Below, piece after piece: positions 1 through 48,165 of a stretch of 48,165 bases of DNA. How positions within the stretch are numbered: the first letter of the stretch is position 1; every line of letters begins with the position of its first letter. This DNA comes from Patescibacteria group bacterium (GTDB lineage Bacteria > Patescibacteriota > Patescibacteriia > Magasanikbacterales > UBA922): NCBI GenBank assembly GCA_028687045.1, contig JAQUAW010000006.1, forward strand, positions 1 to 48,165. The letters are read 5' to 3'. Below the pieces are notes generated by a model. It had not been told where the DNA came from, made no database searches, and saw only the letters and a list, made by a program, of their open reading frames with translations. A program made the translations under genes and the position numbers.

Positions 1-33
1 TCGTCGTATTCTCGACTCGGGATGATAGCGCCT

Positions 34-1326
34 ATGCGTCAAAGCCTCGACCTTCACATCCACTCCAAATATTCTCGTGCTTGCTCGAAGAGTTTAGAAT
101 TGCCTTTGATTGCGAAGACTTGTGAAACCAAAGGAATAGATATAGTCACTACTTCAGACTTCACTCATCCGAAGTGGTTTGCGCATATGAAGGATTGTTT
201 GGTGGAGGATACGGAAGGAGTTTATAAATTAAAGACCTCACCCGCTGGGACTGCGTCGTCCCAGTCGACCTCTCCTAATAGGAGAGGTTATGACGTTGCT
301 TCTAAGACGCGCTTTATAGTTGGGACGGAAATTGCTTCTATCAAAAAACACAAAGGTAAAACACGTAGAATTCATTTGCTTATTTTTGCACCAAGTATTG
401 AAGTGGCTGAAAAATTTAATAATAAATTGAATAAAATGGGTTTCAATTTGAAATCTGATGGTCGTCCTATTTTGGGTTTGACTTCCAAACAGATTTTGGA
501 ACTCATGCTTGAGACCGATGAACGCATGATGATGATTCCGGCGCATGCCTGGACACCATGGTTTGGTATTTTTGGTAGCAAAGGTGGTTATGATTCTTTG
601 CAAGACGCATTTGAAGAATTGACACCTTATGTACGGGCCGTAGAGACGGGTCTGTCGAGCGATCCACTCATGAACTGGAGGTTGTCAAGTTTGGATAATA
701 TCACGCTCATATCAAATTCTGATGCGCACAGTAATGCCAAACTAGGTAGGGAAGCAAATGTTTTTGATTTTAAATCAGAAAAAGAAATTACTTATACAGA
801 AATAAAAAGAATTATTGATGAACAAGATAGAAAAAAATTTATTTCGACGATAGAATTTTTTCCAGAAGAAGGAAAGTATCATTATGATGGACATATGTCT
901 TGTAATTTTTCTTGTGCGCCAGAAGAAACAAAAAAATTGAAAGGGCTTTGTCCTAAGTGTGGTAAGAAATTAATTATTGGAGTAGAGAATAGAGTACATG
1001 AATTGGCGGATAGAAGTATTGAAGAAGCGCGTGACGCTGGTAAAAGAAAAATTCCTTACCAAAGTATTGTACCTTTGGTAGAAATTTTGGCAGATGTTTT
1101 TGCTTGTGGTGTAAATACCAAAAAAGTTAGTGACGTTTACGAAAAATTATTACAGAATTTTCATAATGAATTTTTTATTTTACTTGAAGCTGACCTTTCG
1201 CAGATTGCGAAAGTAACTAGCAAAGATATTGCTGAAGCTATTTCACGTGTTCGTAGTGGGAATATTTTTGTGAAGCCGGGGTTTGATGGTGTTTTTGGTG
1301 TGGTGAAGGTTTTTAAAAATAGATAA
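34..1326 (+). CDS. Endonuclease Q-like PHP-domain DNA repair nuclease
   Basis: The protein begins with a PHP-type metal site (DLHIHSKYSRA, then TSDFTHPKWF, HAWTPWFG and SNSDAHS), which binds two or three metals for phosphodiester hydrolysis. A zinc-finger stretch follows near residues 290-315 (CNFSC...CPKCGKK), then a helical tail. This order (PHP, Zn finger, C-terminal domain) is that of EndoQ, which nicks DNA 5' of deaminated bases; that role is inferred. I chose the ATG at 34 because family members start right before DLHIHS. An in-frame ATG at 22 exists, and the frame is open to the window edge, so a longer protein cannot be excluded. Residues about 70-88 (TSPAGTASSQSTSPNRRGYD) are encoded by two palindromes and look like an in-frame insertion in a loop between PHP motifs. 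Confidence 0.82.
   Translation: MRQSLDLHIHSKYSRACSKSLELPLIAKTCETKGIDIVTTSDFTHPKWFAHMKDCLVEDTEGVYKLKTSPAGTASSQSTSPNRRGYDVASKTRFIVGTEIASIKKHKGKTRRIHLLIFAPSIEVAEKFNNKLNKMGFNLKSDGRPILGLTSKQILELMLETDERMMMIPAHAWTPWFGIFGSKGGYDSLQDAFEELTPYVRAVETGLSSDPLMNWRLSSLDNITLISNSDAHSNAKLGREANVFDFKSEKEITYTEIKRIIDEQDRKKFISTIEFFPEEGKYHYDGHMSCNFSCAPEETKKLKGLCPKCGKKLIIGVENRVHELADRSIEEARDAGKRKIPYQSIVPLVEILADVFACGVNTKKVSDVYEKLLQNFHNEFFILLEADLSQIAKVTSKDIAEAISRVRSGNIFVKPGFDGVFGVVKVFKNR
245..288 (+). repeat. Two adjacent palindromes inserted in frame in the EndoQ-like gene
   Basis: Positions 245-251 (CTGGGAC) pair with 258-264 (GTCCCAG), and 268-275 (ACCTCTCC) pair with 281-288 (GGAGAGGT) around a TAATA loop. The stretch is GC-rich compared with its surroundings and encodes Ser/Pro/Arg/Gly-rich residues between conserved PHP motifs. 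It resembles palindromic elements that spread into reading frames, as described for Rickettsia. Confidence 0.75.
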
Positions 1327-1350
1327 TTGGAATAGGAAATGTTATTTTAA

Positions 1351-1385
1351 GAGGAATGTGGAATGAGGAAAGAGGAATGAACAAT
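1351..1385. repeat. Heptamer tandem repeat, unit GAGGAAT
   Basis: Five successive 7-base units read GAGGAAT, GTGGAAT, GAGGAAA, GAGGAAT and GAACAAT, just after the EndoQ-like gene. The unit is close to the GGGGAAC heptamer inside valS (37037-37071). Confidence 0.7.
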
Positions 1386-1430
1386 GAAAAAGAAAAATTT
1401 TGGATGAATAAATTATACATAAAAAACAAA

Positions 1431-1459
1431 AACACTCTCTAGATGAGAGTGTTTTTTTA
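1431..1459. terminator. Bidirectional rho-independent terminator
   Basis: AACACTCTC (1431-1439) pairs perfectly with GAGAGTGTT (1445-1453) over a 5-base loop. T runs flank it on both strands, as fits its place between the convergent EndoQ-like and histone-like genes. Confidence 0.85.
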
Positions 1460-1474
1460 TTGATAAGAAAAATA

Positions 1475-1648
1475 TTATTTTTTCTTAGCAGCTTTACGTT
1501 TAGCTGGTTTCTTAGCAACTTTTTTCTTAGCTACTTTTTTAACCGCTTTTTTAGCAACTTTTTTCTTAGTAGCTGGTTTCTTTTTAGCAACTACTTTTTT
1601 CTTAGCTACTGGTTTACGTTTAGCTGGTGATTTCTTTTTTGCTGGCAT
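1475..1648 (-). CDS. Lys/Ala-rich histone H1/Hc1-like DNA-binding peptide
   Basis: The product is about 57 residues made almost only of K, A, V, P and R in repeats such as KKVAKKPAKRKAAKKK, like the tails of histone H1 and the small chlamydial/bacterial H1-like proteins that coat DNA. It has no globular domain, so nucleoid binding is inferred from composition. The ATG at 1648 is preferred over an in-frame GTG at 1657 because a strong AAGGGGG Shine-Dalgarno sequence lies 8 bases before that ATG, one of the best ribosome sites in the window and a sign of high expression. The mRNA leader holds two hairpins (1705-1769). It ends in the bidirectional terminator at 1431-1459. Confidence 0.8.
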   Translation of the reverse strand: MPAKKKSPAKRKPVAKKKVVAKKKPATKKKVAKKAVKKVAKKKVAKKPAKRKAAKKK

Positions 1649-1704
1649 AAATTTCACCCCCTTCTTTTATTTAGTTATTTGATGTTCACTTTGACGTGAC
1701 CATG

Positions 1705-1769
1705 GTACACACCAAAATAATTTTTGTGTACATCTTTTAAGATTTTACATGACAAGCATCGATGTAAAA
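1705..1769 (-). promoter_or_regulatory. Two hairpins in the leader of the histone-like gene
   Basis: GTACACA (1705-1711) pairs with TGTGTAC (1725-1731), and TTTTACAT (1743-1750) pairs with ATGTAAAA (1762-1769). Both would lie in the 5' leader of the minus-strand histone-like mRNA, about 60-120 bases before its start. No convincing promoter was seen. A regulatory role is only a suggestion. Confidence 0.4.
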
Positions 1770-2005
1770 ACTTTTTATATTTTTTTGAAAAAAAATATTA
1801 CGACCTTTCATATGATAAGTATAATTTGTTTTGCTATTTTTTGAAATAGATTTTTTAAAAAAACTGTGTATAACTTTTTTATTTTTTATTTTGAATATTT
1901 TTTTTAATAAATAAAAAATTATTTTTATAAATATTTTTATATAGTATAATATTGTTGTAATACATAATTTTTTTGTATGTGCTAGGTAATTTATTTAAAA
2001 TAAAA
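1770..2005. other. Extremely AT-rich gap with no gene
   Basis: This part of the 1658-2056 gap is almost all A and T, with long A and T runs and several TATAAT-like strings (for example 1945-1950) that are expected by chance in such sequence. I see no open frame, tRNA or long repeat in it. Confidence 0.5.
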
Positions 2006-2036
2006 AAATCATCAACAGTGTTGATGATTTTTTTTT
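2006..2036. terminator. Rho-independent terminator after the HD gene
   Basis: AAATCATCAAC (2006-2016) pairs with GTTGATGATTT (2020-2030) in a perfect 11-base stem with a 3-base loop. A/T runs on both sides let it work in either direction; it most likely ends the minus-strand HD-domain gene. Confidence 0.85.
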
Positions 2037-2056
2037 AGATATTTTAAAGTTTTATT

Positions 2057-2797
2057 TTAATTTGATGTAGCATAGCTAATGCTGTTCATCTCGATGACGT
2101 TGTTTAATCTATTTTCAAGTTGGAACATAGTTTTTTCCAACCATTCTTTTCCAAAATTTTCTACATGCCACAAATAAATTTCTGTTTGTGAAAGCCAAGC
2201 AATAAAATTTTTGATAGTCTCTTCAATATATATTCTAGCTTCAATAGTTTTCATTTCCAAAATATTGGTATGAAGATTGAACCAGATCAATGTGCGGAAT
2301 TTTCGTAAATTGGCTTTGGACATCTGAGCTAAGTGTCCAGCTTCATAAAAACGTTGGATATTTAGGACATCCATCATGTCGGCGTCTTTTAGTAGATTCA
2401 AAAGTATTTTGGTTCTTTTGTCAGCAAAAATTTTTGTCATAAATTTGCCTGTCATCATACCACTACACATGAGTATAAAAAAAGTTTTCATCATGACACT
2501 ACTTACTACACGATAGCGAACAGCATAGAAAAGTAAGGCAAAGGCTGATAAGTTGTCATCAAAAAATGCCATCCAAATCATAGAAGGTCTATTTGATAAA
2601 GCGCGACTAGCATCATGCCACCAGGCAGCTAGTTCTAGGGCATCTCTTTCTTTTTGACTTAGTTTGATATTTTGTGAAATTTTTTTTGTGTTTTCAACTA
2701 CTCTTTCAACGTGGCGCAAATCATGAAGAGGATCAAAAGAATGGCTCATTTGTTTTTGAGCTTCGGCTATAAGTGGTTTGATACTGTTTGTGAACAT
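2057..2797 (-). CDS. HD-domain phosphohydrolase-like protein
   Basis: The N-terminal half carries the HD metal-site signature: His in HDLRHVERV (about residue 28), the HD pair in WWHDASRAL (about residue 62), and a later Asp in LKDADMMDVL. HD proteins hydrolyse phosphoester bonds in nucleotides or related molecules; the substrate here is unknown. A hydrophobic stretch near residues 80-115 (LLFYAVRYRVV... FFILMCSGMM) is unusual for a soluble HD enzyme and could be a membrane contact. The gene follows the tRNA-Ile locus on the same strand and ends in the terminator at 2006-2036. A TGN-TATAAT box at 2853-2858 would give it its own leader of about 50 bases. Confidence 0.75.
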   Translation of the reverse strand: MFTNSIKPLIAEAQKQMSHSFDPLHDLRHVERVVENTKKISQNIKLSQKERDALELAAWWHDASRALSNRPSMIWMAFFDDNLSAFALLFYAVRYRVVSSVMMKTFFILMCSGMMTGKFMTKIFADKRTKILLNLLKDADMMDVLNIQRFYEAGHLAQMSKANLRKFRTLIWFNLHTNILEMKTIEARIYIEETIKNFIAWLSQTEIYLWHVENFGKEWLEKTMFQLENRLNNVIEMNSISYATSN

Positions 2798-2852
2798 AAA
2801 TATTTTTTGTAGATGAAATGTTTATTTTTTACAATATAAGATTTACATTCCT

Positions 2853-2861
2853 ATTATAACA
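2853..2861 (-). promoter_or_regulatory. Extended -10 promoter for the HD gene
   Basis: On the minus strand TGT precedes TATAAT (plus 2853-2858), an extended -10 element about 55 bases before the HD-domain start. No good -35 is visible. Confidence 0.45.
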
Positions 2862-2890
2862 TTTTTTGCTGTTTTTTTGTATTCCTCATT

Positions 2891-2995
2891 CCTACTTTCG
2901 TAGGTTAGGATGGACTTCCTGCCTGTCGGCAGACAGAGAACTATCAACCCCAACGTTATATCCCGATGTTATCGGGACTAACTACTGAGCTATTT
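2891..2995 (-). pseudogene. Decayed tRNA-Ile copy A with two palindromic inserts
   Basis: Read on the minus strand, this repeats parts of the intact tRNA at 3027-3100: AGCTC, the TATAACGTTGGGG anticodon-arm half, the T-arm start, CCATCCTA and the following CCTAC-GAAA-GTAGG hairpin. The D-stem/anticodon 5' half is replaced by the palindrome TCCCGATGTTATCGGGA (2961-2977). The T arm is split by a second palindromic stretch (about 2918-2937, CTGCC...GGCAG). The 5' acceptor half is lost. It cannot fold as a tRNA. Confidence 0.75.
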
Positions 2996-3026
2996 TATTA
3001 AGTTTGATTTTGTATTCCTACTTTCG

Positions 3027-3100
3027 TAGGCTAGGATGGACTTGAACCATCGACCCCAACGTTATAAGCGTTGTGCTCTAACCAACTGAGCTACTAGCCC
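3027..3100 (-). tRNA. tRNA-Ile (anticodon UAU)
   Basis: The minus strand folds as a 74-base tRNA: acceptor GGGCTAG/CTAGCCT (one G-U pair at the end), D stem GCTC/GAGC, anticodon stem CAACG/CGTTG with loop CTTATAA, variable GGGTC, T stem GATGG/CCATC with loop TTCAAGT, and discriminator A. The anticodon UAU reads AUA; most bacteria read AUA with a lysidine-modified CAU tRNA, so a genome-encoded UAU anticodon is a minor but real feature. CCA is not encoded. A CCTAC-GAAA-GTAGG hairpin with a GNRA-type loop overlaps the 3' end. Confidence 0.92.
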
Positions 3101-3116
3101 TAATAAAATAAAACTA

Positions 3117-3183
3117 ACTTTTGAACTATTAACCCAACGTTATATCCCGATGTATCGGGACTAACAACTGAGCTACTAGCCCT
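3117..3183 (-). pseudogene. Decayed tRNA-Ile copy B with palindromic insert
   Basis: The minus strand begins like the intact tRNA (GGGCTAGTAGCTCAGTTG-TTAG). The D-stem 3' half and anticodon-stem 5' half are then replaced by the palindrome TCCCGATACATCGGGA (3145-3160). TATAACGTTGGG and a degenerate T arm follow, and the acceptor 3' half is missing. Confidence 0.75.
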
Positions 3184-3188
3184 CTTAA

Positions 3189-3254
3189 TTGAACCATCGA
3201 CCCCAACGTTATATCCCGATGTTATCGGGACTAACCTGCTTGAGCTATTGGCCC
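3189..3254 (-). pseudogene. Decayed tRNA-Ile copy C with palindromic insert
   Basis: The minus strand reads GGGCCAATAGCTCAAG...GGTTAG, then the palindrome TCCCGATAACATCGGGA (3214-3230), then TATAACGTTGGGGTCGATGGTTCAA. The break points match copies A and B. The acceptor 3' half is missing. It is the first element after the promoter at 3284-3312. Confidence 0.75.
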
Positions 3255-3283
3255 TTTATTTTTTCAAGAAAATTAACAAATAG

Positions 3284-3312
3284 ATTATAGCAGAATACCC
3301 TTGATTTTTCAA
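3284..3312 (-). promoter_or_regulatory. Near-consensus promoter of the tRNA locus
   Basis: Minus-strand TTGAAA (plus 3307-3312), a 17-base spacer and TATAAT (plus 3284-3289). Transcription would start near 3277 and run through tRNA copies C and B into the intact tRNA-Ile. Its -35 abuts the -35 of the divergent promoter at 3301-3329. Confidence 0.8.
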
Positions 3313-3329
3313 GTCTAATAGGGTATAAT
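3301..3329 (+). promoter_or_regulatory. Promoter of the pseudouridine synthase operon
   Basis: TTGATT (3301-3306), a 17-base spacer and TATAAT (3324-3329). The start codon at 3340 lies only about 4 bases after the expected transcription start, so the mRNA should be nearly leaderless. Confidence 0.8.
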
Positions 3330-3339
3330 CGTTCTACCT

Positions 3340-4320
3340 ATGAAAAATACTAAAAATACACAAATTTATCAAGTACCAGAAGAAGCTCGTCATGATCGTC
3401 TGGATGTTTTTTTGGCTCTACAAATGGGAATTAGTCGTTCCCAAGTACAGAAGCTTATTAGTTCAAATCAAGTAAAAATGGACGGTAGAGAACCTAAGAA
3501 ATCTGGCGAAAGATTGACTTCTGCCAAACAAATAGAGGTACAAATTGAAAATTTAGAAAAAAAAGCTAGTGAAAAAAAGGCTAAAGCTAAAAAATTACCA
3601 AAATTGGATGTTGTAGCTGAAACTGATGAATATATTATTGTAAATAAACAATCTGGAATTTTGGTTCATCCGACACAGGCTGGAGAGATAAATACCTTGG
3701 TAAATATGCTTTTGGCTAAATATCCAGAAATAAAAGATGTTGGTGAAGCAGAAGTCAGACCTGGTATTGTGCATCGTCTAGATAGAGAAGCTTCTGGTTT
3801 GTTGGTTGTCGCACGTACACAAAAAAGTTTTGAAAATCTAAAACAACAATTCAAAGATAGAGATGTAGACAAAATATATAGTGTGCTTGTTTATGGACAT
3901 TTGCCACAAGATCATGGTCAAATAGATTTTGAGATTGACAGGGGTGGCGATGGACGTATGGTTTCTCGACCTAAGATTGATAAAATGAAATTAAGGAATG
4001 TCTCAAAAATTCAAGATGGCAAGGAAGCTTTGACTGAATATTGGGTAGAAAAAACATTTAAGAGATTTACTTTGTTAAAAATAAAAATCCATAGTGGACG
4101 TACTCACCAAATTCGTGTGCATATGTTTGCGCTAGGTTGTCCTGTTGTTGGTGACAATCTTTATTTCAACAAAAAATTGCAAAAGAAGAGTGAGCAAGAA
4201 TTAAATAGATTATTTTTGCATGCCAAGCATTTGGAATTTACTGATTTGCAAGGTGTGCGTGTAAGTTTTGACAAAAATATTCCAAAAGTTTTGAAAGATT
4301 ATTTGGAGAGTTTAGTATAA
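3340..4320 (+). CDS. RluA/RluD-family 23S rRNA pseudouridine synthase
   Basis: An N-terminal S4 RNA-binding domain (about residues 12-70, RLDVFLALQMGISRSQVQKLI) is followed by the RluA catalytic domain, with the catalytic Asp in HRLDREASGLLVVAR and the later RTHQIRVHMFALGCPVVGD motif. Such enzymes turn uridines of rRNA into pseudouridine; which uridine cannot be read from sequence. A Lys-rich insert (about residues 70-90) links the domains. At 326 residues the length is normal. It heads a group with the guanylate-kinase-like gene (8-base gap) and L19, which suits a translation/growth operon. Confidence 0.9.
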   Translation: MKNTKNTQIYQVPEEARHDRLDVFLALQMGISRSQVQKLISSNQVKMDGREPKKSGERLTSAKQIEVQIENLEKKASEKKAKAKKLPKLDVVAETDEYIIVNKQSGILVHPTQAGEINTLVNMLLAKYPEIKDVGEAEVRPGIVHRLDREASGLLVVARTQKSFENLKQQFKDRDVDKIYSVLVYGHLPQDHGQIDFEIDRGGDGRMVSRPKIDKMKLRNVSKIQDGKEALTEYWVEKTFKRFTLLKIKIHSGRTHQIRVHMFALGCPVVGDNLYFNKKLQKKSEQELNRLFLHAKHLEFTDLQGVRVSFDKNIPKVLKDYLESLV

Positions 4321-4328
4321 GAAAAAAT

Positions 4329-4919
4329 ATGGACAAACTTTACCCTATTATCATCATCTCTGGTCCTTCTGGAGCAGGGGAAGACAGTATTATAAATGCG
4401 TTAAAGGAGAGACTGGATATAGAGAGAGTGCTCACGACTACTACTAGAGAAAAAAGGCCAGAAGAGAGTGAAGGTAATCCTTATTATTTTTTGACTAAAG
4501 ATAAATTTGAAGATTTGTTGGCAGAGGACAAAATGTTTGAACATGCAATTCAGTACGACAATTATTACGGTGTGACCAAAGAGGAAATAAAGAGGGTGAG
4601 AAATAGTGGAAAAGTAGGTGTTCTAAAGTTGGATCTGCAAGGTATTCAAACTTTACAAAAGAGAGGTGACAAGGGCTTCATCAGTATATTTGTGTCGGCT
4701 CCTGTAGAACAACTGGAAAAGAGGGTAAGAAATAGAGATGGTAGGAGTGAAGAATATATTCAAGATAGAATGGAATACGCTAAAAAATGGCTAAAATATA
4801 AGGATATCTATGATTACCAGGTAGAAAACCTGGATGGAAAATTGGACAAAGCTATAGAGGAGACAGAAGCTATCATCAACAACGTTTTGTCTCTTGACAA
4901 AAAGGGCTTTATTGTGTAG
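4329..4919 (+). CDS. gmk: Guanylate kinase-like protein with altered P-loop
   Basis: The family is clear from the P-loop region (SGPSGAG), TTTTREKRPEESEGNPYYF (GMP-binding, Arg and Tyr residues), YYGVTKEEI and the LDLQG motif. The enzyme normally phosphorylates GMP to GDP with ATP. In the P-loop the invariant Lys of GxxGxGKS/T is Glu here (GPSGAGEDS, Glu18), so normal ATP phosphate binding is in doubt. Either a nearby Lys/Arg compensates, or this is a divergent paralogue. Length (196 aa) is normal and the rest of the fold looks intact. It sits 8 bases after the pseudouridine synthase gene. Confidence 0.8.
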   Translation: MDKLYPIIIISGPSGAGEDSIINALKERLDIERVLTTTTREKRPEESEGNPYYFLTKDKFEDLLAEDKMFEHAIQYDNYYGVTKEEIKRVRNSGKVGVLKLDLQGIQTLQKRGDKGFISIFVSAPVEQLEKRVRNRDGRSEEYIQDRMEYAKKWLKYKDIYDYQVENLDGKLDKAIEETEAIINNVLSLDKKGFIV

Positions 4920-5004
4920 AATATCTCCGTTATTACAAACTTAAACTTTTATAAATCTCGCATGTTGGGGTAATCAACTACCAACCTCTCGTAATTCAAA
5001 AAAT

Positions 5005-5397
5005 ATGTCAAAAGAAATCAAAGACATCAGAGATGAAGTACAGTCAGGTATGATTGTCAGAGTTCATCAAAAAATCAAAGAAACTAATACTAAAGGTGAA
5101 GAAAAAGAACGTATTCAACTTTATGAAGGAATCGTACTTGCTGTAAAACATGGTTCAGAAGCTGGTGCTACAATGACTGTTCGCAAAGTGTCTGAAGGTA
5201 TCGGTGTTGAGAAAATTTTTCCATTACATTCCCCAGTAGTAGACAAAGTCGAGCTTGTTCGCAAAATGAAAGTAACAAAATCTCGTCCTTACTACTTACG
5301 TACTTACAAAAAGAAATTGAAAGAAGTAAAGGAAGAAAAGACTGTTGCTAAGAAAGAAGTTAAAAAAGAAGAAGTAAAAGAAGAAGTTGCTAAATAA
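5005..5397 (+). CDS. rplS: 50S ribosomal protein L19
   Basis: The residues IQLYEGIVLAVKHG, TMTVRKVSEGIGVEKIFPLHSPVVDKVELVRK and RPYYLR are those of L19, which sits at the 30S-50S interface. The C-terminus adds about 25 Lys/Glu-rich residues (KEEKTVAKKEVKKEEVKEEVAK) beyond the usual end, a common low-complexity tail type in this lineage. The 85-base gap after gmk has a short possible hairpin (GTTGG...CCAAC, about 4963-4984), which could be a leader; support is weak. A strong terminator follows at 5432. Confidence 0.95.
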   Translation: MSKEIKDIRDEVQSGMIVRVHQKIKETNTKGEEKERIQLYEGIVLAVKHGSEAGATMTVRKVSEGIGVEKIFPLHSPVVDKVELVRKMKVTKSRPYYLRTYKKKLKEVKEEKTVAKKEVKKEEVKEEVAK

Positions 5398-5414
5398 GAT
5401 TTTTAGAAATCTTG

Positions 5415-5429
5415 TCCGCCTTGGGCGGA
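5415..5429. repeat. 15-base palindromic element TCCGCCTTGGGCGGA
   Basis: TCCGCC pairs with GGCGGA over TTG. It is the exact reverse complement of the copy inside pyrD (43736-43750), and one base from the copy at 12815-12829. It is GC-rich in AT-rich DNA. Confidence 0.75.
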
Positions 5430-5431
5430 TT

Positions 5432-5465
5432 AAAAGACCACTTGAGAAAGTGGTCTTTTTGTTTT
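5432..5465 (+). terminator. Rho-independent terminator after rplS
   Basis: AAAAGACCACTT (5432-5443) pairs with AAGTGGTCTTTT (5448-5459) over a GAGA loop, followed by T-rich sequence. Confidence 0.9.
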
Positions 5466-5489
5466 TGTTTTCTTTTTTGGGAGACCTAT

Positions 5490-5520
5490 TTTAACGATTT
5501 TCTTAGTAATAATCGTTAAA
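5490..5520. repeat. 10-base inverted repeat between convergent genes
   Basis: TTTAACGATT (5490-5499) pairs perfectly with AATCGTTAAA (5511-5520). There is no clear T run on either strand, so it is not a textbook terminator, though its place after two convergent genes suggests an RNA-end role. Confidence 0.55.
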
Positions 5521-5569
5521 AAGTAGAAAAAAGTGGTGTTTTTCACGATTTTTACTTAGGTGTATATTA

Positions 5570-6355
5570 TTAAAATGGAATATCTTCTATTGATATATCA
5601 TTTTTCATATTGCTAGGCTTTGAAGGATAATCTCTTGGCTCAGGAGCTGGTAATATTGTTGTTGGTAACATCATATTTTCATATCTATCCTCATCATCTA
5701 CACTATTGTCGCAATTACAATCATCATCTTCATCATCTTCCCAAAATGTACTATCTTCTCCATCAAAATGTATATGATCAAATAAGTCTTCAGGAACTTG
5801 TTTGTATTTTTTGAGTTTGATAGCTTCGTGTGCAGTTTTTATCCAAGCACTGGTATATTCAATTTCATCGGTAAGTTCAGCAAGACGCATTCTCACTGTT
5901 GTATAATAATCTTCGCTAAAATTGTACTTCCATTCCTCCTGTTCTTTTTTTGTTGCTGTCTTGATCATACGTTTGTGGATGTCTCTTTCAACGTCCATTT
6001 TGGATAATTCAAAACGTGCTGCACCTGCTTTGTCCATTCTATCCCAAAGTCGGCGTTCTTTTTGAATAATCATTTTTGCTGTCAAAAAATCTTTTTCTTC
6101 TTGTTTGCTATTTGGACTATAGTAAAAAAAGAGGGCTTCATCATAAGCAATTTTAGCATATTCACGAAGTTCTTTGCTTGGCTCTCTGACAATAAAATCT
6201 TCCAACTTCTCGATGCTTTCAGCTGTCCCGGCGTGTGCCCACTTTTGCAGTTGTGAAAATAGTAAGTCTGAGATAGATGTTGGTACTTTTTCCTTTTTTT
6301 GTTTTTTATGTTTAGATTGAGGAGCAGCTGTTTTGGCTGATTGTTTTTTAGGCAT
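5570..6355 (-). CDS. Unknown protein with basic head and acidic tail
   Basis: I do not recognise a family. The 261-residue product starts with a Lys/Ala/Gln-rich basic stretch (residues 1-25). A helix-rich middle with many Trp, Arg and Glu residues follows (about 30-190, for example ERRLWDRMDKAGAARFELSKMDVERDIHKRM). Then comes a very acidic segment (about 200-225, WEDDEDDDCNCDNSVDDEDRYEN) and a Pro-rich end with DISIEDIPF, which resembles the short acidic tail ending in PF of single-strand DNA-binding proteins. No signal peptide or membrane segment is seen. It has its own promoter (6389-6417) and the ORF is clean, so I consider it a real gene. Confidence 0.7.
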   Translation of the reverse strand: MPKKQSAKTAAPQSKHKKQKKEKVPTSISDLLFSQLQKWAHAGTAESIEKLEDFIVREPSKELREYAKIAYDEALFFYYSPNSKQEEKDFLTAKMIIQKERRLWDRMDKAGAARFELSKMDVERDIHKRMIKTATKKEQEEWKYNFSEDYYTTVRMRLAELTDEIEYTSAWIKTAHEAIKLKKYKQVPEDLFDHIHFDGEDSTFWEDDEDDDCNCDNSVDDEDRYENMMLPTTILPAPEPRDYPSKPSNMKNDISIEDIPF

Positions 6356-6388
6356 AGATAAAATTAGTTAAATATAAATATAGTTTTA

Positions 6389-6417
6389 TTTTAATTTTAT
6401 TTACAGTTTCTGTCAAT
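6389..6417 (-). promoter_or_regulatory. Promoter of the acidic-tail gene
   Basis: Minus-strand TTGACA (plus 6412-6417), 17-base spacer, TAAAAT (plus 6389-6394). The expected start lies near 6382, about 27 bases before the ATG. Confidence 0.7.
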
Positions 6418-6813
6418 TCAAAACAAAGTAGAATATTCTTTATAGTTATTCTTTATCATCTGTTTCCAAAGTGTTGTCTCGCTCCCAGAACCAACCAAAT
6501 CATTTTTGTGATAAACTAGTAGTATTGAAACTTTTTTTACTTCTTCATCTACAATAATAATGCATCTGTTGCCAGATGATTTGGGACTTTTGTTGGTACC
6601 AGCGACGGAAAAGTCAGTCTTTATTATCTTATATTTTCCGGCATCAATTATAGTCTCGGCTATATCACGCTTGAGCAACATATCAATACGCTCAAATTGA
6701 GCTAGCAAAGCTTTTTGTGTAATATCCCAAGCACGTTTATATTTTTTTTCAAAACTTTTTATATAGTGCCTCTCTGCAAATTGTTCAATAAATACTGAAT
6801 AATTTTCTAGCAT
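6418..6813 (-). CDS. Probable RelE/HigB-like toxin of a Panacea-type toxin-antitoxin pair
   Basis: The 131-residue product follows the HTH-Panacea gene with a 6-base gap. Its plan (KSFEKKYKRAWDIT...LLAQFERIDMLL near the start, then beta-rich IIKTDFSVAGTNKSPKSSGNRCIIIVDEEVKKVSILLVYHKNDL and a final short helix) looks like the RelE/ParE/HigB fold: helical hairpin, then a small sheet with basic residues. Proteins of that fold usually cut mRNA on the ribosome or poison gyrase. The assignment rests on fold impression and neighbour, not on a decisive motif. The antitoxin-first order fits autoregulated pairs. Confidence 0.6.
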   Translation of the reverse strand: MLENYSVFIEQFAERHYIKSFEKKYKRAWDITQKALLAQFERIDMLLKRDIAETIIDAGKYKIIKTDFSVAGTNKSPKSSGNRCIIIVDEEVKKVSILLVYHKNDLVGSGSETTLWKQMIKNNYKEYSTLF

Positions 6814-6819
6814 AAGACA

Positions 6820-7506
6820 TTAATATAAGTTTTTTGGATCTTCTTGAGTGATGAGTTCATAAGGAATGATTTCATCTTCACGACATAAGAAGTAGGGAAG
6901 TTGGTTGTGGGTGAAATTGACTATTTCTTCTGTCCTTTTGTCGTTCCATCTTTTACTTATATTTTTTATCAACTTTTTTTCTTCGGAGTTCAAATCATCA
7001 AATTGTTGTTTTGTATTACTTTCACTTTCTTTTATCAAAAACATATTATTTTTTCTTTTGTCTATCACAATTTTCCCGTCTGATTCTAGTTCATCCAAGG
7101 CTCTAAAATACATGTCTGGCACAGGTCCATAAGCTTGTCGGCGGTATTGCATGCCACTCATACTATCCAATTTTTCATAAAACCAATTGAAATCGGCCAA
7201 ATATACTAGTTTTGCTAATTTTGTTTTTGGGATTTTTTTGTCGGAAGAACTGGCTAGTCTTAAAAAAGATAGTATCATTTCTTTGTATTTTTTCATGTTT
7301 GGGTACATGCCACTTTCTATATTTTCCAAAGATATACCAAAAATATCAGCAATCTTCACCATTTGAGAAAAATTCAAGTCAGTTTTCCCTTGTTCGAAGG
7401 CAATATAAGTAGAACGAGAAGTGTCCAATTTACTGTATATATCTTTTTGAGAAAGACCTTTTTCTATTCTTAATTTTTTTATTAGTTCGCAGTATTTATT
7501 AGTCAT
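6820..7506 (-). CDS. XRE-type HTH plus Panacea (SocA-like/DUF4065) antitoxin
   Basis: Residues 1-65 form an XRE helix-turn-helix (LRIEKGLSQKDIYSKLDTSRSTYIAFEQGKTDLNFSQMVKIADIFG). From about residue 70 the protein matches the Panacea/SocA-like domain (MILSFLRLAS..., KTKLAKLVYLADFNWFY, MQYRRQAYGPVPDMYFRALDEL). Panacea domains are known antitoxin modules paired with many unrelated toxins; the HTH would repress the pair's own promoter. The downstream 131-residue gene is the likely toxin. Two 9-base direct repeats at the promoter (7534-7553) are candidate operator half-sites. Confidence 0.85.
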   Translation of the reverse strand: MTNKYCELIKKLRIEKGLSQKDIYSKLDTSRSTYIAFEQGKTDLNFSQMVKIADIFGISLENIESGMYPNMKKYKEMILSFLRLASSSDKKIPKTKLAKLVYLADFNWFYEKLDSMSGMQYRRQAYGPVPDMYFRALDELESDGKIVIDKRKNNMFLIKESESNTKQQFDDLNSEEKKLIKNISKRWNDKRTEEIVNFTHNQLPYFLCREDEIIPYELITQEDPKNLY

Positions 7507-7533
7507 ATTTTTGGTGTTAGTTTAGTAACATCT

Positions 7534-7571
7534 TATACACAAAGTATACACAATTATAGTATGAATGTCAA
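7534..7571 (-). promoter_or_regulatory. Promoter and direct-repeat operator of the toxin-antitoxin pair
   Basis: Minus-strand TTGACA (plus 7566-7571), 17-base spacer and TATACT (plus 7543-7548). The repeat TTGTGTATA occurs twice on the minus strand (plus 7545-7553 and 7534-7542), one DNA turn apart (11 bases), overlapping the -10 and the start point. This is a good position for HTH autorepression. Confidence 0.75.
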
Positions 7572-7601
7572 ACACAGAATGTTTATATTTTAGACATAAT
7601 T

Positions 7602-7632
7602 AAAAAACCACTTGAAAGAGTGGTTTTTTGTT
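7602..7632 (-). terminator. Rho-independent terminator of the small Cys-protein gene
   Basis: AAAAAACCACT (7602-7612) pairs with AGTGGTTTTTT (7619-7629), with T runs on both strands. It follows the minus-strand gene at 7643-7927. Confidence 0.8.
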
Positions 7633-7642
7633 TGATTATTTT

Positions 7643-7927
7643 TCATTCTGCTAGACAATAATGTACTTTTGTCCAACCCTGGAAGCTAGCTGGTGTGCCA
7701 CCAAGATCTTTACACTGTGTTTCATCGGTGACGTCTTGATATACTTTTACAGTGTACTGTTCAGGTGGCCCTGGACAATAATCCCCGCAAGCGAAGAAAT
7801 CTACGACGGCAGGTTTCTCTACGGTGTTGGCTTGTTTATCATGAGAAACGTATTTTGGCCAGAGTAGGTAGGCAGCGGAGAGGATGATGACGAGGAGGAC
7901 TAAGACAAAGGGTAATGATTTTTTCAT
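7643..7927 (-). CDS. Small membrane-anchored/secreted protein with four Cys
   Basis: I do not recognise a named family. Residues 1-23 are a signal anchor (KK, then LPFVLVLLVIILSAAYLLW). The exported part of about 70 residues holds four Cys (ACGDYCPGPPEQYT, ETQCKDLGG, VHYCLAE), enough for two disulfides. A DsbA-like oxidoreductase is encoded at 17152. A terminator follows directly, so the gene is transcribed alone. Confidence 0.7.
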   Translation of the reverse strand: MKKSLPFVLVLLVIILSAAYLLWPKYVSHDKQANTVEKPAVVDFFACGDYCPGPPEQYTVKVYQDVTDETQCKDLGGTPASFQGWTKVHYCLAE

Positions 7928-8020
7928 AGATAAATATTATTTATATAATAATTTTAGCATTATCAGTATTTTGTTTTTTTATTTGCTATTTTTATTAAAA
8001 ATGTCTTGTACACAGTTATC

Positions 8021-8049
8021 TTGATTTTTTTAGTATTTTATGTTATATT
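8021..8049 (+). promoter_or_regulatory. Promoter for a possible small RNA
   Basis: TTGATT (8021-8026), 17-base spacer, TATATT (8044-8049) on the plus strand, with no plus-strand gene downstream, only a hairpin and a terminator by 8125. Confidence 0.5.
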
Positions 8050-8055
8050 ACATTT

Positions 8056-8125
8056 AATCACGCTTGATGGATTCATTCATCGAGATACACATAAGACCAA
8101 GATTTATTTCTGGTCTTATTTTTTT
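8056..8125 (+). ncRNA. Possible ~70-nt small RNA
   Basis: The interval lies between two minus-strand genes and is bounded by the promoter at 8021-8049 and a plus-oriented terminator. It has one internal hairpin (CTTGATG with CATCGAG, one wobble, about 8063-8084). The terminator is ATAAGACCA (8091-8099) with TGGTCTTAT (8111-8119), then a T run only on the plus strand. The asymmetry argues for plus-strand transcription. No match to a known RNA family was recognised. Confidence 0.4.
8091..8125 (+). terminator. Plus-strand rho-independent terminator
   Basis: Perfect 9-base stem (8091-8099 with 8111-8119) followed by TATTTTTTT. The minus strand has no T run after the stem. Confidence 0.7.
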
Positions 8126-8144
8126 ATTAATTTTAATTGATCTT

Positions 8145-8681
8145 TTAATTTATATTTTTTATAAAATCTATCACTTTGTTTAAATTTTGCCATGCAAGTG
8201 ACCAATCATAAACTAAAATACTGCTTATGAAACCAATTAAGATTGTAATTATTTTGTTTTTTTTCCACAACCAAACTATAAAAATAAATATTAAAGTTAA
8301 GAGTTTCCATAATATCCAGAAAGGATTAATATAATTCCATTTGTTTTCTTTAAGAGAACTTATAGAGTACCAAAAATATTTTCTATAAAATTTTGGTAAT
8401 ATTTTTATTAAAATTAAATCGTGCTCCATCATAAATTCTATTGGTGTAAATATTGAGAGCATAGCTTCTTCTTGTTCGTCACGTCCTATTGGAAGATTTA
8501 TTTCAATTATCCCTTCATTTTCTAACTTCTGTAATATTCTTTTTTCTTCGTCAGCCATTAACGTATTAGGTGCAACAAAATTTGTATTGAAATGATATAT
8601 AACCCAATGTGGTTCGGGATTAATTTCGCTTTCTTCTTTTATTTCTTTTAGTATGTAATATATTTTTTGTTTTTTATTCAT
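8145..8681 (-). CDS. Small membrane protein, last gene of the restriction operon
   Basis: No family recognised. The first ~90 residues look soluble and mixed helix/sheet, and could be a winged-helix-like fold (MNKKQKIYYILKEIKEE..., EEKRILQKLENEGIIEINLP). The second half has two membrane segments (about 120-138 FWILWKLLTLIFIFIVWLW and 143-160 IITILIGFISSILVYDW). Its ATG overlaps the stop of the upstream methyltransferase (ATGA, 8678-8681), so it is translationally coupled to the five-gene defence operon. A membrane effector or sensor is one idea. Base composition is even more AT-rich than its neighbours. Confidence 0.7.
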   Translation of the reverse strand: MNKKQKIYYILKEIKEESEINPEPHWVIYHFNTNFVAPNTLMADEEKRILQKLENEGIIEINLPIGRDEQEEAMLSIFTPIEFMMEHDLILIKILPKFYRKYFWYSISSLKENKWNYINPFWILWKLLTLIFIFIVWLWKKNKIITILIGFISSILVYDWSLAWQNLNKVIDFIKNIN

Positions 8682-9415
8682 AATTTTTGGAAAACAAACA
8701 AATGTTCGTGCATTATTAATAAAAAATTAAGATCTTTTGACTTTTTTACCCAGAAACCTGTCGCTTTACAATTGTGTTGTTGTTTTATAATATCTTCTTT
8801 TAGAAGAAATCCTTGTTTCAAGAATTTTTCCATGACTTTGTAAGCCATTGGCTGGTACATTTTGTTTCTTCTGGTGTCACCAATCAAAATGGCACAAAAT
8901 TTTCCTGGTTTCAAGACTCTGTATAATTCTTTTGCCACTAATTCCATTTCTTCAGCGAATTTTTCTATATCATGAATATTTGATAAGTCTTCTTCTATTT
9001 TTCCTTCGCTATATTTTATAATGTCGGCGTAAGGTGGGTGAGTGAGGACAAAATCAATTTCATTATCTTTTATAAAATCCATTTTTCTAGCGTCACATTT
9101 TATAATCCTTTGTTTTACTTTGTTGTCTACTTCAAAATTTAATGATTTTCTCGTTCTTTCCAAGGCTTCTTCGTTTACATCTATACAAGTGATATGACGA
9201 TTGAGTATTTTGGCTTCAATCGCTGTCGTACCTCCACCAATCATACAATCGAGTAAGTGATCTTTTTCGTTTGAGTAACGCAAAATCAGATTACGCACGA
9301 CTTCTGGTGCCCAATTTCCCCTCCAGTCTGATTTGTGAGTAGCCCATTTCCCACGACGAGGGAAAGACCAGACTGTTGCGCATTCTAAATCGAAATTGTC
9401 TGGGTGAAGTTTCAT
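8678..9415 (-). CDS. DNA methyltransferase (N4-cytosine/N6-adenine type)
   Basis: The SAM-binding motif I (LLDCMIGGGTTAIEAKILNR, D56-T64) precedes the catalytic motif IV (DFVLTHPPYADIIKYS, HPPY at 126-129). That order and the preceding SDWRGNWAPEVVRNLI are those of a permuted class of amino-methyltransferases that modify exocyclic amines of C or A in DNA. This is the second methyltransferase of the operon (the other is Dam-like at 11757), as in DpnII-type systems, but it is a different class from DpnA, whose catalytic motif comes first. Start and stop codons overlap both neighbours by four bases. Confidence 0.82.
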   Translation of the reverse strand: MKLHPDNFDLECATVWSFPRRGKWATHKSDWRGNWAPEVVRNLILRYSNEKDHLLDCMIGGGTTAIEAKILNRHITCIDVNEEALERTRKSLNFEVDNKVKQRIIKCDARKMDFIKDNEIDFVLTHPPYADIIKYSEGKIEEDLSNIHDIEKFAEEMELVAKELYRVLKPGKFCAILIGDTRRNKMYQPMAYKVMEKFLKQGFLLKEDIIKQQHNCKATGFWVKKSKDLNFLLIMHEHLFVFQKL

Positions 9416-10116
9416 TTTTTTAAACTACTTAAATCTATTTCTGTTATTACGTTGTTATTAGTATAGTTTTTCTTGAAGTAAAAAGCTCTCCTTCTAACTT
9501 TAGTAATACCACCTTTCCCATCTGGAGCTGGTGTTGTGTCTTTATTATTTTTTCCTTTTGTTTTTGGCTCAATATATTCGCCCATAGAACAAGATAGTTC
9601 ATCACCTTTACCTTTTACTATATAAGAGTGTATAAGTTCCCAATCTTTTTTAAAAATTTCTTGTTTTTTTGTATCTGGTACATCTATAAACCAATCCAAT
9701 AGTACATAATTGTCCTGAGACAAATTTTTCTTTGTTTTTGGATCTCTTGGTACGCCATATACTATCCAAAAAATTGTTTCTATCTTGTCTCTTACTTTCG
9801 TTGTTTCCCAAGTTTCTTTTGCAACTTCTAAGAAATTAATCATTTTAATTTGAGTAGGTTCTTTTACTTTCAAATTGTGTAATTGTATAGGTAATACTTT
9901 TATTTCTACTTTTAATTCTTCCAAATCTGCTTTTGGTGATGAATTGTTTTTTAGTCCTAACAAATTTTCAACAATCAAACCAGAAGCACCTTTTTTGAAG
10001 TGGGAATGTTTTTCTCCTGTTATGTGACTATAAATTTCACCAATAGTTTTACCTTTGTTTTTTTCAATAATATCTATGTATTTTTGTAGTGCTTTTAATT
10101 TTTTACTTGATAACAT
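9412..10116 (-). CDS. MutH/Sau3AI-family restriction endonuclease
   Basis: The catalytic core follows MutH: Glu50 in KGASGLIVENLLGL, Asp64, Glu71 and Lys73 in KADLEELKVEIKVLPI. The spacings E-14-D, D-7-E and E-2-K equal those of E. coli MutH (E56, D70, E77, K79, as I recall them). MutH and Sau3AI recognise GATC. At 234 residues the protein has one catalytic domain, like MutH (about 229) and unlike the double-domain Sau3AI. The paired Dam-like gene and lack of mutS/mutL here point to restriction, not mismatch repair. The ATG overlaps the methyltransferase start region (9412-9415), and the gap to the DUF262 gene is 3 bases. Confidence 0.8.
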   Translation of the reverse strand: MLSSKKLKALQKYIDIIEKNKGKTIGEIYSHITGEKHSHFKKGASGLIVENLLGLKNNSSPKADLEELKVEIKVLPIQLHNLKVKEPTQIKMINFLEVAKETWETTKVRDKIETIFWIVYGVPRDPKTKKNLSQDNYVLLDWFIDVPDTKKQEIFKKDWELIHSYIVKGKGDELSCSMGEYIEPKTKGKNNKDTTPAPDGKGGITKVRRRAFYFKKNYTNNNVITEIDLSSLKK

Positions 10117-10119
10117 ATG

Positions 10120-11754
10120 TTAAAAATATTTGGTTATGATAAAATCATAAATTTTTATAGCTAAATCCTTTGATCTGTCATCTACATTTGATTCTTTCCA
10201 TGGTTCATCGAATTTTTTTATAAAATCTTGAGTTGATAAATAACAGGTATTACTAATTATTTTATTTGAATCTTTAAATTCTTTTTTACCACGCTTAATA
10301 TTTAATTCTTTTTCTAATAATATTAGATTGCCAATTTTATCACACCATTTTTCTTTTTTTGATTGTGGGGATATGTGGTCAAGGGACTCCTCAGTTATAT
10401 CAACATTGTTTCCTGGGTTATAAATTTTTTCTAAAAATCTATAAGAATATAATATTAGTCCTTTATTTTTGTTAAAATTTAAATTAGTAAAATTTGCAAC
10501 AAAATCTTCTTTTTCAGGTATTTTGTTTTTTAGTTCGTCTTTTAAAGTAGTAATAAGAGAATCTATATCATTTGGTTTTTCTCTTAATGAAATAGAAAAT
10601 TTTGAATATTTTTGATCCATTCCAGACGGTCTCTTAGAACATACGGCATTAAAAATATAGTGAAAGTTAGTTAATATTTCTAAAATTTCCTCTAATTTTT
10701 TTTGATGAATTATTCTGTTTTTTGACAAATCTAAAAGTGCAGATAAAAAAGAAAAGTGAACTTTGATTTTAAATTTATCCAACGATATTATCATTTCTCT
10801 TATTTTTATACAATTTTTTACGTCATGTGGACAATATTTTTTAAAATCATTATCGTTTGGTAAAGTTATATCTCTATAAATTTCAGAAAATTCTAATAGT
10901 TTATTTAAAAAAATTTTTGTATCTTTTTGTGAAAAAACTTTAGTTTTTTCATTAAAAGACTTATATAATTTGATATCACTAACTTTTTTAAAATACGAAG
11001 CCCAATATCTGTTAAAAAAGTTTTTTTTGTCTTCTTTTATATTATTTAATAAAATTTTCCATTTTTCTCTTGGATCATCTATCCCTGTTTTTTTAGGATA
11101 TTTTCTTACTACAAAACTTTTTACTAAATCTAATATGTTTAAACTTATACCTCGAAAGTTTAGAGTTATAAATATATTTATTGCTTCTGATTCATTGTCT
11201 TGTACAACAACTATGAAATTTATTTTTAATAAATTATCTCTTAATTTTTTCAACTCTTCTAATTCATAATCTTTAATTTTTTCTTCAAAAAATTTTTTAG
11301 CAGCTAGTAAATTGTTTATCTCTATATTATTATCAGTACATTCTTCATTGTATAAAACTATTTTTTGAAAGAATGAATGAGCATTTTTATTGTTAAGTAC
11401 TAAGTGTGTTTGTGCATTATCATCTTTAAAAAACAGTCTCTCTTTTAAAATTTTTGCTATTTCTATTTCGTTTATTTTTTCAAATTTTTCGATCATCCTA
11501 TTTAAAAGTAGTAGAATTGTTGTTAATCTTTGTTGGCCGTCAATTATTTCAAATGGTCCTATATGATCTGTAAAGTTTTTACCGGCTAAAACTATTGTAC
11601 CCAAAAAGAAATCATTATCCGAAGTTTGTAAATCATTCCAAAATTCATTAAGTTGTTCTAATTCCCAAGAATATTCTCTTTGAAATTCTGGTATTTCATA
11701 TTCTTTTTTTTGTAATATTGTAGAAAGTTGATAACTTTTTGCAAAAAAATCCAT
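10120..11754 (-). CDS. GmrSD-like DUF262/DUF1524 restriction protein
   Basis: The N-terminus has the DUF262 (ParB/GmrS-like) signature: IPEFQREYSW near residue 21 and EIIDGQQRLTTILLLL at 69-84, a nucleotide-dependent DNA-binding/nicking domain. The C-terminus has the DUF1524 HNH-type signature (LDHISPQSKKEKW from about residue 458, then IGNLILLEKELNIKRG). This fused layout (544 aa) is that of type IV GmrSD enzymes, which cut glucosylated or otherwise modified DNA. It lies inside a type II restriction operon, 2 bases after the Dam-like gene and 3 before the MutH-like gene. The DNA is very AT-rich. Confidence 0.85.
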   Translation of the reverse strand: MDFFAKSYQLSTILQKKEYEIPEFQREYSWELEQLNEFWNDLQTSDNDFFLGTIVLAGKNFTDHIGPFEIIDGQQRLTTILLLLNRMIEKFEKINEIEIAKILKERLFFKDDNAQTHLVLNNKNAHSFFQKIVLYNEECTDNNIEINNLLAAKKFFEEKIKDYELEELKKLRDNLLKINFIVVVQDNESEAINIFITLNFRGISLNILDLVKSFVVRKYPKKTGIDDPREKWKILLNNIKEDKKNFFNRYWASYFKKVSDIKLYKSFNEKTKVFSQKDTKIFLNKLLEFSEIYRDITLPNDNDFKKYCPHDVKNCIKIREMIISLDKFKIKVHFSFLSALLDLSKNRIIHQKKLEEILEILTNFHYIFNAVCSKRPSGMDQKYSKFSISLREKPNDIDSLITTLKDELKNKIPEKEDFVANFTNLNFNKNKGLILYSYRFLEKIYNPGNNVDITEESLDHISPQSKKEKWCDKIGNLILLEKELNIKRGKKEFKDSNKIISNTCYLSTQDFIKKFDEPWKESNVDDRSKDLAIKIYDFIITKYF

Positions 11755-11756
11755 AT

Positions 11757-12716
11757 CTAATAATTAATCACCAAAACTTCTTTGATTTTTCCTCGTTTAC
11801 TTGCTTTAGAATTTATCATTCTGTTGGCATCTATTTTGTGTACTTTTATTTTTTTATCAATTTCAGAATAAAGTTTGTTTATAAAAGGTGTGTTTGAATT
11901 GGAAAGCATAACAAAACAACCTCGTTTGTGGAGTTCTGCGAAAGTGTCTCTCAATTCTTCTTGTTCTTTTTCTAAGAAAGCTTCTTTGGTGTAACTTGTG
12001 AAACTAGAAGTCTTGTTTACTGGATAATATGGAGGATCAAAATATACAAAATCTCCTTTTTTGGCTTTTTTTAAAACATGTTTATAGTCTTGATGTAATA
12101 TTTTGGTATTTTTTAATGTTTTGGAAAGTTTTAGCAAATTTTCTTCATCACAAATTAGGGGATTGTTGTATTTTCCAAAAGGTACATTGAATTGTCCTTG
12201 GCTGTTTACTCTGTACATGCCATTGAAACAAGTCCTGTTTAGATAGATGAATCTTGAGGCTATTTTCAAATCTGAAAGATTGTCTATTTTTTGAGCACGA
12301 ATTTTTAGAAAAAATTCTTTGTCGTATTTGTACTTTTTTAGACTTTTTATAAGATTTTTTACATCATTTTTTATGACGTTATAAGTGATTACCAATTCTT
12401 GATTCATGTCAGAAAGGACAGCTTTTTGTGGTAGCAAGTCTAGAAATACAGCGCCACCTCCGACAAAAGGCTCAAAATAAGTTGCTTTATTTGGATTGAA
12501 ACCTTCTGGGGGATAAAGCCCTAGTTCTTTGAATTGTTTCAATAATTGTCTTTTTCCTCCAACCCATTTTACAAATGGCTTTGGTCTTTCTGATATTATT
12601 TTTTCAGCATCTTCCAATAGATTTTCTTTTCTAGCCAAAGCAAAAATAGTAGTCGCATAGATGTGATTTATATTGAAAGTTTTTTGTAATTCTAAGACGG
12701 CTTCTTTTTGGACCAT
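11757..12716 (-). CDS. Dam/DpnM-type N6-adenine DNA methyltransferase
   Basis: D12-class motifs are in order: FVKWVGGKRQLL (motif X), YFEPFVGGGAVFLDL (motif I), FIYLNRTCFNGMYRVNSQGQFNVPFG and FVYFDPPYYPV (motif IV, DPPY). Such enzymes methylate A, most often in GATC, which would protect against the MutH/Sau3AI-like nuclease two genes on. A 45-residue helical extension precedes the usual start. The frame is open to 12788, but the uvrA terminator (12772-12797) overlaps that end. The ATG at 12746 overlaps a -10-like TATAATG. I therefore prefer the ATG at 12716 (319 aa), just after the operator at 12731-12746; starts at 12746 or 12788 remain possible. Confidence 0.85.
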   Translation of the reverse strand: MVQKEAVLELQKTFNINHIYATTIFALARKENLLEDAEKIISERPKPFVKWVGGKRQLLKQFKELGLYPPEGFNPNKATYFEPFVGGGAVFLDLLPQKAVLSDMNQELVITYNVIKNDVKNLIKSLKKYKYDKEFFLKIRAQKIDNLSDLKIASRFIYLNRTCFNGMYRVNSQGQFNVPFGKYNNPLICDEENLLKLSKTLKNTKILHQDYKHVLKKAKKGDFVYFDPPYYPVNKTSSFTSYTKEAFLEKEQEELRDTFAELHKRGCFVMLSNSNTPFINKLYSEIDKKIKVHKIDANRMINSKASKRGKIKEVLVINY

Positions 12717-12725
12717 ATGTATTTT

Positions 12726-12750
12726 ATTATATGGTAATTTTACCATTATA
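12726..12750 (-). promoter_or_regulatory. Palindromic operator with two -10 boxes before the restriction operon
   Basis: A 16-base palindrome (12731-12746, ATGGTAA-TT-TTACCAT) lies between two minus-strand TATAAT boxes (plus 12745-12750 and 12726-12731). The downstream box would start RNA about 3 bases before the ATG at 12716. No strong -35 is seen. The layout resembles the control boxes of restriction-modification operons. Confidence 0.5.
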
Positions 12751-12771
12751 AACTTTTCTTGGCAAATACAA

Positions 12772-12797
12772 AAAACAGAGCTTTTCAACTCTGTTTT
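12772..12797 (-). terminator. Terminator of uvrA
   Basis: AAAACAGAG (12772-12780) pairs with CTCTGTTTT (12789-12797); on the minus strand the stem is followed by TTTTTTG. It separates uvrA from the restriction operon. Confidence 0.8.
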
Positions 12798-12814
12798 ACT
12801 TTAAATTTATTTAA

Positions 12815-12836
12815 TCCACCCAAGGCGGACAGGTGG
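12815..12836. repeat. Variant copy of the CCAAGGCGGA palindromic element
   Basis: TCCACCCAAGGCGGA (12815-12829) differs by one base from the pyrD copy (43736-43750). CCACC (12816-12820) can also pair with GGTGG (12832-12836). It lies right after the uvrA stop. Confidence 0.6.
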
Positions 12837-12838
12837 TT

Positions 12839-15667
12839 TTACAAAATATTCTTCAAATACTTCCCAGTCCAACTTCTCTTCGCTTTGATAACATCAGCTA
12901 ACACTCCTTCGGCAACCACTTCACCACCAGCTTTGCCACCGTCAGGTCCTAGATCAATTATCCAGTCACTAGATTTGATAATATCAAGATTGTGTTCGAT
13001 GATAAGTACGGTGTTGCCTTTGTCTACTAGCTGATTCAAGACGTGTAAAAGTTTTTTGATATCTTCAAAGTGCAAACCTGTACTTGGTTCATCAAGAATA
13101 TAAAGAGTTTTGCCAGTTGAACGACGAGACAATTCTGTCGCTAATTTTATTCTTTGCGCCTCACCACCAGAGAGAGTAGTAGCGGGTTGACCAAGTTGCA
13201 AGTAACCCAAGCCTACATTGCGGAGGACTTGTATTTTTTCGGCAATATTCTTGTTGTGCATGAAAAATTTGTAAGATTCTTCTATCGTCATGTTGAGAAT
13301 TTCAGCAATATTTTTGTCTTTGTAATGAATTTCTAAAACATCTCTGGTGTATCTAGTACCATGACACTCACTACATTCTACATAAACATCGTTTAAGAAA
13401 TGCATGGGAATAGTCACATAACCTTCACCACCACAAGCTTCACAGCGTCCATCACCTTTGACATTGAAACTAAAGGTGCCGGCACTGTAGCTTTGCATTT
13501 TTGATTCTGGAAGTTCAGCAAAAAGATCACGGATGAGAGTAAATATTCCTGTGTAAGTAGCCGGATTAGAGCGAGGTGTACGACCAATTGGGGTTTGGTC
13601 AATCGTAATGACTTTGTCAATATTGTTTAGGCCTTTGATAGTCTTGTGTAGGCCTGGTTCATCTTTGGCACGATAAAATTTCTTAGCTAATTCTTTACTT
13701 AAAATATCTAGGATAAGAGTAGATTTACCAGAACCAGAAACACCAGTGATACTGACGAGTTTGCCAAGAGGAATTTTGACATCAATATTTTTCAAGTTAT
13801 TAGCTTTGGCACCTTCAATAATAATTTCTTTGCCATTACCTTTGCGTGGTTTTTTTGGTGTATCTATTTTTTCTTTTTTACTTAAATAGCGACCAGTAAG
13901 AGATTTACCAGCTTTGATAATTTGGGCAGGAGTACCTGACGCCATGATTTCACCACCATATTCACCAGCACCAGGACCGATATCGATGAGATAGTCAGCT
14001 GCTTCCATAATTGCTTTGTCGTGCTCAACGACAATGACAGTGTTACCGGAGTCGCGTAGAGATTTGAGAGTTTCAATCAGTTTGTCATTATCCTTAGAAT
14101 GTAGACCAATAGAAGGTTCATCAAGAATGTAAATTATACCAGAAAGTCCAGCTGAAAGCTGTGTGGACAATCTTACTCTTTGTGATTCACCACCAGAGAG
14201 AGTGCTGACTGATCTGTCCAAAGTCAAATATGACAAACCAACTTTGTCTATATGATCTAGTCTTCTTTTGACTTCTTTGGCAATAGTGATAGCGACTTCT
14301 TGTTCTTTTGCTGATAATTTTTTTAGTAAGTCGGCTTTTTTGGTTTCAATACTTTTGAAAAAATTCAAAGCTTCACCAATACTCATTTCTACCATGTCAG
14401 CAATTGTAATATCGGCTACTTTTATATTGATACTATCTTCTTTCAATCTTTTGCGATTGCAAACTGAACAATCTTTTTCGTGCATGTAAGTTTCGATTTC
14501 TTTTTTGACGTATTCAGATTTACTAGTTAAATATTTATTGGTTAAGTTTGGGATGACGCCTTCGTAAATAACTTTTTTGCCATTTAGATCATATTCTTGT
14601 CCGTCGGTACCATAAAGAATAATGTCAATCACTTTTTGTGGTAGTTTGTCTACAGCTTCATCAACTGAAAAACCTTGAGCTTCGGCTACTTTGCTAATAA
14701 GCTCTTGATAATATACTTGATTACCGACTAGTCTGGTCCAAGGTTGGACAGCACCTTCAGCCAAAGTTAATTTTGGATTTGGGATCACAAGTTCTGGATC
14801 TACTTCTAGAGTTTTGCCAAGGCCAGTACAGCGAGGACAAGCACCATAAGGACTGTTGAAAGAAAAAGTGCGAGGTTCGACTGGTTCAAAGACACGAGCA
14901 CATTGACTACAGATTGGTACTTCGGAAAAAGTGGTGTATTGGTTTTTTTCTTCGTCAAAAACTTTGACAAAGCCATTGGCATAGTCTAGTGCTTTCTCGA
15001 CATGAATTGTCAAATCACTGAGTGGAATGGCACTTAGTTTGTCGATAAGTAAATCAATATCATAAAGATAGTCAGGATTGAATTTGAAATTTTTCAAATT
15101 TTTTATTTGGACTTGTACGCCGTTGATTAGTAAATTACTATAACCAGTTTTTTCGATTTTAATTTTCAAATTTTTCAAATTGATTTTTTGTCCGCGGATA
15201 ATAGGGGAGAGTAGCAAACTTTCTGGACTTTTCTTTTTGAATTTTCTGACTTCTTCAATAATTTTTCCTTTGTTCAAAAAATCAACTGGTATATGACACT
15301 TAGGACACCATTGTTTACCAATGCGGGCAAAAAGAAGACGTAAATAGTCATAAATTTCGGTAGTTGTACCGACAGTGGAGCGAGGATTTTTGGCAAAATT
15401 TCTTTGGTTGATAGCGATAGTAGGGGAAAGACCTTGGATTTCGTCGACGTCTGGTTTGTCTTGCATATCCATGAATTGACGAGCATAAGCATTGAGACTC
15501 TCGGCATAGCGACGTTGACCTTCGGCGTAAATTGTGTCAAAAGCAAGAGAAGACTTTCCTGAGCCGGAAAGTCCTGTAATAATAGTTAGTTTGTTTTTTG
15601 GTATTTCGACTGAGACATTTTTCAAATTGTGTACTCGGGCGTTTACTACTTTTATTTTGTCGTGCAT
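12839..15667 (-). CDS. uvrA: Excinuclease ABC subunit A
   Basis: Two ABC ATPase halves are present: the first Walker A is [14 protein letters not shown] near residue 33, and the second [13 protein letters not shown] in the C-terminal half. [11 protein letters not shown] and [15 protein letters not shown] are the two signature motifs. Zinc-binding Cys pairs are seen (CSQC...CPRC; CEAC...CSEC). UvrA dimers find DNA damage and load UvrB in nucleotide excision repair. The 942-residue length is normal. It follows the pilin-like gene after 35 bases on the same strand; uvrB and uvrC are not in this window. Confidence 0.97.
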
Positions 15668-15702
15668 AGATTAGCTATCTTTATTATTTATTTTTGTTTT
15701 TA

Positions 15703-17148
15703 TTATTTTCCTGTAAAACCAAATTTGCTGTAGTGTCTGACCATTTTTGATACATCATTATTATCATATCCTACAGTGTCAGCATCTAGATTTAGTATTA
15801 CACCTTTTAACATTTTTTCTTTTGATATTAAATATTTGTCAGGTCTGGCTACTGAGTTTGAATTTAGAAAAATTTGTTGACAAACACTATATCTTATATT
15901 AAGAAGACCTCCGAATATTGACATGTTATTACATAAATCTACGGCATTACCATTTTGGTCCATACCGATAAGGTGTTTTTCATCTTTGACACCGTTGACT
16001 GGTATATTCATTTCAAATTCTAGAGCATAGCCAAGTAATTTACTGTTGCTTGCTTTACATCTATTTTCTAGACTTATTATTTCATTATCTATTTTTGGTA
16101 TTAAGTAAGTTTGTTTATAAATATTGTCAATATCTAGGGGTTCATCATCATAGTTAGATTCTATCAAAGCACCGTTTTCACATACTGCAAAAAGTGTTAC
16201 ATCACCACCTACCCAAGGCCAAGTCCAGTAATCTGTTAGGGCATCAAAGACTAATCCTGTTCCTGTAGCACCTTTGGCTACTATTTGACCTGCAAAACTA
16301 GAATTAGTTATTATACCGGCAGCAGTACCTTTAACGCATTTGTAACTTGTTGTTTGTGCTGCGGTAGGTTCACCAAAACATAGGTTGGTGTTATCAGTAC
16401 AAGTTTGACCAAGACAACTTTGTCCACCAGTTTTGTCTACATAGTAATTATTGCCACAAAGTGCTATTGTGGAAGTGCTTATATCAAACCATTGAGCTTT
16501 GTCGATATTTATCGTAGAAGAAGAACTTTGGGCATTGGCTAAAGCAATTTTTACATCTCCACCCAAATTTTCACAATAAATTGGGGCAATACCTTCAGTA
16601 TTGATAGCCCAAATACTAGGTAAACGAAAATTGACCAAATAAGGATTGATAGTATTTAAGATGGTATAGGACAACGCCATTAGTATTAATCCTATGACTG
16701 AGCCCATGATTTTTTTCTTGGCTTGTCCGACGGTATCTGAGTTGCCACCTGAAAAAATATACATAACACCAGCTACGATGATAACCATAACAGCCACCAC
16801 AGAGCCTACGATAAAACCATATTGATAAATAAATTTTATGAATTCACCAACATTGGAAAATTGTGTTCTACCACCAAAGGAAATAGTCGTGATAGCTTGT
16901 CCAGCAGGTAAACAAAAACCAATTTTTCTATTTATAAGATCAGTACCTTCGGTATTGGTTTTGCAAGCTAATCGAGCGTCTTCATGATCTTTGGCACTGT
17001 AGAATCCACCTGTTGCATCGGCTGAACCAAAGTCTTCTCTGAATTTTAGACAATCTTCTTCTGTCCAACATTTTTGATCAAGATTGGCTAAACTAAATTG
17101 TGGTAACAAGACGAAACCAAACACCAAAATTATAAATAGTCTTTTCAT
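15703..17148 (-). CDS. Exported TrbC/VirB2-like pilin-type membrane protein
   Basis: A signal peptide (1-21, RLFIILVFGFVLLPQFSLA) is followed by a Cys-bearing stretch (QKCWTEEDCLKF). Two membrane helices near residues 110-175 (GFIVGSVVAVMVIIVAGVMYIFSGG, then IMGSVIGLILMALSYTIL) carry a short basic loop (DTVGQAKKKI), the layout of VirB2/TrbC-type pilins. Unlike those short subunits it has a ~300-residue exported C-terminal part with about ten Cys. Such proteins are frequent in CPR genomes next to secretion or pilus genes; the function is not known. The DsbA-like gene 3 bases upstream would suit its Cys content. Confidence 0.72.
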   Translation of the reverse strand: MKRLFIILVFGFVLLPQFSLANLDQKCWTEEDCLKFREDFGSADATGGFYSAKDHEDARLACKTNTEGTDLINRKIGFCLPAGQAITTISFGGRTQFSNVGEFIKFIYQYGFIVGSVVAVMVIIVAGVMYIFSGGNSDTVGQAKKKIMGSVIGLILMALSYTILNTINPYLVNFRLPSIWAINTEGIAPIYCENLGGDVKIALANAQSSSSTINIDKAQWFDISTSTIALCGNNYYVDKTGGQSCLGQTCTDNTNLCFGEPTAAQTTSYKCVKGTAAGIITNSSFAGQIVAKGATGTGLVFDALTDYWTWPWVGGDVTLFAVCENGALIESNYDDEPLDIDNIYKQTYLIPKIDNEIISLENRCKASNSKLLGYALEFEMNIPVNGVKDEKHLIGMDQNGNAVDLCNNMSIFGGLLNIRYSVCQQIFLNSNSVARPDKYLISKEKMLKGVILNLDADTVGYDNNDVSKMVRHYSKFGFTGK

Positions 17149-17151
17149 AGT

Positions 17152-17877
17152 TTATTTATTTAAATTTTTAATGATTAGTTTGTCCCATTCATCAGCGCTG
17201 ATATCTCCTTCTAGAATCTCACCATTTATCAGATATGTTGGTGTGCCACGTAAGCCGATGCTGACAGCATCTTCTAAATCTTTTTCAATATTATTGATAT
17301 ATTTGTTGCTAGTAAAGCAAGTATCAAATTTTATCATGTCTAAGTCAAGACTTTTTGCTTCATAATAAAGTGAATCTGTGTCTAATTGTTTATTGGTATA
17401 TAGGGCATTATAATATTCCCAAAATTTGTTTTGTTCATGGGCACAGCTGTCAGCAATCGCAGCCTTTAGAGCATTAGGATGTATTTCGGCTAATGGTAAA
17501 TTTTTGAAGATTACTTGAGTCACTGGTTGGTATTTTTCTAGGACATGTTTAAAGGTATTGTAACTTGCTTGACAATAAGGGCATTCAAAATCAAGAAAAG
17601 CAATAATGGTTATTTTGGCATTTTTTTCTCCTTGGGTAGGATTGAATTTTTGGATGAGTTTGGAATAATCGGTGATATTTTGTGGGGCATCTTTGTCGAT
17701 ACTAGAACTAAAATTCTTTTCATATTGAGATGCAATGTTTTGGATAGAGAGGCTATTTCCGTATTTTAGTTGTACTGAATAATATATAAAGAAGCTTAAA
17801 AAAAATACGATAATGAGAGCAATTAAACTAAGTGAAGTTATAAAAAAATATTTCCAAAATTTTGAATTTTGTGGCAT
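17152..17877 (-). CDS. Membrane-anchored DsbA-like thiol oxidoreductase
   Basis: An N-terminal helix (about 12-33) anchors the protein. The exported domain shows the DsbA/thioredoxin-4 fold: active site FLDFECPYCQASYNTF (CPYC), later HPNALKAAIADSCAHEQNKFWEYYNALY and the cis-Pro loop GTPTYLINGEILEGD. It should form or shuffle disulfides in exported proteins, and the Cys-rich pilin-like protein encoded 3 bases downstream is the obvious client. A DsbB or VKOR partner was not seen in this window. Confidence 0.9.
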   Translation of the reverse strand: MPQNSKFWKYFFITSLSLIALIIVFFLSFFIYYSVQLKYGNSLSIQNIASQYEKNFSSSIDKDAPQNITDYSKLIQKFNPTQGEKNAKITIIAFLDFECPYCQASYNTFKHVLEKYQPVTQVIFKNLPLAEIHPNALKAAIADSCAHEQNKFWEYYNALYTNKQLDTDSLYYEAKSLDLDMIKFDTCFTSNKYINNIEKDLEDAVSIGLRGTPTYLINGEILEGDISADEWDKLIIKNLNK

Positions 17878-17905
17878 AGAAAATTTTTATGTAAATGGTG
17901 CTCAT

Positions 17906-17932
17906 ATTATAACATATTTTGCGCTTTGTCAA
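17906..17932 (-). promoter_or_regulatory. Promoter of the dsbA-like operon
   Basis: Minus-strand TTGACA (plus 17927-17932) and TATAAT (plus 17906-17911), with a short 15-base spacer. The start codon follows about 22 bases after the expected start point. Confidence 0.55.
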
Positions 17933-17944
17933 CAGTAGTTTGAC

Positions 17945-18051
17945 ATACAAATATACAAATATTACTAATTATAGGAATATTACAAATTTTTGTTTAGCTA
18001 GTGTTTCTATTAGTATTATTTGTATGATTAGTAATATTCGTATATTGGTAT
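17945..18051. repeat. Long inverted repeat between dsbA-like gene and secG
   Basis: The arms 17945-17969 and 18027-18051 pair over 25 bases with two mismatches, and pairing continues imperfectly inward. The core ATATTACTAAT is shared with the hairpin before valS (35519-35614), so this is a repeat family. Confidence 0.7.
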
Positions 18052-18103
18052 ATTTACTTATATTGACAAAAAGCCTTTATTCTGATAAAATCACTCTACT
18101 TGA

Positions 18104-18132
18104 TTGCTTTTAATCAGTATTGTTGTATAATA
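18104..18132 (+). promoter_or_regulatory. Promoter of secG
   Basis: TTGCTT (18104-18109), 17-base spacer, TATAAT (18127-18132); the leader is about 14 bases. Confidence 0.7.
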
Positions 18133-18152
18133 TAGTAAATTCTTAAAAAACT

Positions 18153-18371
18153 ATGCTTAAACAAATATTACAAGTTACCCAACTTATTTTAGCGGTATTA
18201 CTTATCGTAGTGGTACTTTTGCAACAAAAAGGTACAGGTCTTGGTTCTGCTTTTGGTGGTTCTGGAACTATCCATACTACCAGACGTGGTATTGACAAGG
18301 TCCTTTATAGATTGACTATTGTTATAGCCTGCTTATTTTTCCTTTTGGCTATTTTGAACTTAGTGTTTTAA
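18153..18371 (+). CDS. secG: Preprotein translocase subunit SecG
   Basis: The 72-residue product has two membrane helices (about 5-24 and 50-70) joined by the conserved cytoplasmic loop LLQQKGTGLGSAFGGSG. It is the accessory subunit of the SecYEG channel. It is likely transcribed from 18104-18132; the next gene (the peptide-binding protein) follows after 65 bases on the same strand. Confidence 0.93.
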   Translation: MLKQILQVTQLILAVLLIVVVLLQQKGTGLGSAFGGSGTIHTTRRGIDKVLYRLTIVIACLFFLLAILNLVF

Positions 18372-18436
18372 GTTTATTTATAAATTCCAATTTTGAATTG
18401 GTTTTTCTTCTATTATAAAATAGTAATCTTTTTTCT

Positions 18437-20464
18437 GTGTTTTCTTTTCTAAAAAAAACGGGACAGATAATTACTAAAAATCTGAAACGCAACAAAAATG
18501 TCAATCGTCTTGAAAAAGATGATATCTTACTTATGAAGAAAATGCGTAAAAATAGTTTTCTTTCACTTCGTCAGTTTTTTAGTATCAACAAAGTCTTATC
18601 TGGTTCTGAAAAATTAATATTTTTTTTAGCAGTTATTATTTTTGTTGTTAGTTTTGTTTGGGGTGCTAATGTTCTTTTGAATAAATATGGTGTAGTTGTT
18701 GCAAATATTGGTGGAGATTATATTGAAGGAACTTTGGGTGCACCACAGCTTATCAATCCTCTTTTTGCAAGTTTAAATGATGTTGATCAAGATTTGGTTA
18801 ATCTTATTTATACTGGTTTGATGCGCTATGACAAAGATCGTAATTTGATAACAGACTTGGCTAGTAGTTATGAAGTTAGTGAGGACAAAAAAGAGTATAC
18901 TTTCAAATTACGCCAAGGAGTATTTTGGCAAGATGGTGAAAAATTTAAGGCAGATGATGTGATGTTTACTTTTGATACTATTCAAGATAGTTTGGTTGGT
19001 TCTCCACTAAAAGTAAGTTTTGATAATGTTAAATTAGAAAAAATAGATGACAATACTATTAAGTTCACTCTTAATGATGCTTTCCCATCTTTTTTGTCTA
19101 CTTTAACTGTGGGCATTTTGCCACAACATATTTGGTCAAGTGTTTCACCTGATAAAATGAAATTGGCTGGTCGTAATTTACAACCAGTTGGTACCGGTCC
19201 TTTCAAATTTAGTAAGCTTATCAAAAATAGTAATGGTACTATAAACAAAGTAACTTTGGAACGTTTCTCTGATTTTTATCGACAGCCAGCTTACTTAAAG
19301 ACTTTTTCTTTTATTTTTTATAATGATTATGATGGCCCGGATGGTGTTATCACCGCGTTACGTGAACAAAAAGTAGAAGGTATTAGTTTTGTGCCATTTG
19401 AGTATCGTGAAAAAGTTACACGTAAACATATTGATTTGCATACTTTGAAATTGCCACAATATACTGCTTTGTTTTACAACATGGATAGAAAAGTTTTGGA
19501 AGAACAAGAAGTACGTCTTGCTTTGTCAGAAGCAATGGATAGAGACAGAATTGTGAGTGATGTCTTGGACAATGAAGCTCAATTGATTAATGGACCTATT
19601 TTGGAAGGTTTCCCAGGGTTTGATGCTAATTTGGCAGGACCAACTTTTTCAGTTGAAGATGCTAACAAACTATTAGACAAACATTTTGAACGTATTTCAG
19701 CCGAAGATTATCGTAATTTGCTTATTGATGCTCAATTAAAAATTTTGGAAGAACAAGCAAAAAAAGAAATGCCAACTAGTACAGATGACAATATTACAAG
19801 TTCTACTGATTCAAATGTGGCAAGTACTAGTAGTGATATAAATCTGGATGAGCTTAGAAAACAAGCTGAAAATTTGGTAGACAATAGTTTGGATGAAGTA
19901 CAATCGTTTTATCGTTATGCTGATAAAAATGATAAAACAAAAATTGTTGAGTTGAATTTGGTTACTTCCGCTAATCCTGAATACAATAAAGTAGCCCAAT
20001 TGATTGCTGGTTATTTACAAGACGTCGGTATTAGAGTAAATGTTAGGCTTGTAGATGCCAATGATTTTGTAAGACAAGTGTTGAAGACACATGATTATGA
20101 TATTTTATTGTATGGTGTAATTGTTGGTAATGATCCTGACCAATATCCTTTTTGGAATTCCAACCAAATTGTTTATCCTGGTCTTAATTTTTCTCATTAT
20201 ATAAAAAGAGGTGTAGATGATTTGTTAGACAAAATCAGAAGTACCAAAGATGAAAATGAACTTTCTGCAGGATATAGTGAATTACAAAAAACAATTTTGG
20301 CTGATGTGCCAGCAAATTTTCTTTACGTTCCTACTTATAGTTATGCTTTGACAGATACTATAAAAGGTTTTGATGTTGAGCGTATTGCTCATCCATCTGA
20401 TCGTTTGGTCAATATTACTGATTGGTATATCAAGACAAAAAAAGTCTGGAAGTTCAAAAAATAA
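18437..20464 (+). CDS. Membrane-anchored family-5 (peptide) substrate-binding protein
   Basis: After a cytoplasmic basic stretch (about 1-55) comes one membrane helix (about 58-80, LIFFLAVIIFVVSFVWGA). The SBP_bac_5 domain of DppA/OppA proteins follows (GTLGAPQLINPLF, DLVNLIYTGLMRYD, YTFKLRQGVFWQDGEKFKADDV, the QPVGTGPFKFSKL motif, FWNSNQ). No permease or ATPase gene is adjacent, so its transporter partner is unknown. A Ser/Thr/Asp-rich insert (about 440-475) lies between lobes. The start is GTG at 18437. At 675 residues it is longer than usual because of the N-terminal anchor and the insert. Confidence 0.88.
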   Translation: MFSFLKKTGQIITKNLKRNKNVNRLEKDDILLMKKMRKNSFLSLRQFFSINKVLSGSEKLIFFLAVIIFVVSFVWGANVLLNKYGVVVANIGGDYIEGTLGAPQLINPLFASLNDVDQDLVNLIYTGLMRYDKDRNLITDLASSYEVSEDKKEYTFKLRQGVFWQDGEKFKADDVMFTFDTIQDSLVGSPLKVSFDNVKLEKIDDNTIKFTLNDAFPSFLSTLTVGILPQHIWSSVSPDKMKLAGRNLQPVGTGPFKFSKLIKNSNGTINKVTLERFSDFYRQPAYLKTFSFIFYNDYDGPDGVITALREQKVEGISFVPFEYREKVTRKHIDLHTLKLPQYTALFYNMDRKVLEEQEVRLALSEAMDRDRIVSDVLDNEAQLINGPILEGFPGFDANLAGPTFSVEDANKLLDKHFERISAEDYRNLLIDAQLKILEEQAKKEMPTSTDDNITSSTDSNVASTSSDINLDELRKQAENLVDNSLDEVQSFYRYADKNDKTKIVELNLVTSANPEYNKVAQLIAGYLQDVGIRVNVRLVDANDFVRQVLKTHDYDILLYGVIVGNDPDQYPFWNSNQIVYPGLNFSHYIKRGVDDLLDKIRSTKDENELSAGYSELQKTILADVPANFLYVPTYSYALTDTIKGFDVERIAHPSDRLVNITDWYIKTKKVWKFKK

Positions 20465-20474
20465 AAAACAAGAA

Positions 20475-20503
20475 TTAGGGAATAAAAATTAAGAAGATAT
20501 AAT
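20475..20503 (+). promoter_or_regulatory. Candidate promoter of the RNase J leader
   Basis: TTAGGG (20475-20480), 17-base spacer, TATAAT (20498-20503). RNA would start near 20510 and give a leader of about 270 bases. Confidence 0.5.
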
Positions 20504-20542
20504 ATTATCTTTGAAAATATTTTTATTACTTAGATCTTTTTT

Positions 20543-20710
20543 ATAGAGTACGGATTGGACGAATTTGTTGATTCGTTAGATCTGTATTCTATTATCAGAC
20601 TATTTGTCTGGTGTTTTATATTTTTTTCTACACAAAATTTTTGTTGTAGTTTTCTTCAAAAAATATAAAGAATTATTGTTGATGTTTTTTACATCGACAA
20701 CTTTGTGTAG
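20543..20710 (+). promoter_or_regulatory. Structured 5' leader (candidate regulatory RNA) of the RNase J gene
   Basis: This fills most of the 316-base gap before the RNase J gene. Hairpin 1: 20543-20563 with 20572-20592, 20 of 21 positions paired, four of them G-U, loop TTTGTTGA. Hairpin 2: 20594-20600 with 20606-20612. Hairpin 3: TTGTTGATGT (20676-20685) with ACATCGACAA (20691-20700), one G-U. Long-range stem: CTACACAAA (20628-20636) with TTTGTGTAG (20702-20710). The same 5' strand can instead pair locally with the TTTTGTTGTAG segment ending at 20649. Many G-U pairs suggest selection on RNA, and the exclusive alternatives look switch-like. No known riboswitch class was recognised. Confidence 0.55.
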
Positions 20711-20780
20711 TATTTTAACCATTTAAAATACACATATTTATTATTAATTAGGTTATTAATTTAACTCATTTTAATTTGTT

Positions 20781-22667
20781 ATGATTAGAAAAAATACTTC
20801 TGTGGATAGCAGAAAATCTTCTACTTCTGCCGTTCCTAAGAAAACAGAAGGAGAAACAACATTAGCTCGTAAGCCCTTTGTGTCTAGAACTAGACATACA
20901 GCGCATACCACGAATAATAGTGGTAGTAGAGCTAAATACAAAAATTTACATAATGCTAAACGTGCTACTAAATTGACTTCAATAGCTCCTGCAAACGATG
21001 TTTCAAAAAATTTGCGCATTATCCCAATTGGTGGTTGTGAGGAAGTCGGACGTAACATGACTATTTTTGAATACGATGGTGATGCTGTGATTATTGACAT
21101 GGGTATTCAGTTTCCTGAAGAAGACATGCCTGGTATTGATTATATTATTCCAAATGTTAAATATTTGGAAAAGAAAATCAAAAATATTCGTGGTGTAGTT
21201 TTCACTCATGGTCATCTTGATCATATTGGGGCTGCTCCTATTTTACTTGAAAAGTTGGGTAATCCTGTTATCGTCGGCAAAGATTTGACTTTGGCTTTGA
21301 TAAAGCACAAACAAGAAGACTACAAAAAAGGAACTTCCAAAAATTTGCGTACAATTCGTGTTCAAGGTCTTACTGATGTCGTAAAACTTGGCAAATTTAC
21401 CGTGAAATTTTTTCAAGTAGAACATTCTATTATGGATGCTGTGGGTGTGATTTTGGAAACACCAAGTGGTACAATTATTCATCCAGGTGATTGGACTTTG
21501 GCTCGTGATATCAATGGTGTAACTCACATCAATTATGATGAATTGAGTAAATTGCCAAAGCCAACAGTACTTATGCTTGAAAGTCTTGGTTCTACCAATG
21601 ATAAACGTCATGGTATTTACGAAGAAATTTACAAAAATATTTATAACCTTTTATCGACGGCTCCTGGTCGTGTGATTATTGGTACTTTTTCTTCCCAGCT
21701 TGAACGTGTTCGTTGGATTCTGGAATCAGCCGAAAAATTGGATAAAAAAGTAGCGCTTGATGGTTATAGTATGAAGATGAATGTGCAAGTTGCACAAGAA
21801 CTTGGTTATATCAAATCAGCTAAAAATGTTCTGATAGATATCAAAGATCTTCATCGTTATCCAGAAAACAAAGTTGTGGTAGTCTGTACTGGTGCGCAAG
21901 GTGAGAAAAATGCTGTTCTTATGCGTATCGTCAATAAGCAACATCGTTTTGTACAATTGAAAAAACATGATACTGTGGTTTTTTCATCATCTATTATTCC
22001 TGGTAACGAAAGAAGTATCCAACGTCTCAAAGATAATATGTATCGTCAATGTGACAACGTCATTCATGGTGAAATCATGGAAGTACATGTCAGTGGCCAT
22101 GCAACGAGAGAAGACATCATGACGATGATCAATCAAATCAAACCTACTTATTTCATTCCGGTTTATGCCAACTATTACTTCTTGCGTGAAGCTGAACAAT
22201 TGGCTCTCAAAAATGGTTTTCCAAAAGAAAGAATTTTTGTGCCAGACAATGGTAGTATCATCGAAGTAAATACTCAAAAAGCTGTGATGCTAGATAGAAA
22301 AGCACCAAGTGATTATGTGTTTGTGGATGGTCTTGGTGTAAGTGACAATCAAAATATCGTTTTGCGTGATAGACAAGTTTTGGCTGGTGACGGCATGCTT
22401 GTCGTGATTGCGACGATTGATTCGAAGACTGGCACTCTTATCCAAAATCCAGATATCATTTCTCGTGGTTTTGTTTTCCTCAAAGACAACAAGGATTTGA
22501 TAGAAGAAATTAGAAACAAGGTGAAACAATTGGTTATAAAATCTGATCCAAAAACTTGGGTTGATAGTAATCAAATTCGCAATGACATCAGAGACAAAAT
22601 AGGACAATTTGTTTTGAGTAAAACAGAGAAACGACCTATGATGTTGCCGGTGATTATAGAAGTTTAA
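20781..22667 (+). CDS. rnj: Ribonuclease J
   Basis: A metallo-beta-lactamase/beta-CASP RNase: RIIPIGGCEEVGRNM at the domain start, metal motif HGHLDHIGA, VEHSIMDA and GDWT, then the beta-CASP part (STNDKRHG..., GAQGEKNA, SGHATREDIMTMI) and a C-terminal domain. RNase J has endonuclease and 5'-3' exonuclease activity and matures or decays RNA. A basic Ser/Thr-rich extension of about 75 residues (DSRKSSTSAV... to SRAKYKNLHNAK) precedes the domain, probably disordered. A long structured leader suggests control at RNA level, possibly by the enzyme itself. Length 628 aa. Confidence 0.95.
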   Translation: MIRKNTSVDSRKSSTSAVPKKTEGETTLARKPFVSRTRHTAHTTNNSGSRAKYKNLHNAKRATKLTSIAPANDVSKNLRIIPIGGCEEVGRNMTIFEYDGDAVIIDMGIQFPEEDMPGIDYIIPNVKYLEKKIKNIRGVVFTHGHLDHIGAAPILLEKLGNPVIVGKDLTLALIKHKQEDYKKGTSKNLRTIRVQGLTDVVKLGKFTVKFFQVEHSIMDAVGVILETPSGTIIHPGDWTLARDINGVTHINYDELSKLPKPTVLMLESLGSTNDKRHGIYEEIYKNIYNLLSTAPGRVIIGTFSSQLERVRWILESAEKLDKKVALDGYSMKMNVQVAQELGYIKSAKNVLIDIKDLHRYPENKVVVVCTGAQGEKNAVLMRIVNKQHRFVQLKKHDTVVFSSSIIPGNERSIQRLKDNMYRQCDNVIHGEIMEVHVSGHATREDIMTMINQIKPTYFIPVYANYYFLREAEQLALKNGFPKERIFVPDNGSIIEVNTQKAVMLDRKAPSDYVFVDGLGVSDNQNIVLRDRQVLAGDGMLVVIATIDSKTGTLIQNPDIISRGFVFLKDNKDLIEEIRNKVKQLVIKSDPKTWVDSNQIRNDIRDKIGQFVLSKTEKRPMMLPVIIEV

Positions 22668-22671
22668 TATC

Positions 22672-22707
22672 AGCAGAGTAAGCAGAGTAAGCAAGGTAAG
22701 CAGAATA
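22672..22707. repeat. Nonamer tandem repeat, unit AGCAGAGTA
   Basis: Four 9-base units (AGCAGAGTA, AGCAGAGTA, AGCAAGGTA, AGCAGAATA) begin five bases after the RNase J stop codon. Confidence 0.75.
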
Positions 22708-22721
22708 AGTAATTTGAAAAT

Positions 22722-22752
22722 AAAAAATCGTCTTGAGAAAGGCGATTTTTTT
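22722..22752 (+). terminator. Rho-independent terminator after the RNase J gene
   Basis: AAAATCGTCTT pairs with AAGGCGATTTT over a GAGA loop (one T-G pair), followed by T-rich sequence. The rest of the gap to 22915 shows no gene. Confidence 0.8.
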
Positions 22753-22915
22753 GATGTAAATATTTTTTGGAATATTTCTGCCAACGTTTAATGGTGTAAA
22801 AATAGTTGTAAATTGGGGAATATTTACTTGCCCAGTTATACCAAAATTAATGTGGGACAAAATTTTTGAATAATTACTTTAATTTCAATGTTTTGCAGTG
22901 CACTATAAGGCATTT

Positions 22916-24613
22916 TTATTTTTTAAACAATTTTTTATTTTCAGATAACCTTAAAATAATATATTCCTCAATGTCAATGTCTGATGGAATTTTATCTTTA
23001 ACAATAGGAAGAATGAATTGACAATTTATCGAGTTAGCTAAATCAATTAATATTGTGCTTAATTGATTGTCGTGTATATTCTCAAGTTGGTCGTGCATTA
23101 TGAAATGAATAAATTTCATTTCCATTTTTTCTGCAAATAATACATATGCGAAATCGAATGCAGCTATTTGCCCCTTCTTTTTTCCTGTACTTGGATTACC
23201 TTCAATGTTTGTTACTATTAGGTCGTAACCCTTTTCGCTTTTTTTAGGGCTTAATAAATACTCTTCCCCATAGAGTTGACGGGAAATTTTTGTAAAGTAT
23301 TTATTGAAAAGGGTAATTCTTTTTTGGATTGTAGTGTCTTTAGAATTAATTTCAGAGTTAATTGTTTCTAATTCTTTATTAATGCGATATAGTTTTTCAT
23401 TCGATGTAATCCAGAATTTTTTCCTCTCTTCTAAATTTCCTTTCTTTTCATAAAATGAATTCAATTCAATTAGAATCTTGTCATAATCATCACTATAATC
23501 TGATGCACTTACAAACTCCGATAATTCTTTTTCACGTCTCCTAAATGAAGAAATATCCTTTGAAATTGATTTCAGTTTTTCTGTCAAAGCCGGCAACTCA
23601 AATTCAATGTATTTAATTTTCTCATCCAAAAGGTTATTATGAAATTTAACAGTTTCTTCAAAAGATACTTGTAAATTCGGTATCAATTTTGAAGCTTTGC
23701 TATATAATGATTCTATCTGATTGACATCAATGTTAGTTCTTTCCTTTTCCAATTCTGCCTTGCTTTCGAGTATTAATTCTCGCCTCATATTCAATCTACT
23801 TAGCTCTGTGGAAAGTTTTGAAAGGTTTAACTTTAACTGATTTAGCTCCTCTAATTGCGCTTCAAATTTTTCATTAAAATTAAAATTGGCTTTTATTTGC
23901 TGAAGTTCTTCTATTTTTGTATTAACCAATTCAAGTTGTTGAACAATTAATGATAGTTCCCCTTCCTTTTTAAGTCTTCTTTGAAAACTTTCTTCTTTGG
24001 TTTTTTCTTTACCTAAAAGTTCCTTCTGATTATGGGTGTCTGTATTTATTCCTAACCAAAAAAGGAATAGAGCTTCATATTCTTCAATTTTTGTATACGG
24101 ATTTAAAACTTTTACAATGTTTGCTAGCTTATTTTTTTCGTCACGAATATTTTTAGAAACAATTTGCTTGAAGGTTGGCTTTTCTACGTTGGTATTAAAT
24201 ACTAATTTCTTTAGCTGTAAATCGAATTCCTTATCATTTATAATGGTTTCGCCATTTATTTCTTGGATTTTCTTACCATACTTTAAAAAATTCTTCTTAA
24301 TAGTAATTGAATCTGAAGGAAAGTCTAAATCATCATGCAAAGTTAAAATTACAAGCACCTCTGTATCAATTAAAAAATCCTTGATTGTACTATTTTCTTG
24401 CTCTTTGAATTCTGAATCATGGTAAATATTTTTTCCATCAGAACCCAAACAAAAATCTACAAGTCTCAATACTGTCGTTTTTCCTACATTATTACCAGTC
24501 ATTTTTTTGTTCTTTTCTACTGTTTCATCCACTATCAAATTGAGTCCCTTATGAAATTCAATCTCACGGATTAAACCTAGTTTATTCTCTATTTTCAGTC
24601 TCTTTAGAAACAT
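22916..24613 (-). CDS. ABC-3C system ATPase with DUF2326 (SMC-like)
   Basis: The start is an AAA/SMC-type ATPase: KRLKIENKLGLIREIEF, then Walker A GNNVGKTT (residues 40-47). Long coiled coils follow (about 190-440, KEESFQRRLKKEGELSLIVQQLEL...). The C-terminal part has the KKKGQIAAFDFAYVLFA and FIHFIMHDQLENIHDNQL segments typical of DUF2326, which complete the ATPase head. It belongs to ABC-three-component systems, predicted conflict systems in which an ATPase, a small middle protein and a toxic effector act together. It overlaps the middle gene by 10 bases. Confidence 0.85.
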   Translation of the reverse strand: MFLKRLKIENKLGLIREIEFHKGLNLIVDETVEKNKKMTGNNVGKTTVLRLVDFCLGSDGKNIYHDSEFKEQENSTIKDFLIDTEVLVILTLHDDLDFPSDSITIKKNFLKYGKKIQEINGETIINDKEFDLQLKKLVFNTNVEKPTFKQIVSKNIRDEKNKLANIVKVLNPYTKIEEYEALFLFWLGINTDTHNQKELLGKEKTKEESFQRRLKKEGELSLIVQQLELVNTKIEELQQIKANFNFNEKFEAQLEELNQLKLNLSKLSTELSRLNMRRELILESKAELEKERTNIDVNQIESLYSKASKLIPNLQVSFEETVKFHNNLLDEKIKYIEFELPALTEKLKSISKDISSFRRREKELSEFVSASDYSDDYDKILIELNSFYEKKGNLEERKKFWITSNEKLYRINKELETINSEINSKDTTIQKRITLFNKYFTKISRQLYGEEYLLSPKKSEKGYDLIVTNIEGNPSTGKKKGQIAAFDFAYVLFAEKMEMKFIHFIMHDQLENIHDNQLSTILIDLANSINCQFILPIVKDKIPSDIDIEEYIILRLSENKKLFKK

Positions 24614-24837
24614 ATTTTTATTTTACCATTTTTTCCTTTGACTATTAATCCTAAAATAAATAACCAATCTAACGTTAAAGAATATAAATTGATAGTAATT
24701 TCTTTTTTATTGTTAATTAACGTGTACAAATCCATGTAATCGATTTTTTTGTTTTCCTTGTTTTGAAGAACCTCAATTAGGATACCTCCTAAGTAATACA
24801 AATCTCTTTCTGGATTAATATTTTTATCTATTATCAT
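24604..24837 (-). CDS. ABC-3C middle component (MC6-like)
   Basis: The 77-residue protein (INPERDLYYLGGILIEVL, YSLTLDWLFILGLIVKGKNGKI) matches the small all-helical-plus-wing middle component of ABC-3C systems, thought to connect the ATPase with the effector. The LDWLFILGLI motif and its place between the effector and DUF2326 genes support this. The gap to the effector is 3 bases. Confidence 0.78.
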   Translation of the reverse strand: MIIDKNINPERDLYYLGGILIEVLQNKENKKIDYMDLYTLINNKKEITINLYSLTLDWLFILGLIVKGKNGKIKICF

Positions 24838-24840
24838 AAT

Positions 24841-25686
24841 TTATATTGATTTAGGAGGTTCTTCCAAAATATTACAACGCATAAAAGCATCAACAATTAC
24901 TATCATCAAACTAAAATCAATCGTTTCTTGGTCAAACTCATCCAATTTATTTGGTGCTTTGTCAACATTATCCCATATAGTCTCAATCACTTTATCCAGA
25001 ATAATGTCAGCATTATTCCTTATTTCTTCAATGTTTTTATATTCAGATTTTACTCTTAGATAAATTCGTTTAATATTATGTAAAACTAATTCCTTTTTGG
25101 TAGAGCCTTCTTTTTCGATTACCTCATAAATCTTATTAAGTTTAACTTGATATGGGGCAAACTCTCTAATTACAGATTCATATCTTTTGACGTTATTAAA
25201 TAAAATCTTGGTTTCTGTATTTGGGGCATTTTCGGTTTCAGGTAAATCAAGAACCTCATCTATTTTAGAGCCAATTGTATTAATTACTTTATTTAAAGCT
25301 AATGGATGTCTTGATAATAAATTTTTACTTGAAATTAATTCTAAAATCTTTTTTTCGTGTGAACGTTTCCATTCTTTTAAAAGAGGCGTTGGGTATTGAG
25401 TTTCGTTTTCCTTATTGTCTATCATCACGTGATGTTCGTCACAAAGCAATATTAGGTTATCAAAATCTCTTCTTTTATCATTGGACATTTTTTCGTCAAA
25501 CCTTGGGCCTCCTTTACTTGCTGCTGTAATGTGACAAATTTTACTAATTATTGAGATTCCATCTTCTGCAATCAATTTTTTGGTACAATTGGGATGGGCA
25601 CATTCATTTCCCGAAAGAGTATCTAACCGTCTTAAGGTTGACTGTTTATATTGTCTAGCTTTGTCTTTTGATTTTTTTTTTGTCAT
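24841..25686 (-). CDS. ABC-3C effector with HNH nuclease domain
   Basis: Residues about 20-115 form an HNH nuclease: CAHPNC zinc-type pair, ICHITAASKGGPRFD, then NLILLCDEHHVMID, with His, Asn and His at metal/catalytic positions. The remaining ~165 residues are helical and would be the ABC-3C C-terminal domain that docks to the partner proteins. HNH effectors cut DNA, so activation would damage phage or host DNA. This first gene of the three is read from the promoter at 25835-25863. No sign of truncation. Confidence 0.82.
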   Translation of the reverse strand: MTKKKSKDKARQYKQSTLRRLDTLSGNECAHPNCTKKLIAEDGISIISKICHITAASKGGPRFDEKMSNDKRRDFDNLILLCDEHHVMIDNKENETQYPTPLLKEWKRSHEKKILELISSKNLLSRHPLALNKVINTIGSKIDEVLDLPETENAPNTETKILFNNVKRYESVIREFAPYQVKLNKIYEVIEKEGSTKKELVLHNIKRIYLRVKSEYKNIEEIRNNADIILDKVIETIWDNVDKAPNKLDEFDQETIDFSLMIVIVDAFMRCNILEEPPKSI

Positions 25687-25802
25687 AATTTAACTAAAAA
25701 TATATTACAAAGTCAATTATTTTTTCTAAATAACCTATAATTCTTTATATCATAATTTATTAAATATTTAGCTAAACTATATTATAATTTTTTTATAAAA
25801 TG

Positions 25803-25863
25803 TATTATATAAAACTTTCTACGAGTATGTAACTATTATAGTACATTTTATATAATATGACAA
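25803..25863 (-). promoter_or_regulatory. Promoter and inverted repeat of the ABC-3C operon
   Basis: Minus-strand TTGTCA (plus 25858-25863), 17-base spacer, TATAAT (plus 25835-25840). The perfect 12-base inverted repeat TATTATATAAAA/TTTTATATAATA (25803-25814 and 25846-25857) brackets the -10 box, one arm in the spacer and one in the leader. The leader is about 140 bases. The rest of the gap to 25924 is AT-rich without a gene. Confidence 0.6.
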
Positions 25864-25924
25864 CAATTTTGATATAAACTAAAATATTTTTTAGGAATAT
25901 TATTTTTATTATTTTTTTTAATTT

Positions 25925-26116
25925 TTATACATTGCTATTTTCTTTAGCCTTTTGGTCTATTCTAAACATTTTATTTAATTCATCATTTATATTGGCTAGT
26001 TCGCGAGGGGCTAATGTTTTTACTGGTATATCTTGAAAATTAATTTTATATTTAAATATTACATCAAGACATTCACGACTGCAAGCAATAAACTTTGTAA
26101 AACTTTCCCATTTCAT
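25925..26116 (-). pseudogene. Truncated copy of the gene at 27233-27790
   Basis: The frame (PVKTLAPRELANINDELNKMFRIDQKA) repeats the start of the intact gene (SVETLDPRELASISDKLERMFNTDQEA). The DNA similarity continues upstream into what is non-coding in the intact copy. The intact gene's ATG is ATA here, and only about 45 codons remain. The open frame now uses an ATG that overlaps the DUF1697 stop (ATGA, 26113-26116), so a 63-residue fusion peptide could still be made. Confidence 0.7.
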
Positions 26117-26646
26117 TTCTCACTAATACCCGCTAAATATCTAGCAGTATTAACATTTCTTATAGTCATGAGCTTATAAGATTTGTGGTTGATTATTTTG
26201 TTTAGCTGGCTTTTGTTATAATCATCTCTCTTTACATTCCAAAAGATAGCACCTTTTATATAACGAATGTCTAGAAATTCTTTTTTGATGGGTAATTCAT
26301 CAATTATTTTTTTGTTGTCAGCTTCTGGAAATAAATAAGCGACATCAGTTTTTTGGGTGCTATCATTTTGCCAATTTTCTGGTATTGTCTGCGCTATTTT
26401 TTTTATTTCTTTTTCGGTTTTGATAATAATAGGTATTTCAAAAGCAAATTCTTTTTTTAGACATTTTTCTATTTTTTTCAGTACATCATTTTTTTTGTCT
26501 GTTGTCTCAAATATGATATTTCCGGAATTGATATAAGTGTAAATGTTTGTATAGCTTAATAATTCAAATAAGACTTTGAGTTTTTTCATTTCTACTTTGT
26601 GGTTACCACCGACATTGATGCCACGGAGAAGAGCAATGTATTTCAT
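26113..26646 (-). CDS. DUF1697 family protein
   Basis: The opening MKYIALLRGINVGGNHKVEMKKLKVLFE, then YINSGNIIFET and the ending NVNTARYL are hallmarks of DUF1697, a widespread family of unknown function with a two-domain ferredoxin-like fold. At 177 residues it is full length. It follows the acyltransferase gene after 15 bases and overlaps the broken gene copy by four bases. Confidence 0.88.
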   Translation of the reverse strand: MKYIALLRGINVGGNHKVEMKKLKVLFELLSYTNIYTYINSGNIIFETTDKKNDVLKKIEKCLKKEFAFEIPIIIKTEKEIKKIAQTIPENWQNDSTQKTDVAYLFPEADNKKIIDELPIKKEFLDIRYIKGAIFWNVKRDDYNKSQLNKIINHKSYKLMTIRNVNTARYLAGISEK

Positions 26647-26661
26647 ATCTTTTGTGGTATA

Positions 26662-27201
26662 TTATTTACTTTTTACTATTTTTGCTGGATTGCCAGCGAT
26701 TACAACATTGGCGGGGAAACTTTTGCTGACTACTGCTCGAAAACCTATGACTGATTTTTCACCAATTTCACAACCTTTCAATATTACTGATTGACCACAA
26801 ATCCAGACATTATTTCCTATTTGTACTGGTTTTGTTTTTGGGTTGCCATACAAAACATGTTCTTTGTCAGAAAAAGTATGAAAATCTGTGTCCATAATTA
26901 TGGCACTACCTATTAGACAATTTTCACCAATTTGTATAGATTTTTCGCTATGGCAGGTCAGGCCATTCAATCTACTGTTTTGTCCAATTTGGATAATAGC
27001 TTCTTTGTCATAAAAATAAAAACGGTTTGGCTCTTCATAAGCCCACAAATTTGCATTGTCTGCTATTAGCAATTTACCCTGGCCTTTTATTTTTAGTTTG
27101 TGATTTACTATTATATTTTTTCCAAACTCTATTTTTTTTCCGTAAATAATTTGGTAATAAACGATAAATAATTTGCTGAGTAAAGAAGCTAATTTTTTCA
27201 T
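26662..27201 (-). CDS. Left-handed beta-helix (hexapeptide) acyltransferase
   Basis: Imperfect hexapeptide repeats run through the protein (IQIGQNSRLNG, IQIGENCLIGSAIIMDTDFHTF, VQIGNNVWICGQSVILKGCEIGEKSVIGFRAVVSKSFP) and it ends with the usual GNPAKIVK. DTDFHTF carries the catalytic His of the maltose/galactoside acetyltransferase branch. The likely role is transfer of an acetyl or other acyl group to a sugar, perhaps of cell-surface glycans; the acceptor is unknown. The N-terminus is basic and amphipathic. The gap to the upstream gene is 31 bases. Confidence 0.85.
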   Translation of the reverse strand: MKKLASLLSKLFIVYYQIIYGKKIEFGKNIIVNHKLKIKGQGKLLIADNANLWAYEEPNRFYFYDKEAIIQIGQNSRLNGLTCHSEKSIQIGENCLIGSAIIMDTDFHTFSDKEHVLYGNPKTKPVQIGNNVWICGQSVILKGCEIGEKSVIGFRAVVSKSFPANVVIAGNPAKIVKSK

Positions 27202-27232
27202 ATTTTTTAGAATAATTCATTTTTGTTAGATA

Positions 27233-27790
27233 TTATTTTGCTGTTGGTGTATTTCTATCGTTTAGCCATTCTTCATACATCTTTCTCATGGCTTCTTCAT
27301 GTTCAGCAAAAGGTTCCATACCCATTTCCGCTCGGCGTTTGTCTAGATTTTCTGGTTCAAATATTTCTGTTGGTGTTTTTTTTGGTAAATACAAAATTCC
27401 ATTTTCGATTGAACATTGTGTTCCATAACGTTGAGGCTTTTTTTCAGCCACTAGAGTTCTATCTTCGAGAGATGCCACATCTTCTTGTTGTACTTCTTCT
27501 TTTTGTTCTTGTTTCATTAATTCCAGACATTTTTTTTGAAATTCTAGATCTTGATCAGCATGTTGAGCCAAAAGCCAAGCATAGTGTGCTGAATTTTCTC
27601 CGACTTTGGATTTTGTTGGCCAACCAATTCTATCAATTATTTCTTTTAGTCTTTGTGTATTTTCTTGGTCTGTTTTTAGGGTAACTTCTGGAACATTATT
27701 TGTTCTAGCCTCTTGGTCTGTGTTAAACATTCTTTCTAATTTGTCGCTTATACTTGCGAGTTCTCTAGGGTCTAATGTTTCTACTGACAT
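27233..27790 (-). CDS. Unknown soluble helical protein
   Basis: No family recognised. The product is hydrophilic and Glu/Gln-rich, with helices (LASISDKLERMFNTDQEARTN; DQDLEFQKKCLELMKQEQKEEVQQEDV) and an ending RAEMGMEPFAEHEEAMRKMYEEWLND. The frame is open to 27862. I take the ATG at 27790, because differences between this gene and its broken copy upstream of that point hit codon positions 1 and 2 as often as 3, as in non-coding DNA. It heads the group acyltransferase, DUF1697 and broken copy. Confidence 0.6.
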   Translation of the reverse strand: MSVETLDPRELASISDKLERMFNTDQEARTNNVPEVTLKTDQENTQRLKEIIDRIGWPTKSKVGENSAHYAWLLAQHADQDLEFQKKCLELMKQEQKEEVQQEDVASLEDRTLVAEKKPQRYGTQCSIENGILYLPKKTPTEIFEPENLDKRRAEMGMEPFAEHEEAMRKMYEEWLNDRNTPTAK

Positions 27791-27854
27791 ATTTTGAAGA
27801 TTATTTTTATATGTAAATATTACACCAAGATACGCACAATTACAACTATTTATT

Positions 27855-27884
27855 TTGTACAATTTTTCTTTTTTATGTTATACT
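27855..27884 (+). promoter_or_regulatory. Promoter of the SIMPL gene
   Basis: TTGTAC (27855-27860), 18-base spacer, TATACT (27879-27884); the leader is about 25 bases. Confidence 0.5.
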
Positions 27885-27916
27885 AAATTTATATAAATAA
27901 TTTAATTTAAAAAAAT

Positions 27917-28825
27917 ATGCCTGTCAAAAAATCTGTTTCTACTGATAGTAGAAAAAGTATGGCTCCTTTGTCTGACATGTCTATGTCTCCGATGTCAGAA
28001 ATGACAAAAAATTGTGGTCATGGACATTTGGGTATGGGTCATCATTGTAAGAGTCACGGTTGTCATTTTAGTTACAAATTACTAAAAACTTTTTTTGGTA
28101 TTTTGTTAGTCTATGTTATAATTTTGGTTGGTTCACTAATTCGCAATGAAATAAAAAAGTATGATTTCATTGGTGTGGCCCCAGAAAATGTTAGTGATCG
28201 TCAATTAAATATTTCTGCCGAAGGTAAGGTAGATGTGAAACCAGATGTTAGTCAAATAACTGTGGGAAATAGTTTAAGAGAGGCTACATCAGTAGAAGCT
28301 ACTACAAAAAATGATAAGCTTATTGCTGACTTTGTAAACAAAGTAAAAGCTTTAGGAATTGATGTCGCTGATATCAAGACGGAATCTCAAATAATGTATC
28401 CAGAGTATAATTATAAAGAAGATGGTACAAAAGAGCTTGTTGGTTATAATATCACTCAAAATGTTACTGTCAAAGTTAGAAATGATGTTAACAAAGCTAG
28501 TCAAGTTGTAGCTCTTGCTGGACAAGTTGGTTTGAATACTATTGGTGGCGTAGAATCTGTGATAGATGATACTGAAATTTATCTTGATCAAGCTCGTCAG
28601 CAAGCTGTAAAAAAGGCTCAAGCTAAAGCTAAAGAATTATCCAAAATGTTGGGTGTTCAACTTATTGGTGTAATTTCTTATAATGAATATGTACCAGAGT
28701 CTTATCCTATGTATGACGAAGGTTTGGCTATGAAGTCATCTGTGGGTATGGGTGGTGGACCTACTATTGAACCAGGCACAAGTGAGGTTACTATGAATGT
28801 AAATATCACTTATAGAATACAATAA
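27917..28825 (+). CDS. SIMPL-domain (DUF541) membrane-anchored protein
   Basis: A His/Cys-rich cytoplasmic head (about residues 35-54, CGHGHLGMGHHCKSHGCHF) precedes one membrane helix (about 58-76, TFFGILLVYVIILVGSLI). An exported SIMPL domain follows (LNISAEGKVDVKPDVSQITVG ... YNITQNVTVKVRN ... ARQQAVKKAQAKAKELSKMLGV ... VTMNVNITYRI). SIMPL proteins of this type form ring-like oligomers in the envelope; their function is unclear, with links to oxidative stress. The His/Cys cluster is not part of the domain and could bind metal. A terminator follows at 28842. Confidence 0.88.
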   Translation: MPVKKSVSTDSRKSMAPLSDMSMSPMSEMTKNCGHGHLGMGHHCKSHGCHFSYKLLKTFFGILLVYVIILVGSLIRNEIKKYDFIGVAPENVSDRQLNISAEGKVDVKPDVSQITVGNSLREATSVEATTKNDKLIADFVNKVKALGIDVADIKTESQIMYPEYNYKEDGTKELVGYNITQNVTVKVRNDVNKASQVVALAGQVGLNTIGGVESVIDDTEIYLDQARQQAVKKAQAKAKELSKMLGVQLIGVISYNEYVPESYPMYDEGLAMKSSVGMGGGPTIEPGTSEVTMNVNITYRIQ

Positions 28826-28841
28826 TTAGATAAATAAAAGA

Positions 28842-28868
28842 CAGCCTTTCCTAAAGGCTGTTTTTTTT
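28842..28868 (+). terminator. Rho-independent terminator after the SIMPL gene
   Basis: CAGCCTTT (28842-28849) pairs with AAAGGCTG (28853-28860), then eight T. Confidence 0.92.
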
Positions 28869-28876
28869 GGTATAAT
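28868..28876 (+). promoter_or_regulatory. Extended -10 promoter of eno
   Basis: TGG directly before TATAAT (28871-28876) is an extended -10 box right behind the previous terminator. No -35 is recognisable. The leader would be about 120 bases and holds the nonamer repeat. Confidence 0.55.
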
Positions 28877-28884
28877 GTAGCAAA

Positions 28885-28923
28885 GGCTTGAAAGGCCAAA
28901 AAAGCTTGAAATGCTTAAAAGGC
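28885..28923. repeat. Nonamer repeat, unit like NGCTTRAAA, copy before eno
   Basis: Units read GGCTTGAAA, GGCCAAAAA, AGCTTGAAA, TGCTTAAAA, GGC. The 25 bases 28899-28923 are identical to 42987-43011 before pyrD. A different short repeat (AACCTAGG...AACCTAAT) follows at about 28958-28994. Confidence 0.75.
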
Positions 28924-29000
28924 TTTTTTATTTTAATTTTAAATTATTTTTTTAAAACCTAGGTAAACCTAATACCCAAAACCTAGGAACCTAATTACTA

Positions 29001-30263
29001 ATGTTTATGAAAAACACTGAAATCAAAAAAATTGTTTCCAGAGAGATATTGGATTCACGAGGTAATCCGACACTAGAGACTAAAGTATATTTAGAAGGTG
29101 GAGCTATTGGAAAAGCTGCTGTACCATCAGGAGCTTCAACTGGCACTCATGAAGCTTTGGAGCTTCGTGACAATGCCAAACGTTTTGGTGGTAAAGGAGT
29201 TCTCAAAGCTGTCAAAAATGTTAATACCACAATTGCTAAAGCTTTATTAGGAGTGGATGTTTTGGATCAAAGAAATATTGATAAGATAATGATTGAACTT
29301 GATGGCACAGACAACAAAAGAAAATTGGGTGCCAATGCAATACTTTCAGTTTCTCTGGCTTGTGCCAGGGCTGGTGCTAAAGTTCTGAAAAAACCATTAT
29401 ACAAATATATTCGTAGTGCTTATAATTTACCAGAAAAAAATTGGCGTATGCCGATTGCCACTATGAATATTTTGAATGGTGGTAGGCATGCTGACAACAA
29501 TCTAAGTTGTCAGGAATTCATGATTATTCCAATTCACAAAAAATTTGCCGAGCGTGTCAGAATGGGTTCACAAATTTTCCATTCTCTCAAAGCAATTTTG
29601 AATGACAAAGGTTATACGACTTCGGTAGGGGACGAAGGTGGTTTTGCGCCAGATTTACTAAACAATGAAAGAGCTATACAGCTGGTAATAAAAGCAATAC
29701 AAGTTTCAGGTTTTGAACCTGGTAAAAATGTTTTTCTTGGTTTTGATATTGCTGCTTCAGAGTTTTATCGTAAAGGAAAATATTATTTTACTAGTCCATC
29801 TCAACCTTCTACAGCTGAAAAGATGATTAGAATTTTGGAAACTTGGATTAGAAAATATCCTATACTTTCTATAGAAGATCCTTTGGCTGAAGATGATTGG
29901 GAAAATTGGGCTCTTCTTACTAAAAAATTTGGTAAGAAAGTAACTATTGTAGGTGATGATTTATTTGTGACCAATGTTAATCGTATCCAAAAAGGAATTG
30001 ACGAAAAAGTGGGTAATGCTGTTTTGATAAAGCTAAACCAAATTGGAACGTTGACTGAAACAATTGACGCTATTTATTTAGCTAAGAAAAATGGTTACAA
30101 AGTTTCTGTGTCACATCGTTCAGGTGAAACAGCTGATACTTTCATTGCTGACTTGGCGGTGGCTGTTAATTCTGAGTTTATCAAGAGTGGTTCAATGAGT
30201 AGATCTGAGAGAGTAGAGAAGTATAATAGATTGATGGAGATTGAGGAAGAACTTGGCGTTTAA
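29001..30263 (+). CDS. eno: Enolase
   Basis: Family motifs are complete: SREILDSRGNPTLETKV, PSGASTGTHEALELRD, metal ligands in FDIAASEF, SIEDPLAEDDW and GDDLFVTN, catalytic Lys in LIKLNQIGTLTET and the SHRSGETADTFIADLAVA loop. It converts 2-phosphoglycerate to phosphoenolpyruvate. An ATG at 29007 (MKNTEIKK) is an equally possible start. The next gene is phosphoglycerate mutase, the preceding glycolytic step. Confidence 0.96.
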   Translation: MFMKNTEIKKIVSREILDSRGNPTLETKVYLEGGAIGKAAVPSGASTGTHEALELRDNAKRFGGKGVLKAVKNVNTTIAKALLGVDVLDQRNIDKIMIELDGTDNKRKLGANAILSVSLACARAGAKVLKKPLYKYIRSAYNLPEKNWRMPIATMNILNGGRHADNNLSCQEFMIIPIHKKFAERVRMGSQIFHSLKAILNDKGYTTSVGDEGGFAPDLLNNERAIQLVIKAIQVSGFEPGKNVFLGFDIAASEFYRKGKYYFTSPSQPSTAEKMIRILETWIRKYPILSIEDPLAEDDWENWALLTKKFGKKVTIVGDDLFVTNVNRIQKGIDEKVGNAVLIKLNQIGTLTETIDAIYLAKKNGYKVSVSHRSGETADTFIADLAVAVNSEFIKSGSMSRSERVEKYNRLMEIEEELGV

Positions 30264-30281
30264 AATTGTATATATCATAAG

Positions 30282-30378
30282 GGATACGAAATACGAAAAT
30301 TTACGAAAGTACGAACTAGTAAATTTTCGTAATTTCGCCTACCTGCCGGCAGGCAGGTACCTTTCGTATTTCGTATCC
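30282..30378. repeat. Large inverted repeat built from ATACGAA units
   Basis: Arms 30282-30298 and 30362-30378 are a perfect 17-base pair. Inside, TACGAAAATTTAC can pair with GTAAATTTTCGTA, competing with the outer arms. A GC-rich palindrome (CCTGCCGGCAGGCAGG, about 30342-30357) lies near the 3' arm. It fills the eno-gpmI gap; it has no T run and is not a typical terminator. Confidence 0.8.
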
Positions 30379-30411
30379 AATTGAATTTATACATTTATAC
30401 AAAAACAAATT

Positions 30412-31995
30412 ATGTCAAAAGAGACTAACAATAAAATTAAAAAAGAAACTTCAAAGGATAAACCCGTCGTCTTCATGATCCTCGATGGTTTTGGTTTGGC
30501 TGATCCAAAAAATACCGGCAATGCTATCACACCAGATACTGCTCCCAACATTTTTTCATACATCAAAAAATATTCTAGTACAGAGATAAAAGCTTGTGGA
30601 GTTGATGTTGGACTTTTTCCTCATCAAGAAGGAAATTCTGAAGCAGGACATTTGAATATTGGCGCTGGAAGAGTAGTTGAACAAGATTTGGTGCGTATTT
30701 CTAGTGCTATCAAAGATGGTACATTTTTCAAAAATGATTCTTTTCGTCATGCGCTTTTTCATGCCAAAAAATATAATAGTGCGGTGCATTTGATGGGACT
30801 TTTGACAGATGGTCAAAGTGCTCATTCTAATCCGGAACATGTTTATTCATTGCTTGAATATTTTCGTAAACAAAAACAAAAAAAAGTTTTTCTTCATTTA
30901 TTTACTGATGGACGTGATTCTTCTACCCATGGTGCGGTGAATTTTTTGCGTCTATTACGTAAAAATATGCAAAATGGTGAGGAAATAGCTACTATAATGG
31001 GTAGGTTTTATGGTATGGACAGAAACAAAATGTGGGGTAGAACAGAGCAAGCTTACAATGCTATGGTTTTGGGTGAAGGCTTTTCAACAGAAAGTGCTGA
31101 AGAAGCAAATTCGCAAGCTTATAATAGAGATGAAACTGATGAATACATTTTGCCAACAGTTATTACTAAAGGTGGCAAACCTATTGCAACCATAAAAGAT
31201 AATGACGTGATTTTCTTTTTTAATGCCAGAAGTGACAGGGCTAGACAAATCACCAAAGCTTTTGTACAAAAAGATTTTCAAAAAATGAAACAAGGTGCTT
31301 TCAAAAGAAAAAAAATTTCCAAAAATATTCGTTTTGTAGCGATGACCGATTTTGGTCCAGATTTGCCAGGTATTTTTACAGCTTTTCCAAGTCCTGATTT
31401 CAAAAATTGTTTGGCCAAAGCTATTGGAGAAAATTATAGACAACTTTATATTTCAGAAACTGAAAAATATGCGCATGTAACTTATTTTATCAATGGGGGT
31501 TATTCTCTACCTATCAATGGTGAAAAAAGACAAATGGTGAAATCGGGTGCTCACTATTCGTATGCCGATAAACCAGAGATGCATGCAAAAGAAATTACTG
31601 ACATTATTTTGAATTATTTAGAAAATAATACTTACAATTTTGTCACAGTCAATTATCCAAATGCTGATATGGTTGGGCATACTGGTAATTTTGAAGCTAC
31701 TCAAAAAGCAGTAAAGATACTTGACGAACAGGTCAAAAGGCTGGTAGATTATGTGTTGTCACGTGATGGTAAATTATTTATTACAGCTGATCACGGTAAT
31801 GCGGAAAAAATGTTTGATGAAAAAACTGGTGAAATTATGACTTCTCACACTACCAATCATGTCCCTTTTATTTTGATAAGTAACGAAAAAAATCAAAAAA
31901 TCAAAACAGGAAGATTGTCAGATATTGCGCCAACTATTTTGAAAGTATTAGAAATTGAGAAGCCTGATGAGATGACGGGTAAGAGCCTTCTATAA
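30412..31995 (+). CDS. gpmI: 2,3-bisphosphoglycerate-independent phosphoglycerate mutase
   Basis: All key motifs of the Mn-dependent enzyme are present: MILDGFGL (Asp25), the nucleophile Ser76 in EGNSEAGHLNIGAGR, LLTDGQSAHSNPEH, FTDGRDSS, GRFYGMDRN, FFNARSDRARQ, AETEKYAHVTYFINGG, NYPNADMVGHTGN, ITADHGNAE and TSHTTNHVPF. It interconverts 3- and 2-phosphoglycerate and is encoded just after enolase. An N-terminal Lys-rich stretch of about 18 residues precedes the domain. Confidence 0.96.
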   Translation: MSKETNNKIKKETSKDKPVVFMILDGFGLADPKNTGNAITPDTAPNIFSYIKKYSSTEIKACGVDVGLFPHQEGNSEAGHLNIGAGRVVEQDLVRISSAIKDGTFFKNDSFRHALFHAKKYNSAVHLMGLLTDGQSAHSNPEHVYSLLEYFRKQKQKKVFLHLFTDGRDSSTHGAVNFLRLLRKNMQNGEEIATIMGRFYGMDRNKMWGRTEQAYNAMVLGEGFSTESAEEANSQAYNRDETDEYILPTVITKGGKPIATIKDNDVIFFFNARSDRARQITKAFVQKDFQKMKQGAFKRKKISKNIRFVAMTDFGPDLPGIFTAFPSPDFKNCLAKAIGENYRQLYISETEKYAHVTYFINGGYSLPINGEKRQMVKSGAHYSYADKPEMHAKEITDIILNYLENNTYNFVTVNYPNADMVGHTGNFEATQKAVKILDEQVKRLVDYVLSRDGKLFITADHGNAEKMFDEKTGEIMTSHTTNHVPFILISNEKNQKIKTGRLSDIAPTILKVLEIEKPDEMTGKSLL

Positions 31996-32123
31996 AAGTT
32001 GTGGTGTTGAAGAAATAAATTCGGATATCCGGATAATCCAGATTTACGGATGTGAACTACATTAAATTTTATTTCTGATATTAGTTTTATATTCGTGTTA
32101 TACTTTTTATTAAAAAATCATCT

Positions 32124-33707
32124 ATGAATGAAAGTCGTCGTCCAAAACCTGCTGTTTTACTTACTTTGAGTGGTTGGGGATTAGCTCCAAATACTCCTGG
32201 TAATGCTATCACCAAAGCACGTACCCCAAATTTCGATAGATTCACTAGAGAATATCCAGTGATGAGTTTAGGTGCTTCTGGATCAGACGTGGGTTTATTA
32301 GATTTTGAAGCTGGTAATTCTCGTATAGGACATTTGAATCTGGGTGCTGGTAGAATTTATCAAAAAATTTTGCCACGTATCAATCAAGCTATAAAAGATG
32401 GTAGTTTTTATGGAAGACATTCTTTGAATGCTGCTATCCAAAATGCTTTGGATAATAATTCTACTTTGCATATTATTACCATGTTTGGTAATCAAATTCA
32501 AAATGCCAATGATGAACATTTTTTTGCACTTTTGGAAATGGCTAAAGCTGGCGGTATAAAAAAAGTTTTGGTGCATGCTATCTTGGATGGTGAAGATGAT
32601 ATTTATAATAATGCCAAAAATCATATCCAAAAAATAGAAGAAAGAATGAAAGAATTTGGTGTTGGTAAAATAGTTTCTTTGTCGGGTCGTTATTATGCTT
32701 TGGACAATGGACGTCATTGGGATAGAACACAAATTGTCTATGATGCTATGGTTAATGGCAAAACAAAATATGTTTTTTCTGATGCCACAAGTGCTTTGCA
32801 AGATTCTTATAATAGACAAGTATATGATAGAGATTTTGTGCCAGCTATTATTGGTGTAGAGGCTGGTAGCACAATTATAAAAAATAATGATTCAGTAATT
32901 TTTGCTAATTTTGGGGCAAGTTTATGTAGACAGTTGACCAAAGCTTTTGTTTTGCCAGCTTTTCCAAAATTTGAACGTAGTTATTTGCGAAATTTGTGTT
33001 TTGTGACAATGACAGATTATGAAAAAGAAATACCTACTTTGGTAGCTTTCCCACGTTCTTATATTCATAATTCATTGGGAGAAGTTTTGACCAAAGCTGG
33101 TTTGAGTCAAATTAGAATAGCTGAAACCGAAAAATATGCCTGTGTTACAACTTTTTTCAATGGTATGTATGATGAGAAATTTGCTAATGCTGAGTGGAAA
33201 ATGATTCCTTCAAAAAAATTATCACAATATGATAATGAACCTGAGATGTCTGCTCATAAAATATCTAGTGAAATAATAAAATCTATTAAATCAGAAAAAT
33301 ATGATTTTATTTTGGCTAATTTTGCTAATGCTGATGCTGTATCTCGAACTGGTAATTTGTCAGCTACTGTCAAAGCTTGCGAAATCTTGGATAAAGAAAT
33401 TGGCAGAATAGCTGATTATGTGTTGGCTGAAGATGGTGTATTGTTTATTACTTCTGATCATGGTAATGCTGAAAGTGTTTTGAATATGCAAACTGGTAGT
33501 ACTGACAAAACTCCTAGTACCAACAATGTGCCATTTTTTATTATAAAAGAAAGTCTCTTTGGTATGTCTGGTAGAGCAGGCGATCCTCCAGATAATGATC
33601 TTAGTTTGTTGCCAAAGGCTGGTATTTTGGCTGATGTGGCACCAACTATTTTGAAAGTTTTGGGAATAGACAAACCGGAGGAGATGACGGGGGAGAGTTT
33701 AATTTAA
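32124..33707 (+). CDS. iPGM paralogue lacking most metal ligands (probable pseudoenzyme)
   Basis: It aligns with the preceding gpmI product along its whole length (527 aa each). It keeps Ser66 (AGNSRIGH) and the DHGNAE motif, but has lost other active-site residues: the first-metal Asp (LDGFG becomes LSGWG), His of DGQSAHS (GNQIQNAN), Arg-Asp of DGRD (DGED), both Arg of NARSDRARQ (NFGASLCRQ), His of MVGHTGN (AVSRTGN) and His of SHTTNHVPF (PSTNNVPF). A Gly/Asp/Pro insert (about residues 478-495) is also unlike the enzyme. The frame is intact and well kept, so it is likely expressed with a non-catalytic role, such as binding the mutase. A CGGATATCCG palindrome lies in the gap at 32022-32031. 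Confidence 0.85.
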   Translation: MNESRRPKPAVLLTLSGWGLAPNTPGNAITKARTPNFDRFTREYPVMSLGASGSDVGLLDFEAGNSRIGHLNLGAGRIYQKILPRINQAIKDGSFYGRHSLNAAIQNALDNNSTLHIITMFGNQIQNANDEHFFALLEMAKAGGIKKVLVHAILDGEDDIYNNAKNHIQKIEERMKEFGVGKIVSLSGRYYALDNGRHWDRTQIVYDAMVNGKTKYVFSDATSALQDSYNRQVYDRDFVPAIIGVEAGSTIIKNNDSVIFANFGASLCRQLTKAFVLPAFPKFERSYLRNLCFVTMTDYEKEIPTLVAFPRSYIHNSLGEVLTKAGLSQIRIAETEKYACVTTFFNGMYDEKFANAEWKMIPSKKLSQYDNEPEMSAHKISSEIIKSIKSEKYDFILANFANADAVSRTGNLSATVKACEILDKEIGRIADYVLAEDGVLFITSDHGNAESVLNMQTGSTDKTPSTNNVPFFIIKESLFGMSGRAGDPPDNDLSLLPKAGILADVAPTILKVLGIDKPEEMTGESLI

Positions 33708-33746
33708 GCACAAACCATATAACACACATCACATATCAAAAATTTT

Positions 33747-34097
33747 ATGAATGTATTTCATGATATTTTGAAGAAAAAAATTACAGATTATGTATTGTCT
33801 GGATACATTATTTCTAGAAAATTTCCAAGTGATGAAAGATATGCTTTAACCTCTCAATGTCGTAGAGCTATGGTTTCTGTATTGTTAAATTATGTAGAAG
33901 GTTTTGCTAGGAAAAAGAGAAAAGTGATGGTCAGTTTTTATGAGATATCTTATGGATCTTTGCAAGAATCAATTACCACTTTTTATTTGGCATGTAATTT
34001 GGGTTATATTTCTACGAAAGAATATATAAGTATGTTTTATAGAAAAGAAGAACTTGCCAAAATGTTGTGGTCAACAATAAGTAACTTAGAAAAATAA
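33747..34097 (+). CDS. Four-helix-bundle protein (23S rRNA intervening-sequence family)
   Basis: The 116-residue product is all helical, with the family's features: FPSDERYALTSQCRRAMVSVLLNYVEGFAR, then FYEISYGSLQESITTFYLACNLGYIS and a last helix. Homologues (TIGR02436 type) are often encoded in rRNA insertions but also free in genomes, as here, and form pentamers of unknown role. Heptamer-type repeats of opposite sense flank the gene (about 33711-33740 and 34127-34160). Confidence 0.85.
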   Translation: MNVFHDILKKKITDYVLSGYIISRKFPSDERYALTSQCRRAMVSVLLNYVEGFARKKRKVMVSFYEISYGSLQESITTFYLACNLGYISTKEYISMFYRKEELAKMLWSTISNLEK

Positions 34098-34126
34098 AAC
34101 ACGAATATTTCTATCGTGTTTTTTGT
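34096..34126. terminator. Bidirectional terminator
   Basis: AAAACACGA (34096-34104) pairs with TCGTGTTTT (34114-34122), with T runs on both strands, between the convergent four-helix and DHH genes. Confidence 0.8.
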
Positions 34127-34159
34127 TTGTCATGTGTTACATGTCTTGTGTTATGTGAT

Positions 34160-35320
34160 CTATTTATTTATCTCATTTTTTATATGTGCTACAATTTCTT
34201 CTTCTACTTCATGTAAACTCTTGCCACTAATTTCAAATTTGCTTTCATTTTCATCACCTTCAGCTGAATATTTTTTCATTATTTCTGTGGCGTGATGTTG
34301 TGGTAAGATACGTAATGTTCCAGATATTTTTTCGCCATCGTCTGGATCTTCGTGTAAGAGTAGTACAAACTGTGCAGAAGGTGAGGTCGTAATTAATTCA
34401 TCTATGATATTGTTTAGATCTTCTTTTTTGGCGCCACTTCTGACGAAATCATCGCGAGTAATAGTTGACCAGACAAAATTATTTGCTTTGTCTTCTTTCA
34501 AGTGACTGAGGACTGAACCCCAGATTTTGAAAGTAGCAATAGATTTGGTTTGGTAAAGATTTTTTATAATAAAAGCACGGTCTGCACCTAAGTCAACTAG
34601 TTTACTAGCGACTTGCAAAGTCTGAGGACGTACTTTGTTTTTTTTGAAACTGTTTGTTCCGGCGACAATGCCAGTAAGTAAAGATTGAGCAATATGACGA
34701 TTGATTAATTCTTCTTGAGATTTTTGTAAGAGTTCAAAAATAATTTCAGCACTAGTACTCGCTGGTAAGTCAATTATATTGATTTGGCCATAATGTTCAT
34801 TGTTGGCTTGGTGATCAATGTTGATGATTGGTTTGCTATAAAAGAAATTTTCGTGGTCAGTGTATATATTACCAAGAGAAGACAAATCAGGTGTATCAAT
34901 AGTAATTATCAAATCATATTTAAAATCACTTTGGCTAGTTTGGATATCTTCTCTATTGATATAACCATTTTTTGGAGTCAAAAAAATTCTTAAATTATTA
35001 TCTTTAGTGTCATAACTGAGTTCAGAGATACCAGTTTTTTCAATATCAATACTTATGATGAAGTTGTTTAAACCATCGAAGCTGGACTTTATTTTGTTGG
35101 AGTGTTTTAAGAATGTAAATTGGCTAGGTAACACAAAATCAGCACAGACTATTTCTACGTGTTTACCAAGTTGCTCCAAAAAGAGTTTTAGTGCCAAAGC
35201 ACTACCGATAGCATCACCGTCAAAATGTTTCTTGAAAGTAATTAAGATTTTTTTCTTATCTTCTATCGCTTTTGTGAATTGTTCAGTTTTTGCAAGTGCC
35301 ATAGTTTTTGTTACACTCAA
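34160..35320 (-). CDS. DHH-family phosphoesterase-like protein with altered metal ligands
   Basis: The layout is that of NrnA-type DHH/DHHA1 proteins (nanoRNA/pAp or cyclic-dinucleotide hydrolysis): FDGDAIGSALALKLFLEQLGK at the start, IITIDTPD, INIDHQANNEHYGQINII, then a C-terminal DHHA1 part (SGTLRI). Several ligands differ: the first His of HxxPDGD is Lys30, the DHH motif reads DHQ, and the usual TDTG reads AGTN. Activity may be lost or changed. The promoter (35390-35418) is the best consensus in the window, so the gene is probably well expressed. Its N-terminus and the 386-residue length are normal. Confidence 0.78.
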   Translation of the reverse strand: MSVTKTMALAKTEQFTKAIEDKKKILITFKKHFDGDAIGSALALKLFLEQLGKHVEIVCADFVLPSQFTFLKHSNKIKSSFDGLNNFIISIDIEKTGISELSYDTKDNNLRIFLTPKNGYINREDIQTSQSDFKYDLIITIDTPDLSSLGNIYTDHENFFYSKPIINIDHQANNEHYGQINIIDLPASTSAEIIFELLQKSQEELINRHIAQSLLTGIVAGTNSFKKNKVRPQTLQVASKLVDLGADRAFIIKNLYQTKSIATFKIWGSVLSHLKEDKANNFVWSTITRDDFVRSGAKKEDLNNIIDELITTSPSAQFVLLLHEDPDDGEKISGTLRILPQHHATEIMKKYSAEGDENESKFEISGKSLHEVEEEIVAHIKNEINK

Positions 35321-35325
35321 ACATT

Positions 35326-35341
35326 TAGATATAAATATCTA
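35326..35341. promoter_or_regulatory. Palindrome TAGATAT-AA-ATATCTA before the DHH gene
   Basis: A perfect 7-base inverted repeat lies just before the DHH start codon, within its leader. A second hairpin (35352-35359 with 35373-35380) precedes it. Either an operator or an RNA hairpin over the ribosome site is possible. Confidence 0.45.
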
Positions 35342-35389
35342 GGTGTAGCAACCCTTTTTGGCTACTTTGGTAAAAAAGGGGGATAGGAG

Positions 35390-35418
35390 ATTATAGCCTA
35401 AAACTAAAAATATGTCAA
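35390..35418 (-). promoter_or_regulatory. Perfect sigma-70-type promoter of the DHH gene
   Basis: Minus-strand TTGACA (plus 35413-35418), 17-base spacer, TATAAT (plus 35390-35395): full consensus. RNA starts near 35383, giving a leader of about 60 bases with two hairpins. A further palindrome, ACAGCC/GGCTGT (35420-35438), lies just upstream. Confidence 0.88.
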
Positions 35419-35518
35419 TACAGCCTAATATTGGCTGTCTTTTCCAACTATTTGGCTAACTCTAGGCAATTTCTTGCATTTTCATGGTAATTATAGTATT
35501 ATTGTTAGTGAGTTGTTA

Positions 35519-35614
35519 TATACTAATATACGAATTCATTCGAATTATACAAATATTACTAATACTTACTTAGTAAAGATTAGTAATATTTGTATAATTG
35601 GTATTATTAGTATA
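35519..35614. repeat. Long nested inverted repeat before valS
   Basis: Inner arms 35543-35563 and 35579-35599 are a perfect 21-base pair. Outer arms 35519-35528 and 35605-35614 are a perfect 10-base pair. The core ATATTACTAAT is shared with 17945-18051. It lies 50 bases before valS and contains a TATAAT string (35593-35598). The rest of the 343-base gap holds the DHH promoter and leader and no gene. Confidence 0.85.
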
Positions 35615-35663
35615 TTGGTATGACTTTTAACTTTTTAACTTTAAGAACTTTATAAACTAATGT

Positions 35664-38384
35664 ATGGACAAAGCTTACGAACCAAAAAAATACGAAGATG
35701 ATATTTATAAGTCTTGGGAAGAGAGTGGATTTTTCAATCCCGATGTTTGTATTGAAAAGGGAATAACAACAAAAGATTCCAAACCTTTTACTATCGTCTT
35801 GCCTCCACCAAACGTCACAGGAACACTTCACATGGGTCATGCGGCTATGTTGGCTATAGAAGACGTCATGGTCAGATATCATCGTATGAAAGGTGATAAG
35901 ACGCTCTGGGTGCCTGGTACTGATCATGCTGCTGTTGCTACTGAATCCAAAGTTGAAAAAATGCTTATTGAGTCAGGAGAATTCAAAAAACCAAAAGAAG
36001 AATTGGGTAGAGAAAAATTTCTAGAAAGAGTGGCTCAGTTTGCCCAAGAATCTCATGATACTATTGTCAATCAATCCAAAAAAATGGGTTCTAGTTTAGA
36101 TTGGAGTAGAGAAGCTTTCACTCTGGATGAAAAAAGAAATCTGGCTGTCAAAACTGTTTTCAAAAAAATGTACGATGATGGGCTTATTTATCGAGGCTAC
36201 CGAGTAATCAATTGGTCAGTAAAGGGTCAATCTACTTGTAGTGATGACGAACTTGTTCATATTGAACGTCCTGCTAAGATGTATTATTTCAAATATAGTA
36301 AAGATTTTCCGATTACAATTGCGACTACTCGTCCGGAAACCAAGCTTGGTGATACGGCTGTGGCTGTAAATCCCACAGGAAAATACCAAAAATATATTGG
36401 TCAAGAATTTGAAGTACAAGATGTCGGACAAAAAGGTCATATTCTAAAAATAAAAATTATTGGCGACGATCATGTTGATGAAAGTTTTGGTACAGGAGCT
36501 CTTGGCGTAACACCAGCTCACAGTCCTGTGGATTTTGAAATGTATTTGAAACAAAAAGCCCTTGGCAATGATATTGGTCTGATTCAAGTTATTGGTGAAG
36601 ATGGCAAAATGACTGATAACGCTGGTAGTGATTATTCAGGATTTAGTGTAGAAGAAGCTCGTGAAAAATTTGTAAACTATTTAAGTGTAGAAGGTCTGCT
36701 CGAAAAAGAAGAAGACATCATGCAAAATGTTGGTACTTCTGATAGATTCAAAGATGTTGTTGAACCTTTGCCAAAAACTCAATGGTTTATTGACGTAAAC
36801 AAAAAATTTCAAATAGATGAAACAAACTTTCTTGTTGGTTTACAATTGACTAATGTTAAAAATGGGGAAGAATATTCTCTCAAAGAATTGATGCAAAAAG
36901 TAGTGACAACCGGACAAATAAAAATCGTGCCAGAAAGATTCGACAAAGTTTATTTCAATTGGATAGACAATCTTCGTGATTGGTGTATTTCTCGTCAGAT
37001 CTGGTATGGACATCAGATTCCTGTTTGGTACCGTAAGGGGAATGGGGAACGGGGAACGGGGAACGGGGAAATTCATGTTGGAGTTGAAGCTCCAGAAGGT
37101 GAAGGTTGGGCACAAGATCCAGATACGCTAGATACTTGGTTTTCAGCTGGTTTGTGGACTTTTTCAGCTTTAGGTTGGCCAGAAAAAACAGCTGATCTAC
37201 AAAATTTTCATCCTACTTCAGTACTTGAAACTGGTTATGATATTTTGTTTTTCTGGGTAGCTCGGATGATTCTGATGACTACATATACTCTTGGGCAAGT
37301 TCCTTTTGAAACTGTTTATTTGCATGGTTTGGTACGCGATGAACAAGGTCGTAAGATGAGTAAAAGTTTGGGAAATATTATCAACCCACTTGATATGATA
37401 GAGAAGTATGGTACTGACGCGACACGTCTTTCACTTTTGCTCGGTAATACTCCAGGAAGTGATATGAAATTGTCTGAAGAAAAAATTGGTGGCTTTAGAA
37501 ATTTTGCCAATAAACTTTGGAACATGGCAAGATTTATTGAAATGACTTTGGAAGCTGAAGAAAAGAAATTAGTGAAAGATATAAATTTGCCAGAAGCCAA
37601 AACTCTTTCAGATAAATGGATTTTGCAAAAATTGAATGAAGTAAGTAATGTGGTTGTTAGTAATTTGGATAGTATGAACTTATCTTACGCTGGTGAAAAA
37701 CTTCGTGATTTCACTTGGAACGATTTGGCAGATTGGTATCTAGAGATTGCCAAAATTGAGGGCGAAAAATCAGAAATATTGAATTATGCTTTGAATACGG
37801 TTTTGAAATTATGGCATCCTTTTATGCCATTTGTGACAGAAGCTATCTGGCAAGAATTTTATGGTAAAGAAAATATTTTGATGGTTGAAAAATTTCCTTT
37901 AAGTACTGAACAAAATTTAGAAATAAAAGATTTTGAAATTATTCAAAATGTGATAGTAGGTATTCGCTCAATAAAAGGTGATTACAAAATTGATCCAGTC
38001 AAAAAATTGAACGTCACAATTTCAGCAGGTGATAAAAAAGATTTGTTGTCACAAAATTCTGCAATAATTAGTAAATTGGCTAGATTAGAAAATTTGCATA
38101 TTGAAGAAAAAATAGCAAAACCTGATCAGTCCGTTTCTTTTGTAGAAAGTGGCTTAGAAATTTTTGTTGAACTTGCGGGCGTGGTTGACTTTGCCAAAGA
38201 AAAAGAAAAACTAGGTAAAGAAATAGAACAATTGACTAAATACATTGCAGGACTTGAAGGTAAACTAAGTAATTCAGGTTTTGTAAGTAGTGCTCCAGCA
38301 AGTATAATTGAACAAGAAACAAATAAGTTGAGTGAAGCCAAAGAAAAGTTGGAGAAATTAAATAAACAATTTAGTAATATATAG
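35664..38384 (+). CDS. valS: Valine--tRNA ligase
   Basis: Class I synthetase motifs: PPPNVTGTLHMGHA (HIGH type) and GRKMSKSLGNIINP (KMSKS). The editing domain (TTRPETKLGDTAVAVNP), the WCISRQIWYGHQIPVWY motif and the C-terminal coiled coil (EKEKLGKEIEQLTKYIAGLEGKL) are present. It charges tRNA-Val. Length 906 aa is normal. About 12 residues after HQIPVWYRK (GNGERGTGNGE) come from a GGGGAAC tandem repeat inside the gene (37037-37071). Confidence 0.97.
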   Translation: MDKAYEPKKYEDDIYKSWEESGFFNPDVCIEKGITTKDSKPFTIVLPPPNVTGTLHMGHAAMLAIEDVMVRYHRMKGDKTLWVPGTDHAAVATESKVEKMLIESGEFKKPKEELGREKFLERVAQFAQESHDTIVNQSKKMGSSLDWSREAFTLDEKRNLAVKTVFKKMYDDGLIYRGYRVINWSVKGQSTCSDDELVHIERPAKMYYFKYSKDFPITIATTRPETKLGDTAVAVNPTGKYQKYIGQEFEVQDVGQKGHILKIKIIGDDHVDESFGTGALGVTPAHSPVDFEMYLKQKALGNDIGLIQVIGEDGKMTDNAGSDYSGFSVEEAREKFVNYLSVEGLLEKEEDIMQNVGTSDRFKDVVEPLPKTQWFIDVNKKFQIDETNFLVGLQLTNVKNGEEYSLKELMQKVVTTGQIKIVPERFDKVYFNWIDNLRDWCISRQIWYGHQIPVWYRKGNGERGTGNGEIHVGVEAPEGEGWAQDPDTLDTWFSAGLWTFSALGWPEKTADLQNFHPTSVLETGYDILFFWVARMILMTTYTLGQVPFETVYLHGLVRDEQGRKMSKSLGNIINPLDMIEKYGTDATRLSLLLGNTPGSDMKLSEEKIGGFRNFANKLWNMARFIEMTLEAEEKKLVKDINLPEAKTLSDKWILQKLNEVSNVVVSNLDSMNLSYAGEKLRDFTWNDLADWYLEIAKIEGEKSEILNYALNTVLKLWHPFMPFVTEAIWQEFYGKENILMVEKFPLSTEQNLEIKDFEIIQNVIVGIRSIKGDYKIDPVKKLNVTISAGDKKDLLSQNSAIISKLARLENLHIEEKIAKPDQSVSFVESGLEIFVELAGVVDFAKEKEKLGKEIEQLTKYIAGLEGKLSNSGFVSSAPASIIEQETNKLSEAKEKLEKLNKQFSNI
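37037..37071 (+). repeat. Heptamer tandem repeat GGGGAAC inside valS
   Basis: Five 7-base units (GGGGAAT, GGGGAAC three times, GGGGAAA) lie in the reading frame and encode a Gly/Asn/Glu/Arg/Thr stretch in a surface loop. The unit is nearly that of the intergenic repeat at 1351-1385. Confidence 0.85.
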
Positions 38385-38388
38385 ATTT

Positions 38389-39525
38389 ATGTTGAGAGAA
38401 GGTTCTCCTGAAATAGGAATAGAAATAGAAAGGGATAAAGAAAAAATATTAAAATGTTTGAAAGATTTGTACGAACTGGATGATTTTTTGAGTTCGGATG
38501 AATTTTTTACAGGAGCAGAATCTTTTTTGGATAATTTACCATCAGATGGTGTAATAGACTCTGCACGTATTGCTGTGATGGAAGTCATCAAAAAAGATGT
38601 TGGTTTGAAAAAACATTTTGAGCACGATGTGACAACTTTGGCTACTACAGTATTGGGTAACTTACGTTTATTAGAAAAGAAAAAAGGGGAAGTGCCTTAT
38701 AAAACAATAGAATTTTTACAAAAAAATTGGTCTAGATTCTTTGTATCTGTAGAAGATTTGTTGCTTAGAGCTTTACCAGATTCTGATGTCAAAGAGAATG
38801 CCAGAAATTTTACAAAATTACAGACTTTACATCGTGTAATGGAATATTTTGTTAGCACTGAGTTTAAAAGTCTAAAAGAGAAATCAATGAGTCTTTCAAA
38901 AGAAGTTAATCCTGGAACTGAGATTAAAATAGATTCTGATCTTCGTTCTATTTTACAAAGAGAAAATCATTATGATGGTATAGAAAATAGGGAATTGAAT
39001 GTGATTGCAGATTGGAATGAATTGGAACGTAAATTAGCTGGCCGTCAAATTGTTATGGATCAAGGTGTTTTATTGAATTTTATATTAAATGCAATTCGTA
39101 ACCCTTTGAAAAAAGCCATTGAAGTCGCAGGTAAACATACTAATATAAGAGTAGAAATAAAAATTGTAGGAGAAGAATTGCTAGTAAAAATATCGGATAC
39201 TGGTAAGGGAATGGAAGATAAACACTTGGACCCTAATGATCCTAGTTGTATATTTAACAAAGGAGCAAGTAGCACCAATAGTACAGGGCTTGGTCTGACA
39301 AATTTTCAAAATAGATTTAGGATTTTTGGAGGTAAGTTGGAAGTTTTTTCTAGGCGTTATCCAAGTAATGAAATGGACGACACCCCCTTTGTTTATTATA
39401 GTAACTACGGGGAAAAGGAAGTTAATTTTACATTTTATTCAGGTGGAGATGCCAAAGAAATAGTTCAAAGCCAAATAGATGATCATGGTACAGAATTCAC
39501 ATTGCACGTACCTTTGGTAGTCTAA
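38389..39525 (+). CDS. Orphan soluble histidine-kinase-like ATPase
   Basis: The C-terminal half is a GHKL/HATPase_c domain: N box NFILNAIRNPLKKAIEVAG, G1 box VKISDTGKGMEDKHL, F/G2 region CIFNKGASSTNSTGLGLTNFQNRF. A possible phospho-acceptor helix lies near residues 78-95 (KHFEHDVTTLATTVLGNLRLLE, with an HD pair as in DHp domains). No membrane helix, sensor domain or response regulator gene is seen. It starts 4 bases after valS and so is probably co-transcribed with it. A 45-residue insert (RRYPSNEMDD... to SGGDAKE) splits the end of the ATPase domain. A kinase role is inferred; another GHKL function is possible. Confidence 0.75.
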   Translation: MLREGSPEIGIEIERDKEKILKCLKDLYELDDFLSSDEFFTGAESFLDNLPSDGVIDSARIAVMEVIKKDVGLKKHFEHDVTTLATTVLGNLRLLEKKKGEVPYKTIEFLQKNWSRFFVSVEDLLLRALPDSDVKENARNFTKLQTLHRVMEYFVSTEFKSLKEKSMSLSKEVNPGTEIKIDSDLRSILQRENHYDGIENRELNVIADWNELERKLAGRQIVMDQGVLLNFILNAIRNPLKKAIEVAGKHTNIRVEIKIVGEELLVKISDTGKGMEDKHLDPNDPSCIFNKGASSTNSTGLGLTNFQNRFRIFGGKLEVFSRRYPSNEMDDTPFVYYSNYGEKEVNFTFYSGGDAKEIVQSQIDDHGTEFTLHVPLVV

Positions 39526-39548
39526 AAATATATGAAAGAAAATATTAT

Positions 39549-39577
39549 TTGCATAAATTAGTACCTTTCTTTATAAT
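39549..39577 (+). promoter_or_regulatory. Promoter of tyrS
   Basis: TTGCAT (39549-39554), 17-base spacer, TATAAT (39572-39577); the leader is about 48 bases. Confidence 0.65.
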
Positions 39578-39631
39578 GTTAGTTATAAGTGATTTGATTA
39601 TTAGTATCTTAATTTGTTTTAAAATAAATAT

Positions 39632-40825
39632 ATGAATGTAATTACAGATGAAGAAAAAATCCAAAATTTGTTATCACGTGGTGTAGAAAATATTTACCCA
39701 AAGCGTGATTTTTTGGAAAGTAAATTAAAATCTGGCGAAAGACTTACTCTTTATACTGGTTACGATCCTACCGCTCCAACTCTTCATATTGGTCATGGCA
39801 TTACCATGCTCAAACTTCGTGAATTCCAACAACTTGGACACAAAGTTATTATGTTGATTGGGGACTTTACTGGTATGATTGGTGACCCAACTGACAAGGG
39901 CGCTGCCAGACAAAAACTTACTCGTGAACAAGTTTTGGAGAACTGCAAAATGTACCAAAAACAAGCTAGTGCAATTTTGAATTTTGAAGGTGAAAATCCT
40001 GTGGAAGTTCGCTATAATAGTGAATGGTTTCTCAAAATGAATTTTGCTGACGTGCTTGATTTGACTTCACACTTTACTGTACAAAGAATGTTGGAGCGTG
40101 ACATGTTTGATAAGCGTATTAAAGAAGAAAAACCAATTTACTTACATGAATTTTTATATCCTGTGATGCAAGGTTACGATTCTGTCGCTATGGATGTGGA
40201 TGGTGAGATTGGTGGTAATGATCAGACTTTCAACATGTTGGCTGGACGAACTCTGATGAAAGATTTGAAAAACAAAGAAAAATTTGTGCTTGCTGGCAAA
40301 CTTCTGACAGACAATAATGGTAAAAAAATGGGTAAGAGTGAAGGTAATATGATTGCTTTTGCAGACACTCCAGAAGATATGTTCGGCAAGATTATGAACT
40401 GGACTGATGGTATGATTGTCAGTGGTTTTGAAATTTGTACACGTATGCCAATGTCAGAAGTTGAACAAATTAAAAAAGATTTAGAAACTGGTGCTAATCC
40501 TCGTGATGCTAAGTTTAGACTTGCTTATGAAATTACTAAGACTTTCTTGGACGAAGAAGCTGCCAAGCTTGGTCAAGAACATTTTGAAAAAGTCATCCAA
40601 AGTAAAGATAGACCAGACGAAATTCCAGAACTAAAACCTACAAGTTATAATATTATTGAAGTGTTGGTAGAATCAGGACTTAGCACTGGCAAGAGTGATG
40701 CTCGTCGTGCGATAGAGCAGGGTGGGGTCAAAGTAAATGATGAGAAGATTGAAGCTTTTGATTATGATACTAAGCCGGAAGATGTGATTCAAAAAGGTAA
40801 AAGATTTTTTGTTAAGGTAAAATAA
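39632..40825 (+). CDS. tyrS: Tyrosine--tRNA ligase
   Basis: Class I motifs: YTGYDPTAPTLHIGHGITML (HIGH), GDFTGMIGDPTDK, QGYDSVAMDVDGEIGGNDQTFNMLAGR for tyrosine binding, and KKMGKSEGN (KMSKS type). The C-terminal S4 domain (SGLSTGKSDARRAIEQGGVKVNDEKI) binds tRNA-Tyr. Length 397 aa is normal for the TyrRZ-like bacterial form. It is followed after 3 bases by a small membrane protein gene. Confidence 0.96.
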   Translation: MNVITDEEKIQNLLSRGVENIYPKRDFLESKLKSGERLTLYTGYDPTAPTLHIGHGITMLKLREFQQLGHKVIMLIGDFTGMIGDPTDKGAARQKLTREQVLENCKMYQKQASAILNFEGENPVEVRYNSEWFLKMNFADVLDLTSHFTVQRMLERDMFDKRIKEEKPIYLHEFLYPVMQGYDSVAMDVDGEIGGNDQTFNMLAGRTLMKDLKNKEKFVLAGKLLTDNNGKKMGKSEGNMIAFADTPEDMFGKIMNWTDGMIVSGFEICTRMPMSEVEQIKKDLETGANPRDAKFRLAYEITKTFLDEEAAKLGQEHFEKVIQSKDRPDEIPELKPTSYNIIEVLVESGLSTGKSDARRAIEQGGVKVNDEKIEAFDYDTKPEDVIQKGKRFFVKVK

Positions 40826-40828
40826 ATT

Positions 40829-41263
40829 ATGAAATTTGGAATTGTATTAGATTCAAAACAAAACAAAGGAATGCTTACTTTGAATAGTTTAAGTTTTATT
40901 AAAGTTGTGATTGCAATTACGTTATTTGTTATAGTTCAACCTTATTTGTTAAGATCATTTGATTATAGAAGATTTGATTTTATATTATATATTTTGTTAG
41001 TATTTGTTCTTATATTTTTTATGCGTCATAATGTTGTTTTTGATAATGATTTTATTGTATTAGGAGATGGTTTTAGTATGATGACTAAGAAAATTTATTT
41101 TAGTGAGATAAAAGAGTTAAAAATTGATGAATATAGTAGTTTCCATATTATTTTAGCTGATAATAAAGAATTTGTTTTTTGCGCTAGGCGTAAATCTGAA
41201 TATGAAGATTTGAAAAATCAGTTTTACTCTGTGGGCTTATACAAGGGTGATATTAGAAAATAA
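40829..41263 (+). CDS. Small membrane protein, PH-like tail
   Basis: No firm family. Two membrane helices (about 23-43, SFIKVVIAITLFVIVQPYLL, and 50-67, FDFILYILLVFVLIFFM) precede a ~75-residue beta-rich domain (VVFDNDFIVLGDGFSMMTKKIYFSEIKELKIDEYSSFHIIL...) whose pattern recalls bacterial PH-like (YcxB/DUF304-type) domains. It sits between tyrS (3-base gap) and argS (5-base gap), so it is likely in one operon with them; no functional link to tRNA charging is evident. Confidence 0.7.
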   Translation: MKFGIVLDSKQNKGMLTLNSLSFIKVVIAITLFVIVQPYLLRSFDYRRFDFILYILLVFVLIFFMRHNVVFDNDFIVLGDGFSMMTKKIYFSEIKELKIDEYSSFHIILADNKEFVFCARRKSEYEDLKNQFYSVGLYKGDIRK

Positions 41264-41268
41264 ATTAT

Positions 41269-42975
41269 ATGAATAAAATTTTACAAACAAAAATTCAAGA
41301 AATTTTGGGATTAGAAAATCTAATATTTTCAACTCCACCAAAAGCTGAGATGGGAGACATTTGTTTTTCAGCATTTGAAGAAGCAAAAAAAAACGGAAGT
41401 AATCCTGTGGACGTTGCCAAAGAATTGGCTGAAAATTTCAAAACCAAAATTTCAAATTTCAAATTGATTGATAGAGTAGAACCTTTTGGACCTTATGTTA
41501 ATTTATTTTTGAATACATCAGAAGTCAGTAAATTAATTTTGTCAGAAGTAAATGAAGATTTTGGCAAAAATAATATTGGACAAAATAAAAAAGTTTTGAT
41601 TGAATATCCTAGTCAAAACACTCACAAAGAATTTCACATCGGACATTTTCGCAATGTTTGTATTGGCAATACTATTGTCCAAGTTTATCGTGCGAGTGGT
41701 TATGATATTATCCCGATGAATTACGTCAACGACTTTGGTCGTCATGTGGTGAAGTGTTTGTGGGGAATAAAAAATAGTTCTTTGTTTGATGTTTCTAGTT
41801 TAGAGATTGAAAATACTGAAAATAAACAAAAAATGTTAGGTCAGATTTATGCCAAAGCTAGTAATTATTTAAAAGATCATGATGAAGATTATAAGGCTGA
41901 GTTGGATGACATGCAACAAAAGCTGGAAAGTGGAGAAGCTGAAATTACTAAATTGTTTTTTGAAACCAGAAAATGGAGTACTGATGGTTTTGCGGACTTG
42001 ATGCAAGAAATGAAAGTAGAACATGATTCTATTATTTATGAAAGTGAAGTGAAATCTGCCGGTCAAAAATTGGTTGATGAATTATTAGATAAGAAAATTG
42101 CGCAAGTAGGTGAAGGTGGTGCTATTATTGCTGATTTGAATAAATATAATTTGGATATTGCGTTGCTTCGCAAAAGTACTGGCGGTGGCGTGTACATGAC
42201 TAGTGATTTGGCTTTGTCTTCTGAAAAATTTAGACGTTATGAGGTGGAAGAAAGTATCAATTTGACAGGAAGTGAACAAAATTTTTATTTCAAACAATTA
42301 TACAAAATTTTGGAGCTTAGTGGTTTTGATAACAAAATGACGCATATTGGTTATGGTCTAGTCAATTTGCCAAGTGGTAAAATGTCTTCTCGTGCTGGCA
42401 ATGTAATTCTTTATGAAGAATTGCGAGACAGAGTTTTGGAACATTTACAAAAAGAAACAAAAGCTCGTCATGAAGATTGGGATAACGAAAAGGTAAATAC
42501 TACTGCTCACACTTTGACTATGGCTGTACTTAAGTTCACCATGCAAAAGCATGAAGCTGACAAAGTCGTAACTTTTGATTTTGATGAAGCTGTAAGTTTC
42601 GATGGTTTTAGTGCCCCATACATACTTTATACAGTAGCTCGTATCAATAGTTTACAGAAAAAATTTACCGGTAAATTGAATGATGATACTGATTTCGCTT
42701 TGTTTACAGAAGATGAAGTAAAAAATTTAGTTATGAAAGTATCTGATTTTCCAGAAATTATTACAAAATCATTGGAAAATTATAATTCATCTGTTATTGC
42801 TAAATATTGTTTTGATTTAGCCAAAATGTATAATGATTTTTACAATAAGTACAGTGTTTTGAATGCTGAAAGTGAAGAGCTGGTAAAGACAAGATTATAT
42901 TTGAGTTCCAAAGTTTCAGAAGTTTTGACAAAGGCTCTTGGATTGCTTACAATAGATGTGGTCTCTGAAATGTAA
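41269..42975 (+). CDS. argS: Arginine--tRNA ligase
   Basis: Class I motifs: EYPSQNTHKEFHIGHFRNVCIGNTI (HIGH region) and GYGLVNLPSGKMSSRAGNVI, the usual Arg-specific region, plus the C-terminal DALR anticodon-binding domain (FSAPYILYTVARINSLQKKF ... FYNKYSVL). The N-terminal tRNA-binding domain is present but divergent (KAEMGDICFSAFEEAKKNGSNPVDVAKELAEN). Length 568 aa is normal. Confidence 0.96.
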   Translation: MNKILQTKIQEILGLENLIFSTPPKAEMGDICFSAFEEAKKNGSNPVDVAKELAENFKTKISNFKLIDRVEPFGPYVNLFLNTSEVSKLILSEVNEDFGKNNIGQNKKVLIEYPSQNTHKEFHIGHFRNVCIGNTIVQVYRASGYDIIPMNYVNDFGRHVVKCLWGIKNSSLFDVSSLEIENTENKQKMLGQIYAKASNYLKDHDEDYKAELDDMQQKLESGEAEITKLFFETRKWSTDGFADLMQEMKVEHDSIIYESEVKSAGQKLVDELLDKKIAQVGEGGAIIADLNKYNLDIALLRKSTGGGVYMTSDLALSSEKFRRYEVEESINLTGSEQNFYFKQLYKILELSGFDNKMTHIGYGLVNLPSGKMSSRAGNVILYEELRDRVLEHLQKETKARHEDWDNEKVNTTAHTLTMAVLKFTMQKHEADKVVTFDFDEAVSFDGFSAPYILYTVARINSLQKKFTGKLNDDTDFALFTEDEVKNLVMKVSDFPEIITKSLENYNSSVIAKYCFDLAKMYNDFYNKYSVLNAESEELVKTRLYLSSKVSEVLTKALGLLTIDVVSEM

Positions 42976-42981
42976 TTGGAA

Positions 42982-43026
42982 GGCTTAAAAAGCTTGAAAT
43001 GCTTAAAAGGCCTAAAATGCTGAAAG
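42982..43026. repeat. Nonamer repeat, unit like NGCTTRAAA, copy before pyrD
   Basis: Units GGCTTAAAA, AGCTTGAAA, TGCTTAAAA, GGCCTAAAA, TGCTGAAAG. 42987-43011 equals 28899-28923 base for base. A further T/G-rich repeat-like stretch (TTAGTGTTATTTGTGAG...) follows to about 43060. Confidence 0.75.
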
Positions 43027-43108
43027 TTTTAATTATTAGTGTTATTTGTGAGTATTTGTGTTATCCTAAAAATAAAGTTTAAATATATAACTATTGCATT
43101 GATATCAT

Positions 43109-44203
43109 ATGTTGTATAAAAAAATACTTCGCCCAATTTTATTTAAAACTGATCCAGAAAAAATACATCATTTTGTTATCAATATGTTGGGCGCCATTAG
43201 TGTTGTGCGTCCTTTTTATTTTTTGATTAAAAAATTTTTGTTTATTGATGATCCTCGTTTACACGTGAAGCTTGGAAATATTGAATTGAAAAATCCTGTT
43301 GGCTTATCAGCAGGCTTTGACAAAGATATTACTGCACCATTGGCCTATCCGATGCTTGGTTTTGGTTTTGCAGAGCTTGGGTCAATTACCAATTCAGCTC
43401 AACCAGGTAATCCTAAGCCAAGATTATGGCGTTTACCAAAAGATAATGGTCTTATCGTTTACTACGGTTTGTCCAATTGTGGTAGTCTAGAAGCAGCTAG
43501 AAAAATTAAGAAAAAAATGCAAAAACGTGATATTCCTTATGGCATTAGTATTGCGGTGACCACAGGTTTGGAAGGAAAAGAAATGGCAGATGATTATGTC
43601 CGTTCATTTTTGGATTTGTATGAGTTGGCTGATTATATTACCTTAAATGTTAGTTGTCCGAATGTTGCTAAGTGTGATGTTTTTGCTCAAGTTTCTTTTA
43701 TAGAAGAACTTTTGCAGAAAATTATGAATATTGTTTCCGCCCAAGGCGGACCAGTATTCTCTGGAAAAAAAATAAAGAAAGATATTTTCATCAAGATTGG
43801 ACCAGACATGAGTTATGAAGATTTGGACAAGGTGATAGATTTGTGTTTGAAATATGAGATTACGGGTATTGTGGCAACTAATCTGATAAAAAATAGATCT
43901 TGGGTCAAAAAATTTGAATCATCTCCTGAACAGTTGAATCATCCTGGTGGAATTTCTGGCAAACATTTGCAAGATAGAAGTAACAAAATAATTAGTCATA
44001 TCCGTGAACGAGCAGGAGACAAATTAAAAATCATTGGGGTTGGTGGAATTTTTACAGCAGAAGATGTTTATGTTAAAATGAAAGCAGGTGCTGACGCTGT
44101 GCAAATGATTACAGGTTTTATTTACGGTGGACCTTTGACTATTAGAAAGATTAATAAAGGTTTATTAAAAATTTTGGAGGATAAAGAACAGATTAAAAAT
44201 TAA
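43109..44203 (+). CDS. pyrD: Dihydroorotate dehydrogenase, class 2-like
   Basis: The N-terminal helical part (LFKTDPEKIHHFVINMLG) is that of quinone-linked class 2 enzymes. The FMN barrel motifs follow: NPVGLSAGFDKD, GFGFAELGSITNSAQPGNPKPRLWRL, LNVSCPN, FIKIGPDMSYEDL, GIVATN, HPGGISGKHL, GVGGIFTAEDVYVKMKAGADAVQMITGFIYGGP. It oxidises dihydroorotate to orotate in pyrimidine synthesis. The usual INRMGFNN segment reads IVYYGLSNCG, an odd change near the substrate. An in-frame palindrome (43736-43750) adds residues near SAQGGP. No other pyrimidine gene is nearby; the ThiF gene follows after 8 bases. Confidence 0.9.
   Translation: MLYKKILRPILFKTDPEKIHHFVINMLGAISVVRPFYFLIKKFLFIDDPRLHVKLGNIELKNPVGLSAGFDKDITAPLAYPMLGFGFAELGSITNSAQPGNPKPRLWRLPKDNGLIVYYGLSNCGSLEAARKIKKKMQKRDIPYGISIAVTTGLEGKEMADDYVRSFLDLYELADYITLNVSCPNVAKCDVFAQVSFIEELLQKIMNIVSAQGGPVFSGKKIKKDIFIKIGPDMSYEDLDKVIDLCLKYEITGIVATNLIKNRSWVKKFESSPEQLNHPGGISGKHLQDRSNKIISHIRERAGDKLKIIGVGGIFTAEDVYVKMKAGADAVQMITGFIYGGPLTIRKINKGLLKILEDKEQIKN
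43736..43750 (+). repeat. 15-base palindrome inside pyrD
   Basis: TCCGCC-CAA-GGCGGA lies in frame in pyrD and encodes about five residues (SAQGG) in a variable loop. It is the exact reverse complement of the intergenic copy at 5415-5429. Confidence 0.8.
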
Positions 44204-44211
44204 TTTTTTTT

Positions 44212-45300
44212 ATGATAATTTTAAAAGAGAATATTGAAAAAATAGAGACATTAAAAAAAGAAGGTGTGATTTTTTGTGACAATCTGCAAGAACAATTGGA
44301 AGAATTGTGTGAAATAAAAAATCCAATATTAAGAGATGACAAAGAAAAAATGGCAGAATTGAAAAAGACTTTTGTTTTTGAAAATAAAGATAAATTTGTT
44401 TATTTTTATATACCCGAAAGAAGAAGTTGTCATAAAATTTTGTTAGAGAATGATTATTTTGAATTAAGAACGGCTAGAAATAAAAATCTTATAACTTTGG
44501 AGGAACAAAATAAATTTCGTGAAGCAAAAGTATGTTTTGCTGGTCTTAGTGTTGGTAGTAATATGCTTAGACTTTGTGCTTTACAAGGTGGCCCAAAAAA
44601 TATCAATATTGCTGATATGGATGTATTGGGGCTTAGTAACTTAAATAGAATTTTAGCTGGTGTACATGATTTGGGTAAAAAAAAGACAGAAGTAGTTTCT
44701 GAATATCTTTATGAAGTAGATCCTTATTTACAAATAAATTTATTTAGTGATGGTATAAACGAAAAAAATGTTGAAGATTTTATTAGAATAAATGGTGAAG
44801 TAGTAGATGTTATAGTAGATGAAGTAGATGATATCAAGTCAAAAATAGCTTTGCGTCAAATGGCTGATAAATATAAAAAACCTTTGATAAGTGTAGCTGA
44901 CAATGCTGATGGTGTGATTATTGAAGTTGAAAGGTATGACCAAGATTTTACCTTTGGGATGTTTGCTCAGAGATTAGAAATTTTGAAAAAATTTGGTAAT
45001 CCTCAAGAAATGACTATTGAGGCTAAAGCTAAAGCTATTACACATTTTATTGGTATTGAAAATATTGATACAGATATGTTAATTTCAGTGTCAGAAGTTG
45101 GTAAAAATCTTTATTCTTGGCCACAGCTTGGTGGAGCAGCTGTTTTGTCTGGTGTGGTAGGATCTTATCTTATAAGAAAAATAGTTAATGGTAGTAATAT
45201 AAAAAGTGGTGTTTATCTATTTTCTTTAAAAGATCTTTTTGATTTAGAAAATGAAGAAGAAAAAAAGAAAAGAGAAAATATTTTAAAATTCTTTAATTAA
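44212..45300 (+). CDS. ThiF/E1-like adenylyltransferase family protein
   Basis: After an N-terminal domain of about 100 residues, the E1/ThiF Rossmann fold starts with AKVCFAGLSVGSNMLRLCALQGG (nucleotide loop GLSVGS, 111-116), then INIADMDVLGLSNLNRI (Asp and the Asn/Arg pair used with ATP) and VIVDEVDDIKSKIALRQMA. ThiF-like enzymes adenylate a C-terminal carboxylate of a carrier or peptide. No zinc CxxC pair and no clear catalytic Cys is seen, and no small ubiquitin-like carrier gene is adjacent. It lies between pyrD (8 bases) and the ammonia-lyase (20 bases), in a group that probably makes or modifies a small molecule. Confidence 0.85.
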   Translation: MIILKENIEKIETLKKEGVIFCDNLQEQLEELCEIKNPILRDDKEKMAELKKTFVFENKDKFVYFYIPERRSCHKILLENDYFELRTARNKNLITLEEQNKFREAKVCFAGLSVGSNMLRLCALQGGPKNINIADMDVLGLSNLNRILAGVHDLGKKKTEVVSEYLYEVDPYLQINLFSDGINEKNVEDFIRINGEVVDVIVDEVDDIKSKIALRQMADKYKKPLISVADNADGVIIEVERYDQDFTFGMFAQRLEILKKFGNPQEMTIEAKAKAITHFIGIENIDTDMLISVSEVGKNLYSWPQLGGAAVLSGVVGSYLIRKIVNGSNIKSGVYLFSLKDLFDLENEEEKKKRENILKFFN

Positions 45301-45320
45301 TTGAAAATTAATTTTATATT

Positions 45321-46928
45321 ATGGATTCTGAGTTTTTGTTTTTAACAGGGGAGGGACTTGGTGTAAACGAAGTACATGAAGTAGCTTTTGGTCTTAGAAA
45401 AGTGCAAATTGCAGAGGAAGCAAAAAAAAGAATAATTGAATCACGTGAAATGTTGGATTTATGGGTGGATGAAGAAAAAATAGTTTATGGTATCACTACA
45501 GGTTTTGGACCTTTGGTTTCTGTATTAATACCAAAAAAACATCAGAGTGATTTGCAAGAAAATCTTATTAGAAGTCATTCTTCAAATGTAGGACCTCTTT
45601 TTTCCAAAGAAGAAGTTAGGGCTGCGATGTTACTTCGTATCAATGCTTTTTGCAAGGGTTATTCGGCTATCAGGTTGGAAACAGTAGAATTGATGGTAGC
45701 TATGCTTAATAAAGGTTTGCATCCTTGTGTACCTCAATTTGGTTCTGTAGGTGCTAGTGGAGATCTTACACCTTCATCACATATAGCTTTGTCACTCATG
45801 GGTGAAGGTAAGACAGAGTATCAAGGTGAAATATTAGATACCAAAGAGGCTTTGAAAAAAACAGGTTTAGAACCTGTTAAACTCATGGCTAAAGAAGGAT
45901 TAGCTCTTATCAATGGTACTACTATGATGACAGGTGTAGCAGCTTTGCAGGTTTATGATACTTGGAATCTGATTAGAACAGCTGAGGCTATAAGTGCTTT
46001 GTCTATTGAAGTTTTGTTGGGTTCTATTGAACCATTTTTGGTTAGAGCACATGAACTTGCCAAACCACATCCAGGACAAATAAATACTGCTTATAATCTT
46101 AGTGAAATGTTGAAAGATAGCAAATTGATTTGGACAAAGGAGAAATTAAAAGAAATTCAAGAAAAATTACAAAATACTGTTAAGGAAAATGGCAATGTAA
46201 CAGATAGTAGTATTCATGTTCAAAATGTTTATTCTCTTCGTGCTACGCCACAAATTTTGGGAGCAGTACGTGATGCTTTGGATTATATAACTAGACAAAT
46301 TACCACAGAGATGAATTCTGCTAATGACAATCCTTTGTTTTTCAAAGATATGGATATGGTTTACCAGGGTGCACATTTTCATGGACAACCAGTTGCTATG
46401 CCAATGGATATGTTGTCAATTTCTTTGACTGAAATAGCTATTCTTTCTGAAAGAAGATTAAACAAAATGTTGGATAGAAAAAGAAGTGAAGGTCTGACAC
46501 CTTTTTTAGCAGGAGATAAATTTGGTCTTCGTTGTGGTTTTGAAGGAGCACAATATATACCAACATCTTTGGTAGCTGAGTGTCGTACTATGTGTGTGCC
46601 TGCTTCTATACAATCTATCCCTTCAAATGAAGAAAACCAAGATGTAGTTAGTATGGGACTTGTGGCTGCACGTAAAGCAAGAGATATCAAAGAAAAAATA
46701 TCTTATGTTTTGTCTGTAGAACTTTTGGTAGCTTGTAATGCTGCAGAAGAAAGAGGTATTGAGAATCTGTCTTCTGTTGGTAAAAAAGTTTATGATCTTG
46801 TTAGAGCAGATATTTCAAAATATGATGAAGATAGACAAATGTCTTTAGATATTGAAAAAATGAATTCCTTAATTAAGGAAGGTTCAATTGTTACTGAAAT
46901 TAAAAAGATTATTCCAGACTTAAAATAA
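45321..46928 (+). CDS. MIO-type aromatic amino acid/histidine ammonia-lyase
   Basis: The self-made MIO cofactor triad Ala-Ser-Gly lies at about 145-147 in GSVGASGDLTPSSHIALSLMGEG. The catalytic Tyr56 is in VYGITTGFGPL, with EGLALINGTTMMTG, NSANDNPLF and NQDVVSMG as further family motifs. It removes ammonia from an amino acid to give an acrylate. Selectivity is mixed: Ser85-His86 (NLIRSHSSNVG) is the pattern of histidine ammonia-lyase, but NQDVVSMG is that of tyrosine/phenylalanine lyases and MIO aminomutases (HutH has NQEDHVSM). No other hut gene is present. The 535-residue length is normal. The PaaK-like gene follows after 4 bases. Confidence 0.9.
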   Translation: MDSEFLFLTGEGLGVNEVHEVAFGLRKVQIAEEAKKRIIESREMLDLWVDEEKIVYGITTGFGPLVSVLIPKKHQSDLQENLIRSHSSNVGPLFSKEEVRAAMLLRINAFCKGYSAIRLETVELMVAMLNKGLHPCVPQFGSVGASGDLTPSSHIALSLMGEGKTEYQGEILDTKEALKKTGLEPVKLMAKEGLALINGTTMMTGVAALQVYDTWNLIRTAEAISALSIEVLLGSIEPFLVRAHELAKPHPGQINTAYNLSEMLKDSKLIWTKEKLKEIQEKLQNTVKENGNVTDSSIHVQNVYSLRATPQILGAVRDALDYITRQITTEMNSANDNPLFFKDMDMVYQGAHFHGQPVAMPMDMLSISLTEIAILSERRLNKMLDRKRSEGLTPFLAGDKFGLRCGFEGAQYIPTSLVAECRTMCVPASIQSIPSNEENQDVVSMGLVAARKARDIKEKISYVLSVELLVACNAAEERGIENLSSVGKKVYDLVRADISKYDEDRQMSLDIEKMNSLIKEGSIVTEIKKIIPDLK

Positions 46929-46932
46929 TTTT

Positions 46933-48165
46933 ATGTATGATTCCTATGAAAAACTTTCAGCTGATTTGAAGACAAAACCAGCTGATTTTTGGGTTAAAAA
47001 AGGGGAAGAATATGCTTTGGAATTGTTTCATAGAGCTGCTGAAAAGGTACCAGCTTATCAAGATTTTTTATCCAAAAATTCAGTAGATCATAAAAAAATT
47101 ATTACGATAGAAGATTTTAAAAGTGGGGTTCCTGTTATTGATAAGGAGAATTATATTTATAAATATAGTTTGAGTGAATTATGTTGGAATGGAGATGTCA
47201 CTCAAAGTTCACTAATATCCCAAAGTTCTGGCACAACTGGTAGTCCTCATTTTTGGCCACGTTTTGCTAAATATGACAAGGATTTAAAATTAGTGCATGA
47301 GGTTTTTTTTAAAGATTTGTATAATACCGATAATAAAAAAACCTTATTTATAGTTTGTTTCTATTTGGGTGCACATATTGCTGGAGTAGTTACTGCTAAT
47401 GCAGTAAGAGATATTTTGTCTGATGGAATGAGAGGGTCTATAGTAACAGCAGGTATAAATAAAAAAGATATTTTTAGTACAATAAATAAATTGTCACCTT
47501 TATTTGATCAGACAATCTTGATGGGCTATCCTCCATTTTTACGTGATATCATTTTAGATGGTAAAAATGATGATGTGGGTATAGATTGGGAAAAAATAAA
47601 TTTGAAATTCATGTTTTCAGCTGAGTCTTTTCCAGAAAATTGGAGAGATAATTTATACAAAAATTCTGGGATAAATAATTTTTTACAAAGTGGCTTTAAT
47701 GTTTATGGTTGTTCAGAGGTTGGGTTCATGGGACATGAAAGTGAATTTACTATCAAATTGAGAAAATTTTTGGAGAATAATTCAGAATCTAGAAGTTTAT
47801 TTGGTTTGGTAAATGGTTTTGTGCCTGCTATATATCAATATCATCCTTGGAATAAATATTTTGAGTCAATAAACAATCATTTGGTTTGTACTTCTGACAA
47901 TGGTTTACCTCTAATTAGGTATGATATAAAAGATATAGGGGTTGTTTATAAAACAGATGAAATTAAAGAAAAATTTTCAAGTAAAATAGATATGGGAAAT
48001 ATTTGGAATTTACCAATTATTACCGTTTTTGGTAGGAGTGATTATACCGCCACTATTTATGGAGTTAATGTATATCCTGAACATATCAAAGCTGTAATAG
48101 CCAAAGATAATTTTATAAATTTGATTGGTGATAAGTTTTTTTTGAAAACAGTTTTTGAGAAGGGC
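46933..48165 (+). CDS. PaaK-like (phenylacetate-CoA ligase family) adenylating enzyme, partial
   Basis: Translation from the ATG at 46933 stays open to the window end (411 codons). ANL-superfamily motifs are clear: SQSSGTTGSPHFWPR (ATP loop), YGCSEVGFMGHESEF, LPLIRYDIKDIGVVY and FGRSDYTATIYGVNVYPEHI (A8-like hinge). It should activate a carboxylic acid as an acyl-adenylate, and perhaps pass it to CoA or a carrier. The acrylate made by the upstream lyase is a plausible substrate; that is inference from order. The C-terminal end is outside the window. Confidence 0.85.
   Translation, partial: MYDSYEKLSADLKTKPADFWVKKGEEYALELFHRAAEKVPAYQDFLSKNSVDHKKIITIEDFKSGVPVIDKENYIYKYSLSELCWNGDVTQSSLISQSSGTTGSPHFWPRFAKYDKDLKLVHEVFFKDLYNTDNKKTLFIVCFYLGAHIAGVVTANAVRDILSDGMRGSIVTAGINKKDIFSTINKLSPLFDQTILMGYPPFLRDIILDGKNDDVGIDWEKINLKFMFSAESFPENWRDNLYKNSGINNFLQSGFNVYGCSEVGFMGHESEFTIKLRKFLENNSESRSLFGLVNGFVPAIYQYHPWNKYFESINNHLVCTSDNGLPLIRYDIKDIGVVYKTDEIKEKFSSKIDMGNIWNLPIITVFGRSDYTATIYGVNVYPEHIKAVIAKDNFINLIGDKFFLKTVFEKG

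What the first reader, a model, noticed from the sequence alone, without database searches (positions are those of the whole stretch)
43109..48165. Possible biosynthetic cluster: PyrD, ThiF/E1-like, MIO ammonia-lyase and PaaK-like ligase
CPR bacteria usually lack secondary metabolism. Here four genes lie head to tail with gaps of 4-20 bases. A lyase could make an aryl- or imidazolyl-acrylate, the PaaK-like enzyme could activate it, and the ThiF-like enzyme could adenylate a further carboxylate. Ammonia-lyase plus acyl activation recalls aryl polyene/flexirubin starter formation, but no ketosynthase is seen before the window ends. The downstream genes are likely to be decisive.
Basis: partly seen in the sequence, partly recalled or inferred. 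Interest (0 to 1): 0.78.

Follow-up and report, generated by a model that had tools for sequence, protein, structure and literature searches.

The report
Signal-making operon beside its sensor kinase
In a tiny uncultured bacterium, a row of enzymes that probably builds a small molecule from an aromatic amino acid is followed by a membrane sensor whose sensing half has been swapped in evolution together with those enzymes, which suggests a chemical communication system that recurs, in variants, across many lineages of these bacteria.

Summary
The four genes are real, with gaps of 8, 20 and 4 bases. The contig ends inside the PaaK-like gene, but the same genome continues on contig C47: the rest of PaaK, a flavin oxidase (nitroreductase superfamily) and a 7TM sensor histidine kinase (HK). 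There is no hut pathway or ketosynthase in the genome.
PaaK, ThiF, oxidase and 7TM HK form a conserved cassette across more than 20 named CPR lineages: ThiF in 40/41 and a downstream HK in 39/41 loci with full context, against 8/469 background genes. A lyase or an amino-acid dehydrogenase often precedes PaaK, never both. ThiF plus oxidase is the known oxazolone machinery (OxzB, TyzBC, TrzS); the acyl-CoA-dependent N-acyltransferase is missing, and a PaaK-like ligase stands there instead.
The strongest result: within the genus the HK kinase half is 83-89% identical but the sensor half only 18-32%, wherever the enzyme module differs. With the same module, sensors often stay 56-92% alike even between genera. 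Other HKs of the same genomes show no such split.
Best reading: a modular, quorum-sensing-like pair of signal synthase and receptor making an aryl-acyl amino acid, possibly an oxazolone. Chemistry and signalling are inferred, not shown.

The parts
43109..44203 (+). PyrD-like dihydroorotate dehydrogenase; conserved flanking gene, not clearly part of the pathway
   Evidence: 87-91% identical in G000, G001 and G003 whatever module follows
44212..45300 (+). ThiF/E1-like adenylating enzyme of the Rv1355c/TrzS type, proposed ATP-dependent cyclase; conserved G111, D137, N143/N145, R146, K158, D206; no conserved Cys
45321..46928 (+). MIO-type aromatic amino-acid lyase/aminomutase (nearest: tyrosine 2,3-aminomutase); A145-S146-G147, Y56, H86, N198, Y304, R307 and N439-Q440-D441 present
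46933..48165 (+). PaaK-like adenylate-forming ligase, first 411 aa; the last 78 aa are at C47:1-237 of the same genome (locus L110), followed there by flavin oxidase 239-1294, 7TM histidine kinase 1426-3057, bactofilin 3148-3633 and DAGK-like 3709-4470

Best explanation
The operon ThiF-lyase-PaaK-flavin oxidase-7TM histidine kinase is a synthase-plus-receptor unit. Proposed steps: (1) the MIO enzyme converts an aromatic amino acid, most likely tyrosine, to an arylacrylate or beta-amino acid; in sister cassettes an amino-acid dehydrogenase does the equivalent deamination. (2) The PaaK-like enzyme adenylates the resulting acid and joins it to an amino acid, in place of the acyl-CoA-dependent N-acyltransferase of known oxazolone pathways. 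(3) ThiF adenylates the carboxylate and closes a ring (oxazolone or related). (4) The flavin oxidase of the nitroreductase superfamily desaturates it. (5) The product is the ligand of the 7TM domain of the adjacent histidine kinase, whose kinase half feeds a conserved output. Shown here by sequence: gene content and order, conservation of the cassette, and joint replacement of enzyme module and sensor domain. Inferred: every chemical step, the product, its release, and its role as a signal between cells.
For: Cassette: ThiF 40/41, oxidase 33/41, same-strand HK downstream 39/41 in CPR loci with full context; background HK 8/469 genes; 31 of 32 scanned HKs carry HisKA_7TM. Same locus in the family and near relatives: without a module, argS abuts bactofilin and the HK is gone too (G009, G012, G017, G058, G061); in other genomes the HK sits behind a different enzyme: a 349-394 aa protein with no family match (G001, G014), a methyltransferase-like one (G006, G016, G025), or AdoMet decarboxylase + transporter-like + ATP-grasp (G024). 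Mosaic HK: G000 v G001 sensor 18-25%, kinase 89%; G000 v G004 27-32% and 83%; same-module pairs keep their sensors: G003-G004 89%, G053-G065 92%, G004-G035 60%, G001-G014 56%, G006-G016 62%. Label permutation: sensor +13.8 points for same module, p=0.0002; kinase -2.9, p=0.97. Control: two other HKs of G000 and G001 keep 65% (sensor region) and 90% (whole) identity. Chemistry precedents: ThiF + oxidase = OxzB/TyzBC/TrzS (PMC10404671, PMC12856293); nearest solved ThiF relatives are tRNA t6A dehydratases, which close an oxazolone ring (own knowledge). Ligase model matches PaaK, NatL2 and plant GH3 acyl-acid amido synthetases. No ketosynthase, CoaE or PF13444 acyltransferase in the genome.
Against: No experiment. 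Over deep distances sensor and PaaK identities do not correlate once kinase identity is allowed for (r=0.04, p=0.36, 23 cassettes). The sensors of G000 and G021 are only 22% identical although both have ThiF-lyase-PaaK (their oxidases belong to different subgroups). Some ELFV2 pairs (G004-G020, G035-G020) and most ELFV pairs also have divergent sensors (24-41%). Module classes were assigned by me after seeing the data. Known desaturations of this type use O2, whereas many CPR are thought to be anaerobic. No exporter is identified in the cassette. Lyase/dehydrogenase exclusivity is suggestive only (0 both, 20 and 6 alone, Fisher p=0.08). The join C11-C47 is inferred from reading-frame and protein continuity; the contigs share no overlap.
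Confidence: 0.62

Rival explanations
1. An ordinary specialised-metabolite cluster (oxazolone or N-acyl amino acid with lipid-like or antimicrobial role) whose HK monitors the product only for feedback or self-protection; no communication between cells.
For: The characterised relatives (tyrazolones, tryptazolones, stieleriacines) have no proven signalling role; stieleriacines alter biofilm composition and are described as antimicrobial.
Against: In the family the HK persists while the enzyme modules are chemically unrelated, and sensor domains are exchanged with the modules while the kinase stays, as expected of ligand-receptor pairs with changing specificity.
Confidence: 0.2
2. The product targets the partner organism on which CPR cells live (manipulation or host sensing); the HK reads the same molecule or host-modified forms.
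For: CPR are thought to be mostly episymbionts; orphan signal synthases for host manipulation have been proposed for CPR (PMC7567580).
Against: Near-constant pairing with its own HK (39/41) favours self-sensing.
Confidence: 0.1
3. Aryl polyene/flexirubin-like pigment starter formation.
For: Lyase and PaaK-like ligase together; FlxA-like lyase in Doudnabacteria cassettes.
Against: No ketoacyl-synthase domain in a 95.6% complete genome; downstream genes are oxidase and HK.
Confidence: 0.01
4. Histidine degradation (HutH) with unrelated neighbours.
For: The lyase passes the HAL subfamily model PRK09367 (543 against a cut-off of 524 bits).
Against: hutH equivalog below cut-off (532.7 against 539.15), tyrosine aminomutase model above; NQD instead of QED; no urocanase; conserved linkage to PaaK.
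Confidence: 0.02
5. E1-like protein-conjugation or anti-phage defence system.
For: Weak E1-E2 model matches of the ThiF domain (best 38 bits).
Against: No E2, JAB or ubiquitin-like partner noticed in the cassette; no defence match for the lyase, ligase or oxidase; no conserved Cys in ThiF.
Confidence: 0.02

Closest known systems
Oxazolone pathways OxzAB (Pseudoalteromonas rubra), TyzACB and TrzAS/Rv1356c-Rv1355c (M. tuberculosis)
   Same: ThiF cyclase next to or fused with a flavin oxidase; ThiF-oxidase fusions also occur in CPR cassettes (654-733 aa)
   Different: No N-acyltransferase of the AHL-synthase fold; a PaaK-like ligase and a lyase or dehydrogenase instead; linked to a 7TM histidine kinase, where TrzAS neighbours c-di-GMP genes
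Synthase/sensor-kinase adjacencies predicted in CPR (CqsA, LuxI, PpyS homologues; PMC7567580)
   Same: Putative signal synthase beside a sensor kinase in CPR
   Different: Different enzymes; the words ThiF and oxazolone do not occur in that paper, and sensor swapping was not found in the passages read
ComQXPA of Bacillus
   Same: Signal-making genes next to a histidine kinase whose membrane sensor half is variable and whose cytoplasmic half is conserved (PMC4008528)
   Different: ComX is a modified peptide; here the modules are small-molecule enzymes of unrelated families
Flexirubin/aryl polyene starter enzymes (FlxA, FlxY)
   Same: MIO lyase plus acyl-activating ligase
   Different: No ketosynthase; FlxY match only 22 bits
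Plant GH3 acyl-acid amido synthetases and PaaK-family ligase NatL2
   Same: Adenylate-forming fold; GH3 enzymes join an acid to an amino acid through an acyl-AMP (own knowledge)
   Different: 13-19% identity; activity of the CPR enzyme unknown

Membership tests
Oxazolone biosynthesis (Oxz/Tyz/Trz) | ThiF cyclase of the TrzS/TyzB group with ATP-site Asp | tested here: met
   Best model Rv1355c family, 220.7 bits over residues 10-355 (below the full-fusion cut-off 476); D206 invariant in 54 homologues
Oxazolone biosynthesis (Oxz/Tyz/Trz) | Flavin-dependent oxidase of the nitroreductase superfamily | tested here: met
   C47:239-1294, Acg-family model 150.8 bits (cut-off 199), weak to the oxidase half of Rv1355c; the G021 counterpart scores 174 bits to that half
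Oxazolone biosynthesis (Oxz/Tyz/Trz) | N-acyl amino acid transferase of the AHL-synthase/FeeM type | tested here: not met
   No PF13444 match in the genome and none in the cassette; present only in the unusual arrays of G119
Oxazolone biosynthesis (Oxz/Tyz/Trz) | Oxazolone product | not testable with these tools
   Needs chemistry
Quorum-sensing system | Signal synthase genetically linked to a receptor | tested here: met
   HK downstream in 39/41 loci; HisKA_7TM in 31/32; that the enzymes make a signal is inferred
Quorum-sensing system | Receptor sensor co-varies with synthase | tested here: met
   Within the family: with control; not detectable at deep distances
Quorum-sensing system | Released molecule and density-dependent response | not testable with these tools
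   Needs experiment
Flexirubin/aryl polyene | Ketosynthase | tested here: not met
   PF00109 absent
Flexirubin/aryl polyene | Acyl carrier protein | not tested
   Not searched
Histidine ammonia-lyase/hut | HAL-specific Glu (QED) and urocanase | tested here: not met
   NQD at 439-441; no PF01175
PaaK phenylacetate-CoA ligase | PaaK fold | tested here: met
   AlphaFold model of the G021 orthologue, pLDDT 89.8, Z about 28 to PaaK1/PaaK2
PaaK phenylacetate-CoA ligase | Curated PaaK equivalog score | tested here: not met
   43 bits against a cut-off of 646 (the window protein is truncated)
MIO tyrosine 2,3-aminomutase | Curated equivalog score | tested here: met
   551.7 bits, cut-off 501; mutase versus lyase activity cannot be told from sequence

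The most novel reading that the evidence does not exclude
CPR bacteria carry a widespread, modular signalling system in which chemically unrelated small-molecule synthase modules (aryl-acyl oxazolone-like, methyltransferase-type, ATP-grasp type and others) are exchanged at a fixed locus together with the sensor half of one conserved 7TM histidine kinase, giving new classes of autoinducers that need neither fatty-acid synthesis nor CoA.
Probability: 0.4. Interest if true: 0.92.

Novelty: new variant of a known kind. Interest (0 to 1): 0.8.

Why it matters
How CPR bacteria talk to kin or hosts is largely unknown, and the suggested role of oxazolones as signals is an open speculation in the literature (PMC12856293). 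This locus offers natural enzyme-receptor pairs with conserved kinase halves, so both questions become directly testable with receptor chimeras and a handful of purified enzymes, without culturing the organism.

Tried and rejected
Extending the contig failed because it ends at 48165; a family search of the own genome found the continuation on C47. The first PaaK alignment was too divergent for a collection scan; a narrower one worked. PaaK found no relative in phages. A Mantel test of sensor against PaaK over 23 distant cassettes gave nothing. Aryl polyene, hut, and E1-type defence or conjugation readings were tested and set aside. Lyase/dehydrogenase exclusivity did not reach significance. 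The four other class-level lyase hits (G047, G100, G112, G127) have no PaaK/ThiF beside them. The HK model (pLDDT 82, pTM 0.53) was not searched because its kinase half would dominate.
Full report
Observation. The window holds PyrD-like, ThiF-like, MIO-type and PaaK-like genes head to tail at 43109-48165 with gaps of 8, 20 and 4 bases. The window is the whole contig C11 of a 1.15-Mb genome, 95.6% complete, so nothing follows on that contig. A search of the same genome with the Rv1355c family model found a second piece on contig C47. C47 opens in frame with the missing 78 residues of a PaaK-like protein, matching the place where the orthologue in G021 goes on, followed by a flavin oxidase (239-1294), a 543-aa sensor histidine kinase with an N-terminal 7TM region (1426-3057), a bactofilin and a DAGK-like gene. 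The contigs share no overlap, so the join is an inference, but G021 runs uninterrupted ThiF-lyase-PaaK-oxidase-HK-bactofilin-DAGK and G022 lyase-PaaK-oxidase(-ThiF)-HK-bactofilin-DAGK. A record matching G021's contig by length is named Candidatus Magasanikbacteria, so the window genome, in the same family, very likely belongs to that lineage.

The lyase. Its best curated model is tyrosine 2,3-aminomutase (551.7 bits, cut-off 501), and the best solved relatives are tyrosine aminomutases. The MIO triplet A145-S146-G147 and residues Y56, H86, N198, Y304 and R307 are conserved in the aligned homologues. Position 440 is Gln (N-Q-D), as in the other cassette enzymes, whereas two non-cassette relatives (G100, G127) have Q-E-D; the Glu of QED is the HAL signature (own knowledge). 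There is no urocanase in the genome. Tyrosine is the likeliest substrate; lyase versus mutase cannot be told. In Doudnabacteria cassettes the lyase belongs to a different branch, nearest FlxA tyrosine ammonia-lyase but below its cut-off, and only 34-37% identical to the window's, so lyases seem to have been recruited more than once.

ThiF and oxidase. The ThiF-like protein is closest to the ThiF half of Rv1355c. D206, R146 and K158 are invariant and D137 nearly so in 54 homologues, and no Cys is conserved. Rv1355c is TrzS, which closes and desaturates N-acyl tryptophan to an oxazolone (PMC12856293); TyzB and TyzC do the same for tyrosine as separate proteins (PMC10404671); stieleriacine producers have the same pair (PMC12479983). 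In several CPR cassettes the two are fused (654-733 aa). The known systems also have an N-acyltransferase. Here no PF13444 acyltransferase is found, the genome lacks CoaE and ketosynthases, and a PaaK-like adenylating enzyme is present in the cassette instead. The AlphaFold model of the G021 orthologue matches PaaK, NatL2 and plant GH3 acyl-acid amido synthetases. I infer that it makes an acyl-AMP and joins it to an amino acid; this is not shown.

A cassette across CPR. PaaK-like relatives occur in 29 of 144 related genomes and in 135 stretches of the genome collection, of which 80 loci were read, 68 of them CPR or unnamed bacteria in more than 20 named lineages. In the 41 loci with full context ThiF is present in 40, the oxidase in 33, and an HK on the same strand within five genes downstream in 39; one of the two exceptions (L177) has its HK one gene further on. 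The background rate is 8 in 469 genes. Of 32 such HKs scanned, 31 carry HisKA_7TM. An amino-acid dehydrogenase or a lyase often lies next to PaaK, never both (20 and 6 of 56; Fisher p=0.08), which suggests that both feed the same step. The 11 cyanobacterial loci counted have PaaK without ThiF, oxidase or HK beside it. Loci are related by descent, so these counts are not independent trials.

Module exchange. In Magasanikbacteria and near relatives the cassette sits between argS and bactofilin/DAGK. Five genomes without it have neither cassette nor HK there. Six others keep the HK but have another enzyme in front of it: an unclassified 349-394 aa protein (G001, G014), a methyltransferase-like protein (G006, G016, G025), or AdoMet decarboxylase, a transporter-like protein and an ATP-grasp enzyme (G024). 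Between the window genome and G001, same genus, flanking proteins are 74-92% and the HK kinase half 89% identical, but the sensor half only 18-25%, with a sharp break near residue 280, after the last membrane helix. G000 and G004 show the same (27-32% against 83%). Where the module is shared, sensors often stay alike, even between genera (G001-G014 56%, G004-G035 60%, G006-G016 62%; close pairs 89-92%). Permuting module labels over 18 loci gives p=0.0002 for the sensor and 0.97 for the kinase. As a control, two other HKs shared by G000 and G001 keep 65% (sensor region, kinase 82%) and 90% (whole) identity. This pattern resembles ComP of ComQXPA, where the N-terminal sensor is far more variable than the cytoplasmic half (PMC4008528).

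Limits. The module classes were made after looking at the data. The two lyase cassettes G000 and G021 have unlike sensors (22%) and different oxidase subgroups, and many dehydrogenase cassettes also differ (24-41%), so module class does not map one to one on sensor type. Over deep distances no co-variation is seen. Nothing shows the product, its release, or a response. Known desaturases of this kind use O2.

Comparison. A 2020 survey already proposed quorum sensing in CPR from homologues of known synthases, with CqsA, LuxI and PpyS homologues beside sensor kinases (PMC7567580). The searches I made found no report of ThiF/PaaK/lyase cassettes in CPR or of module-and-sensor exchange; the library holds open-licence papers only. 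The authors of the tryptazolone paper note the likeness of oxazolones to acyl-homoserine lactones. I therefore rate it a new variant of a known kind, with high interest because pair and specificity can be tested directly.

Noticed in passing
L104 (G119:C2:58000-77900): Repeated array of FeeM/exosortase-type N-acyltransferases, short ThiF proteins, methyltransferases and one PaaK-like gene, with 7TM histidine kinases between them: looks like several synthase-receptor modules in tandem, some with the canonical acyltransferase.
   Followed up: partly
window 38389-39525: Protein with a HATPase_c domain between valS and tyrS (378 aa), with relatives at the same place in G003, G020 and G074; possibly part of the same signalling relay.
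   Followed up: no
L194:4597-5781, L197:3859-4908: Unclassified 349-394 aa proteins (36-38% identical) with no Pfam or NCBIfam match, standing directly before the 7TM kinase: candidate new signal synthase.
   Followed up: partly
L199:7614-10842: AdoMet decarboxylase, transporter-like and ATP-grasp genes before the kinase in G024: another candidate module, possibly polyamine-derived.
   Followed up: no
L129, L145, L147, L148, L152, L157, L159, L164, L172, L176, L179: Cyanobacteria hold 34-38% identical PaaK-like proteins without the other cassette genes nearby; function unknown.
   Followed up: no
window 43109-44203: A quinone-type PyrD lies directly before the cassette in several Magasanikbacteria and stays when the module changes; why it is there is unclear.
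   Followed up: partly
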